From Dioscorea cayenensis subsp. rotundata (lineage: Eukaryota; Streptophyta; Magnoliopsida; Dioscoreales; Dioscoreaceae): a stretch of DNA of 64,000 nucleotides. The stretch covers positions 18,968,386 through 19,032,385 of the forward strand of contig NC_052481.1 in assembly GCF_009730915.1 (NCBI RefSeq). The letters run 5' to 3'. The notes under the pieces are model-generated. The model saw nothing but the letters and a program-made list of their open reading frames with translations, had not been told where the DNA came from and did not search any database. The translations under genes were made by a program, and so were the position numbers. Below, piece after piece: positions 1-64,000 of the stretch (positions are counted from its first letter, which is position 1; every line of letters starts with the position of its first letter).

Positions 1-1258
1 TTTGAGAGATTTAGTTCTGTGGTGTGTGCAGCTGGTTTCTTGCCCAGTGATCATGATCCTGCATTATTCATCCATACCTCTCAGCGTGGTCGCACTTTGC
101 TTTTGCTTTATGTTAATGATATGTTGATTACTGGTGATGATATGGAGTATATTGTTTTTATGAAGCAACGTCTCAGCCAGCAGTTTATGATGTCTGATTT
201 AGGACCTCTCAGCTATTTTCTGAGGATTGAGGTGACTTCTACAGATGATGGTTACTATCTTTCTCAACATCGATATATTCACGACCTCATTATACGCTCT
301 GGCCTTACTGATTCACGGACTGCCACCACACCTATGGAGCTTTATGTTCAGCTTCGACCTACGGATGGCACACCACTAGAGGATCCTTCTCGTTATCGTC
401 ATATTGTGGGCAGCCTTATCTATCTTACCGTTACCAGGCCGGATATTGCTCATGCTGTTCATGTGCTGAGCCAGTTCGTTAGTACTCCTACTTCCGTCCA
501 CTATGGTCATTTACTTCGCGTGTTGCGTTATCTAAGGGGACGACATCACGGCGCTTTGTTTTATGCTCATTCTAGTCCGCTCGACTTCACGCTTACTCGG
601 ATTCCACTTGGGCGGTGACCACATTGATCGCCGGGTCCATCACGGGTTATGTGCATATTTCTTGGCACTTCTCTTCTTGCATGGAAGTCCAAAGCAGATG
701 ATCGATGTCACGTTCTAGTACTGAGGCAGAACTTCGGGCACTTGCTACTACCACATCTGAAATTGTATGGCTTCGTTGGTTCTTTGGCTGAATTTGGTGT
801 CTCATGTAATACTCCCACTCCTCTTTTTTGTGACAACACTGGTGCTATACAGATTGCCAATGACCCCGTGAAACATGAATTAACCAAGCATATTGGTGTT
901 GATGCATTTTTCACACGTTCACATTGTCAGCAATCGACCATTGCTCTTCAGTATGTGCCGTCTGAGTCTCAAGTTGCTGATTTCTTCACCAAGGCCCAAA
1001 CTCGAGAACAACATCGATTCCATCTTCACAAACTCTGTGTCTCAGATCATCCTAATCAACCTTGAGTTTGAAGGGGGGTGTTAAAAGAGCCCATTACTAT
1101 ATAGCCCATTTTAGCCTTTTACTTCTTGTGTCTATATATACTTGTATACATCACTACATGAATAACACACTTCATATCATTCTTCCACTCTTCATCTCAT
1201 TCTTCCTCTCTTCACTCTCTCTATGTTCCATATAGCCTTATTCTAACATCATCTAACA
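1..1258 (+). mobile_element. Copia LTR retrotransposon, 3' part, cut by window edge
   Basis: This is the 3' portion of a Ty1/Copia element. The first ~600 bases encode the C-terminal half of a Copia reverse transcriptase, with a palm motif of the YVDD type inside LLLLYVNDMLITGDD. Next comes RNase H (CDNTGAIQIANDP, then KHIGVDAFF and VADFFTKA), which is the usual Copia order. A polypurine tract (GAAGGGGGG) follows, then the 3' LTR. The 5' part lies outside the window. The element is a fossil with a few breaks. Its age is moderate, since the protein is still easy to read. Confidence 0.9.
1079..1258 (+). repeat. 3' LTR of the Copia element (180 bp)
   Basis: The LTR starts TGTTAAAAGAGCC directly after the polypurine tract and ends ATCTAACA, so TGTTA and TAACA form the short terminal inverted repeat. 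It holds a TATATATA box and a pyrimidine-rich downstream part. The 5' partner is outside the window, so no target duplication can be tested. Confidence 0.8.
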
Positions 1259-3027
1259 AGAATTGGCCTTGGGAAACAAACTAAACCATAATCCCAGCTT
1301 CATGTTTTGGAGACAGTAATTAAACTTTTGGTAGTGACAGTTATTTATTGCATCCTTGCATATTTAATATAGAGTTTACCACATTCCATCAATGCAAAAC
1401 AAGACATAAGACTCAAATGAGAACTATAACTCAACTGTTAATTAATACAGTCAAGACACAGAAACCATATAATTACTATACTGTAACCAAAATTAAACTG
1501 AACTGCAAGAAAACTGTTGCTTAGTTGCTTCACAGGAACAAAACATTTTATTTTAAAAGTGACCATTTGCCTCTTATATAGCCTCATGAAAATAATTTTC
1601 AGAAGCATATATCTGTATGAAAATGACCGAGTTTCTCCTTAGATGAATGACAATGTTTCAAGAAACACAATCAACTGGACTTCAACATTGGTGTTGTCCA
1701 ATGTGTTTAATGGTTCAAGTAAATCTTTCAAACCTTAAAGTCAGACCTTGTCTAGCCTTTTCAATTTATTAAGGCAAATAAACAAAACTCTCATAGTGTT
1801 GAAAAAATATGTGACTTGACTCTCTAAAACCCAACTGAAATTAAGTAACTTCCAAAAAACTAAAATAAAAAATATATTTGTATTAAAAAATTATTTTGAT
1901 TATCTCCCATGGGTCCTAGGTTATCATCTAACTTGGGCACTGACATAGTGGTTGTCACCATGATCAAACGTGCATGCTTTTCTGCTTCTTCCTGTGCTAT
2001 TCTTTTTTATATACTGATTGGGATCAACAAAAATGTGTGAGATGTTTACGGAAACTTTGCAGTGGTGGATTGCACTTTATCTTTTCGGGTATGTGGTAAC
2101 CTTTCAAGCTTTCAGCTGTAGATTCCTAACCTGGTTGAGCTTCAGATATGGGATTGGCTTTATTAGACTTGAATCTATACATTTTATATTCCCAGCCTTC
2201 AAAGTGATTGATTGTTTTCCTGCTAATTTGGCCTTAACCTGGATTCTATCATTCTGATATAAACCAGAGCTATTCCCTTATTCTAATTGATCAGACTGAC
2301 ATAGGAAATTTCCACCACTATTTTGGAGTCATAATAGTCTCTCCAAACAAGTGCGTCCATTGAGTTGCAGATAATAATACTAGAAAAATATAAACAAAAC
2401 TCAACTTAAAAATATGTTACTTTCACAGCACTGAAAGTAACATTGCATTTCCAAGGCCATAGTGGTAACCAAGGCCTGACTCGAGGCTATCAATGTTTAA
2501 AGCTCACACTAGAAGACCAACAGAACTCAACTCAGCAGTAAAAAAATGATTTGGAAGCATGCCAATTATTGATATACGTCATTAAAATAAAAATAAAAAT
2601 AAAAATAAAAATAAAAAATAGCTGACAAAGAATTGGAGGAGACTCTATTGGAGGAACTCTGAATGAGAGGATCAAAGCTGATTGCATCTTCCAACCTTTG
2701 AGTTTGATTCTCTTCTATCATTTCCCATAATGTACTTTCATTTTGAACCTTTGAATCTTGTGAATTTTAAGCCTTTCATGAGGTAATTGTATGGTTAGTG
2801 TTTTGGACCCTTTAAATTAATCTTTCTACGGGAATTCATATTTCAGTAATTGATATAGAGCTTGTGCAATTGAATTCTATTTTTATTTATGTTGGTGATA
2901 TACAAACACACACACATATATATATATATGGGGATGAAAACAAGCATTGAAAAGAATAAATCATCACATGAGATAAATTAATAACTAGAAACTGTTTGAG
3001 AAACAACTTTAATTACCTCTGAGTTAC
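1259..3027. other. Intergenic, no gene recognised
   Basis: AT-rich sequence with many stops in all frames. It contains an (AAAAT)n tract at about 2584-2618 and a mixed CA/TA microsatellite at about 2898-2930. The small open frame at 2018-2257 has no recognisable domain and I take it as chance. Confidence 0.6.
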
Positions 3028-3348
3028 CTACAAAGCCCTTGTTTTTCCACCATCTAACAAACTAGTCATAGTAATGGTATGCATCAGCAACACCACTGTA
3101 GTCAATGTGTACAACTGCATGTCCCAGTGCGGTTAATTTTGCTCATAAGGAAAGATACAGACAGTTAAAGAAATCACAAGCATAAAATAGCTTACCAGTG
3201 CTGTATAGAACTGTGTAGGCAACTGCACTCATAAAAAGGGACAAGATTTAAGTGAAAATGAATAGCTAGTTAGTTAAAAATATAATGAAGTTCATGTGTA
3301 CATACAGTGACTGGTTCAAGAAGGCATCCCACCAAGTTGAAAACATCA
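3028..3348 (-). pseudogene. PQ-loop repeat transporter gene fragment (three exons)
   Basis: Three consecutive exons of a plant PQ-loop (seven-helix, vacuolar/lysosomal type) membrane transporter can be read on the minus strand. Exon A (3306-3348) encodes DVFNLVGCLLEPVT, with acceptor TTTTGCAG and donor GTATGT. Exon B (3196-3222) is a 27-nt mini-exon encoding LPTQFYTAL, between acceptor GAGTGCAG and donor GTAAGC. Exon C (3028-3114) encodes LYTLTTVVLLMHT and ends in a stop just before donor GTAACT. The joined order EPVT-LPTQFYTAL-LYTLTTVV matches the family's conserved helix-loop-helix as I know it. No earlier or later exons were found, so this is a captured or decayed fragment rather than a working transporter. 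A CACTA-like terminus lies 3.4 kb away, but the link is unproven. Confidence 0.78.
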
Positions 3349-3597
3349 CTGCAAAAGAAAGAACATGATCAACCAGTGAGTTTATATATTTACATATAGA
3401 GAGAGAGCATGGAAAAGAAAGACAAGTTCTATTTATACTACACTGTTGACCTATAACATGATTCTAACATTGAGGTATTTGATCATGTTCTCCCTAATTC
3501 CACTTAACTGAAATTTTCTATAATGATATCAACATTGACTTTTAACACAAGCCACTTTTGGCCCTTTCTTTAATCATCTCGATCATCAAACATACTA

Positions 3598-3658
<61 letters not shown>

Positions 3659-6589
3659 GCATAAGATAGGTGCAATAATCTAAACTCATGTAGAAAGAGG
3701 TAATTCTATAGCCTCTTCAAGAAGAAAGTGACAGATATAGATAGGAAGAAAATTAAGATGGCTTAAGATTATGTTTATCTAACACTGTTGGACTTGCACA
3801 TGGCTTTGAAAAATCCATATCAAACTTCAATCTAACATATCTCCAAAGACTGATGACTGAAGCTGGGGAATAATTGTTTAACAACCGTATCTATTTATGG
3901 CATCTCATCATTGAATTTCATTAATTTTGCAATAGAAGAGTTACATGATAGTGTGGAACTCGAGACTTAATTTGGTATTCAGTGCTTAGGAATTAATTAA
4001 CTTACAGCTGTGGAGAAATGACCCTCTTCCATATGCATCTTGAAGATTTTCTCGGACAACCTGAACAGGTTTCAGTAACAAAAGTTGATTAAGCTTGACC
4101 AAGATAGTTTCCTTGCATGATTCAGATCATTGGCCTTGCCTTTAATTTAAACTTCATTATTCTTCCATGATAAAAAGAAAGAAAGACAACAGCGAAAGTT
4201 CTTCATTGTAACTATTTTCTTTAATGCGATCCATCAATTACTTGTTCTTGTGCAATTTGTCGAATAGAAGAAAACTTAATATCCAAATCAAAAAAGAGAA
4301 CTTAGAATTTTGATTATTCTGTTACTAGTGTCGCAGATCATCTACTCAAATACAATCTGTTGAACTTCAAATATGTTGAGCCTTGGAGAAGATCTCACAA
4401 GGCAAGAAAAAACTAATATTTGAAGATAAACCAATTAAAGCTCTTCACAGAAAACATGTGCATCTATCCAAATTTCAGAAAAAAATAATAATAACATTCG
4501 TTAAACGTAACACTATAAAGCACATAAGTCAGTAAGTATTTTAGTTGGTTTCAGGTATTGAGTGTGCTTTTGTCACCCGGAATGGTGGCTAGTGAACCAA
4601 AGTATCAAAAAAATGAATCACAGAGACTATGAGAAGAATGCTCTTGCAAATAGGCATGAATGGATACTCCACGTCTGCAACTTATCCAATTTGTCTGATA
4701 TTTCCTGTTTATCATTATTCAAATTTATCTATTTATTTATTTTCTAATTTTCATTGAAATCTTCACATATATCATCCAGACTGTATGAATAGACCCACAT
4801 TGCTCAACAACTAACAACCGGTGGCCTGTCTGGAATAAAGTCTATTGGCTGCATCCAATCAATTACGAAATCCATGCTACCAAAAATATATTTCCCCATT
4901 CCTAAGTAAAGTTAGGCTTGTCCTTATTAATGCTTTAATTGGTGACAACCATTCACCATTCACCAATGCAATTAATGTTCCGAGAAATATCATCAACAAC
5001 ATTATCTCTTCCCAGAACAAATCATGTACTAACAAAAAATTCAGATCATCATGCTAATCAGTTGTAAGAAGAAAATTTTAAAAAAATGAAAAAAGAAAGA
5101 AGTCTACGTAAGCTTTAATGGCTAAGTTGGTAGCATGGCACTTCAATGAATAAAGAAAACACTGCAAGTGGATGTATACAAAACTAGAAGATGAATAATA
5201 TTGTGGAGATATGGGAACAAAATTATTCTTTTCTTTGGCCCCAAATGCACCAAAACAAACTCCACAATGGAAAGAAAGATATAGATAGTATATTGATCAT
5301 AAAGGTGTTCTTTCTCTTTTCTTTTCTTTTTTTTGTTCCTTTTTTTTTTTGTAATCATTTTGATTTTATTACTTTAAATTCCATGCTGGGTCTTCTAGAG
5401 TGTGTGCTTCCAAAAGAAACCCATACTTGGAAATCAAGAAGCTATTGGAGATAAGGCAGATGGATAATGGTGATCCCTCCAAGCAAAATCTTTAAATGCT
5501 CTGATGTGAGTGGAATATAATTATTTAAAAGAAACAAAATAAAATAAAACAAAAAATAATACTGCATGTTGTCTCTACTTGAAAACAAAAAATAAAACAA
5601 GAAGCTCAAAATAAAGAAGACACACATGTAAACAAATTGGCAAAGCAATCAAGACAGATTTTTACAAATATTATCTCTACTTGAAAACACACAATTTATC
5701 ACCACAATAAGCTCGGCATCATTTGCAACAGAGTCACATATTAAACATTTAGAACTTTTATCACTGCATATTCTTCAGCTGTATAATTTCTTTTTCCGTA
5801 GACAATCATCATAAATTTCAGATAATAGGCTTTCATGATTGACACAAAGTGAAATCTAACATAATTTGAATCATGAAAACCTTGTTTTATTTTTGAATTA
5901 TATCATTAGATTGGAGATAGAGACAAGTTTGAATGAGTTGTATCTGTTCCTATTCTCAAAATATGATTGTATTCTTTTCTGCAGCAGTTTGAAAAGAATA
6001 TTTTGCACAAAGCATAACATGATCTATTGATTTATATTATGCAGAACACTGCAGGTAGAAATCACAGTGCCAACAAGTTGATTTTGCAGAACTATTATGA
6101 TTGATCATAAAAATCATACAAGTTGTGAAAATTCAGAAGCAAACTCAGCCTTTATAACTATCCAAAACCTAAACCCAATGTCAAATTGGCCTAAAAAGAT
6201 ACCAATTGCTTTTCTTGTTTTCATTTTTCCATTCCTCTAATTCCCAATCATCAAAACAAACACATACCCAATTTTCAAAAAGCTTTTCTTATGAGGATTT
6301 CACCAGTACCTAGCTTTATACCACAACAATCATCATCAAAGACAAATTGCCAGAAATCGTGATCAATGTTCACAAGGAGATGGAGGAAAACATCAGTAGA
6401 AAATAGTCAAATTACCTCCTTTTATGCAATTTCTGCAAAATATGCGTTCTCCTTCGTCTTCTTCTCAAGCTCCGGCGGCTGATGGTGAAGATCCGGCAGC
6501 CGCTGTTGATGCTCCCAATCAAGCAAAGATAAAGCAAAACCTAGGAGTGAGAAAGGATAATTGAAGACTGTCGGACAATATTGGTATTC
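3349..6589. other. Intergenic, no complete gene; (AT)n tract
   Basis: No coding region could be supported. A perfect (AT)n microsatellite runs from about 3600 to 3653. A short stretch near 4019-4062 (minus) looks exon-like, with a polypyrimidine acceptor, but its product is not recognised. GC rises near 6460-6540, close to the CACTA-like terminus. Confidence 0.5.
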
Positions 6590-6713
6590 CCGGCGGTTTG
6601 AATGTAACCCGCCGTGGAAAGTTGCTGCTCACGGCGGTGACATCACAACTGAACATTCGTGGCGGTTTATGGTCAACCACCGGCGAAGTAGCAAAGTGCA
6701 TTTCCTTATAGTG
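6590..6713 (-). mobile_element. One terminus of a CACTA-like DNA transposon
   Basis: Read on the minus strand, the stretch begins CACTATAAGGAAATGC and is followed by repeated GGCGGT/ACCGCC subterminal motifs, the typical make-up of a CACTA (En/Spm) end. The opposite terminus was not found: CACTATAAAG at 4511 is similar, but its flanks do not match as a 3-bp target duplication. The element's extent is therefore unknown. Confidence 0.5.
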
Positions 6714-6950
6714 ATTTGATGATTGCGTTGCTTGGCGTTTGAGAGACCAAATTCAGAATCTTCACCATAGCATCAAGCTCTTCCCCAACATTGTTCTTGA
6801 GCATGTCAACAGGGAATAAAACCAAATTGCTGATGTCTTAGCTCATCATGGAGCTCAAAATCCTCAACTTTCTATCTATTATCAAGGAATGGAAACACCG
6901 CCATGGCTTGAAGACTTTTGTAATCATTTGGGCTTAGAGTTTTAATATTT
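6714..6950 (+). mobile_element. LINE 3' end with RNase H tail
   Basis: The plus strand encodes the C-terminal end of the RNase H domain of plant L1-type LINEs: VNREQNQIADVLAHHG, then WLEDFCNHLGLEF and a stop. An A-rich tail follows (about 6960-6972). Only the extreme 3' end remains, which fits 5' truncation during target-primed reverse transcription. It abuts the CACTA-like terminus at 6713. Confidence 0.7.
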
Positions 6951-7164
6951 CTCCCATGAAATAAAAAAAAACGAAAGAGATGACCAAACACTAGTTTTTC
7001 TTCCTTACTTGAAGCTCCTTTTTTTTCTTACACTTTTTTCCCTCACCCCCACACGCAACTCAAATGGACCAATCTAATTAGCTATTGGATCTAACCCAAT
7101 CCAATTACATGGCTTAAACATGACACTACACCAACAGAATGTTTTAGAGGCGGTTTTCAAGTCC

Positions 7165-7190
7165 TATAGAGGCGGTTAACCGCCTCTATA
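7165..7190. repeat. 26-bp perfect palindrome in CACTA subterminal region
   Basis: TATAGAGGCGGTT is followed directly by its exact reverse complement AACCGCCTCTATA. Variants of the half-site recur at about 7144, 7335, 7377 and 7442. In CACTA elements such clustered subterminal motifs bind the transposase. Confidence 0.75.
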
Positions 7191-8564
7191 GCTATAGTGT
7201 TGTTTTTTTTTACCCGTCTCTAAATCGCCTCGTATCAAGCCGGCTCTATACTTTAGAGCCGGTTTGTACCAACCGTTGGGGTAAGTTTTATTTATAGAAG
7301 CGGTTTTTAATAACAAGAGTATAAACGATTATAACCGCCTCTATAGCTAATAATTTCTTATTCCTCCTTAATAGTTTTAGAGGCGGTTATAACCGCCTTT
7401 ATAGCTAATAATTTCTTTTTCCTCTTCAATAGTAAATAGTTTTAGAGGTGTTTATAACCCCCTCTAAAACTATTAATTTTTCTAACATGTTCATACTTTT
7501 AGAGGTGGTTATAACCAACTTTAAATTTGTTCATTAATTGAATTAAATTTTAATTTATTTTTTACTAAAAATAAATAAATTTATTTAACTTGTAAATAAA
7601 AAATATGAATTTCCTTCTAAATTCAATTTTATTGACTTTTATTGACAAGTAATGATCTCAAGTATAATGTATTTTGATTAATAACAAAATGCGAAGAGTT
7701 TTACACTATTTATCTACTTTTATTACAAAATATTTTTTTACTTAATTACACAAAGTAAAAAGCTTCACGTATCCTCTTAATCTTCAACCCTTTCGATCTT
7801 TAAACATGAATTCTCCTACATAAGAAACAAACATTAGCAAATAAAGAGCTATAATTGTAATTAAAAGTAAATAAAATTCTATTAAATGCTAAATTACAAA
7901 ATCCATACTATGCATAGTTATAAAAATCTAATTTTCAAGTTTAACGCTCATCGTGGAAATAGTGGTTGATATTCTGATAATGGTGGCAAGCATAAACTAG
8001 TGAACATAAAGTTTATGGAATTATGAAAAGCAAAATTATTGTTTAAGATAGCTAAGTGCAAAACATTTTTCTCATGTATTAAAACAATCCTTGAATGAGA
8101 CACCACTGAGATTTGGCTAATTTCTATAGCTCCTTACTACAAACTGTTTCATCAAACAAACACTTTGTCCCATTAGACAAATGGCTGATGTCTAAAATGC
8201 CTGACTACCTTATTTTATATTCACTTATTTGCCATTGAAAGGATAATGAATTTTGAAACTTTGTTTAGTGGAATTCCCTAACATCCCTACAATGATGGGC
8301 GAATTGAGAAATTAAGAATAAGAGATCTTTTATTGATGATATGGAAGCAAAATAGTTTTGTTTATGTGTTCTTCTTGCCCCAATTTAACCATGTTTGACT
8401 TTGAGCATGATTTATTATGGCTTTTGAGAGAAAAAAAAATTCAACAAAAGAGTATGTAACTGACTAATTTCAAGTGCTTCACTGCAATTAAACCAATGCA
8501 TAGGGGGTGCATGCAAATATAATTTTCTCAACATCATTAATGAAAGAATAAGCAATTGATTTAC

Positions 8565-8645
8565 CGCATCAGCAAAAATTAAACCATTTTGGTCTTTGTC
8601 AAAAACCTTAAAAGCTTCTCCCAGGTCCTTCTCAGAATCAGCATC
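8565..8645 (-). pseudogene. Calmodulin-like EF-hand exon fragment
   Basis: An 81-nt, in-frame exon on the minus strand with acceptor TTTCAAAG and donor GTAAAT. It encodes DADSEKDLGEAF and then KVFDKDQNGLIFADA. This is the helix and calcium loop of a calmodulin-like EF-hand (family consensus DKDQNGFISAAE). The loop keeps D1, D3, N5 and G6, but position 12 is alanine in this exon where glutamate is expected, unless the next exon restores it. No neighbouring exons of the same gene were recognised. It sits inside the CACTA element downstream of the Notchless exons, so it is a captured fragment. Confidence 0.7.
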
Positions 8646-9136
8646 CTTTGAAAATACAAATACATATTTCATTAGAACAAACAGATACAACCAATTGCTA
8701 TTTGTTTGTGATCTTAATAAGTAAAAACCTTGTAGGTGATATGAAAAGTACTCTGTTTCTTTCTCAAGAACCAGATGCTGAAGTTGATGCGGTGGAAAAC
8801 TTTGCAAAATCTAACCATGACTGAGTCATTTCCTTCTCTGAACATTACACTCCTGAATATGAATAATGTATGGTGGCCACAAAGATTGTTAATAACATAA
8901 GAATGCATTTCACAAACATAACAACAATCGAGAATATACTAAAAAGGAAATACTCAAAGCTAATACAATAATCATAGCTCAAAAAAAAGCATTCATTGTC
9001 ACTCTGGAAAATACAAAATTTTAAAAGCATCAACCATGTGAATGAAAGGTTTTGTTTACAGAAGGTTTTTTAAAAGCATTCATTGAATGAAAGGTTTTGT
9101 TTAAAAAATTTAAAAAGCATACAAAATTTTAATTAC

Positions 9137-10207
9137 CTGTTGATGACCAGTTATCCGGCCTTTTGAATGCTTGCTTACAGAAGGTTTCCACAATATCATT
9201 GTGAAATCATCAGAACCTGAAACCAGCCTTTCTGGAGCATTTCCTTTCATTTTATTGTATCTTTCTAAGGCTTCCTGATATTGAGATATAGATAAATATT
9301 GAACCATAAATAAGGATCACAAAACAGAAAATAAAATGGTTTTCATGCAAGAATTTTGACAAGAAAATGATATCATCTGAGAAATTCACATAAACTTGAA
9401 TGCCTCTTCTAATATCCTGATGTAATATCAGAATCACACGAGATATAGACTTTCATAGATGAATGAAATTACACTGAGTGATCTGCTTATTGAGTAACAA
9501 GCATTGGAATTAATGTACTACAACAAAAAAGTAAAAAAAAAAACATTTTTTATATTAGTCACCAATGGGATAGAACTAGAATACACGATGGCCATTCGGG
9601 GGAGATATAAGGTTTTACATAACTAACATATCTGCTAGAGTTAAACTTAAGCATATTTTGAGGAAACAATTTATGTGGTAAAAGAACATGTTAATCGTCA
9701 ACTATATACAAAAGCCCCACTATCGCCATTATGTTCCACTTATAGAGGAACATTTCTTAGAACAATTTCAAGCTTATAAATTTGTGCCTTTTTCTAAAAA
9801 AAAAATAGTATCTGCATGTTTTGCTTCATTTGAGCTATTTGGTTATGTGCATTGCGACTTGCTGGAATGCATGACAGAATTAATATCAAAAAGTTTTAAG
9901 CAACCAAGATGATCCATAAGCATTTAATCCCACTAAAAAGAACAAATTTTAGCTTGTTTGCATGATAAACATAGATCTTAAACTGATGCTAATCAAAACA
10001 AAAAATAATCAACTATAGACAACTAGTTAAATTGAAGCGTGCAAATGACATGGTAAGAACAGCATACCACAAAACTCCATACTCACCGCTTTCTTTTCCT
10101 CTGGGGATGAATATGTCTTTCTAGTGTGATCAAAAGGACCAGTTTGAAGAGTATAGTCAGTGCTCAAAGCAAGAGAGTTAACCCAATGTAACCCAATGTC
10201 CATGCCC
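9137..10207 (-). pseudogene. Notchless (NLE/Rsa4-like) WD40 gene fragment, two exons
   Basis: Two consecutive exons of Notchless, the WD40 protein that works in 60S ribosome assembly, lie in order on the minus strand. Exon one (10087-10207, acceptor TTTCAG, donor GTGAGT) encodes GHGHWV and then NSLALSTDYTLQTGPFDH and SSPEEKKA. Exon two (9137-9274, acceptor ATATCAG, donor GTAATT) encodes EALERYNKMKGNAPERLVSG, SDDFTMILWKP and ITGHQQ. Exon one carries a 10-bp tandem duplication (10180-10199) that shifts its frame after GHGHWV. No other Notchless exons were seen. The piece lies within the CACTA element, so it is a non-functional transduplicate of a gene located elsewhere. Confidence 0.88.
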
Positions 10208-13200
10208 CTGAAAGTTGATGAATTAATGTTGAGAACTTGACAAAGTCAGACTCACATTGTAACATGTTTTAGCTGAATAAGAATACTAAAATTTGAAGTT
10301 ATAACACAAAAACTTCACATTCAAAGATTACAGAGTCATAAAATTTTAAAAATCCAATCTCACAGATCAATCAAATTAAAAAACTCACTGTACCCTCACT
10401 ACAATATATGTCTATCACAAATTGCTTACAACAAGCATTGCAAATTCCCAGTGTGTTGTTCTAGTACAGCCATTAGGTGAAACATAAATAAATTTCCCCA
10501 ACTGCCTCCCGATCTTCAAGGGATCAAATTGATATTATTTTCCATCCCTTTCCAACATCAACTTGAGCTTAAAAGTTTAATGGAAACAAAATTTCAGCAC
10601 TGAATTATCGGTAAATTTACAAAGGATCATCTCGTTTCTGTAATCAAACCCTTTATTCATCAAGCCAGGTGACACAACCATTGCTTGTGTGCACCATCTG
10701 GTTTTTAGGAAAATCAACCTGGGTAGGCATACTAATTGGTTCTTGAAAATTAACTATAAGTTACAGTCACTTAAATAGATGAAATTCAATAGCTCCACCA
10801 TATATTATTCCCCCAAATATGCATTTTTAGTAAGTTAGTGGATCATATACTTATCTGAAGAGCAATAACAAACTAGCTTTAACTGCAGTTGGTCATGTAA
10901 GGACTCTAGAAAATTTATTTTATACTTTAACCAGAAAACCCAACCTTCCAAGCGTATCTGCCACAGTAAAAGCAAACGCCAGCAAAGGAGGAGGTTCTTA
11001 GAGAAGATCAATGGAGAAGACTGTCAAAATATAAAAAGAAAACTTGGCAAATGTTTAATTAACATATAGGTTTCATATAAATGGAAATGTCATGCATTGA
11101 AAGAAGCCTTCTACATAGCCCTTGCTTCTTCTAGAGAAAGTGGAAGATAATCTCTTAGAAATATAATCATAACTAGATAATCAGAGATATAACTAGAATT
11201 TTATGCTGCTTAAAGTTAACTAAGAATAGGCTACACAGAGATCATTTAAGTATTACTTCATGACAAGAAGTAAATTTGTCTTTGTAAGAGGAAAAAAAAC
11301 CTGCGTCAAGCTAAAGATTTTTAAAAAAAATGTATTGGCTTTAATGACATTCTCAGGCCAAACCATCAAGACAAACAACTCCAAAATCAGGCTATAATTG
11401 TTGATAAGACAAGGACTCAAACAACATGAGCTAATAATTAGCAAACATGGCTGCATTACTTTAATTCACAGGTCAACTTTCCCTGAGTTGTTTCCCATAC
11501 CTTGATTGTACAATCTTGTGAGCTACATTATTTGCATAAAACATGTCAAGGACAACCATGAAGATTGCATTTAATCCCTAGTTAAGCATTAAATATTAAA
11601 AACATTTAAGTCCAAAAGGCACCATGAAAGTTGGGAAGACAGTAACATAGAAATTAGACATTCATATTAATTGTACAATAGTTACACACATAAAGCATAA
11701 CCATATTCATATTTAATTCCAAAATAAAATAAAAGTAAAACCTTTGGCAGTAGAAAGAGTCAGAGTCAGACAACACTGATGTATTGTATTTTAAAATCAT
11801 TAGCCTGTCCTTGCAACCTCAAGAACAAGAGATGAAGCTCAACACTGTATCGGCCCTTGCAGGGAGAGATTTTTGCTTTAATCTTTGAATAAAATTGAAA
11901 AAAAAAAGATGAAAAGAAAAAAAAAGAAATGCTAGTGTTAGATCAAAGGAAAAATATCATAGCATAGCACAAGCAATCACTTGGTTCAATAGTTTATACC
12001 TTGGGGTAAGGACCCCAATTCCTTCAAAACTGGCAACAGCTTCATCACTAGATCCAACATCTGCCATAAGCCAATATCTTATCCAGCAAAACTCGGCAAA
12101 AATAAAAAACCTTATTTGTTAGCTAATCCCAAAGAATCTTCATCATCAATTAATTTACTCATGCTAGTAAAAAGGGCCATAGAACTACCTCGAGTTTATA
12201 CTCTCCTTAATGCTCATAATTCATGGACTGAATAAGTTCATAGCCAAAACAAACTAAATAAATCAGCAAAACCGATATCCACTTTCTTTCAGAAAGATTC
12301 TTTCTTCTTGAACACAATTATAAAAAAAAATCCTCAATGAGTTCTCTAGTTTCACCAAACTACAACGCAACCATCTTAATATATAATCTTGTGCGAAGAT
12401 TGCCATTGTTTTCTCAGCAACATCAATACTTCACCAGCCAATATCCCCAACTGGAACACACCAGTAAAACTATTTTCCAGATTGCAGAACCTCAAATACT
12501 AATATAAATATCAAAATAAAAAAATTGCAATTGTATAGTCCCGAACTAATGAAATTTATCTAAAACAGAAAGAAATTGGGGGAGTCTGATGACTGAGCAA
12601 GTTCATAACCACACAATCAACTGACAAATTGGAAGATCCCTTGGTGTCAAATAAATCAAACAGTGAATGTGATCCTTCAACAAAGATCGATGCGTACTAT
12701 CCCTTGAAATGGCATGAGATTGAGCATCCCAAAATCATAAAAGCAATTATAGAAACAATTCAAGGATGAAATGGAATGGCTAGAAGGATACCTGCTAGAG
12801 AAGGGTTGATAGGAGATCGAAGATCTGGGCATCTGGTTTCCCCTCTTCCTCCATGGCAGCAAGAGGATTTCTTCCGCCATAGTGGCCATTGGTTTCCTAA
12901 AAATCCTGGATTTATTGGAAACTTGACTTATAACAAATCATATGGGTCTCTTATGAATGTTTAAATGAAACCACCACAATTCGATGATCCATTCACACAG
13001 AATCATAGTCAGAATGGAGTGAACCTGGATTTATTGGAAAATTGACTTCAAGCTCTACAAATTCGGCATTCAACATTTCCAAGAATCATAGAGCCTAGTG
13101 AAGTAAAAAAGAACCATACAATGTGTGGCAACTAAACAATTTGTGTCCAAGTGCCTAAGCCAGAGCCCAAGGTTTAGAAATCAAACATGCCTCACTATTT

Positions 13201-13428
13201 CTCATAAATCAGAAACACCTATGTCAGGCTAATCTCCACCAACAAATCAAACCCCCTCGTCTTCACCTCCTGCACCAAATCAAATCATAATCACCACCAT
13301 TTTCCACACAAAAAGAACAAAATCGAAGCAAAAACCCACCTGAGCCAGCACAAATGCATCATCAACACCATATCCAGACTCCAAAGAACCAGATGCCTTC
13401 ATAGAAACATATCCCACGCAGCAATCTC

Positions 13429-13462
13429 ACCACCACCACCACCACCACCACCACCACCACCA
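13429..13462. repeat. (CCA)n microsatellite
   Basis: About eleven CAC/CCA triplets inside the CACTA element. Confidence 0.9.
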
Positions 13463-13798
13463 ACTGATCAAAATTAATAATCAGAAAACCTACTTAGCGG
13501 TAGGGAAGAAGCCGGTCAAGGAAAACCCAAGGGGCGAGAACCTGCATCAAAGGATAACCCAAGACAATCAATGAATGGCGAATTGTGAGAAGAGTAAGAA
13601 GAAGGGGAAGGAGAAGAGAGAAGAAACCTCCTCAGCCGAGCAACAAGTGGAGAAGTGGGCGATGGGCTTGATGGCTATGAAGCCACGCGGGGCTCGCTCT
13701 CTGAGAGAGACCGCGTTGGCGGCAGCAGAGCGGCGGCAGGAGCGGCGAAAGTCGGGCTTCTTTGTTGGGGAATTAGGGTGCACGAGATTTCTCCGTTG

Positions 13799-13800
<2 letters not shown>

Positions 13801-13843
<43 letters not shown>
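13801..13843. repeat. (GA)n microsatellite
   Basis: About 21 GA units near the right end of the CACTA element. On the minus strand it is a (CT)n tract just ahead of a GC-richer stretch, which resembles a plant promoter/5'-UTR and may be part of a captured gene. Confidence 0.9.
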
Positions 13844-13845
<2 letters not shown>

Positions 13846-13994
13846 TTTTTAATTATTTTTTAAAATAAAATTAATGTAGAGGGGTTTAAGTAAACCGGTT
13901 CTAAAAACATGAAAAAAAAAATATCTATTTTATTATAGAGGTGGTTTTTTAAAACCCCTCTATTTAGCTGCCTCTAAATCTCGATGCAGTGTGA

Positions 13995-14445
13995 GTAAAT
14001 TGTAACTCAACAAGCAATAGGCCATAGAGGGGTAATTTTGCTTCACTAAAAATTTTATAAACCAAATGCCAAACATGAGTATATTCATAGTTCTGTCCAT
14101 GTTATTTTAGTACATTAATGTGTCTTATTTATTTTAATAAAAATAAAATTTTTAAAAATTCTGGCATTAACCATCATATGGTATGGCCATGAATGGCTGA
14201 CAAGGTGCAGGGGAGACAAGCAGACATATGATCCTCGTGCATCTTAAATTAATCCTTATTTTGCATAAGGAGTCCATGCATGCATCCACGTCAGGGCAAT
14301 AACACAAAAACCATGCATCAGAGTGTTAAATTTAATATGTGGTTAACACTGGACACGCCATCACCAGCCTCTCGATCTAGAGACAAGTGAGAATTAAATA
14401 AAGACATGCAGAAATAGCACAGCATTATTCAACTAATAATTAATA
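13995..14445. other. Intergenic flank of CACTA element, no gene
   Basis: Sequence between the CACTA target duplication and the upstream module of the first DUF241 gene. No coding signal or repeat was recognised. Confidence 0.5.
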
Positions 14446-14560
14446 ATGCAGGGAGTAAACAAGATTAGATGGCATCAACCTGCCTGGGAGATGAGTTACA
14501 AGTTCATTAGTGCCAACATGGAGATGGTGTGATGCCATATGATCATTATTCTTGGTGTCT
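14446..14560 (+). promoter_or_regulatory. Conserved upstream module of DUF241 gene 1
   Basis: A diverged copy of the block found before every gene of the array: ATGCAGGGAGTAAA, then AGATGGCATCAACCTGCC, ATTAGTGCCAAC and TGATCATTATTCTTGG. The palindrome CATGATCATG of other copies is altered here (ATATGATCAT). No clear TATA box follows, only CTTGTACAAAAG near the usual position, so this gene may be expressed differently. Confidence 0.55.
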
Positions 14561-14704
14561 GTACTCTCCCAATCAATCTGGTCCACAGTGTAATTAACAA
14601 TATTTGCTTGTTTCTTGTACAAAAGGTAGGATTGAGAGGGCTAAGTTCAACTCATTCTCCTTGTTTCCCCATTGATTTCTTCTGTGAAGAGAAGAACATC
14701 AAAA

Positions 14705-15535
14705 ATGGCAGACCAAGGCTTCCATACTAGATCAAACAGCATGCCTACAAGATCCCACCCCATGATAGCCACAGCAGAGGAAGAAGTGAACAAGCTAAAA
14801 GCTTGTGTCATGGTTTCACCAAATATGATCTGCAAATCATTGAGAAGTCTTGTTGTTTTCTATGACTGCATTGAAGAGCTTCTTCACTTGCCTAGCAGTA
14901 CCCAACAAGCCCTTTCTCATTCTCAAGAGAAGAAATGGGTGGAAGAGGAGTTGGATTCTTCTCTAAGATTGGTAGAACTATGTGGTACCCTTAGAGATAC
15001 GTTGGCTGCAACAAAAGAGCATGCTCAAGAACTTGAGATGGTTCTAAGAAGGAAAAGAAGCATGAACACTGAAGGCAAACATCAGTGTCACATTCAAACA
15101 GATAAGAAAACGAGCAAGAGTATCAAGACTTGTCTAAAATCATTGAAGCAAATTGATGGCAAGGACTCGGGTAGATCAACTGCAGTGTCTAAGATGTTCG
15201 CTGAAGCAAGAGATGTCACCATATCTCTCTTACAGTCAGTTGCATCTTCTTTATCTCCAAGCTCCACACAGAAGACTAGCAAGTGGTCTACTGTCTCAAA
15301 GGCATTGCACAAGAAGAAGGTGACGTGTCTTAATGCAAATGGCATTGATTTCTCATTCAATGTAATATATGAGTGCGTGTCATGCAAAGATGTTGATGGT
15401 TTGAGGGCGGTGAAGATACAAGAACAATTGACAGCAATGATGAGTAGCTTAGAAGGCGTTGAGATGGAACTAGAGTCTCTCTACAGGAAACTAATCCGAA
15501 TTAGAGTTTCCCTTCTCAACATGCTAAGCCAATAG
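14705..15535 (+). CDS. DUF241 family protein, copy 1 (276 aa)
   Basis: Single-exon gene of a plant-specific family of unknown function (DUF241, Pfam PF03087 as I recall it). The start MADQGFHTRSNSMPTRSHP is chosen because this N-terminus is shared by all nine copies. An in-frame ATG 33 bases upstream adds residues that are not conserved in the family. The family motifs appear in order: MVSPNMICKSL (about 39-49), WVEEELDSSLRLVELC (about 82-97), a basic stretch LRRKRSM (about 116-122), and the C-terminal heptad-like helix LEGVEMELESLYRKL. It carries the NANGIDFSFN form of the variable cassette. It is the most diverged copy and is separated from the rest by 15 kb of transposons. There is no signal peptide and no membrane helix. 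The 3' block with ATTTTAAAGGAAAT follows at about 15559. Confidence 0.9.
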   Translation: MADQGFHTRSNSMPTRSHPMIATAEEEVNKLKACVMVSPNMICKSLRSLVVFYDCIEELLHLPSSTQQALSHSQEKKWVEEELDSSLRLVELCGTLRDTLAATKEHAQELEMVLRRKRSMNTEGKHQCHIQTDKKTSKSIKTCLKSLKQIDGKDSGRSTAVSKMFAEARDVTISLLQSVASSLSPSSTQKTSKWSTVSKALHKKKVTCLNANGIDFSFNVIYECVSCKDVDGLRAVKIQEQLTAMMSSLEGVEMELESLYRKLIRIRVSLLNMLSQ

Positions 15536-16404
15536 ATCTTGGTGCGCCCCTTCTTGTGATCAGCATCCGCATTTTAAAGGAAATCGTTGGTCATTCTTTG
15601 TAAATCATATTTTTGTAAATGACTTGCAGTATATGAAATTTATTGCTCAAAACATCAAACTTCTGTTCAATATTTTTGGTTTCTTTCATATACTCTGTTC
15701 TCATTTGCAATTACACAATCAGTGTTTGTTAGATTATTTATTTATTTATTTACATATATGATATAGGACGCTCAAGATATATTCCAATTTTTTCTTTAAA
15801 AAAAAAGTGTGATTGTGATGTTCTTAAACTACAAATTTATTATCAACATAAAGCAACAAGTTAAGTTTTTGTTTTATGACAGACTGACAAGCGCTACCCA
15901 TTGAAGGGATTGTCAAAAGGATAGATAGGTATTAGCCTATTTGGCTTACGAACCTCCTAGAAAAATCCCCTGCCCTACAACCTTGGAGGGGTGAAACAAT
16001 TGTTTCTCCCATAGCACTCTTTTGTCATACCATTGGGCTATCCAATGATTGGCAGAAAATAGCAAGTTAGTTGACCAATAAAAAAGAAGGAAGACAAAAA
16101 TAAATAAATAAAATAAGGGCCCTAGGATAGATCACTAGTTGTGATTGACATACCTTGAAAAACTTCAAAAAGAAGGGAAGACAGAGATAGCAAAGAGAGC
16201 TGGAGAAGACATCCATGTGCAATACAAAGTCTTAGTCTCTTTGTTTGTCACAGAATGTGGTCACTCTTTGTGGGGTTGTGGATACTGGTTTGTGATAAGG
16301 ATGCCCTCCTCCACGCTAGTAGAGGTACAAAGCAAACAGTAGGAACACATGATAGTGGAAATCGAGTCCTCAAGGATGCAAATCCTGGGTTGCAATCATC
16401 CAAA
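15536..16404. other. 3' flank of DUF241 copy 1 and unidentified sequence
   Basis: Starts with the family's conserved 3' block (15559-15606), then AT-rich spacer. From about 15880 on the sequence is less AT-rich and may belong to an older transposon that was split by the Copia insertion at 16410. The open frame at 16145-16342 has no recognised domain. Confidence 0.5.
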
Positions 16405-16409
16405 AGGAG

Positions 16410-16931
16410 TATGATCTAATGTTGGAGCAGAAACAGGAACGAGATGACAGAGGACTGAGGCGTGCAAGAGCAGAGAACATACGAGTGCTCAGATTTTCGG
16501 GTGATAGGAAAGAAGAAGAAAAAATTCGAGAGTGAATCTGGGATGGATTAGGGTTTTTAATAGTAGCGAAAGAGACGCGGCCGGAACCGAGAAGCCGTTC
16601 TTTAAAAAGGCGCAAAAATTAAAATTTTTAAACATAAGATAAAGGGCAAAAAGGTAAAAACCTATGGCGTGACTGCACCCAATAAATCTGGTGCATTCGT
16701 GTCCGCACCATGCGCCTACGTGAGTTCAGAATTTCGAATCCAAACCCACGAAATTTGCACCCCCTCAGCTACTGACGTAAGAGAGCATAACCACTAAAGC
16801 AAGGTTAAAGGATAATAAATAGTACTATATATAAAGTGGATGAATTCCTTGTAGCTAGGCAATGTGGTACTAAACCTTTAGTAGAATGCTTTTGAAACAA
16901 TATGGGCCTAAAGAATATGGGCCCTCTAACA
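16410..16931 (-). repeat. 3' LTR of the Copia element (522 bp)
   Basis: Read on the minus strand it runs from TGTTAGAGGGC to AGATCATA. It matches the LTR at 21487-22098 over most of its length, and the two differ by length-changing segments. Confidence 0.88.
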
Positions 16932-18521
16932 ATCCCCCATTTCAAAAATATTCATGACGAGTAGGGAAAGAAACGGAAAAAATGAAGATAATGCATCAGA
17001 ACTAGTGCCTTGTGGGCTATGAACTAATTCCTAGAATATATAAGAAGTGACTTACAGGAACTTTGGTGAAATAAAAATTTCTATGAACCAGCATTCCTTG
17101 TTGTAAATCAATCGTCTCATAAATCACATTACCTTCTTGAAAACTGAGCAACTCTAATCGGGTTGGCACCTTTCGGCCATGCGCCAAAAACCTGGAATTC
17201 ATAAGTGCTCTAGAAAAACTTGCCTAAGTTTTTCATAGAAAGCGGCCCCACTTTCACACTTATATAGGTGAATCCATCAGGTGTAATATTGCAATTAAAT
17301 ACACCATTCAAAATTGAACTATGGAATTCATTAAGAATCAAATTCATCCTTTCTACATTGCAATTACACTATACACCATAGGAAGGGATAAGAAATAAAT
17401 AGTGTATCTCCAAACAACCAATGACTTGTTTTTACCCATATGAACCTATTTCTTGGATTTACCAATCACACAGGTTGGGTTACTATCATTGTTGAGTTTT
17501 GTTATAGGCAATAATCCCATTCCCCTCGATGTCTCACACACCAGTTTTCTACCTAGTGCTTTAGTTAAAGGATCAGCCAGATTTACCTCTGATCTTACAT
17601 AGCTTAGTGATATCACTCCATCTTCAAGCAATTGCCTAACAATATTATGTCTTAGACGTATATGCCTACTCTTACCATTATATGACTTACTCTTGGCTCT
17701 GTACATAGCAGCCATGCTATCACAATGAATTGAAACTGAAGGGGCTGGTTTCTTCCAAAGGGGAACATCAGCGAGGAAATTCCTAATCCATTCTGCTTCA
17801 GTGCCTGTTTTCTCAAGTGCAACAAATTCTGACTCCATTGTTGATTTTGCTGTGCAAGTTTGTTTTTGAAGACTTCCAAGACACTGCAGCCCTCCTAAAG
17901 TGAAAAATAAATCCACTTGTTAACTTTTGTTTCATCCGAATCGAAATCCAGCTTAGCATCACTATACCCTTCAAGTATCGCAGGATAACCGAATACATTA
18001 GTCCAAAAATCAATAGTTCCTTTCAAATATTTTAATATCCCCGATCGTGGGCAATCCAATGATCATTATTTGGACTATGTGTATATCCGCTCAATCTGCA
18101 AACTCGCATAAGCAATGTCAGACGAGTCATGCTTCATCAAATACATTAAACTACCAATTACTTGTGCATATTCATTTTTGAGAAACACTAATCCCTTTAT
18201 TCTTCCTTAAATGAAAAAGCACTATCATATGGAGTTGAGACATGCTTGCAATTAAATTGATTATATTTCTTTTAATACCTTTTTCAACATAATTTTTCTT
18301 GTGAAAGCATTATTCCATCATCTCGATTTAGAAATTTTTAATTCCAAGAATAAAATGTGCTTCACCCATGTCCTTCATGTCAAATTTAGATGCAAGAAAA
18401 ATTCTTTGTCTCAACTATTATTTCTAACGAAGTACCAAAAAAATAAGCATGTCATCTACATATAAACAGATTATAACACCCACTAATCGTTAGAAAATTT
18501 CGTCGAGATACATTTATCGAT

Positions 18522-21140
18522 TCATTTATAAAAATAGCCATTGGAAACTAAAAACATGATTAAATTTTTTTCATGCCATTGTTTTGGTGCTTGTTTGAGC
18601 CCATATAAAGATTTCATAAGTTTGCATACCTTATGCTTGTTGTTAGGAATCACATACCCTTCGGGTTGATCCATATAAATTTTTTCTTCGAGATCTCCAT
18701 TTAAAAAAGCTGTCTTAACATCCATTTGATGAATAATTAAATTGTTAATAGCAGCTAATGCAATTAAAATTCGAATGGAAGAAATTCTAGTAACAGGAGC
18801 ATAAGTATCAAAGTAGTCAATGTCTATCTTTTGAGAATATCCTTTAGCTACTAATCTAGCTTTAAATTTATCAATAGACCCATCAGGTTTAAGTTTTTTC
18901 TTAAAAATCCATTTGCAACCTATAGTTTTTGAACCAGGTGGAAGATCTACTAATTCCCAAGTATGATTAGATAAAATTGACTCTAATTCACTATTAATAG
19001 CTTCTTTCCAAAACACAGCATCAATAGAAGTGATAGCTTGAGAATAAGATTGAGGGTCATCCTCCACAAGAAATGTAATGAAATCATTTCCAAAACTATG
19101 TTCTTTCCTAGTCCTTTTACTCCTTCTTAATTCAAAATTAGAGGCATTAACATTTACTGAATCAGTATTAGAAGAAATATGAGGTGAATGTGCAATGTTA
19201 TCAACACATGATTTCAAAGGAAAAATATGTTCGAAAAAATCTGCATTTTTAGATTCCACAATAGTATTAGGTTCCATAATGTCACTCTTAACAACCATGA
19301 ATCTATATGCAGCACTATTTAAAGCATATCCAATTAACATACAATCAAAAGTTTTGGGACCAATTTTCCTCTTTTTAGAATCAGGTAAAAGTACTTTTGC
19401 TAAGCAACCCCAAACCTTAAGATATTTTAAATTAGGTGCATATCCTTTCCATAATTCAAAAGGAGTTTTACCAGTTTTCTTAAAAGGAATTCTATTTTGA
19501 ATATGACAAGCTGATAAAATGGCTTCTCCCCATAAATTATTAGGAGCGCCTGAACTAATTAACATAGCATTCATCATATCCTTAAGAGTTCTGTTTTTCC
19601 TTTCAGCTATTCCATTAGAAGCAGGTGAGTAAGGGGGAGTTGTCTCATGTATTATGCCATGGTTTTCACAAAAGGTTTTCAAAATATTATCTTCATACTC
19701 TCCTCCTCTATCTGATCTAAGTCTTTTGATTTTCTTATTTAGTTGATTCTCAACTTCATTTTTATATTTCATAAACATTTTACATGCTTCATCTTTTGAT
19801 CTAAGCAAGTATAAGACAGTATATCTAGAGTAATCATCAACAAAGGTAATATAATATTTCTTTCCTCCTCTAGTCATTGAATGTTTTAAATCACCTAAAT
19901 CAGAATGAATTAAACCTAGTAATTCAGATTCCCTTTCAATAGTCTTACAACATTTTTTGGTAGATTTAGATTCTACACAAATCTCACATTTATCAATTTT
20001 ATTGGAATCTGTCATGTTATGAATCAACCCTAGTTCTTTCATTCTCTTGATGTATGAAAAATTCACATGTCCCAATCTAGCATGCCATAAATCAATTGAA
20101 TTCACCATGTAAGCAGAAGAGGATGCTTTATTTCCATTGTTAACATTGAGTACATTGAGAATAAATAAACCTTGACTACAATACCCCTTCCCAATGAAAA
20201 AACCATTCTTAGACATTATTAATTTATCTGACTCAAAGGCCACTTTAATTCCAGCCTTTCCAAGCAATGAGACAGATATTAGATTAGCACGAAGATCAGG
20301 GGCATGCAACACATCATTCAGAAATAAAGTCTTTCCTGAAGTAAGTTTTAGAAGTACCTTCCCTTTTCCAAGAACCGGAGAAGGAGATGAATCTCCCATG
20401 AATACTTGTTCCTCACCTTTGGCTAAAGGAATATAGGATTGGAAAGCATTCCTATCAGCAGAAATGTGCCTCGTGGCTCCAGAATCTACAATCCAGTCTT
20501 TTGCATCCGCCACCATAAGTGCTTGAGAAACAACAGCTGCTATGATATCATCATTGCCTCCTTCCGTTAAGTTGACTTTAGCACTTGTCTCCTTTGGTTC
20601 TTTCTTGAAGTGACATTGAGATGCATAATGCCCTGGTTTGCCACAAACATAACACGCACCTTTTCTTTTTGTTTGAAAATTCTGATTAAATTTAAAGCCA
20701 TCCTTCTTTTGTCCGTTGAATCTTTGTGCAGAGCCTTTGAAATTATTTCTGGTTCCTTTGAATTTCTTGGGATTCCTGTTGAAATTCTGATTTTTGTTTG
20801 ATCCTGCTTCAATGAGATTCGCCTTGGATGAGAGTTCTTTAATCTTGTCTGCATTATCCCTTTGCCGATTCTTCTCTTCAATTCGGATATGTACAATGAT
20901 GTCTTCAAGAGTCATGAGTTTCCTTTTATGCTTCAGGTTGTTTTTGTAGTGTTTCCAAGATTCGGGAAGACGTTCAATGAGGAAGCCGGCAATGAATGCA
21001 TCAGGTAAGATGATTTCTTCATTTTTCAGATCATTGACCAGAACATGATAATCATGGATTTGAGAAGATACATCCTTGTCTTCAGTCATTTGGAAATCAG
21101 AGAAATTTCCTATTGCGTATTTCGATTCCGGCATCTTCAA
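18522..21140 (-). CDS. Copia gag-pol open frame (fossil element)
   Basis: An 872-codon frame inside the Copia element. In order it holds the gag C-terminal part, a zinc knuckle [14 protein letters not shown] (about 162-175), aspartic protease [12 protein letters not shown] (about 214-225), a GAG-pre-integrase segment LWHARLGH, integrase core (HSDLG to [11 protein letters not shown] and [13 protein letters not shown]), then the N-terminal half of the Copia reverse transcriptase ([30 protein letters not shown]). The length of this unbroken frame supports a recent insertion. It is part of a transposon and not a host gene. Confidence 0.9.
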
Positions 21141-21486
21141 CTCACGTATTTCTTATCGCAGTGAATCCTGATTTCTTTCTACTGCCTTGAGATCGCAGAT
21201 AGATGTCATACAATTCATTTGAGAGAGTGCTCGAGGATGGTATGACGACAGATCTTGTTTCCTTTCTCCCAGATTGGCAAGGTTTCCGCATAAGCTTCTG
21301 ATGTCGGGTCCGGCTTTGGTTCAGTCAGGATATATGCGAGGTTGAACATGTCTAGCGCCGAGAACACCTTCTGTTGCCATCGTTTGAAGAACGTGCCAGC
21401 GAATTGATCAATCTTCGAGACATCAGGAAGTGACTTAGCGGTGGTCATCGCGTTATCCATAAATTGTTCTTAAGATTGTTGGAAAT

Positions 21487-22098
21487 TATGATCTAATGTT
21501 GGACCAGAAACAGGAACGAGATGACAGAGGACTGAGGCGTGCAAGAGCACTGTCCTTAAGAACAATTTCGCCTCCTTTTTGCAGTGCGACAGGAACACAG
21601 ATGGCGTTGTTCTCCAGGATTCAACAGTCAAATTCTTTGTTCGCGCACCAGAACAGAGAACATACGAGTGCTCAGATTTTCGGGTGATAGGAAAGAAGAA
21701 GGAAAAATTTGAGAGTGAATCTGGGATGGATTAGGGTTTTTAATAGCAGCGAACAGGCGGGGAGAAGAGACGCGGCCGGAACCGAGAAGCCGTTCTTTAA
21801 AAAGGCGCAAAAATTAAAATTTTTAAACATAAGATAAAGGGCAAAAAGGTAAAAACCTATGGCGTGACTGCACGTGAGTTCAGAATTTCTAAGCTAATTT
21901 CTGAATCCAAACCCTGAAATTTGCACCCCCCCTGCGCCTGCGCGTAAGAGAGCATAACCACTAAAGCAAGGTTAAAGGATAATGAATAGTACTATATATA
22001 AAGTGGATGAATTCCTTGTAGCTAGGCAATGTGGTACTAAACCTTTAGTAGGAATGTTTTGAAACAATATGGGCCTAAAGAATATGAGCCCTCTAACA
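21487..22098 (-). repeat. 5' LTR of the Copia element (612 bp)
   Basis: Same termini as the partner LTR (TGTTAGAGGGC on the minus strand). It is longer than the partner because of a segment of about 100 bp near 21552-21655 that the partner lacks. Confidence 0.88.
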
Positions 22099-22103
22099 AG
22101 GAG

Positions 22104-22439
22104 AACATATGGTTAATTTAATGATAATAGAAGTGGAAGGAAGGGAACGTTGGTGAAGCATATATTTGATCCTTTCAAGCTAGATATTCCAAAGAATGAC
22201 CCTCACGAGGAGTCCCCTAGTGACACTAATCCGGGGCTTGAAGTTAGCAAGCTAGGAGGTTCACGTGTCTGAGATAGACTTAGGATAACTTGCTATCTCA
22301 AGGATTTGACAAAAGTTATTCCAACATGCACAGTGAAATTAGAAGAGATGGTCAGTGGTTTTAACACCACCATTGCAAAGAATTCATGTGGAGATAGGAA
22401 AACTATTGCATACCTGCTTGGCTAGGCTGTTAAAGGTAT
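22104..22439. other. Unidentified sequence between Copia and LINE
   Basis: Continues the sequence interrupted by the Copia insertion. A broken frame can be read (DPFKLDIPKNDPHEESPSD), but no family is recognised. It is probably an old transposon remnant. Confidence 0.4.
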
Positions 22440-25210
22440 GGATTTTTTTTTGTCCTAAGTTAACTAGTTAAACAAGTTATTTTCATGGGCAAGCGACGTT
22501 CTAGAACTTATGGCCAAAAGACATCTGAGACCGATGTCATTGAGAAATCTATAGAAAGATCTCATTGAAAAAACACAATTTTTTTCTATACTCAAAACCT
22601 TTTGGTCCTTGATCCCACAAACAATAGAAATCCATGACATAAGATAATCCTAGAAAAAGGTAGACTAAATGTCTTTGAGAGCCTTGCCATCTAACCAATT
22701 ACAAAAACAAAAAGATGTGGAGGTTCTACCCTTAATGATTAGGAATGTGCACACATGAAAGGCTGAGAGGAAGGGTGTAATTCAATCCAGAAGAAAATTT
22801 CTTGTTTTTTGTTTTTTTTTTGGCCAAGATTAGCGGCTAGGCTGCTAAGAAAGAACCAAGAGCAATTAGCATGAATATCATCATCCTAGAAGTTATAGGC
22901 ACCATATTTTTGATAAATAATATCAACCTAAATGGCATCCTGCTTATTCAAATAAGTGAAGACATTTTTATGAGAAGTGCGAGAAGGCTAATCTTTTGGG
23001 AGCAACCAGAATTCCAAGATAATTTAAGGGAAAGGAACCATATTTGAAATGAAGGATATTACAGATACTCTTTTGCAGTCTTTTTTTAAATCTAACAGGG
23101 AAGAAAAATTTAGACTTGGAACTATTAGCATGTTGATCAGTTAACTACTGATAAATAGAAAAGCAAAGGTTAATATTACAAGCGGTTTTTCTAGAACCTG
23201 AGTAATAAGAATTAGGTCATCAGCGTACATGAGATAGTTGAAATTGTTTCAAAGATCAGGATTAAAACCCGTAATCATATGATTCCTCATGGCAAAATTA
23301 AGCATAGGAGTCAAGTTTTGAGCAATCAGAATGAAAAGATAAGAAGAAATTGGATCACCCTGTCTTAACCCTCTGGAGGAGGAAATCCAGTCAATGGGAT
23401 GTTTATTGATCAAGAAAGAGAAGGAGGCTAATATAATACATTCACTAATCCAAGAAATCCTAACACTAGGAAACTTCATTCGGTGAAGGGTGGCAAAAAT
23501 TGCATTCCAACTCAAGGTGTCATATACTTTTCCTATATCTAGTTTTATTAACATCCTGGGGGGAGGTGAGATCATTATCCATCGAATGCACCACTTCTTG
23601 AAAGGCTATTATATTATCAAAAGGATTGCGACCAGAAACAAAGCCACTTTGCTCTTTACCAATTAACCGATGCAAAACATTTTGCATGCGATTGGCTAAA
23701 ATTTTGGATATAACTTTATAGCACACATTACAAAGGGATATAGGGTGGAAATCGGAAATAGAAGTGGGATTGGCTTTCTTAGGAATTAAAGAGATAAAAG
23801 TCTTACCCCAAGACTTGGGCAGAATTGAATTCTCAAAAAAATAACAAACTTCCAGGAATAAGGATTCTCAACATCATCCCAAAAAAACGGTAGAATTCAG
23901 CATTCATTCCATCGAGACTAGGGCTTTTACCTGAGGAAAGGGGATTGAAGAGCTTGGAAGACTTCAAGTTTAGTTACCTCTTTGATTAACATTACACTAT
24001 CACTGGGAGCCACTGTAGGTAAATCATCTGAGAGATGTTTGAAAACATCATTAAAGGAAGTATCAGAGGAGTCAGTCCACACATCAGAGGAAAAACTAAT
24101 AAATGTGCTCTCAATTCCATTCCGATCTGTAAAACAATTCTCATTTTATCTGAAATATGCATAATGGAATTAACATGATTACGAATATGAATTGTATTAT
24201 GAAAAAAAGGAGGTATTGCAATCACCACATTGAAACCACAAAAGTATGGCTCTTTGAGCCCATTTAATTGAGTTGTGCCTTTGAAGAGCTGAAAGTTTGT
24301 TATAGAGAGCAGCAGTAAGGCCATTATAAGTAATTGTACCTATGTTATTTAATTCCTTTATGACCTCTGCCTCTAAGATCTCATGATCAAGCTTTTTAAA
24401 ATCAATATCAATAGAATTCAAATATGTCTTTTCCAAGTAATCAAATTAGTGCGAGTACGAGCTATAAGATGAGAAAAAGCATGCAAAGGGTTTGAATGAG
24501 GTTTAAAGGGCCAGGCTTCTCTCACTACAAAATGACAACCCAAATAATCTAACCAATAATTCTCAAAGTGAAAGGGTTTTTTCTTAAATAAAGTGCGAGG
24601 ATGAATAGTGAGGAGAAGGGGGGAGTGATCAGAGAAAGCTCTTGGAAGGTGCTTGACGAAATAAGAATCACACAAAGCAGACCAACTAGCATTTACCAAG
24701 CAATGATCAAGGCATGCCCAACGCCTGGTTAAACCCAACTAATTATTACACCAAGTAAAATTAGAGCCAATAAATCTAATATCTAACAAATTATTAATAG
24801 AAATGAAATAAAAAAAACTCTCAAGCTCTAAGGCGATAGTAGGAGAGAGAACCTCCTCTTGCCTCTTCTTCCGAAAAAACAGCATTAAAATTTCTGATGG
24901 ATATCTAAGGTAAGTTTAAAGAAGCCATACATGTTAATTCATTCCACAATAATCATTGACCTTGTGTTATGTTGGAGTTGTAAATTATTGAGAGGACCCA
25001 GGATTCTCGATTATCAGGCGTAATAACAAGATGAAGCATGAACTGAGATTTTGCCATAAGAGTAACTCTCCCAATATTTTTTTCCCAGAACATGATGATT
25101 TCTCCTAAATATCCTACCAAAATTATGCCTGCCCAATTCCGATCATGTCCAAGCCTTTTGTAAAATTTAATTATCAAGCCTAACAGAGTCCACTCTGATC
25201 TCTACCAAGC
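22440..25210 (-). mobile_element. LINE (plant L1 type), degraded, minus strand
   Basis: A non-LTR retrotransposon relic. From 5' to 3' on the minus strand: part of the endonuclease (GIILVGY near 25130), its C-terminal end with LDHCLVNASW and FSDHSPLLL (24600-24720), and reverse transcriptase with QSGFVSGRNPFDNIIAFQE (23600-23660), KLDIGKVYDTLSW (23530), GLRQGDPISSYLFIL (23350) and the catalytic YADD (23216-23227). FPLNYLGILVAPKRL follows near 23040. Frames change at least four times between these blocks, so the copy is dead. The 3' boundary is uncertain. The zinc-binding C-terminal domain was not recognised. Confidence 0.85.
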
Positions 25211-25545
25211 AAAAAATAAGAGTGTTGTGCATCTTTATCATATGCAAAATACATGAGGATGTATCCCTGCTTGATACCCCTCTATAATTCCAACATTAAA
25301 TCCTAATTAGCTCAATAAACATAGTCAACATCATGAAAAACTTAAAACAAAAAAGCTGAAGAAAAAAACTGAAGAACAAGAGCTAGAGACTCTCATCTAC
25401 GTAACTTAATCTTGACAAGTATCCCTATGTATTAAATGTTCCTCTACAAGCTCCCGAGATGGGGCATTAAATCCATTGAACAAATTAGGTGAGAATTCCT
25501 ATGGCATGGCCCAAATATTGTTAAGCATGGAGTAGACTTGTTAAC

Positions 25546-25705
25546 TGTTAGATGTATTGTTGTATTGTCTATATATGTATATATGTATGTATAGACGTAT
25601 ATGTATACTTATCATATTCTATATGTAGACCCAAAGGGTCACTCATGTAAGGTGTTCAAGCATATACACTTGTTCCATTCTCTCTCTCTCATCCTTCTTC
25701 AAACA
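25546..25705 (+). repeat. 5' LTR of truncated Copia (160 bp)
   Basis: From TGTTAGATG to TTCAAACA, immediately before the primer site at 25706. Holds TATATATGTATATATG and a CT-rich end. Confidence 0.75.
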
Positions 25706-28134
25706 TGGTATCAGACGCTTAGGTTTTTCCGGTCACCACCCTCGGTCGTGGTCACTAGCTCTCTCTCTCTCTCTCTCTCTCTTTTTCTCTTGCCTCATCC
25801 ACTTCTTCTTCATCACCGGCAAACCCGTCACCGACAAGCTTCTTCTTCATCACCGGCAGCCCTATCACCGGCTGACCCGTCATGGCAAGCTTCTTCTTCT
25901 TCACCGGCCCTCTCATTTCCAACAAAAAAAAAAAGAGTCGCCCACCATCCTCTTGCAAGTCATCGACGTCGGCCACCTCATCTCTCACCCGCCGACCCGT
26001 CACCGGCAAGCTTCTTCTTCATCACCGGCCCTCCCATTTCCATCGCCCACCATCCTCTTGCAAGTCATCGACGTCGGCCACCTCCTCTCCGTTGTCGACA
26101 ACCCTCTCTCCATTCTTCCCTTGGAATCAAACTTTTACATTTTCCAAACCTATTCTTTCCAAATACAAAAAGCTGCTTCAAAGTCGTCCTCGCACTGCTT
26201 GTAAACTCGTTGATGCTACTCGTGAACTCGCCGTCACAGTGACTATGATCTATCCAAGCCTCAATCAGTGACTGAATCAAAGTTCTCTGCTATTTTTCCA
26301 AAACACAAATATCTAGAAGAGCATATTTCCAAACAAGAAAACAGACAAGCATCCTTCTCATTCCAACACAAAGATAGAAGAGCATCTTTCTCATTACAAG
26401 AAAGCAACTTGCTTGGGCCCACCTCATTTGAAAGCAAACCTATCTCATTTCAAAAATATATCTATATATATATATATTTCTCTACACAGCCAAAAAGGGC
26501 CCAAACAAAAATACTGGGCCCCGCCATTATCTATATATATATATATATATTTAATAATAATAATTATTATTATTATTAGCCACAAAGTGGTAGACAGCCA
26601 GTTCATGATGGTGACCACCTTGAACAACGTGTAAATTTAAAAAAAAACAAAAACAAAAAAACAAAAAAAGACAAAAAAAAATGGTTGTTTTTGGATCTAC
26701 TGTTGCTCGTGCTGAAGGAACTCGTCTCTGGGCTTTCTCCACAGGGGGGTCAGTACTCCTGCTGCTTCCCGATTTTCTTCTGTGCTTCCACACGTCGCTC
26801 ACCCTGTTGTTTCTTCATCAGCTCCACCTCTTCTTCCAACACCTCACTATACACAGGCTTCTCCTACTCCATTGTCTCCTACAGATCAGCAGTTTTTAGC
26901 TATGTTCCGGCAGATCCAACAATCCTATCTGACAGACTCCATCTCTTCTACTGGACATGCGACTTCCACTCAGGTTGCTCCATCTACTTCAGGTAGTTTC
27001 TGTCCTCTTTGGCTTCTTGACTCTGGTGCTTCTCTCCACATGACCCCTGATGCCACCCATCTGCACCATTCCCATTTACCGTCTCATGTCACCCGTGTTC
27101 GCACTGCTGATGGCACACTTCTTCCTATTTCCTCCACTGGTCATTTCTCTTCTAGTCATTTCTCAATTCCTTCAGTCTCTCATGTTCCTCGTTTATCCAT
27201 GAATCTTATATCTGTTAGCCAGCTTACTGATCATGATTGTCAAGTTATCTTTCGACCGTACCTCGTGTCGTGTGCGGGATCGCGAGTGGGGACGGTGATT
27301 GAACCGCCATCGTCAGAATGGAGTTTATGCGTTGGATTCCCTTCGTCTTCCATCTTCACCTGAACCTATTCATCATTGTTATACCGGCGTTCAGTCTCAT
27401 CATAAGTGGCATCATCGTCTTGGCCACTTATGTCCATCTCGTATGTCGTCCCTTATTCATCATGGCGTTTTAGGAGCAGTCTCTCCTCCTTCTGATGTCA
27501 TCTGTCTTGGATGTAAACTTGGTAAGCAACTCAAACGTCCTTATCCTTTGAGTATGTCTCAGACTTCTGCTCCTTTTGAACTTATTCACTCTGATGTTTG
27601 GGGTCCCGCTCCCTTTATCTCTAAAGGTGGTCATCGCTATTATGTTCTTTTTATAGATGACTACACTCGATTCACCTGGATTTTTCTTCTGCCTCACCGT
27701 AGCCAGTTATTGTCTATTTATCGCTCTTTTTCTACTATGATCCACACCCAGTTCTCTGCCTCTATTAAAACCTTTCGTTCTGACTCTGGCGGTGAGTACA
27801 CCTCTCACGCTTTTCGTGCCTTTTTGTCTTCTGAAGGCACATTGCCTTAGTTATCTTGTCCTGGGCCTCATCCTCAGAATGGGGTCGCTGAACGTAAGCA
27901 TCGTCACATCTTAGAGACGACACGTGCTCTTCTTCTAGGTGCTTTTCTTCCCCCTCATTTTTGGGCTGAAGCTGTTAGCACTGCTGTTTATCTCATTAAC
28001 CTACAACCTTCCTCTCACCTTAATGGTTGTAGTCCAGGTGAGTGTCTTCATGGGACACCTCCCCGCTATGATCATCTTCGTGTTTTTGGTTGTCGCTGCT
28101 TTGTTTTACTCTCACCTCGGGAGAGAACAAAGCA
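25546..28134 (+). mobile_element. Copia LTR retrotransposon, 3'-truncated
   Basis: Starts with a 160-bp LTR and a primer site TGGTATCAGA complementary to initiator tRNA-Met. The low-complexity gag region (25710-26990) is hard to read. Then come protease (WLLDSGASLHMTPDATHL), GAG-pre-integrase (HHRLGHLCPSRM) and integrase (HSDVWGPAP, FIDDYTRFTWIF, RSDSGGEY, then NGVAERKHRHI and FGCRCFVLL). Reverse transcriptase, RNase H and the 3' LTR are missing: the element stops where the TRIM at 28135 begins. Broken, with a handful of breaks. Confidence 0.88.
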
Positions 28135-28404
28135 AGTTATGGAGAAGTTAGGGTGGTGGGTCCCTATGTAATATGGTATCAGAGCTGGGTCCCACATCGA
28201 TGCCGGGCTGTGCCTTGGATGAGCTAGGATCTTGGGTCCCACATCCGTTGTGGGCCCAGGGGGGTGTTGGGACGCAGTGGGTAACATGGTCCATAGTCCC
28301 ACATCGCATGTGAGACGCATTCTCTCTAGCTTCATATACCCTTACCAAACCTTCCCCACAACTGTAGTTATGGAGAAGTTAGGGTGGTGGGTCCCTATGT
28401 AACA
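28135..28404 (+). mobile_element. TRIM (terminal-repeat retrotransposon in miniature)
   Basis: A tiny LTR element. The right LTR (28265-28404, 140 bp) runs from TGTTGGGACG to TATGTAACA. The left LTR is represented by only its last ~39 bp (28135-28173), with 37 bp identical to the right LTR's end. Between them lie a primer site TGGTATCAGAGC (28174-28185), about 70 bp without coding capacity, and a purine tract CCCAGGGGGG. GTCCCACATC motifs recur three times. It adjoins the truncated Copia on the left and LINE sequence on the right. It is partial and cannot move on its own by nature of the class. Confidence 0.75.
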
Positions 28405-29830
28405 TTAACTAGCTAGACTGGTCTCTGCAAACCTAGGCACCAAGGGGGCTAGGGAATTCTGAGCACCAAGGAATTCAATGGCACTCTACTAGGGAAGTGG
28501 TGGTGGAAAATCTTAAAATGTGCTTTCCCAATCATCCATTTCAACTATTTCTAAAAAAATCCCACTTGGAATCAGTTTAATTGATAGTCTATGCTTAAGT
28601 CATTTTTTTGGTAAGGATTGAATAATTCCCGTTTTGCATTTATAGTTTGTCTTATATCGATTATCAAGGATATCATTTTTATGCTCTTTTGGTACGATCA
28701 TTGGGTTAATGATTGGGCACCCATGAACCTTTGGCCCGATGAGTTCCAAAACACACAGTTTCACTGAGGCACTATTAGGAATCTACTTACAGAAGACTTG
28801 CTGGAGGAGGCTACTAGTGACCCCTCATCCATGGTTGTCATAGACAAGATCACCAAAGATTTTGTAGTAGTAACAAAAATCTATGGAGTCCGACTTTAAA
28901 CGGTATTTTTCTCTGTCAAATCCTTCAATGGATTCCTCATTGACGGCGGTAGTCGGTGCTAGGTGACTCCTTTTATATGGAAATATCCCTAGCCAAAGAA
29001 AATCAACCTCTTTAATTGGTTGGCATGGACTAACAAATTTTAACCCAGGATAACCCTACTTCCAGAAGATGCAATAGACACCAAACTCCTACTTGCATCC
29101 TTTGCATAAAAACTTTGTAACATATGATCACCTTTTCCTAGCATGCCCTTATGCTGCCCAGTTTTGGAATAATTCTGGGAACCTATTGGGGTTCTCCCTA
29201 GCTTTCTAGATCCCTGAGGTATATGTGGACCTCATAGAGGCTTAATCTTTGGGCCCCTTTAAAAACCACCTTGGGCATTCTATCTAAAGCTCTTATTTGG
29301 AAGATTTGGATAGAACATAATAATAGTATATTTAATTGCAAAGTGCACTAGACTTCCATGATTATCGCTAAGATTATACACATGTTCTTGCTATGCATAT
29401 ATGCAATTCTTGAGGTAAAGAGGCAGAAGTTGGAGGATTAGATCAGCATAATGAGTAGGAGCTTTGAGTTCTTTGGACCCTATCATGATAGTGCATGGGA
29501 TCCCTCTAAGTCATCATCTCATATAGACATGGGCGAGGCGACACCTTGATTTTGCTTAGTCTAGCCTTAGGGGAAGCTTCTCATCTCCCCCAGGGCTTTG
29601 ATCTTCTGTCATTGGTTGCTTGAGTTTTTACGTTTTATTTGTCATCCTTTTATGATGTTTTATTGTTATCATTGTTGTTTTTATATCCACTACCAGTGGA
29701 ATAGATGTGTTTTGTTGTAGTCTTCTACCAAGACGTATGTTGTTTTAGGGCTTGGTTGTATTGTTATACTCGTTTTTACAGTTTCTAATGCATATGGCTT
29801 ATCCTTTTTAAAAAAGACTCAACAACTAGT
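28405..29830 (+). mobile_element. LINE 3' half, plus strand
   Basis: Encodes the region after the reverse transcriptase in plant L1 elements. GTLLGKWWWKI appears near 28475, FWYDHWVNDWAPMNLWPDEF near 28695, then the zinc-binding domain start FSVKSFNGFLIDGGS near 28915, with INLFNWLAWTNK following. Several frame changes and stops show it is dead. The 3' end is around the A-rich stretch at 29808-29816. Confidence 0.75.
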
Positions 29831-30380
29831 ACGCGGAAGCTCTAGCTATCTTTTGCATCATTTTCTCTTTAACCTTTTTGTACAATTGCTTGATAATTAC
29901 TTGTGGTGATAACAAAGCTTTTCCCTTCTCATGACTATTTTCTATTACTCACGTGATTTATCTATTTTTTTTCCAAAAAATAAATTATACAAAGGGTCAT
30001 GAGATGCATGAAAGGGTCTGTTTCATTATATATTCCCATTTTCATTGGAATTTTTTCATGAAATGGATACACATGCAAGTACAATTTAGGCTGAAGAGGA
30101 AAAGTAGGGACATAGAGGAGCACTTCACATTTCAACCCACATTTAGGAACATTTCAGCAATCTTGCATGAATTTTATGGTTTTGATGCTTGACATACAGG
30201 AGACAAATAAGTTCCCAAATAACAACATTTAATTATTCATGATCTCAACGAAGACGCCCATGGAGATATTATTATTCATGAAATTCGTGTGCATTATTTA
30301 GTAAGCACCTCACAAACAACAGACAAGTTAATTTCCAATAATGATCAAAATAATATTGTCAATGCATGCATTAACAGATA
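29831..30380. other. Intergenic, no gene
   Basis: AT-rich spacer between the LINE and the upstream module of DUF241 copy 2. The open frame at 29953-30192 has no recognised domain. Confidence 0.5.
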
Positions 30381-30546
30381 ATGCAGGATGTATTAAAGAA
30401 AGATGAGATGGCTTAAACCTGCTTCGTAGATGTGATACAAGATCATTAATGCCAATCAGGAGATAGAGTGTCACACATGATCATGATTCTTGGTGTTTCC
30501 CAAATAATCTAATCTTTTGTTGAGAGTTGTTTTCTTCTTGTATAAG
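30381..30546 (+). promoter_or_regulatory. Conserved upstream module and TATA box of DUF241 copy 2
   Basis: ATGCAGGATGTATTAAAG starts the block. CACACATGATCATGATTCTT (with palindrome CATGATCATG) lies in its middle, and TATAAGTAG (30541) is 87 bp before the ATG. Confidence 0.65.
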
Positions 30547-30627
30547 TAGAGGGATTAAGAAGGCCATACTCAACTCATTCCCCTTGTTTTCTCATTGATA
30601 TTTTCTTTGAAGAGAAGAATATCAAAA

Positions 30628-31464
30628 ATGGCAGACCAAGGTTTCCATGCTAGATCAAACAGCTTGCCTACAAGATCCCACCCTGTCACTGCAACAGCAG
30701 AGGAAGAGCTAAACAAGCTAAAAGCTTTTGTCATGGTGTCACCTAAGATGATTGGCAAATCACTGAGCTGTCTTGGTGCTTTCTATGACTTCATTGAGGA
30801 GCTTCTTCAGATGCCTAGCACCCAACAAGCCCTTTCTCATTCTCAAGAGAAGATATGGGTGGAAGAGGAGTTGGAAGCTTCTCTAAGGTTGGTAGAGCTC
30901 TGTGGCATCATTAGAGATACCTTGGTTGTGATCAAAGAACATGCTCAAGAACTTGAGATGGTTCTAAGAAGGAAGAGAAGCATGACCAATGAAAGCAAAC
31001 AACAGTTTCACATTCAGTCAGATAAGAAGACAAGAAAGAGTATCAAGAATTGTGTAAAAGCATTGAAGCAAATGGATGGGAAGGACTCTGATAGATCAAG
31101 TACAGTATCTAAGATGTTCACTGAAGCTAGAGAAGTCACTATTTCTCTCTTACAATCAGTTGCATCTTCTTTATATCCAAGCTCAGCGCAGAAGACTAGC
31201 AAGTGGTCTATTGTTTCAAAGGCATTGCACAAGAAGAAGGTGTCATGCGAGGAGTTTGAAGATTCAATTTGCAGCTATTTCTCATTCAATTCAATATATG
31301 AGAGCCTTTCATGCAAAGATGTTGATCGCCTGAGAGCGATGAAGGCACAAGATAGATTGGCAGAAATGATGAGTAGCTTAGAAGGGCTTGAGATAGAATT
31401 AGAGTCCCTCTACAGGAGACTAATTCAAAACAGAGTCTCCCTTCTCAACCTGCTAAGCCAATAA
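30628..31464 (+). CDS. DUF241 family protein, copy 2 (278 aa)
   Basis: Intronless member of the array, function unknown. It starts MADQGFHARSNSLPTRSHP; an in-frame ATG at 30595 precedes this but gives an unconserved extension. Motifs are MVSPKMIGKSL, WVEEELEASLRLVELC, LRRKRSM and a C-terminal helix LEGLEIELESLYRRL ending NLLSQ. It has the acidic form of the variable cassette (CEEFEDSICSYFSFN). Bases 30940-31242 differ at only one position from 59365-59667 in copy 8, although the two C-termini are of different types. The 3' block with ATTTTAAAGGAAATT lies at 31489-31536. Confidence 0.9.
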   Translation: MADQGFHARSNSLPTRSHPVTATAEEELNKLKAFVMVSPKMIGKSLSCLGAFYDFIEELLQMPSTQQALSHSQEKIWVEEELEASLRLVELCGIIRDTLVVIKEHAQELEMVLRRKRSMTNESKQQFHIQSDKKTRKSIKNCVKALKQMDGKDSDRSSTVSKMFTEAREVTISLLQSVASSLYPSSAQKTSKWSIVSKALHKKKVSCEEFEDSICSYFSFNSIYESLSCKDVDRLRAMKAQDRLAEMMSSLEGLEIELESLYRRLIQNRVSLLNLLSQ

Positions 31465-31539
31465 TACATCTTTGTGCCTCACTTTGTGATCAGCATCCAC
31501 ATTTTAAAGGAAATTACTGATCATTTTTTGTAAATCAAA

Positions 31540-32921
31540 TTTCAGTGTATGAAATGAATTGTAGTATATGAAAGTTCTTGCTCAAAACATCAACCTTACA
31601 CTTAATATTTTTGGTTTCTTTCAGATGTTCTGTTTCTAATTCACAATTACATAGCCAGGTTTGGCATATTACTTTTTCCATGATTAAATGTATATGTGAA
31701 TTAGAGATAGAGAAGAACATATTATAGTAGTATATTTTAAATCAACTCTAGTTTTTTGCTTTCAATTCCAAACAAGGACTTAATTATTCTTCATATACTT
31801 CATATATTTCTTATTATCATGTTCGAGTATTTTCTTTTAGAAAGATGTACTCTTTCTTTAGCATCTAAGTTGACCATCGCAATACTTCACAAGATCCAGG
31901 TATGCATCTTATTACAGTCCTAGTTAGTGGATTAAAACAATTGGATGAAGAGAAAAATATCTAACAAATAATAGACACATGTATTTGTTAGATGCAAGTA
32001 AACATATTATTTGAATCCGGCTCAGCCCAAAAGCCGAAGCTAATAGAATGGGAAATCCAAGCTTATATATTCAAATACATATTTTTCAAATTAACCAATA
32101 TGAGTTACTCTAATAATACTGATCAGACAGAACGCATGCCCAATTGCACATACAATGGATCTATTTCTATCTTCGAGAATAAAAATTAGCCATTTGAACT
32201 TGCTCAAATTAAAGTTTGGTTTTTGATTCAAAGTAGTTTCCAAGAGCTTTCTTTAAGGGCAAGTCATTATTGATTTGTCTCTTATGTCTATATAATTATG
32301 TCATCTAATATAATTTTTCCGTTAGTGTATAACCCAAGTCATCCTCGAAAATTGTCTCTTATCAATCCAGGAACATATCTTGCTTCTAAGAATTATGCAA
32401 CGCTATTGTTCAATCTAGTGATGGGGCTGTTTCAGTGACAAAAATTCATTTGATCCCGTGCATGCATTTTATTTTAGTCTGAATTCATTGAAGGAACAAC
32501 AACTGGAAATAATTGCTTGGAGAGATATTTCTGACAAATGAGAGACAGGTACTGAAATAGAACACATGCAATTACATTTTTTCAAATGAGGAACATAGCT
32601 GAGACAGAAAATAAAAAATAAAACATAAAAGAAATGAGAGTTTGGTACTACCTTCTCAAATAATGCATTCATTGCTTGAATTTTATGTTTGCCATGCTTG
32701 GCATATGGGTGACAAATAGATTCCCAAACACTACCAGTTTATGATCCTGACGACAATTAAGAAGGCAGAAGAATATGATTATGTACGTTTGTGTGCAGAA
32801 TAAACAAGAGACAAGATCTGCTATAAAACACATGCCCAAGTGCATGATTAAAATCATATTGCCAATGCATCTGGTTTGATAAATGATAATAATCAAGATT
32901 AGTTAGTCATGTTCAATTAAA
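31540..32921. other. Spacer before DUF241 copy 3, contains shared array sequence
   Basis: No gene. From about 32231 on (AAAGTAGTTTCCAAGAGC) the sequence is homologous to the spacers before copies 4 (from 36260) and 7 (from 55858), so it belongs to the ancestral duplication unit. Confidence 0.65.
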
Positions 32922-33092
32922 ATGCAAGGAGTAAAGAAAGATTAGATGGCTGCAACCTGTTGGGCAGAAGTGGTGCAACACAATACTGCCAACTAAAAGA
33001 TTGAGTGGTCACACATGACCATGATTCTTGTTGCTTCCCTGATGAACTACTCCTTTTTTCTATAATTAACAGTTGTTTGCTTCTTATATAAG
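32922..33092 (+). promoter_or_regulatory. Conserved upstream module and TATA box of DUF241 copy 3
   Basis: ATGCAAGGAGTAAAGAAAG, AACCTGTTGGGCAGAAGTGG and CACACATGACCATGATTCTT (one change in the palindrome), then TATATAAG at 33085-33092, 97 bp before the ATG. Confidence 0.65.
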
Positions 33093-33181
33093 TAAAAGTA
33101 TTCTCATAGCTAGGGCTAAAAACTCGACTCAGTCTCCTTGTTTCCCAATTAACTTCTTCTTTGAAGAGAAGAAAATAAAAA

Positions 33182-34009
33182 ATGGCAGGCCAAGGTTTCC
33201 ATGCTAGATCAAACAGCTTGCCAGCAAGATCCCACCCCATGATAGCCACAGCAGAGGAAGAGCTGAACAAGCTAAAAGCTTGTGCCATGGTGTCACCAAA
33301 GATGATCTGCAAATCATTGAGCAGTCTTGGTGTCTTCTATGACTGCATTGAAGGCCTTCTTCACTTGCCTGGCAACCAACAGGTCCTCTCTCATTCACAG
33401 GAGAAGAAGTGGGTGGAAGAGGAGTTGGATGCTTCTCTAAGGTTGGTAGAGCTCTGTGACATCATAAGAGACACCTTAACTGTGACCAAAGAACATGCAC
33501 AAGAACTTGAGATTGTTCTAAGAAGGAAAAGAAATATGAATACTGGAAACAAACCGCAGCTCGTCCACATTCAGTCAGCTAAGAAGACAGACAAGAGTAT
33601 CAAGAGTTGTCTAAAAGCATTGAAGAAAATTGATGGGAACGACTCTGATAGATCAACAGTATGCAAGATGCTTAATGAAGCTAGAGAAGTCACCATTTAT
33701 CTCTTACAATCAGTTGCATCTTCTTTATCTCCAAGCTCAGCACAGAAGACTAGCAAGTGGTCTGTTGTCTCAAAGGCATTGCACAAAAAGAAGGTGACTT
33801 GGATTGATGCAGATGGCATTTATTTCTCATTCAATTCGGTATATGAGTGTGTTTCATGCAAAGATATTGATGGTTTGAGAGTGGTGAAGGCACAAGATGA
33901 ATTGGCAGCGATGTTGAGTAGCTTAGAAGGGCTTGAGATGGAACTAGAGTCTCTCTGTAGGAGACTAATCCAAAACAGAGTCTCCCTTCTCAACTTGCTA
34001 GGCCAATAA
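33182..34009 (+). CDS. DUF241 family protein, copy 3 (275 aa)
   Basis: Intronless family member, function unknown. It starts MAGQGFHARSNSLPARSHP, in the context AAAAATGGC. Family blocks are MVSPKMICKSL, WVEEELDASLRLVELC, LRRKRNM and a C-terminal helix LEGLEMELESLCRRL ending NLLGQ. It carries the short variable cassette (WIDADGIYFSFN). It is the closest relative of pseudogene copy 5: both read CKMLNEAREV and share the KPQL/KAQL region. The 3' block is at about 34030-34078. A (TA)n tract and LINE sequence begin only 170 bp after the stop. Confidence 0.9.
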   Translation: MAGQGFHARSNSLPARSHPMIATAEEELNKLKACAMVSPKMICKSLSSLGVFYDCIEGLLHLPGNQQVLSHSQEKKWVEEELDASLRLVELCDIIRDTLTVTKEHAQELEIVLRRKRNMNTGNKPQLVHIQSAKKTDKSIKSCLKALKKIDGNDSDRSTVCKMLNEAREVTIYLLQSVASSLSPSSAQKTSKWSVVSKALHKKKVTWIDADGIYFSFNSVYECVSCKDIDGLRVVKAQDELAAMLSSLEGLEMELESLCRRLIQNRVSLLNLLGQ

Positions 34010-34176
34010 CAGATCTTTCTGCCCACCTTGTGATCAGCATCCACATTTTAAAGGAAATTCCTGATCATTCTTTGTAAATCAAAGTTGTGTATGAATTGTA
34101 GAATATGAAATTGCTTGATCAAAACATCAATTTTCTACTAAATACTTTTTTATTTCTTTCATATATATATATATAT

Positions 34177-36255
34177 ATTGATAAAAGTAGATAAACCACT
34201 AATTTATTAAAGTAAACTGAAAACAGTACAACCTGGAACAGAAACAAACCAGCAAGAACACAACAAACTGTTGCGTGTGAGGAAGCACGGAACTAGTGTG
34301 GCAATTCGTCGAACACTTAGTGTGCAATGTCACAATACCTAGCAATCACACAATGAATGGGCAATGCAAGGATAACATACAACCAATCTCACAAGAATAA
34401 AGTAATAGACGGCAATTTAAAGTGGTTCGGCTAAGAACAAGCCTACATCCACAGGAGAACAATGCTTCACTATATCATGGGGGAATAACAAGAGTACAGG
34501 AAATAGGCATAAAGCCACAAGAAGATTACCAAGCTCTAAAAACTAGTTTTACCTCAAAAACAAGGGTCTTACCTTGCTTTAATGAGATCATGCAAGAACA
34601 AGAGCTCTCCTCTACACCACTCTTTCCACTCTCCAAATATAAGAGAACTCTCCCTCTCTATCTCTCTCTCTCTCTCTTTTCTTTCTCTCTTTTCTTTCTC
34701 TATACACAACACCCAACAAACATAACCCTATATAAACAATAGAGCAATCTAGATCGTTGGATTAAAAAAGATCAAGATTTGGATTCATCCCAAGGATATC
34801 AAGCCAATATTTAACACAAACAAGAACAAGGGACAAAGGAAAGCAAGGAAAACAAGAACCAAGACCAAGAAGGGATAGAAGTTCATCACCAAAGGTGATG
34901 CACTTCTAACAACCACTAAAAAGAACTAATCAAAGAAGAGACAAGAAAAGCAACACAGCTGAGTGGATGAAGTCTGCCATAAGGAAGACGAGGTCTACTT
35001 GGCTGGCGGGTGGAGAATCACCCCTAAGGTGGTTGTGCCGCGGAACGGGAAAGCTTGACTTGTCGCTCATTCAAGAAGATTGCGCTTGAGATTTTGAATT
35101 GAGTTGCTAGGAAGTTGTTGGTGTGGATCTCTAGCTACAGAAAATCATTTAAGAAGCAAGTGAATAATTTTGATAATAACTGAATGCAATGGTAAAACAT
35201 GGAAGTTAAATATGCGATTGTTTTTTTCAAGCCAAATGTTCTAGAAAATTGCTTTTGAAAAAAGATCCCAAAGAGCTCTATGCCGAGCATCTATGGATGG
35301 TATCCAAGGCATCCAAACCTCTGAAATTGATTGAAAATGGGAATGTAGATTTAGGGTTTGTCGAAAGAATGCCCAGATGCGCATTGCAAAATCACACCTT
35401 AGAAGAAGGTGATCTGCTGTTTCAGACACTTTGTGGCAGAATACACAAGTATCATTGGCATTATGAAGGTTAAACCTCTAATGGCTAGATTGGTAAGAGT
35501 TAGGATTTTTTCCTCACATGCTAACCAACATAAGAGAGTTATTTTACTAGGGCATTCAGATCTCCAAAATGGTGGGTATAGTGAGCTACGCATACCTCCA
35601 TCCATGAGAAACTTATAGTATGAACGAACTATAAAAATTTTGTTGAAGAGAATGGCTGTACAAAAGGATGGGCGAACAAATACAATCATCCATTAGATGT
35701 AGAAAAAGATAACAAGAGAAAATAGAAGAAACAAACAAGATACAACAGGATTGGTTAGGAGGCTCTCCTAAGACAGTCAAAGATGGTGGCATTGGTCAAA
35801 TTGGCACAGCCGAGCGGAGACAAAGATGAGCTTAGTGATAGCCGATATTCACCAGCAAATCAATAGGATCACTCATGTAGGACCCTAACCAATCAAGGCT
35901 TCTTTTGACAGTGGAAACCATATTCTTGAGCTTTGCTATATTCACCTCAGGGACTGCAGATACTCAAAGAAGAATCATGTGATTGGTGTTGAGAAGAATC
36001 AAAAAAGACAGGAGCAAATTAAGTAGAATTGAAAGTACGGGCATTTCATTCCGGCCAAATATTATAAATAATAGCTTGAACTAAGAGATCCCAAGTGTCC
36101 TAGAGTGATGGTTCTAGGTCATTCTTCTAAACATCCCATAGCTCAACTAATTAAAGAATTCGAGTACTGAGTAAGGTTGAATATATAACCATAGTAGTTC
36201 CATATTTTTGAGGCAAAAGGCAGTGGAGGAAGAGATGGTTAATAGATTCGATTGA
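34177..36255 (-). mobile_element. Composite LINE 3' fragments with a nested solo LTR
   Basis: The LINE 3' end (TTTATCCACTTTTATCA type, minus strand) abuts a (TA)n tract at 34163-34177. Upstream on the minus strand is the zinc-binding C-terminal domain: FIVRSYYKFLMDGG (near 35610), then SETADHLLLRCDFAMRIWAFF (near 35400). From about 35700 a second LINE 3' fragment follows, resembling the 46.1-kb part of the long LINE. Frames are broken in several places. The block is repeated at 53862-55857. Confidence 0.7.
34269..34816. mobile_element. Solo LTR (548 bp) inside LINE fragment
   Basis: Begins TGTTGCGTGTGAGG and ends ATATTTAACA, flanked by the 5-bp duplication CAAAC (34264-34268 and 34817-34821). 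The paralogous LINE segments at about 52604 and 53940 are uninterrupted there. It contains AGTGGTTCGGCT and a CT-rich tract, as in many Copia LTRs. No internal region is present. Confidence 0.85.
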
Positions 36256-36920
36256 TGTTGAAGTAGTTTCCAAGAACTTTCTTTAAGAATTAAAGGAAAT
36301 CATGATTGATTTGTCTCTTATGCCTATATAATTATGTCATGTAATATAAGTTCTTCATTAGTGTATATCCCAAGTTATCCTCTGATATTTTCTATTTTCT
36401 TTCTTCTGAGAATTATGAGATGCTATTATTCAATCTGTTGATGGGGCTGTTTGGGGGACAAGCATTCAAATGATCCCATGCATGCATCTTATTCTAGTCT
36501 TTATTAATTGAAGGAACAACAACGGGAAACAATTGCATGGAGAGAAATAATTCTGACAAATAAGAGACACGTACTGAGATGGAACACATGCACTTACATT
36601 TTAGAAAACAAGAAACATTGTCAAGACAGAACAAAAAAAAAAATGGGGATTTGGCACTACCTTCTCAAATAAGGCATTCATTTCTTGAATTTTATGTTTG
36701 TGGTGCTTGACATATAGGTGACGAATAGATTCCATAACACTACCAATTTTTTTCTGACGAGGCAATAAAAATATGATTATGTGTGAAAGTTCGTGTGCAG
36801 AATAAACAAGAGACAAGATCTGCTATAAAACACATGCCCGAGTGCATGATTAAAATCATATTGCCAATGCATCTGGTTTGATAAATGATAATCAAGATTA
36901 GTTAGTCATGTTCAATTGAA

Positions 36921-37094
36921 ATGCAAGGAGTAAAGAAAGATTAGATGACTGCAACCTGTTGGGCAGAAGTGGTACAACACAGTACTGCCAACTAAAAGAT
37001 TGAGTGGTCACACATGATCATGATTCTTTTTGCTTCCCTAATGAACTATATACTTCTTTATATATAATTAACAATTGCTTGCTTCCTATATAAG
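36921..37094 (+). promoter_or_regulatory. Conserved upstream module and TATA box of DUF241 copy 4
   Basis: ATGCAAGGAGTAAAG, AACCTGTTGGGCAGAAGTGG, palindrome CATGATCATG at 37013-37022 and TATATAAG at 37087-37094, 88 bp before the ATG. Confidence 0.7.
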
Positions 37095-37174
37095 TAGAAG
37101 CATCCATAGGGCTAAAAACTTGACTCAGTCTCCTCGTTTCCCAATTAACTTCTTCTTTGAAGAGAACATCAAAA

Positions 37175-38008
37175 ATGGCAGACCACGGTTTACATGCCAG
37201 ATCAAACAGCATGCCTGCAAGATCCCACCCCATGATAGCCACAGCAGAGGAAGACCTGAACAAGCTAAAAGATTGCGTCATGGTGTCACCAAAGATGATC
37301 TGCAAATCATTGAGCAGCCTTAGTGCTTTCTATGACTACACTGAAGAGCTCCTTCACTTGCCTAGCAACCAACAGGCCTTCTCTCATTCACAGGAGAAGA
37401 AATGGGTGGAAGAGGAGTTAGATGCTTCCTTAAGGTTGGTCGAACTCTGTGGCATCATTAGAGATACCTTGGCTGCAACAAAAGAGCATAGTCAAGAACT
37501 TGAGATGGTTCTAAGAAGGAAGAGAAGCATGACCAATGAAAGCAAACATCAGTTTCACATTCAGTCAGATAAGAAGACAAGAAAGAGTATCAAGAATTGT
37601 GTAAAAGCATTGAAGCAGATGGATGGGAAAGACTCTGATAGATCAACAGTTTCTAAGATGTTTACTGAAGCAAGAGATGTCACCATATCTCTCTTGCAAT
37701 CAGTTGCATCTTCTTTACCTCCAAGCTCCACACAGAAAAAGAGCAGATGGTCTATTGTTTCAAAGGCATTGAACAAACACAAGGTGACATGCGAAGAGTT
37801 TGAAGATTCAAATTGTGGCAATTTCTCATTCAATTCAATATATGAGTGTGTTTCATGCAAAGATGTTGATGCCTTGAGAGTGGTGAAGGCACAAGATCAA
37901 TTGGCAGAAATTATGACCAGTTTAGAAGGGCTTGAGATGGAATTAGAGTCCCTCTACAGGAGACTAATCAGAAACAGAGTTTCATTTCTTAACCTCCTTA
38001 GCCATTAG
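37175..38008 (+). CDS. DUF241 family protein, copy 4 (277 aa)
   Basis: Intronless member, function unknown. It starts MADHGLHARSNSMPARSHP. It has the usual blocks (MVSPKMICKSL, WVEEELDASLRLVELC, LRRKRSM) and the acidic cassette CEEFEDSNCGNFSFN. It ends RNRVSFLNLLSH, a C-terminus shared only with copy 7. The last ~70 residues are identical to copy 7, while about ten differences fall in the first two thirds. It lies in duplicated block A. The 3' block with ATTTTAAAGGAAATTGC is at about 38040-38080. Confidence 0.9.
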   Translation: MADHGLHARSNSMPARSHPMIATAEEDLNKLKDCVMVSPKMICKSLSSLSAFYDYTEELLHLPSNQQAFSHSQEKKWVEEELDASLRLVELCGIIRDTLAATKEHSQELEMVLRRKRSMTNESKHQFHIQSDKKTRKSIKNCVKALKQMDGKDSDRSTVSKMFTEARDVTISLLQSVASSLPPSSTQKKSRWSIVSKALNKHKVTCEEFEDSNCGNFSFNSIYECVSCKDVDALRVVKAQDQLAEIMTSLEGLEMELESLYRRLIRNRVSFLNLLSH

Positions 38009-39148
38009 ATCTTTGTGCCTAAACCATACATTGTAACTGGCATCCACATTTTAAAGGAAATTGCTGGTCATCTTTTGTACATCATGTTTTCTGTGTAGGA
38101 CTTGAAATATATACATGAATTTTCTTCAACCAAGTATCAGTATTCTACAGGATTATTTGTTCATAAATAAATTCTCATCAATTGAGTTGAACTATATATG
38201 TTCAGAAACAAAAACAAATGATTCAGAAACTTTTTAGCTATGACCTTTCCATTTTTATAAAATGCAATGAGAGAAAAGTTTCACAGTCAATGAAAATTGG
38301 TGGATCTCTAATACACCATCCTCCTCACCAGTTCAGGGACTTAAATAACCCACTTTGAGATCCAGTGGTAAAAAAAGAAAGGCCCAAAATGCCTTGAGTC
38401 AAATTAATTGAAACGTTTGCATGCAGGGGCTCCGACTCTGTGATTTTAGTTTGTTTGATAAAGAAGAAACACAAGGCAGTGCAAGCCTCTCTTTTCAACA
38501 AAGAACTAGCTACAAGTATGCAAGTATTGTTTCTTGTAATCATCCATATCATTTTACAATACAAATCACATTTAGATTCCACTATTTCTTCTTAAAATGA
38601 AAAACAGATTGAAAAAAATATTATTAAAGTTATTTTCTCAGCAGGTTCCATTCTTCCCCTGATTCTAAACATTAATTTATGAGACATCATTGAGATAAAC
38701 ACCGGTCTTTATTAATCACTAAAGTTCACTTTGTTGTACTCTTCCATCTCCTTAATTTCACTCATGCTTGTTTGTTCTGCAATTTCCATGCAGCTTCTGT
38801 CTGACAAACACAAAAATGACGTTATATAAATCTCATGAAACCAGTTTCTCTCTTATGTGTCCATTAATTTCTTTAAAGTACATTTTAGTCTAATGGGGAA
38901 CATCAAGGAGGCAAACAGGCAGAGGACCGTTGTACATCTCATATAAATCCTTAAAACTAAACTGTGATTAAGCATTGTCTTCTCAAGCCATGCAAGAAGT
39001 TTTTGTAAACACATCAAATTGTGCATAAGGACAATATGATGGCTACAAAAATAGTGTTATGTATCGATTTTCTTGTGTGTATGGTACTAGACAGGCAGGC
39101 AACAAGTTCTGAGATCATAATCCATGCACAAGTGCATAATTAGAAACA
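38009..39148. other. 3' flank of DUF241 copy 4, part of the duplicated block
   Basis: No gene. It is nearly identical to 57612-58745 behind copy 7. The match stops near 39148, where the sequence switches to the upstream spacer type of copies 3 and 5. Confidence 0.7.
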
Positions 39149-39500
39149 TGCACTTACATTTTTTAGAATGAGGAACATCGCTGATACAGAAAATAAAAAA
39201 TAAAAAATAAATGAAATGAGAGTTTGGTACTACCTTCTCAAATAATGCATTCACTGCTTAAATTTAATGTTTGTTGTGCTTGACATCTGGGTGACAAATA
39301 GATTCCGGAAACACAACCAGTTTCTCCTGACAACGATTAAGAAGGCAGAAGAAATATGATTATGTACGTTCGTGTGCAGAATAAACAAGAGACAAGATCT
39401 GCTATAAAATACATGCCCAAGTGCATGATTAAAATCATATTGCCAATGCATCTGGTTTGATAAATGAGAACTCAAGATTGGTTAGTCATGTTCAATTAAA

Positions 39501-39652
39501 ATGCAAGGAGTAAAGAAAGATTAGATGGCTGCAACCTGTTGGGCAGAAGTGGTGCAACACAGTACTGCCAACTAAAAGATTGAGTGGTCACACATGATCA
39601 TGATTCTTGTAATTGCTTCCCTGATTAACTACACCTTTTTTCTATAATTAAC
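39501..39652 (+). promoter_or_regulatory. Upstream module of DUF241 copy 5, TATA segment deleted
   Basis: The module (ATGCAAGGAGTAAAG to CACACATGATCATGATTC) is intact. The 83 bp that hold the TATA box in copy 3 (33071-33153) are missing. The single AATTAAC at 39646-39652 replaces the two AATTAAC copies that bound that segment in copy 3. Confidence 0.75.
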
Positions 39653-39680
39653 TTCTTCTTTGAAGAGAAGAAAATAAAAA

Positions 39681-40504
39681 ATGACAGACCAAGGTTTCCA
39701 TGCTAGATCAAACAGCTTGCCAGCAAGATCCCACCCCATGATAGCCACAGCAGAGGAAGAGCTGAACAAGCTAAAAGCTTGTGTCATGGTGTCACCAAAG
39801 ATGATCTGCAAATCATTGAGCAGTCTTGGTGTTTTCTATGACTGCATTGAAGAGCTTCTTCACTTGCATAGCACCCAACAGGTCTTCTCGCATTCACAGG
39901 AGAAGAAATGGGTGGAAGAGGAGTTGGATGCTTCTCTAAGGTTGGTAGAGCTCTGTGACATCATAAGAGACACCTTAACTGTGACCAAAGAACATGCTCA
40001 AGAACTTGAGATGGTTCTAAGAAGAAAAAAATGAATACTGGAAACAAAGCGCAGCTCAGCCACGTTCAGTCAGCTAAGAAGACAAACAAGAGTATCGAGA
40101 GTTGTCTAAAAGCAATGAAGAAAATTGATGGGAAGGACTCTGATAGATCAACAGTATGCAAGATGCTTAATGAAGCTAGAGAAGTCACCATTTCTCTCCT
40201 ACAATCAGTTGCATTTTCTTTATCTCCAAGCTCAGCACAAAAGACCAGCAAGTGGTCTATTGTCTCAAAGGCATTGCACAAAAAGAAGGTGACATGGATT
40301 GATGCAGATGGCATTTATTTCTCATTCAATTCAGTATATGAGTGTGTTCCATGCAAAAATGTTGATGGTTTGAGAGTGGTGAAGGCACAAGATGAATTTT
40401 CAGCGATGTTGAGTAGCTTAGAAGGGCTTGAGATGGATCTAGAGTCTCTCTATAAGAGACTAATCAAAAACAGAGTATCCCTTCTCAACTTGCTAGGCCA
40501 ATAA
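39681..40504 (+). pseudogene. DUF241 family pseudogene, copy 5
   Basis: Homologous over its full length to copy 3, but it has lost 4 nt around 40022-40032 in the basic LRRKR stretch. The first frame (39681-40034, starting MTDQGFHARSNSLPARSHP) therefore ends as LRRKK-stop, and the rest continues in another frame (40031-40504, from MNTGNKAQLSHVQ to NLLGQ). The TATA box segment is also gone. Apart from these two lesions the sequence is well preserved, so inactivation is recent. The part after the shift carries the short cassette WIDADGIYFSFN. Function of the family is unknown. Confidence 0.88.
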
Positions 40505-41296
40505 CAGATCTTTCTTCCCCACATTGTGATCAGCATCCACATTTTAAAGGAAATTCCTGATCATTTTTTGTAAATCAAAGTTTTGTGTATGAATTGTAGT
40601 ATATGAAATTGTTTGATCAAAACATCAATTTTCTACTAAATATTTTTTTATTTCTTTCATATATATATATATATATGATGAAAATGGTTAAATCACCCTT
40701 TCTTCTAGAATCCTTTCTGGGGTTCCCTTCGGTTTACTAGGCAATATGTGCCACCTTTCACCTTTAGTATGTGGACGACCTTCTGTTGATCGCAACTAAG
40801 GGGTTGGAAGACCTGAGAATTCTCAAGTTTATTTTGCTCATTTTTGAAGGATTATCGAGACTGACAGTTAATTTTCAGAAAAGTTGTTTATACTCGACAA
40901 CCCAAGGTATCCCCCCTATGGAGGTGAAGCCTCTACGCTGAACTATTCAGCGAGCCGGCTTCTAGTGATCTATCTTGGTGTTCCGCTCTCAGGTAATCAA
41001 CCCAGAAAACAAGATTGGACCAAGCTTACTCTCGCTATTAGTAATCGTCTTTCCACCTAGAAAACCCGTTTTCTTTTGTTAGGGGCTGCATCATTGTAAT
41101 CAACTCTGTCTTATCTTCGTTGCCCACTTATTGGATGACTGTGTTTGAACTGCCCAAATGGGTGTGAAGGGAAATCGATAGGGTCCTACTTTATTTTCTC
41201 GGAAGTGGTTGTGATATCTCCAAACCAAAATGCCGACTAGTGGCTTGGTCCCAAATTTGCAAGTCCAGTGACTAAGGGGATTGGGGCATCCTAAAT

Positions 41297-43591
41297 ATGG
41301 TATTCCAACCTTTTCCTACTTCCCTATCTTGCTCTCAACCAGTCTTTTGTGTGTGAGTTCTCTTCAGTGTTGCCTTGTGTTAGGACCAAAGTTGGGGTCA
41401 TTTGGAGGCTAGAAGGGTGTGAGAAACCCTTGAAAAGTTGGGGCAAGGTCTGTAGGCCTTGCAGCGTCAAGGATGCCCGCAAGGGCTTGCCTTGGGAGCC
41501 TTGCGGTTGCAAGGATGACCGCAAGGCATTTTCCCAAGAGCCTTGCGCCTCAAGGAAGCCAAGTAAGGGCCTCCGATCTTAGGGTTTTAAATATCCTTTT
41601 TCTCGCTTTCTTCTTCCCCTTTCAAGCTTTCTTCCTTCCCTTCACCTCTCCTCCTTTAGATCTCTTTCTCTTCTCCTCAAACTCCCTTTTCCTTGCCATT
41701 AAATCAAAGAGGAAGCAAGGTGATCTCCTTCCTCCCCTCTTGAGAAGGCTCATCTTTGGGTTTTAAAGGCTTTGAGGTAAGCTTCCTTTCTCTTCTTCTT
41801 TCCTCTCTTTTTGATCGTGTTCTTTGAGTTTAAATGGTGGAAAATCTTAGTGTTTGTTTGAGATTAGAGTTTGGAAGACTTGTTGGGTTGTATTTCTTCC
41901 ATTTTGATGAAGATTGAGATAGACCTCTTCATATCCCAAACTAGGGTTACTGTAGCACAGTGAACTTTAGTTGTTTCTTTGGCTTCTTTGGTTTAGATGG
42001 ATGCTCAGACCCTTACGAATCCATTGGTAACCTAAAGATCTAGTTTTTAGCCAACCCTAGGATCGATTTAGTATTGTTTGTTAGAGAAACTTAGGGTTTC
42101 ATTGTTTGCTTGATTTTGTCTAATTCTCATTGATGTTTTTGTTTGTGTTTTGGCAAGGCGGTGAAGTCTTGGCTCTAAGCAAGGAGCTGGTGGAAGATTA
42201 GTGTCTAGGGAAATTTAATCGTCCAAGTTGTGAGTGGGATTGATTATGCATAATTCTACTAGAACAATACCTATATATATTATATTACTTGAGTGAAGTT
42301 TTATTGGCTTTTAATACTTGAATCTAGGTTTTGATTGACTTGAAATGAATTTATTTATTGATGCTTCATTCTTGAAAAATATTGTTGATCAAAGGAAGGT
42401 TTTCAGGATGATAATTGTATTATAAGTTGTGAATTGAATTGCTTTACAAAACTTTGGTTATGCTTATGCTTTCTTCATTTCCTTTGTGTGGAAATGGCAG
42501 TTATTTTGATTATTGCTTATCGTCCTAGCTATGGACTCCATGTTGAGATATAATTGTATTGCATGGTTTACTTATTTGGTGGTGTCAAACTGCAGTAGGC
42601 GTCTCTGCGGTCAGCCTATTGAGGTGGCATGGTAGACCTGTTAATCTTTGTTCGACTAATTCAGGAGGAGGTTTAGGACACTTATTGGACGGTTAGCGGG
42701 GAGTTAGAGAGATCATATTGTGAACTGATGGGTCAACGCCAAGGGCATGAGTATTTTGATGGCTCTGAACCTAGCCGCGGCCACGGTGAAGGTTTAGAGG
42801 GATTTCTAGACCATTACAAGTTTGCTGGTGATGCAATCTTAGCACTTTTACTGGGTTTATGTGTTATGCAAATTGAACTTTAAACTGTGATCTCTCGTGA
42901 GTTATTTGAAAAGTGAACTGATTTGAGGATGTTCAACTTGTTTTATGGCTTAAAACCTGTGTTTTGTATTTCGAGAATTTGTTGTTGAACCCCTAGTTGA
43001 GGAAAAGACTTTCTTTATGCTATCTTTGGTATTATTGCACCTGTTTATTAGGTTATATGTTATTATGTTCTGATTATTTTATATCATTGGTAAAAGATTA
43101 TTTTGGTAGTTTATATCGATTACTTTGGTATATTCTTTTAGAGTTGAGCTTACTCACTCATTGAGTGACCTAGGTTACTCACCCTTTTTTCTTCTTCCTA
43201 GGCTTTAGAAGGCAGTAGTGCGGCAGTAAAGCGGTGTGTTGGGCATTTTCTAGCCTTTCTTCTTTGTTCATTTCATGTTTCATGTATGTTTGTTTTTGGT
43301 CATGAACAGGTTGTATAAAGTCTTAGATCCACTAGTGTGTTGAAAACTCTGTCTGCATGGATGTTTGTTTTGATACTTCCTAAACTCTTATGTCTAAGTA
43401 TTGTTACTATTGTTGTTGTTACTTCCACTGCGTACCTTTGAATTTCCCTACTCTATACTTGTGCTTGATGTTGTTGATTCCAAGTATTTTTGTTAGCCTT
43501 GCGACGACTTGAGGGTAGAGAGGCGGGATATCCCTCCTTAGGTTGTCAAGGCAATTGTCGCGTCCTAGGGCCTGCGGGGCGGGGCGTGACA
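41297..43591 (+). mobile_element. Long solo LTR-like insert (about 2.3 kb) in LINE
   Basis: Bounded by the direct repeat CTAAAT (41291-41296 and 43592-43597) inside the LINE reading frame. The right end GGGGCGTGACA is the ending I associate with long Gypsy (Tekay/Del-like) LTRs. Promoter-like and pyrimidine-rich sequence (41580-41720) and the motif CTTACTCACTCATTGAGTG (43149-43167) also fit such an LTR in plus orientation. The left end is less certain: a TGTTAGGACC start at 41378 is the alternative. No gag or pol was seen. Confidence 0.6.
41456..41560. repeat. 42-bp tandem repeat, about 2.5 units
   Basis: Units start GCCTTGC at 41456, 41498 and 41540 and share the pattern CAAGGATG-CCGCAAGG. 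The repeat lies inside the long solo LTR. Confidence 0.7.
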
Positions 43592-44134
43592 CTAAATCTA
43601 GCATATTTCAATCTAGCTTTATTAGAAAAATGGTGGTGGGAGTGTTGCAGCTGCAGTAACCCTATTTGGTCGATATCATTACTTTTAACTATATGCCTAG
43701 CGTTAATTTGATTACACTATTGCACTCTACTCCAAGAAAAAAGTCCTTCAGGAAAGTTATGCTTAAGTATAGAGCAACCTTCCTTGCTAGCATGGAGACA
43801 TCTATCAAAGACGGGAGTGATACTTCATTTTGGTAAACCGTTGGTTAGATGGATACACTTTAAAAGATAAATGGCTTTGACCTTTTCGCTAGATGTCACA
43901 ATCCCCTCAGGTCGATTGCAAATTTTTTGTAATTTGATCCGGACACGAACCTCGTGGAGCTTCTATCTTTGCGGTGGTCATTGCTTAATGATTTATCCCA
44001 AGGTAGGGACGCTAAATCTTCAAGATGGAATCACAAGGGTTTCTCGTTTAAATCCTTCTATGCTTTTCTCAACGATGGCTGAACTCCCTGCGGTAGTGGT
44101 AAAACACTATGGAAAGGTCTCTGCGTAGTCTTGA

Positions 44135-44207
44135 CCATGTTAGACCCCCCTTGAACAACCTGCTCCAGCAAGTGAGCCAAACGGCCCCATGTCAGACCCC
44201 CCTTGAA
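44135..44207. repeat. 21-bp direct repeat at LINE/array junction
   Basis: CCATGTTAGACCCCCCTTGA (44135) recurs with one change at 44187, 52 bp apart. The second copy runs directly into the DUF241 upstream spacer. Confidence 0.75.
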
Positions 44208-44447
44208 TTTTATGTTTCTGATGCTTGACATATAGGTGACGAATAGATTCCCAAAACACTGCCAATTTTTTCTGACGACAATTAAGAAGGCAAAAGAATA
44301 TGATTGTGTATGAAAGTTCGTATGCAGAATAAACAAGAGACAAGATCTGCTATAAAACACATGCCCGAGTGCATGATTAAAATCATATTGCCAATGCATC
44401 TGGTTTGATAAATGATACTCAAGATTAGTTAGTCATGTTCAATTGAA

Positions 44448-44620
44448 ATGCAAGGAGTAAAGAAAGATTAGATGACTGCAACCTGTTGGGCAGAAGTGGT
44501 ACAATACAGTACTGCCAACTAAAAGATTGAGTGGTCACACATGATCATGATTCTTTTTGCTTCCCTGATGAACTATATACTTCTTTATATATAATTAGCA
44601 ATTGCTTGCTTCCTATATAA
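44448..44620 (+). promoter_or_regulatory. Conserved upstream module and TATA box of DUF241 copy 6
   Basis: ATGCAAGGAGTAAAG, CACACATGATCATGATTCTT and TATATAA at 44614-44620, 88 bp before the ATG. Confidence 0.68.
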
Positions 44621-44701
44621 CTAGAAGCATCCATAGGGCTAAAAACTCAACTCAGTCTCCTCGTTTCCCAATTAACTTCTTCTTTGAAGAGAACATCAAA
44701 A

Positions 44702-45535
44702 ATGACATACCAAGGTTTACATGCCAGATCAAACAGCATGCCTACAAGATCCCACCCCATGATAGCCACAGCAGAGGAAGAGCTGAACAAGCTAAAAGCT
44801 TGTGCCATGGTTTCACCAAAGATGATTTGCAAATCATTGAGCAGTCTGAGTGCTTTCTATGACTGCACTGAAGAGCTCCTTCACTTGCCTAGCAACCAAC
44901 AGGCCTTCTCTCATTCACAGAAGAAGAAATGGGTGGAAGAGGAGTTAGATGCTTCTCTAAGGTTGGTGGAACTCTATGCTATCATTAGAGATACCTTGGC
45001 TGCAACAAAAGAGCATGGTCAAGAACTTGAGATGGTTCTAAGAAGGAAGAGAAGCATGACCAATGAAAGAAAACATCAATTTCACATGCAGTCAGAAAAG
45101 AAGACAAGAAAGAGTATCAAGAACTGTGTAAAAGCATTGAAGCAGATGGATGGGAAGGACTCTGATAGATCAACAGTTTCTACGATATTTACTGAAGCAA
45201 GAGATGTCACCATATTTCTCTTGCAATCAGTTGCATCTTCTTTACCTCCAAGCTCCACACAGAAAAAAAGCAGATGGTCTTTGGTCTCAAAAGCCTTGCA
45301 CAAGAAAAAGGTGACATGCGAAGAGTTTGAAGATTCAAATTGCGGCAATTTCTCATTCAATTCAATATGTGAGTGTGTTTCATGCAAAGATGTTGATGCC
45401 TTGAGAGTGGTGAAGGCACAAGATCAATTGGCAGAAATGAGGAGCAGCTTAGAAGGGCCTGAGATGGAATTAGAGTCTCTCTATAGTAAACTAATCCGAA
45501 ACAGAGTCTCCCTTCTCAACTTGCTAGGCCAATAA
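44702..45535 (+). CDS. DUF241 family protein, copy 6 (277 aa)
   Basis: Intronless member, function unknown. It starts MTYQGLHARSNSMPTRSHP; positions 2-3 differ from the common MADQ. Blocks are MVSPKMICKSL, WVEEELDASLRLVEL, LRRKRSM, acidic cassette CEEFEDSNCGNFSFN and C-terminus NLLGQ. Several conserved positions are changed (ELYAII for ELCGII, SLEGPEMELESLYSKL with a helix-breaking proline), which may mean relaxed constraint. It shares KEHGQ and SEKKTRKS with copy 7. A long LINE begins 128 bp after the stop. Confidence 0.88.
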   Translation: MTYQGLHARSNSMPTRSHPMIATAEEELNKLKACAMVSPKMICKSLSSLSAFYDCTEELLHLPSNQQAFSHSQKKKWVEEELDASLRLVELYAIIRDTLAATKEHGQELEMVLRRKRSMTNERKHQFHMQSEKKTRKSIKNCVKALKQMDGKDSDRSTVSTIFTEARDVTIFLLQSVASSLPPSSTQKKSRWSLVSKALHKKKVTCEEFEDSNCGNFSFNSICECVSCKDVDALRVVKAQDQLAEMRSSLEGPEMELESLYSKLIRNRVSLLNLLGQ

Positions 45536-45663
45536 CAGATATTTCTTCCCCGCCTTGTGATCAGCATCCGCATTTTAAAGGAAATTCCTGATCATTCTTT
45601 GTAAATCAAAGTTTTGTGTATGAATTGTAGTATATGAAATTGCTTGATCAAAACATCAATTTT

Positions 45664-48600
45664 CATTTTTGATAAAAGTGGATAAACCACAACTTTATTG
45701 AATAAAGAACAAGAGAAAAAGACAAACATAAAGAAAGTAACACAACAATGCAGAAGAAGTAAACAGATTAAGGACCTTACCAAGGGTGAGGAATATAAAG
45801 AAAGGAAAAGACAGAACATATAGGTAGAAAGAGACTGGGCCGGCTAAGACTTCCAAAAGGAGTCACAGGTCTGCTCAAACTGCAGCAAACAGAAGACTAC
45901 TCCCGGTCTAACGTGTGTGCAGTATTGCCAAAATGCTCTGCAACTCTTGCACTTATGAAGCTGAGAGAGCGCTTGATCCTCAGAGAGGCTTCTAGATTAG
46001 CCTGTTGATAAGCCCCTGAATCTGCAGAAAGCCATGAAAGGAGCATATTAGCAGTCTTAGATAATACAAAATGAGGGGGTAGAAAATCTAAGGAAAATAT
46101 GCGGTTATTCCATTCTAGCCAAATATTCCAAATAATTACTCGGAAACTGAGATCCCAAAGATTCTAAAGATTGGAATTTAGAGGTGGAATTCAGGAGGTC
46201 CAAATACTGGAAGTTGAGGATGGGAAAGAACTTGGAGTAAAAATTTGTAAGAAGAAGGACCAAATTCACTCCGAAAATTCACAACCCAAAAATAGGTTTT
46301 CCACCATTTCAAAACCTTTGTGGTAGAGAACACAGGTGTCTGTTGCGTTTAGATTACAATTTTTCTTAAAAAGGTTCTCAAGAGTAAGAATTTTATTTTC
46401 CCAAACAAGCCAGCAAAATAAGTGATTTTACTTGGGGATTTGGTTTTCCAGAACCGAGAGTAAAGCTGACTACAAATTCCTCCATCTATTAAGAATTTGT
46501 AGAAGGACTTAACAGAGAATATTACATTTTTTTCTGATGACCAAGTATTGAAATCCTCCTGATTATTAGAACAGTCCGGAATTGAATTCAAGAGTGTGGA
46601 AAGATCATGAATTATAGATGTTCGGAAGAGGTTCCCTAGAGAGTTGAGGAATTGAGTCATTTGTCTTAAAGAAATCTAGGGAAAGTTACAATCCATGAAC
46701 AATGATGGCCAGATGTTTTTAGGAGATTGTCCTTCATGCCATTAATCAAACCAAAAGGAAGTGCTAGCACCATTTTTAATTGTTTTGGAGATACATGCTC
46801 TAAATGATGGCAGTGTGGTGTTAATCCCTGCCCAGAAGAAGGATTTATTTCTCAGGGGTTGTTGAAATAAAGCTCCAGGAGGTTTTCTAATAGAATAATT
46901 AGCATTGATAATGTTGCTCCAACAGTAATTTGGATTCAAAGTGATCTTCCACCACCATTTTCCAAGTAGAGCTTTGTTGAACTCCTGAAGGTTAAGGATT
47001 CCTTAACCACCCATGTTACAAGGTCGGCAGATCCTTTTCCAAGCCACCAATCTGATTCCATTGGAACTAAGATCTGGTCCTTTTCATAGAAAATCTCTTC
47101 TAATCTTATCAATGTCGTGTATAAACCATGCAGGTAGTTTAAATACCAACATCCAGTAAACTGGAATTGTGGATAAGACAGAGTTGATAAGGGTTAGTGG
47201 ACCCCCTAAAGATAGATAGTTTGTTTTCTAGGGTGTGAGACTAGATTGGACCATCCTAATGAGCTTTGCCCAATCATGACGTTTTGGTCATCTTCCATAT
47301 AGGGGAACTCCTAGGTATGTAATTGGAAGACAATCTCTATTGCAGTTTAGAATCCCTGATGAGGATAAATGTGGTTGGTAGCCATAATTTGTGGAATATA
47401 GGCAACTTTTTGAGAAATTAATTGAGAGGCCAGAAGATCCTTCGAAGAGGTAAAGAATTAATTTAATTATTTGAAGATCTTCATGTCCCCCCAGAGAGAA
47501 GATGACAAGATCATCTGCATATTGCAAGTGACATATGCTATTTGATTGGTCGAGTTAAACTCCGATTAAGGCTTTTGATCTAATTGCATGGTTGAACATT
47601 ACACTGAGAACATCTGCAGCTAGAGCAAATAGAAGAGGAGAGAGGGGATCTCCTTGTCTCAATCCTCTCTTGCAACGGATATATCCCTGGGTTGTTCCAT
47701 TAACGAGGATCTGTGTCTTTGCAGTTTTTAGAATGGTATGAACCCAGGATAACCATCAGGGACCGAATCCCCTTGATGCTAAAATTTCTAGAAGGATGTT
47801 CCAGTTTAAAGAGTCAAAAGCTTTTGCAAAATCCACTTTAAAGACAAAGCCGAGAAGTTTCTTTTTTTGAAGATTAAAAATTACTTCTTGAGCTGCAACA
47901 ATATTATCTGCAATACATCTACCTTTAATGAAACCAGATTGGGATTATTCAACTAGAACAATAATCACTTGACTCAGCCTTGAAGCAAGGATCTTAGAAA
48001 TGATTTTACAAGTAAAGTTAATTAAACTGATGGGTCTGAAATCAGAAACGTTTGTAAGATCCCTTGTTTTGGCAATAAGTGTAATATGCACCCAGTTAAG
48101 GCGCTCAAAGTTGATCGAACCATCATAAAAATCATCACAAAGTTTTATGAGGTTTTCCTAGATAAGGTCCCAGTGATTCTGAAAGAAGAAAAATGGGAAA
48201 CCATCTGAACCTGGAGCCTTATCATCGTTTAAGCTAAAAACTTCTTGTTTAATCTCTTCTGGAGTAAAAGGAAGTTCAAGAGTGGAGATATCAATTCTTT
48301 CCTTGTAGTCAAATAAGTTTTCCCAATCAAGTAGGAATCTATGAGAGATTGGAGTACCAAGTTGTAATTGAAAATGTTCAGTAAATATTTTAGCAATTTC
48401 TTGGTTTCCTTCTACCCATTGGTCACTGAAACGAATGCGGGGTATGAAATTTTTATTCCTTCTTCCATTCGCAAGAAGGTGAACAAACTATGTATTTAAG
48501 TCTCCCTCTTTAAGCCAGGTGATTCTGGAGCTTTGTTTTTAGTAAATTTCTTCTTGATTTAGTAAAGATAAAAGCTCAATTCAGATTTGAGATAAACGAT

Positions 48601-51600
48601 TGGACTCAATTTCAGAGAGAGGTCTACTTTCATGTAAAGAATCAAGTGAATTTAATTCTACAAGTAAGGTTTTCTTGTAGATATTCTGGGCTCCAAATGT
48701 ATCCTTGGCCCAGTTGAGGAGTTTAACTTTTAAAAATGCTAATTTTTTTGGGATAATGAAAGCCCCGCAGCTTTCAGGGTTTATATCAAACCACTAACCT
48801 TGAATTAAATTCTCTAATTGTTTGTTAGTGTACCAAGATTTTTGAATCTGAAAATTCGAGGTCTAGGGTGATGATTCCCAAATTCTTGGCAAATAAGGGA
48901 GTGGTCTGATCCAATTCTGGGAAGTGCATAATGAGGGCCAATTATGGGAGTAAAGGAATCGATCCAAACGGACCCGGATCTAATCAGTTTGTCCATTTGA
49001 CCAAGTGAAGCTGCGCCCATGTAATTAAAGGTGGATCAAATAGAGTAAGTTCACCTAAGATATTTTGAGAAATAGCTATATCTCTTGAGTGTATGTCTCC
49101 TTTGTTTTTATCTTCTAGTATAAATAAAGTATTGAAGTCTCCGCAGATAACCCAAGGAACATTGTGAAGATTTCTAATTATGCGAAGCTCATTCCAAAAT
49201 TCAGCTTTGAGGGATCTAGAATTAGGGACATAAACACTAGTACAAGCCCAGATTGAGTTACTTGCTTGGTTTGTAAATTCTATTGTAATTAAAAAGGTTC
49301 CTTTGTGAATTAGGGTGCCAATAACTTGAGAGAGATCCCAAGCTATAATGATACCTTCAACAGTGTCTACTGCTGGTAAGAATTCATAGGTATTCAGACG
49401 CGAACCCCCAATCGATCTCCAAATTGAACTGTGGAGATCATGAAATTTGGATTCTTGTAAGCAGACAATGTCTGCTCAAGAGGAAAAAATGAGATCTTTA
49501 ACTAAGTGGCGTTTATAGGGTCTTCCAAGACCACGAACATTCCAACTTAGAATTTTCACAAGAAAAGATTGGAATCTAGTTTCCATATCTCGAAGGAGAT
49601 CTAGTCGAATTGGTAAAATTTTCAACTCTGGTTGATTCAAGGTTGCGGATTCTGTCCAAACATTTGTTTTTATGATTTGGTGATCCTAGAAATTTGACAC
49701 CGCATACATTGCTATAATTAAAGAATTGAGCATCAGACCAAGAAGTAAAAACAGTATTAATAAGATTAGGCGTACCATCTCTCGGGTCCACAGAACATTT
49801 TTCTTTGTAGATCTGGGTGGATAAGGAACAAACCCGGCCTCTTCATTCCACTGACCAGATGGTTTCTTAGGTATGTCGCTTTTTCTTATCTGATTCTGGG
49901 CTTGGGAAGTGAAGGTGGATCAAAAGGTTACAATTCAGGCATTGAAGTAGGTATAATCTTCTCAAAACTGACTTCTTATGGAATTTTCCTTCCACTAGGC
50001 GGGAGCGGCTCAATATCAGTCAGTTGGTTAGCAATTAGGACCTCAAAATGTTGCTCAATCTCTAAGCAAGATAAATTCTCCTCGCTAAGGAATTGATCAT
50101 CCTCTACTATACCATCAATGGGGTAGTCATCATCGTCATCCCAGTCAACAAGCTCTTCATCAGAAGGATTTTCCAAGGAAGTGATCAGAGGAGATGGTTC
50201 CTATGAATAGAATTTATCTGTGTTTATACTTGGAACTAGAGTCCATCCCCCATGAATAATTCAAGTATTGCAATTGTAGGAGGGAGTAACTTCAGGTGAT
50301 TTGGTAAGGCATCATTTTTTTAAAGAAAATTATCTCATTTGCAATTGCAGTTGGCTCCTTAATGGTACCCGAAGAAATAACATCTTGATTAAAGGTCGGA
50401 AGAAGAGCCTTAGATTGATCAAGATTGATCAAATTTGAATCAGGATGCATTGAGTTTGGTTGTGTTGGATCACTTTGTGAAGTAGTGTAAGTGGTATTAT
50501 CTCGAGGCAAATGCTCATCAAGAGGAGAGAGAGTTAGTATAATATGAATGATCTCATCTGGAGGCATAACCAGATTCTGAGGAACAATATTTTCAAATGA
50601 GTCATCTCGAGATTGGTTCAGATTGGAATTATTGAGGGAATCATCTGAAACCTGATCTCGAGGCATAACGGACGCTTACATGGATCCAAGATGATCCATT
50701 AGGAGCTGATCACGAGGCAACGGAACGGCTATTGCGTGAGCCAGGATCACGTCGCCACCGTGAATGAGTAGTGTGTCCCTTTCCTCGTTTCTCTCACAAG
50801 AAATCGAAGGAATCTGGGGGACCACCGTCTGTTGTTCGCCGGAGCTCTGACGCTCATTGTCATCTGAGGTCTTCCTAACATCCCCGCAAGAGTGAACAGG
50901 GCCGGAGTCGTTTGAGGGATGTGGAAGCATGGAGGCTTTCCCTTTGGCTTCACGGGAAAACTAAGAATAATTGCCAGGCCGCAGAGCTGATCGGAAGGGC
51001 AACACCTCTGCTGTGGATGGAGAGGAAGTTTATGAGTTCTTCTGGGTTTTAGACTGAGGTACTGGACCCTGGATAACTTTGGAACAAATGACCGAACACC
51101 GTCATCTTCAATTCGGACTTTCAAGCTTCTCACTTCCACGTCAATAATCATCTCTAAAGGAAACGAGGTCGATGATTTTAATCTTACCAGAACTCTCATA
51201 TGTTCTAATGAAACATCTTCTTTTTTTCTGTATGAAGATCAGATCACCTAAAGGCTGAAGAACGGCGATGATAGAATCCCAATTCCAGTAGTGGAAAGGC
51301 AAGTTGGTTAACCTCACCCAGTTGTAGTTTCCAGCGGCAACGGCATGTGATCCAAATTCCGGCGTCCAATGAGAGAAGCGAACGGAGCAAGGGCCAAGAT
51401 TAGTGTTAAGAGTCATCGAACTCTTCCTACCTACTGCTGTGGTCGCGTTCGCCGAAGGGAAAGTGAGGATGAAGTCGTTGCCGAAAGGAGTAACATTCTC
51501 ACACTGATCGGAGTTAAGTTGGGCCAGAAGAGCTGCATGAAGCGAGTGAATGCTCGCATTACCAGAGTTAATTTTAATGATCACCATTCTTTTAAGATTG

Positions 51601-52510
51601 TCTTTCGATTGAATTATGGCTTCAGAGATCGGTAGAGAAACTCGGAGTGAAGAGTTCTCAGAGCTCGAACGAGGGACTGGTACATGAAGGAGAGTTTTAG
51701 GAGTGGTCTTCCGTCGATCTTTTCTTGGATCAGAGCTGGAGTATTTCAGAGGATATCTCGCAGCGAAATGGCCAGTGTCGGAGCATCGACGGCAGGTCAG
51801 TAAATGTCTACATTTTTTTTATTTTGTGACCTGGTCTCAAACATCTCTTGCAAACCTCCTCAGATTCCGGCGAGCGGTAAAGTTTGAGTGAAAAGGACTA
51901 ACCTTCATATAACTTCAAATGAGACTGGTGTGATAGATTTAGTGGGTGTGTGTGAGTGAAGAGTGGGAAGAGCTTGAGAGACAAAAGGGTAAAGAACAGA
52001 GAAGAACAAGGATGGGAGTCAAATTTGAAACTTCCTATTGCTTGCACGTTTTGCTTACACAGATATTAGCACATATATAGCTGAGTCAATACTGTCACAG
52101 CTTACAAACATTAAACGCTACAAACAAAAATAGAGACACTAGTATGGCATTGTTGTCATACAGGGTACGTCCAGACATAAAAGCAAAGTACTTTGTATCT
52201 AAAGACCAACGGTTTCTTCTGAGTATCCATCAACATGGTGATCGGTGTCTTGTGGTGGAGAACGTCAGACTACTTCAGCAAAAGAGACTCCTTCCTTCAC
52301 CGGCGAGTTTCTGTTCGGCTTTTGCATGTGTGTTTGAGGGGGGTCAGTGGGTGGTCTTCTGACAGAGCGAAAGTAAGGAGCGATAGAGTGAGAACCTCTG
52401 CGAGGTCCATTCCGGTGGCCATCTCGTGCTCTGCCGTGAGATTGATGAGCTCCGCCGCGATTGCCGCTAAGGAACCGCATCTTCTATGTGTTTTTTTGCA
52501 ATACTTAAAA
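45664..52510 (-). mobile_element. Near full-length LINE (plant L1 type), minus strand
   Basis: The most complete LINE here. On the minus strand, ORF1 (about 52480-49800) starts MRFLSGNRGG and includes a zinc knuckle (CKRCLRPGHKINEC in the duplicate at 53.4 kb) and a plant ORF1 RNA-binding-like segment (51141-51587). The endonuclease follows from about 49560 (ILSWNVRGLG, CLQESKF, GDFN, GSDHSL at 48900). Reverse transcriptase has KVDFAKAFDSLNW (47840), [18 protein letters not shown] (47650) and YADD (about 47520). The zinc-binding domain (FSVKSFYKFLIDGG) is near 46500. The 3' end is TTTATCCACTTTTATC. Several stops and shifts break both ORFs. A solo LTR sits in ORF1. Confidence 0.85.
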
Positions 52511-54350
52511 CATATATATATGATAAAAAGTGGATAAACCATTATTTATTAAAGCAAACTGAAAACTGTACAAGCTGGAACAGAATAGACCAACAAGAAC
52601 ACATCAAACAAGAACAAGGGACAAAGGAAAGCAAGGAAAACAAGAACCAGGACCGAGAATGGATAGAAGTTCATCACCAGAGGTGATGCACTTCTAACAA
52701 CCACAAAAAAGAACTAATAGAAGAAGAGACAAGAAAAGTAACACAGCTGAGTGGATGAAGTTTGCCAAAAAGAGACTGAGGTCTACTCGAGTGCTGGCGG
52801 GTGAAGGAATCTATCCTGAGGTGGTTGTGCCACAGTACCGAAAAGTTTGACCTGTCACTCATTCAGGAAGTTCAGTGAGCACTTGACATTCTAAATTGAG
52901 TCGCTAGGAAGTTGTTGGCGTGGATCTCTAGCCGCAGAAAGCCAAGCAAGAAGCAAGTGAATAACTTTGATAATAACTAAATGCAATGGTAAATCATGGA
53001 AGTTAAATATGCGAACGGAGCAAGGGCCATGATTAGTGTTAAGAGTCATTGAACTCTTCTTACCTACTGCTGTGGTTGCGTTCGCCGAAGAGAAAGTGAC
53101 GATGAAGTCGTTGCCGAAAGGAGTAACATTCTCACACTGATCGGAGTTAAGTTGGGCCAAAAGAGCTGTATGAAGCGAGCGAATGCTCGCATTACCAAAG
53201 ATAATTTTAATGATCACCATTCTTTTAAGATTGTCTTTCGATTGAATTATGGCTTCAGAGATCGGTAGAGAAACTCAGAGTGAAGAGTTCTCAGAGCTCA
53301 AATGAGGGATTGGTACATGAAGGAGAGTTTTAGGAGTGGCCTTCTGTCGATCTTTTCTTGGATCAGAGCTGGAGTATTTCAGAGGATATCACGCAGCGAA
53401 ATGGCCGATGTCGGAGCATTGACGGCAGGTCAATAAAGTCTACATTCATTGATTTTGTGACCTGGTCTCAAACATCTCTTGCAAACCTCCTCAGATTCTG
53501 GCGAGCGGTAACGTTTGAGTGAAAAGGACTGACCTTCATATAACTTCAAATGAGACTGGTGATCGGTGTCTTGTGGTGGAGAATGTCGGACTACTTCAGC
53601 AAAAGAGACTCCATCCTTCACCGGCAAGTTTTTGTTTGGCTTCGGCTTTTCCCTGTGTGTTTGAGGGGGATCAGTGGGTGGTCTTCTGACAGAGCGAAAG
53701 TAAGGAGCGATAGAGTGAGAACCTCTGCGTGGTTCATTCCGGTGGCCATCTCGTGCTCCGCCGTGAGATTGACGAGCTCCGCTACGATTGCCACTGAGGA
53801 ACCGCATCTTCTATGTGCTTTTTTTGCAATACTTAAAACATATATATATATATATATATGATAAAAGTGGATAAACTATTATTTATTAAAGCAAACTGAA
53901 AACTGCATAAGCTGGAATATAATAGACTAACAAGAACACATCAAACAAGAATAAGGGACAAAGGAAAGCAAGGACAACAAGAACCAGGACCAAGAAAGAA
54001 TAAAAGTTCATCACCAGAGGTGATGCACTTCTAACAACCACAAAAAATAACTAATAGAAGAAGAGACTAGAAAAGTAACACAGCTGAGTGGACAAAGTTT
54101 GCCAAAAAGAGACAGAGGTCTACTCATGCTAGCGGGGTGGGGGAATCAATCCTGAGGTGGTTGTGCCACGGTACCGAAAAGTTTAACCTGTCGCTCGTTC
54201 AGGAAGATCAGCGAGCACTTGACATTCTGAATTGAGTCGCTAGGAAGTTGTTGGCGTGCGTGGATCTCTAGCCGCAGAAAGCCAAGCAAGAAGCAAGTGA
54301 ATAACTTTGATAATAACTAAATGCAATGGTAAATCATGGAAGTTAAATAT
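51378..54350. repeat. Tandem duplication across a LINE-LINE junction
   Basis: Copy 1 (51378-53010) and copy 2 (53011-54350) each run from ORF1 of the long LINE through its 5' end and a (TA)n tract into the 3' end of the next LINE. The breakpoints share the 3-bp motif GCG (51378, 53011, 54351). Without the 310-bp solo LTR insertion in copy 1 the lengths are about 1323 and 1340 bp. Confidence 0.85.
51931..52235. mobile_element. Solo LTR (305 bp) in LINE ORF1
   Basis: Read on the minus strand it runs from TGTTGATGGATACTC to AAATCTATCA, with TG/CA ends. It is flanked by the 5-bp duplication TGGTG (51926-51930 and 52236-52240). The tandem copy of the LINE at about 53553 is uninterrupted there. 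Probably Copia by size; the parent element is not in the window. Confidence 0.88.
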
Positions 54351-55857
54351 GCGATTGTTTTTTCAAGCCAAATGTTCCCGAAAATTGTTTTTGAAAAAAG
54401 ATTCCAAAGAGCTTGATGCCGAGCATCTATGGATGGTATTCAAGACTTCCAAACCTCTGAAATTGATTGAAAATGGGAATGTATATTTAAGGTTTGTTAA
54501 AAGAATGCCCAAATGCTCATTGTAAAATCACACCTTAGAAGAAGGTGATATGTTGTTTCAGACCATTTATGGCACAATACACAAGTATCAGTAGCATTAT
54601 GAAGGTTAAAACCTCTCATGGCTAGATTGGTAAGAGTTAGGATTTTATCCTCACATGTTCTCAAGCATTTCAGTCTCCAGAAGGGTGGGTATAGTGAGCT
54701 ATTCATATCTCCATCCATGAGAAACTTATAGTATGAACGAACTGTAAAAATTTTGTTGAAGAGAATGGCATGTATAATAGGATGGGCGAACAAATACAAT
54801 CATCCATTAAATGTAGAAAAAGATAACAAGAGCAAATAGAAGAAACAAACAAGATACAATAGGAGTAGGTAGGAGGCTCTCGATCTGGAGACAATCGAAG
54901 ATGGTGGCATTGGTCAAATTGGCACAGCCGAGCGGAGACGAAGATGAGCTTAGTCATAGCCGATATTGGCCGTCAAATCACTACGATCGCTCATGCAGGA
55001 CCCCACCCAATCAAGGCTTCTTTTGACAATGGAAACCAGATTCTTGAGCTTTTCTATATTCAAGATAAATTTTTCCAGAGAGTACCTAAGTTTGGTCTTA
55101 TATCAGTTTGAGCACTAACTTTCAATTTGTATCAAAATGAGCACCAATTTTTAATTTCATTTCTCTAGCTTGGCAATTGGGGATTTTCGGTGGATTTTTG
55201 GTGATGTGGACGTCGGAAAGCTTGCGTGGATGCCCTGGGTCCACATCACCGACTCACCAACTCAGCCACTTAATCAATGTGGTTTTTTTTGTCTACATAG
55301 GATGTACACGTCAGCTTCTCTCCCATCATCCTTTTCTTTTTCTCTCTCCAGAATACTGTAGCCCTAGTGACGTGGACCCAGGGCATCCACGAAAGTTTTT
55401 CAACTTCCATGTCACCAAAAAACCACCGAAATCCCCAATTACCTTGCTGAAGAAATAAAATTAAAATTTGATGCTCATTTTGATACAAATTAAAAGTTAG
55501 TGCTCAAACTGATATAAGGCCAAACTTAGGTACTCACTAGAAAAATTCACCCGTTATATTCACCTCAAAGACTGAAAAAAACATGTGATTGATGTTGAGA
55601 ATAATCTAAAAAGGCAGGAGCAAAGTAGAATTGAAAATACGTGCATTTCATTCCATTCAAATATTGTAAATAATAGCCTGAACTAAGAGATCCCAAGTGT
55701 TCTAGAGTGGTAGCTCTAGGTCATTCCCCTAAAATCCGATAGCTCAACTAAAGAACTTGGGTACTAGGTAAGGTTGAATATATAACCATGGTAGTTCCAT
55801 ATTTTTTAGGCAAAAGGGCATGGAGTAAGAGATAGTTAATAGATTCGATTGATGTTG
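53862..55857 (-). mobile_element. Composite LINE 3' fragments (duplicate)
   Basis: Duplicate of the LINE block at 34177-36255. The minus strand encodes FTVRSYYKFLMDGD and YHLLLRCDFTMSIWAFF near 54500-54750. From about 54780 a second LINE 3' fragment follows, interrupted by the MITE. Frames are broken. Confidence 0.7.
55063..55554. mobile_element. Foldback MITE (492 bp) with ~190-bp inverted repeats
   Basis: The two ends are inverted copies of each other over about 190 bp (55063-55255 and 55363-55554). GAGTACCTAAGTTTGG on the left pairs with its complement near 55520-55535, and GTGGATGCCCTGGGTCCAC recurs inverted. An 8-bp duplication TATATTCA flanks it (55055-55062, 55555-55562). The duplicated locus has a single TATATTCA at 35937-35944. 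The 8-bp duplication suggests hAT, the long inverted repeats suggest Mutator; I leave this open. It has no coding capacity. Confidence 0.88.
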
Positions 55858-56526
55858 AAGTAGTTTCCAAGAACTTTCTTTAAGAATTAAAGGAAATCAT
55901 GATTGATTTGTCTCTTATGCCAATAAAATTATGTTATGTAATATATATAAGTTCTTCATTAGTGTAATCCTCTGATATTTTTTGTTATCTTTCTTCTGAG
56001 AATTATGAGATGCTATTATTCAATCTGGTGATGGGGCTGTTTGGGGGACAATCATTCAAATGATCCCATGCATGCATCTTATTCTAGTCTTTATTAATTG
56101 AAAGAACAACTGGAAACAATTGCATGGAGAGAAATATTTCTGACAAATAAGAGACATGCACTGAGATGGAACACGTGCACATACAATTTAGAAAACAAGG
56201 AACATCGCCAAGACAGAACAAAGCAAAAAAGAAAAGAAATGGAGATTTGGAACTACCTTCTCAAATAATGCATTCATTGCATGAATTTTATGTTTCTGAT
56301 GCTTGACATATAGGTGACAAATAGATTCCGAAAACACTGCCAATTTTTTCTGACGACAATTAAGAAGGCAAAAGAAATATGATTATGTATGAAAGTTCGT
56401 GTGCAGAATAAACAAGAGACAAGATCTGCTATAAAACACATGCCCGAGTGCATGATTAAAATCATATTGCCAATGCATCTGGTTTGATAAATGATACTCA
56501 AGATTAGTTAGTCATGTTCAATTGAA

Positions 56527-56697
56527 ATGCAAGGAATAAAGAAAGATTAGATGGCTGCAACCTGTTGGGCAGAAGTGGTACAACACAGTACTGCCAACTA
56601 AAAGATTGAGTGGTCACACATGATCATGATTCTTGTTGCTTCCCTGATGAACTACTCCTTTTTTCTATAATTAACAGTTGTTTGCTTCTTATATAAG
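56527..56697 (+). promoter_or_regulatory. Conserved upstream module and TATA box of DUF241 copy 7
   Basis: ATGCAAGGAATAAAG, AACCTGTTGGGCAGAAGTGG, CACACATGATCATGATTCTT and TATATAAG at 56690-56697, 88 bp before the ATG. Confidence 0.7.
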
Positions 56698-56777
56698 TAG
56701 AAGTATTCATAGGGCTAAAAACTCGACTCAGTCTCCTCGTTTCCCAGTTAACTTCTTCTTTGAAGAGAACATCAAAA

Positions 56778-57611
56778 ATGGCAGACCACGGTTTCCATGC
56801 CAGATCAAACAGCATGCCTACAAGATCCCACCCCATGATAGCCACAGCAGAGGAAGACCTGAACAAGCTAATAGCTTGTGTCATGGTGTCACCAAAGATG
56901 ATCTGCAAATCATTGAGCAGTCTTGGTGCTTTCTATGACTGCACTGAAGAGCTCCTTCACTTGCCTAGCAACCAACAGGCCTTCTCTCATTCACAGGAGA
57001 AGAAATGGGTGGAAGAGGAGTTAGATGCTTCTCTAAGGTTGGTGGAACTCTGTGGCATCATTAGAGATACCTTGGCTGCAACAAAAGAGCATGGTCAAGA
57101 ACTTGAGATGGTTCTAAGAAGGAAGAGAAGCATGATCAATGAAAGCAAACATCAATTTCACATTCAGTCAGAAAAGAAGACAAGAAAGAGTATCAAGAAC
57201 TGTGTAAAAGCATTGAAGCAGATGGATGGGAAGGACTCTGATAGATCAACAGTTTCTAAGATGTTTACTGAAGCTAGAGAAGTCACTATTTCTCTCTTGC
57301 AATCAGTTGCATCTTCTTTACCTCCAAGCTCCACACAGAAAAAGAGCAGATGGTCTATTGTTTCAAAGGCATTGAACAAACACAAGGTGACATGCGAAAA
57401 GTTTGAAGATTCAAATTGTGGCAATTTCTCATTCAATTCAATATATGAGTGTGTTTCATGCAAAGATGTTGATGCCTTGAGAGTGGTGAAGGCACAAGAT
57501 CAATTGGCAGAAATTATGACCAGTTTAGAAGGGCTTGAGATGGAATTAGAGTCCCTCTACAGGAGACTAATCAGAAACAGAGTTTCATTTCTTAACCTCC
57601 TTAGCCATTAG
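56778..57611 (+). CDS. DUF241 family protein, copy 7 (277 aa)
   Basis: Intronless member, function unknown. It starts MADHGFHARSNSMPTRSHP and carries the common blocks plus the cassette CEKFEDSNCGNFSFN. It ends RNRVSFLNLLSH as in copy 4. It is a mosaic: the C-terminal third and 3' flank are nearly identical to copy 4, the KEHGQ/SEKKTRKS part resembles copy 6, and a short tract at about 57273-57291 (GCTAGAGAAGTCACTATTT) matches copies 2 and 8 while copy 4 differs at four bases. It lies in duplicated block B. The 3' block is at about 57642-57682. Confidence 0.9.
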   Translation: MADHGFHARSNSMPTRSHPMIATAEEDLNKLIACVMVSPKMICKSLSSLGAFYDCTEELLHLPSNQQAFSHSQEKKWVEEELDASLRLVELCGIIRDTLAATKEHGQELEMVLRRKRSMINESKHQFHIQSEKKTRKSIKNCVKALKQMDGKDSDRSTVSKMFTEAREVTISLLQSVASSLPPSSTQKKSRWSIVSKALNKHKVTCEKFEDSNCGNFSFNSIYECVSCKDVDALRVVKAQDQLAEIMTSLEGLEMELESLYRRLIRNRVSFLNLLSH

Positions 57612-58745
57612 ATCTTTGTGCCTAAACCATACATTGTAACTGGCATCCACATTTTAAAGGAAATTGCTGGTCATCTTTTGTACATCATGTTTTCTGTGTA
57701 GGACTTGAAATATATACATGAATTTTCTTCAACCAAGTATCAGTATTCTACAGGATTATTTGTTCATAAATAAATTCTCATCAATTGAGTTGAACTATAT
57801 ATGTTCAGAAACAAAAACAAATGATTCAGAAACTTTTTAGCTATGATCTTTCCATTTTATAAAATACAACGAGAAAAAGTTTCACAGGTAAAGAAAATTG
57901 GTGGACCTCTAATACACCATCCTCCTCACCAGTTCAAAGACTTAAATAACCCACTTTGAAATTCAGTTATTAAAAAAAAACCCAAAATGCTTGATTCCAA
58001 TTAATTCTAAATGTCTGCATGCAAAGGCTCCAACTCTGGGATTTTCTTTGTATGGAAAAGAAGAAACACAAGGCAGTACAAACCTCTCATTTCAACAAAG
58101 ACCTAGCTACAAGTCTGCAAGTATTGTTTCTTGTAATCATCCATATCATTTTGCAATACAAATCACATTTAGATTCCACTATTTCTTCTTAAAATGAAAA
58201 ACAGATTGAAAAAAATATTAATAAAGTTATTTTCTCAGCAGATTCCAGTTTTTCCTTCATTCTAAACATTAATTTATGAGACATCATTGAGATAAACACT
58301 TACCTTTATTAATCACTAAAATTCACTTTGTTGTACTCCACCTTCCATATCCTTAATTTCACTCATGCTTGTTTGTTCTGCAATTTCCATGCAGCTTCTG
58401 TCTAACAAACACAAAAATGACGTTATATAAATCTCATGAAACCAGTTTCTCTCTTATGTGTCCATTAATTTTTTTAAAGTACATTTTAGTCTAATGGGGA
58501 ACATCAAGAAGGCAAACAGGCAGAGGACCATTGTACATCTCATATAAATCCTTAAAACTAAACTGTGATTAAGCATTGTCTTCTCAAGCCATGCAAGAAG
58601 TTTTTGTAAACATATCAAATTGCGCATGAGGATAATATGATGGCTACACAAATAGTGTTATGTATCGATTTTCTTGTGTGTATGGTACTAGACAGGCAGG
58701 TGACAAGTACTGAGATCATAATACATGCACAAGTGCATAATTAGA
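57612..58745. other. 3' flank of DUF241 copy 7, no gene
   Basis: Duplicate of 38009-39148. The match ends near 58745, after which the spacer proper to copy 8 begins. Open frames at 57991-58197 and 58454-58651 have no recognised domain. Confidence 0.65.
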
Positions 58746-58807
58746 AACATATTGCTCATGGATCTGCATGTCATGATTGATTCAATATTAGCCAGGTTCA
58801 ATTAACA

Positions 58808-58967
58808 ATGCATGGAGTAAAGAAATATTAGATGGCTGCATCCTGCCTGGGAGAAGTGGTGCAAGATCATTAGTGACAACCCAGAGATGCATTGGTCACA
58901 CATGATCATGATTCTTGGTGTCTCCCAAATTATCTACTTGATAATTAGTCGGTACAACTTGTATAAG
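58808..58967 (+). promoter_or_regulatory. Conserved upstream module and TATA box of DUF241 copy 8
   Basis: ATGCATGGAGTAAAG, CCTGGGAGAAGTGGTGCAAG, ATTAGTGACAACCC, CACACATGATCATGATTCTT and TATAAG at 58962-58967, 91 bp before the ATG. It is closer to copies 2 and 9 than to copies 3-7. Confidence 0.65.
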
Positions 58968-59052
58968 TAGAAAGAATTCACAAGGCTAAAAAACTAAACT
59001 CATTCTCCTTGTTTCCATACTAGTTTCTTCTTTGAAGGAAAGAACTTCAAAA

Positions 59053-59874
59053 ATGGCAGACCAAGGTTTCCATGTTAGATCAAACAGTTTGCCTTCAAGA
59101 TCCCACCCAGTCACTGCAACAGCAGAGGAAGAGCTGAACGAGCTAAAAGCTTGTGTCATGGTGCCACCGAAGATGATCGGCAAAGCACTGAGCAGTCTTG
59201 GTGCTTTCTATGACTTCATTGAGGAGCTTCTTCAGATGCCTAGCACCCAACAAGTCCTTTCTCATTCTCAAGAGAAGATATGGGTGGAAGAGGAATTGGA
59301 AGTTTCTCCAAGGTTGGTAGAGCTCTGTGGCATCATTAGAGATACCTTGGCTGTGACCAAAGAGCATGCTCAAGAACTTGAGATGGTTCTAAGAAGGAAG
59401 AGAAGCATGACCAATGAAAGCAAACAACAGTTTCACATTCAGTCAGATAAGAAGACAAGAAAGAGTATCAAGAATTGTGTAAAAGCATTGAAGCAAATGG
59501 ATGGGAAGGACTCTGATAGATCAAGTACAGTATCTAAGATGTTCACTGAAGCTAGAGAAGTCACTATTTCTCTCTTACAATCAGTTGCATCTTCTTTATA
59601 TCCAAGCTCAGCACAGAAGACTAGCAAGTGGTCTATTGTTTCAAAGGCATTGCACAAGAAGAAGGTGGTGGATGCAAATGGCATTAATTTCTCATTCAAT
59701 TCAATATATGAGTGTGTCTCATGCAAAGATGTTGATGACTTGAGAGTGGTGAAGGCACTTGATGAATTGACAGCAATCATGAGTAGCTTAGAAGACCTTG
59801 AAATGGAACTTGAGCCTCTCTATCGGAGACTAATAAGAAAGAGAGTGTCCCTTCTCAATCTGCTATGCCTATAA
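59053..59874 (+). CDS. DUF241 family protein, copy 8 (273 aa)
   Basis: Intronless member, function unknown. It starts MADQGFHVRSNSLPSRSHP. It has the usual blocks (MVPPKMIGKAL, WVEEELEVSPRLVELC, LRRKRSM). Bases 59365-59667 are nearly identical to copy 2 (one difference in 303). Right after this the sequence switches to the short cassette type (VVDANGINFSFN), two residues shorter than copy 1, and ends NLLCL. This junction marks an exchange between family members. The 3' block with ATTTTAAAGGAATTGC is at about 59938-59960, behind a (TA)n tract. Confidence 0.9.
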   Translation: MADQGFHVRSNSLPSRSHPVTATAEEELNELKACVMVPPKMIGKALSSLGAFYDFIEELLQMPSTQQVLSHSQEKIWVEEELEVSPRLVELCGIIRDTLAVTKEHAQELEMVLRRKRSMTNESKQQFHIQSDKKTRKSIKNCVKALKQMDGKDSDRSSTVSKMFTEAREVTISLLQSVASSLYPSSAQKTSKWSIVSKALHKKKVVDANGINFSFNSIYECVSCKDVDDLRVVKALDELTAIMSSLEDLEMELEPLYRRLIRKRVSLLNLLCL

Positions 59875-60670
59875 TTTTTTCGCTCTCAATGTGTGTGTCT
59901 ATATATATATATATATATACACGCACATTGTGATTGGCTTCCACATTTTAAAGGAATTGCTGGTCATGTTTTGAACATCAAATTTCTATGCAAGATTTGT
60001 AATACATGAAATATTTTCAGTAAAGATAGACACTTCTAGTAATTTTCATCTCTTTGGGCTTTGCTTATTTTCCAACAACATCAGTAGATGCAAACCAAAC
60101 CAATGCAGCATATCCTCAGCAATAGAGAATAGAAGTAGTGATAATTGAACTCGAAATACCAATCTACTTTTCCCATCTATCAATTCTGTTATAATCTAAT
60201 GTTTCTAATCACTCCTGAAATAACTAGTATTTACATATGTTGGACTAACTAATAGTCATCGGTTAATTTAGAAAAAATGGATTTGAATATATAAGCCTGG
60301 GTTTCTCATTTTCTCAACATAAGATTTTGGATTGAATTAAACCTAAATAATATTTTTGGTTTGCATCTAATATGGACATAATTTCATTATTTTAACTCCA
60401 CTCCACGCAACTGCCCTCGTTTGTTGGTAAGAGTTTTTAGAGAACAGCACCACTGATAAATTACTTTTATTTTGCTGCAAATAAGATGTTGCAACGTTTG
60501 AAATAATAACAATGGTTTAATTAGTAGTAAATTAAGTTAAAAGACTGTTGGGGAGACAAGGAGACATAAGATCCCCGTGCACAATATATAATTTCATAAT
60601 ATTCAGAAGTCACGTTGCCAATAGGTCTAACAAACATTGCAATCAAGATTAGCCATGTTCAACAAACAAT

Positions 60671-60830
60671 GCATGGAGTAAAGAAAGAGCAGATGCCTGA
60701 AACCTGCTTGGGAGAAGTGGTACAAGATCATTAGTGACAACCAGGAGATACAATGGCCACACATGATCATGATTCCTACTGTCTTCCTAGTTATCAATCT
60801 AAGCAGTAGTTGCTTCTTAGGTATAAATAG
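60671..60830 (+). promoter_or_regulatory. Conserved upstream module and TATA box of DUF241 copy 9
   Basis: GCATGGAGTAAAGAAAGAGC, CCTGCTTGGGAGAAGTGG, ATTAGTGACAACCAGG, CACACATGATCATGATTCC and TATAAATAG at 60822-60830, 93 bp before the ATG; the best TATA box of the array. Confidence 0.7.
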
Positions 60831-60914
60831 GACTCAAGAGGTTCAGCCTCAGAGCATTCATCTTGTTTCTCCATCCTTGAATTGTTATATAGTTCTCTGT
60901 GAAGAAGAGCAGAG

Positions 60915-61751
60915 ATGGAAGACCAAGGTTTCCATGTTAGATCAAACAGTTTGCCTTCAAGATCACATCCAATCAGTGCAACAGCAGAGGAAGAGCTGAA
61001 CAAGCTAAAAGCTTGTGTCATGGTGTCACCAAAGATGATCGGCAAATCATTATTGAACAGTCTTTGTGTTTTCTATGACTGCATTGAAGAGTTACTTCAC
61101 TTGCCTAGCAACCAACAAGTCCTTTCTCATTCTCAAGAGAAGAGATGGGTGGAAGAGGAGTTGGATGCTTCGTTAAGGTTGGTAGAACTCTGTGGTATCA
61201 TAAGAGATACATTGGCCGCAACAAAAGAGCATGCTCAAGAACTTGAGATGGTTCTAAGAAGGAAGAGAAGCATGACCAATGAAAGCAAACGGCAGTTTCA
61301 CATTCAGTCAGATAAGAAGACAAGAAAGAGTATCAAGAATTGTGTAAAAGCATTGAAGCAAATGGATGGCAAGGACTCTGATAGATCAACAGTGTCTAAG
61401 ATGTTCACTGAAGCAAGAGATGTCACCATATCTCTCTTGCAATCAGTTGCATCTTCTTTATCTCCAAGCACCACACAGAAGACCAACAGATGGTCTTTTG
61501 TCTCAAAGGCATTGCACAAGAAGAAGGTGACATGTGAGGAGTTTGAAGATTCAAATTGCGGCGATTTCTCATTCAATTCAATATATGAGTTTGTTTCATG
61601 CAAAGATATTGATGGCTTGAGAGCGATGAAGGCACAAGAACGATTGGCAGAAATGATGATTAGCTTAGAAAGGCTTGAGATAGAATTAGAGTCTCTCTAC
61701 AGGAGACTAATTCGAAACAGAGTCTCCCTTCTCAACCTGCTAAGCCTATAA
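60915..61751 (+). CDS. DUF241 family protein, copy 9 (278 aa)
   Basis: Last member of the array, intronless, function unknown. It starts MEDQGFHVRSNSLPSRSHP, with no in-frame ATG before it. Blocks are MVSPKMIGKSLLNSL (one residue longer than the others here), WVEEELDASLRLVELC, LRRKRSM, acidic cassette CEEFEDSNCGDFSFN and a C-terminal helix LERLEIELESLYRRL ending NLLSL. The leader between TATA and ATG differs from the other copies. The 3' block with ATTTTAAAAGGAATTGC is at about 61788-61805. Confidence 0.9.
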   Translation: MEDQGFHVRSNSLPSRSHPISATAEEELNKLKACVMVSPKMIGKSLLNSLCVFYDCIEELLHLPSNQQVLSHSQEKRWVEEELDASLRLVELCGIIRDTLAATKEHAQELEMVLRRKRSMTNESKRQFHIQSDKKTRKSIKNCVKALKQMDGKDSDRSTVSKMFTEARDVTISLLQSVASSLSPSTTQKTNRWSFVSKALHKKKVTCEEFEDSNCGDFSFNSIYEFVSCKDIDGLRAMKAQERLAEMMISLERLEIELESLYRRLIRNRVSLLNLLSL

Positions 61752-61805
61752 CTTCTTTTTCTGTCTATATATCTTGTGTCTGGCATCCACATTTTAAAAG
61801 GAATT

Positions 61806-64000
61806 GCCAGTCATCTTTTATCAATCAAATTTCTGTGCATAATTATAGTACATATGTTTCACTATAAGATCAATACTTGCAGTAATTTTCATTTCTCGGG
61901 TCATCGTCATTTTCAAACAAAATTGACATTGTTACCAGTGTTCTTCTTGGCATATGAGTCCTCCTTATATCTAATTAACGCCTTTAAGGATATTGTTTTG
62001 ATCTTCCATGCAAGACATATTATCCCTCTTACCGGAATCATTTGGTTGACAAAAACCAACATAATTTCTATTCAAATTAGATCCTGATTGACTGATCAAT
62101 TCATATTCAAGTGAACCTTAATTGCTTCTACTGAATCTTATTGAAATTTAAAATTTTATATTCTTTCAGTTTTAATTCACATGCAAGATTTGTCCTCTTG
62201 TAATCTTTAACTACAAGCCATGAACTTAAAAGGATGAGCACAAAGTGATAAATAGCCTTATCTTCTCTTAATTTATTATGGCATTTACTTGTGAGAAATC
62301 ATGAATTAAAAGTGGAATTCAAAGATTCTTTGTGATAAATTAACTGGGACTAACCAATGCTTGTAGATAATGTCTCTTTTTCAAACCAAACAACATCAAA
62401 TAAATGAGGTCAATGAGATTTTCAATTTTAAGTTTTCAAGTCCTAACAAGAGGGTGGTGCAACAAACTATATTATTTGGTTGTTAACAAAAAAGAAGACA
62501 CATATAACGAATGACTTGGATGAGAAGTCAACTAAATTCATTCCAAACCAAACTTTTAGAAACAAGATGAAAAGATACAACAGATCTACTTGCAAAAACA
62601 TCATGCGTTGGATTTCAGCTTCTTGTCATCTAGACACTCAACAGAACTGAGACAAGTAGTTCTGCAAACAAATTAAAAAGTTCATGATTGAAATCTCATC
62701 AAGAATAAAGAAAAATAATAATTGGATGATTCCATCTGTTTGGCAAAAGTTCTACAAGAAGCATAATGACAACCAGGTTCCCAATGATAAAGAAAGACCA
62801 GATTCTACATGTCTTCTATCCAGCATCCCCTTTAGAGGAAAGACATACAAGACTGAATTAAGCTCAAATCTATTAATTCATGGTATGATAAATGCGTGAA
62901 GCAGAAGAACGGACATTTGGTTGTTAATCAGAATAAATGCAGAAATAATTTCTGAAAAACAATGCACATTTGATTTCTCACAAAAATCATTGAGAATGGA
63001 CTAGTCTAAGTAGATCTCTGTGATGATTTCAGACCTTGTTGGCCACTTTTGTACTTCAATTGTTTTGGTAAATAACTTGTGGTGTATTGGAGTAACTAAT
63101 AATCTCATATCAGTTAATTTCATAAATGTAGATCGGAATATATACGCTTGGATATCTCATTTTATTGGCTTAAAAACTTGTCCAAATAATATGTCTAGTT
63201 TGCATTTGACAAAATATCAAAACTTATTTAATTAGTTTGTTTGGTTTGAAAATAGACTAGCATTTAGCATGCATTAAGAGGTGTATTAGATTAACTAATA
63301 GTCCTACAAGGGTCACTCATCCTATTAGTTTAAGCTTTTAGAATGAATCAAATCTAGATAATATGTTTCACATATGTTTGGTTTCCCTTCAGTACAATGT
63401 CCTTAATGCCATTACAAATCAAAAGGTCTATAGTTTGCTTACAAAACATTCTGAGTTTTTACCTGGAAACCGCTCATCATACACCACCAAGAGAAGTCGC
63501 ATTATAAGAAGTCAATCCAAGATGCATCATGCCTGCTCGCAATCACTATTTACCTGTTTCCTGAAGAATATTAAAGGCATCTCAGATTGTCAGATCATAA
63601 TTAATAAAGCTCAGCATACAAATTAATCACTCAAGCTTCTTATTCAATGTAAAATGCAATTAAGAAAACTCAAGGTGCAAATAATCCCATGGTGAATAAA
63701 CACAAGTATTGAGCCAACAGTCCTGAAAACAACTGGAAGATAAATATTCCAATAAGACGAGACAACCAAATTTGTTCCTAGGCTTTTGCACAAAAAGACT
63801 TGAGGCCTGAAAACAGGCCTTTTTTTTTTGGTATGCACAAGTTGCATTTAGAAACTAAGAAGTACAATTACATACTGCTTGCAAGTATACACTCCAAAAG
63901 AAAGAATGAAAAGTTTGGCATCATTTTACATGAGGAAAATCTCGATAACTTTGTACAAACTCGATTAAGCTCACATAATTCAGAATCTGAGCTAAAAATA
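61806..64000. other. Right flank: degraded repeats, no gene recognised
   Basis: AT-rich. Two degraded copies of a repeat also seen at about 60236-60400 lie at about 63085-63240 and 63285-63390 (shared AACTAATAGTC, TCTCATTTT, AATAATATG and TGGTTTGCAT-like words). None of the open frames here has a recognised domain. Confidence 0.5.
62690..62790 (+). pseudogene. Relic of a DUF241 upstream module without a gene
   Basis: AATAAAGAAAAATAAT, then TCTGTTTGGCAAAAGTTCTA and TAATGACAACCAGG align in order and spacing with the module before copy 9 (GTAAAGAAAG, CCTGCTTGGGAGAAGTGGTA, TAGTGACAACCAGG). No TATA box or DUF241 frame follows. Agreement by eye is about 70% over 45 bases, so this is tentative. Confidence 0.4.

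Follow-up and report, generated by a model that had tools for sequence, protein, structure and literature searches.

A multi-copy CACTA transposon of the yam genome carrying exons of Notchless-like and calmodulin-like host genes

The segment at 7124–13991 of the window (the whole 64,000-nucleotide stretch analysed, G000:C11:18968386-19032385 of a 584-Mb plant assembly) is a member of a Pack-CACTA family, like the soybean element Tgm-Express1. Our preferred explanation, to which we assign a probability of roughly 0.93, is that this element has no transposase of its own, copied pieces comprising exons and introns from at least three loci, and was then multiplied as a unit. Its boundaries and target-site duplications are defined, copies elsewhere in the genome bear its cargo, donor-like loci lie at other places, and transposase sequence occurs near left ends resembling its own (Table 1).

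Table 1. Features of the element, in window coordinates
Feature	Position	Strand	Remarks
Non-autonomous CACTA element, 6,868 bp	7124..13991		One of a multi-copy family; based on copies and target-site duplication
Target-site duplication TGA, left	7121..7123		
Target-site duplication TGA, right	13992..13994		
Left terminal arm with subterminal direct and inverted repeats	7124..7836		Wholly or partly common to other fetched members
Captured piece of calmodulin-like gene	8433..8694	-	Likely donor C18:18463572-18463830, 86%
Calmodulin-like EF-hand exon, 81 bp	8565..8645	-	AG and GT borders in window copy (by eye)
Segment matched at five places outside element copies	8765..9057		C1, C2, C6, C14, C18; whole or part; 90–93%
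Captured Notchless (NLE) segment with introns, 2.6 kb	9129..11725	-	Likely donor L040 4851-7483 on C20
Notchless exon c, 138 bp (donor length)	9137..9274	-	AG/GT kept
Notchless exon b, 121 bp (donor 111)	10087..10207	-	10-base insertion shifts frame; AG/GT kept
Notchless exon a, 56 bp (donor 57)	11460..11515	-	1-base deletion; acceptor AG changed to AA
Segment listed at six other places, 80–89%	11722..12109		Two lie in relatives that bear the left arm but gave no match to exon c
Captured piece of third locus	12183..12875	-	C11:20698546-20699231, 89%; overlaps exon-like stretch 12793-12898, whence strand
Right-hand family sequence	13176..13860		Many places match, whole or part
Right terminal arm	13801..13991		

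The element opens at 7124 with CACTACACCAAC... and closes at 13991 with ...GATGCAGTG, and the original prediction of a CACTA element bounded by TGA triplets is borne out: the 5′ end carries the CACTA terminal motif, and a genome search with the element's first 277 bases returns 387 candidates, of which all 40 scored (window included) match from base 1 at 86–100%. As the copies match from base 1 of the 5′ end, this boundary is settled, and the recurrence of the termini that the prediction had proposed to look for is found within this genome. The claim of matching termini holds only in part within the window copy, where the outer inverted repeat is weak and 8 of its 12 end bases agree (counted by eye), an imperfection that counts against the Pack-CACTA reading. 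Read inwards, the 3′ end is CACTG in the window copy and L010, and CACTA in L009, L011, L013 and L019. The subterminal repeats, both direct and inverted, are confirmed. Near the right arm there is also a GA-repeat tract (13800-13844), at which alignment gaps vary between copies.

Fetching by place gave 21 stretches, of which 20 measure 10,000 bases (18 of them free of N; L014 and L026 with 1,000 N) and one 9,600; the L012 stretch runs to the contig end. There are five near-complete units sharing the cargo, namely the window copy (6,868 bp), L009 (8,022 bp), L010 (7,070 bp), L013 (7,828 bp) and L019 (7,975 bp), and an internally deleted derivative of the same cargo family, L011 (2,595 bp). Perfect 3-bp duplications, all different, were read by eye around five of the six cargo-family copies with both ends (TGA in the window, CTA in L009, AAA in L010, TAA in L013 and AGG in L019), the chance expectation for such a flank match being 1/64; L011, flanked by TAA and AAT, has no duplication, which we count against the Pack-CACTA reading. 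Perfect 3-bp duplications also bound all four of the other fetched members in which the right arm was found (L020 ACC, L023 AGA, L028 ATA and L029 TAG); in the remaining members the right end was not found in the fetched stretch. Further copies, whose sequence was read in part, lie at C15:1541893, C1:16410948, C9:1663275 and C12:19028053. Thus, the cargo has been multiplied as a unit with the element, in several dispersed copies.

The closest of the near-complete units to the window copy is L010, with a K2P distance of 0.0275 as against 0.0556 for L009, 0.0545 for L013 and 0.0594 for L019. At a substitution rate commonly applied to monocots (1.3e-8 per site per year), the split between the window copy and L010 would date to about 1 million years ago, if that rate holds here. 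The window copy lacks about 740 bases near 12913 and 187 bases near 13173 that are present in other copies; L010 is also without the ~740-base stretch but has the 187-base one.

The largest captured piece derives from a gene for Notchless. Its exons match NLE1 (E 3.7e-20) and Rsa4 (E 2.5e-9) in a PDB search with phmmer; this upholds the identity proposed in the original prediction, but the number of exons is three rather than the two adjacent ones then recognized, exon a coming first in the reading order. Pfam searches with ten single reading-frame stretches of the element returned only weak beta-propeller, WD40 and EF-hand matches, all below the curated cut-offs. Against the C20 locus the segment aligns in three pieces at 92.6, 94.0 and 93.7%, over exons and introns, with 9550-9606 unmatched. 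The corresponding donor exons, of 57, 111 and 138 bp, are each open in one frame, and upstream of them the donor has an additional exon (L040 8040-8270; PDB E 7e-41 to NLE1 residues 197-263) that is missing from the element. A generic NLE query further located C-terminal exons on the same strand at C20:29172166-29172306, 29171464-29171538 and 29171297-29171377 (91, 76 and 96%), about 14–15 kb beyond L040. Given the match of 92.6–94% that includes introns and the further exons on both sides, the C20 gene is the likely donor, with the element holding its middle exons only; the 18.5-kb gap that such a gene would span between the last captured exon and the next exon found counts against this.

A 48-aa query from exon c has 11 matches in the genome, one in the donor and ten spread over nine element places, of which the window is one. 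The left junction of the Notchless segment is spanned in all eight copies tested, the alignment in L036 breaking just left of it, and the right junction in five of the eight, the other three having no match in the fetched stretch. The 1-base deletion in exon a is present in each of the six element copies compared. These common junctions and the common deletion argue for a single capture of the Notchless segment. The window copy and L010 additionally share the 10-base insertion in exon b and the changed acceptor of exon a. An unrooted FastTree phylogeny of the Notchless region, built from sequences of uneven length, joins the donor to L036 and does not place it clearly outside all copies, which counts against the preferred explanation.

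The second piece carries the calmodulin-like EF-hand exon that had been predicted, and on the minus strand; a PDB search supports its identity (E 4.5e-8). The region 8420-8764 has 14 genomic matches: nine in the copies that bear Notchless, two in relatives that have the calmodulin-like piece but in which exon c was not found (C11:4639644 and C11:5642413), one at the C18 locus, and two short extra ones on C13 and C2, which we count against the reading. A search with calmodulin gives three ordered matches on a single strand, namely C18:18464713-18464871 (calmodulin residues 26-78, 75%), 18463686-18463787 (residues 77-110, 59%) and 18463193-18463330 (residues 104-149, 76%). The captured exon corresponds to the middle match, and the C18 gene is its likely donor.

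All the cargo exons indeed lie on the minus strand, and AG/GT borders persist on exons b and c and on the EF-hand exon, but the claim of intact splice borders fails for exon a. This shared orientation and the several retained borders are what would be expected if the host genes simply resided at this place and the CACTA ends were due to chance or to a nested insertion. We give that explanation practically no weight, as whole units of 7–8 kb with the same exons stand at four other places between perfect duplications, and the fuller genes are located on C20 and C18. The search for parent loci has thus placed fuller Notchless and calmodulin-like genes elsewhere within this genome, and the central claim of a CACTA element carrying exons of unrelated host genes is sustained by these likely donors together with the mobile copies of the whole cargo.

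A third locus likely contributed the segment at 12183–12875, its probable donor lying on C11 itself, 1.7 Mb from the element; among the 40 scored of 58 candidates there is no other full match outside the copies, and one weak partial match occurs beside the C11 place. Of the exon-like stretches that the prediction had left unassigned, the one near 12780-12890 belongs, up to 12875, to this third captured locus, and the one near 12000-12060 falls within the segment at 11722–12109. Two of the six places matching the latter segment begin at the query start (11700) and may run on into Notchless sequence.

The donors are still in place, which suggests that the cargo was taken from them by copying. 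Capture would have been piecewise, and the calmodulin-like piece was probably acquired before the Notchless piece: the sequence at C11:4638834-4639908 matches window 7617-8694 unbroken, stops at the same point as the match to the C18 donor, and is absent from the places hit by the exon c query. Alternatively, the cargo might have been assembled by fusion of neighbouring insertions, the Catoni model described for Pack-TYPE elements (PMC8903248), instead of being copied from remote donors in the course of gap repair. For the capture step, to which alone it applies, this is a possibility that we entertain tentatively; a single fusion at one locus would be insufficient for three donor-like loci on three different long contigs (C20, C18 and C11). 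With three donors on three contigs, several events are needed under either fusion or template switching during repair.

We propose that the element is moved by a transposase of the type found in L018 and L022, supplied in trans. Transposase-like sequence occurs in three of the 21 fetched stretches (L018, L022 and L026); that of L018, of the tnp2 type, includes Transposase_21 (E 9.4e-85), Transpos_assoc (E 9.3e-26), DUF4218 and DUF4216 domains by Pfam. In the element no transposase is detectable by tblastn with three L018 reading frames (best E 0.026 over 43 aa), a search in which L022, as control, matches the L018 frames at up to 99%. The left ends of the element and of these three relatives are only 84–88% alike (84–85% over the first aligned piece), which counts against the reading, and no right ends were found for the relatives in the fetched stretches; hence, it is a guess that the transposase lies inside the same element as the similar left ends and moves the window element. 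Among the other members with these ends, L029 (~6.5 kb, with its TAG duplication) contains a PEX14-like stretch at 1529-1951 on the minus strand (Pfam E 3.2e-5; a PDB search with it gave no match), from which it appears that further members of the end-family may carry genes too. In L017, a polyphenol oxidase C-terminal stretch (7281-7826; PF12143, E 5.4e-31) lies within 8 kb of an element left end.

Sequence comparison suggests that the captured gene pieces look decayed rather than working. In the window copy, K2P distances to the donor are 0.064 for exons (294 sites) and 0.057 for introns (2,237 sites), with exon bounds approximate by up to 8 bases relative to Table 1 and the differences taken without a significance test. 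In the six other copies the exons are more diverged from the donor than the introns in five and less so in L036, the exon distances in L019 and L035 being inflated by small indels. As exons are no less diverged than introns in six of the seven copies, and frame-changing indels affect two of the three exons, there is no sign of protein-level selection on the Notchless cargo, which, once captured, would decay without such selection. A chimeric protein from the window copy appears unlikely in view of the exon a deletion found throughout the copies compared and the exon b insertion of the window copy and L010.

An antisense action against Notchless, raised in the original prediction, is not what the orientation suggests: with the left end as reference, the transposase frames of L018 and L022 are on the minus strand, the same strand as the cargo, so that transcription starting from the transposase end would yield a sense RNA. 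This agreement of strands, along with the AG/GT borders still present in the window copy and the spliced chimeric transcripts documented, from a host promoter, for Tgm-Express1 (PMC1947982), would fit a scenario, compatible with the Pack-CACTA reading, in which minus-strand transcription splices the captured exons into chimeric sense RNAs, some acting as Notchless decoys or as sources of small RNAs. We consider this rather improbable, given the frame-changing indels and unconstrained exons just described and that no surrounding gene was recognized among reading frames of at least 110 aa, of which the closest to the right is the BPS1-family frame at 14645; it is possible that the element lies within a long intron. 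We regard as very unlikely a stronger version, in which transcription of the family follows the cargo strand and at least nine scattered copies bearing Notchless supply sense or small RNAs that modulate the Notchless gene; if true, ribosome assembly would have acquired a dispersed regulator derived from a transposon family.

About 650 bases separate the end of the element from the first of some nine BPS1-family (PF03087) reading frames, arrayed in tandem on the plus strand over window 14645-61751 (at 14645, 30559, 33179, 37124, 39678-40504 as two frames, 44621, 56697, 58990 and 60903); three of the nine were identified by Pfam (E 3.7e-53 to 1.3e-55) and the others named by likeness. When the joined flanks were compared with window 15601-64000 for an empty site, matches of over 60 bases involved the right flank only; they cover BPS1 frames and sequence slightly upstream of them, and start at least about 440 bases from the junction. 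Between the BPS1 genes, Pfam matches RVT_2 (E 1.2e-49) in a copia-type polyprotein frame and PF03372 (E 5.2e-7) in an endonuclease-like one; the frames there, all on the minus strand, lie at 18522-21152, 23249-23867 and 48984-49475, and those at 23249-23867 look LINE-like by eye.

The closest parallel is Tgm-Express1 of Glycine max, a CACTA element of 5.7 kb with exon and intron pieces of five unrelated host genes (PMC1947982). The two are alike in class, in size and in the mixed nature of their cargo; unlike the yam element, which has no recognized surrounding gene and captured other genes, Tgm-Express1 sits in an F3H intron and has its exons spliced into transcripts. Arabidopsis, rice and maize also have Pack-CACTA elements (PMC8903248; PMC13317346), and the yam family resembles these Pack-TYPE elements in being non-autonomous, with CACTA ends, host coding DNA, several copies and transposase-bearing relatives elsewhere. 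It differs from them, as described there, in having relatives with the calmodulin-like piece and without Notchless exon c that hint at the order of capture. The CACTA target duplication in rice and maize is given as 5 nt (PMC8903248), whereas it is 3 bp here, a difference we count against the Pack-CACTA reading. A 3-bp duplication is, however, described for Chenopodium CACTA elements with captured gene fragments (PMC8978399), which share with the yam element the CACTA ends, subterminal repeats and gene fragments; there, in the passages considered, the fragments lie outside a retained transposase coding sequence, in contrast to the undetectable transposase here.

As other CACTA elements are already known to carry exons of several unrelated genes, the yam element is a well-documented case of a known phenomenon. 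Within a single plant genome it provides a Pack-CACTA family with several donors, for which the donor loci, the copies and part of the capture order are available. The relatives with the calmodulin-like piece, and without the Notchless piece as far as searched, make capture by fusion or by template switching testable within the family. It also carries a warning for annotation: what would read as exons of a ribosome-assembly gene at 9137-11515 is transposon cargo.
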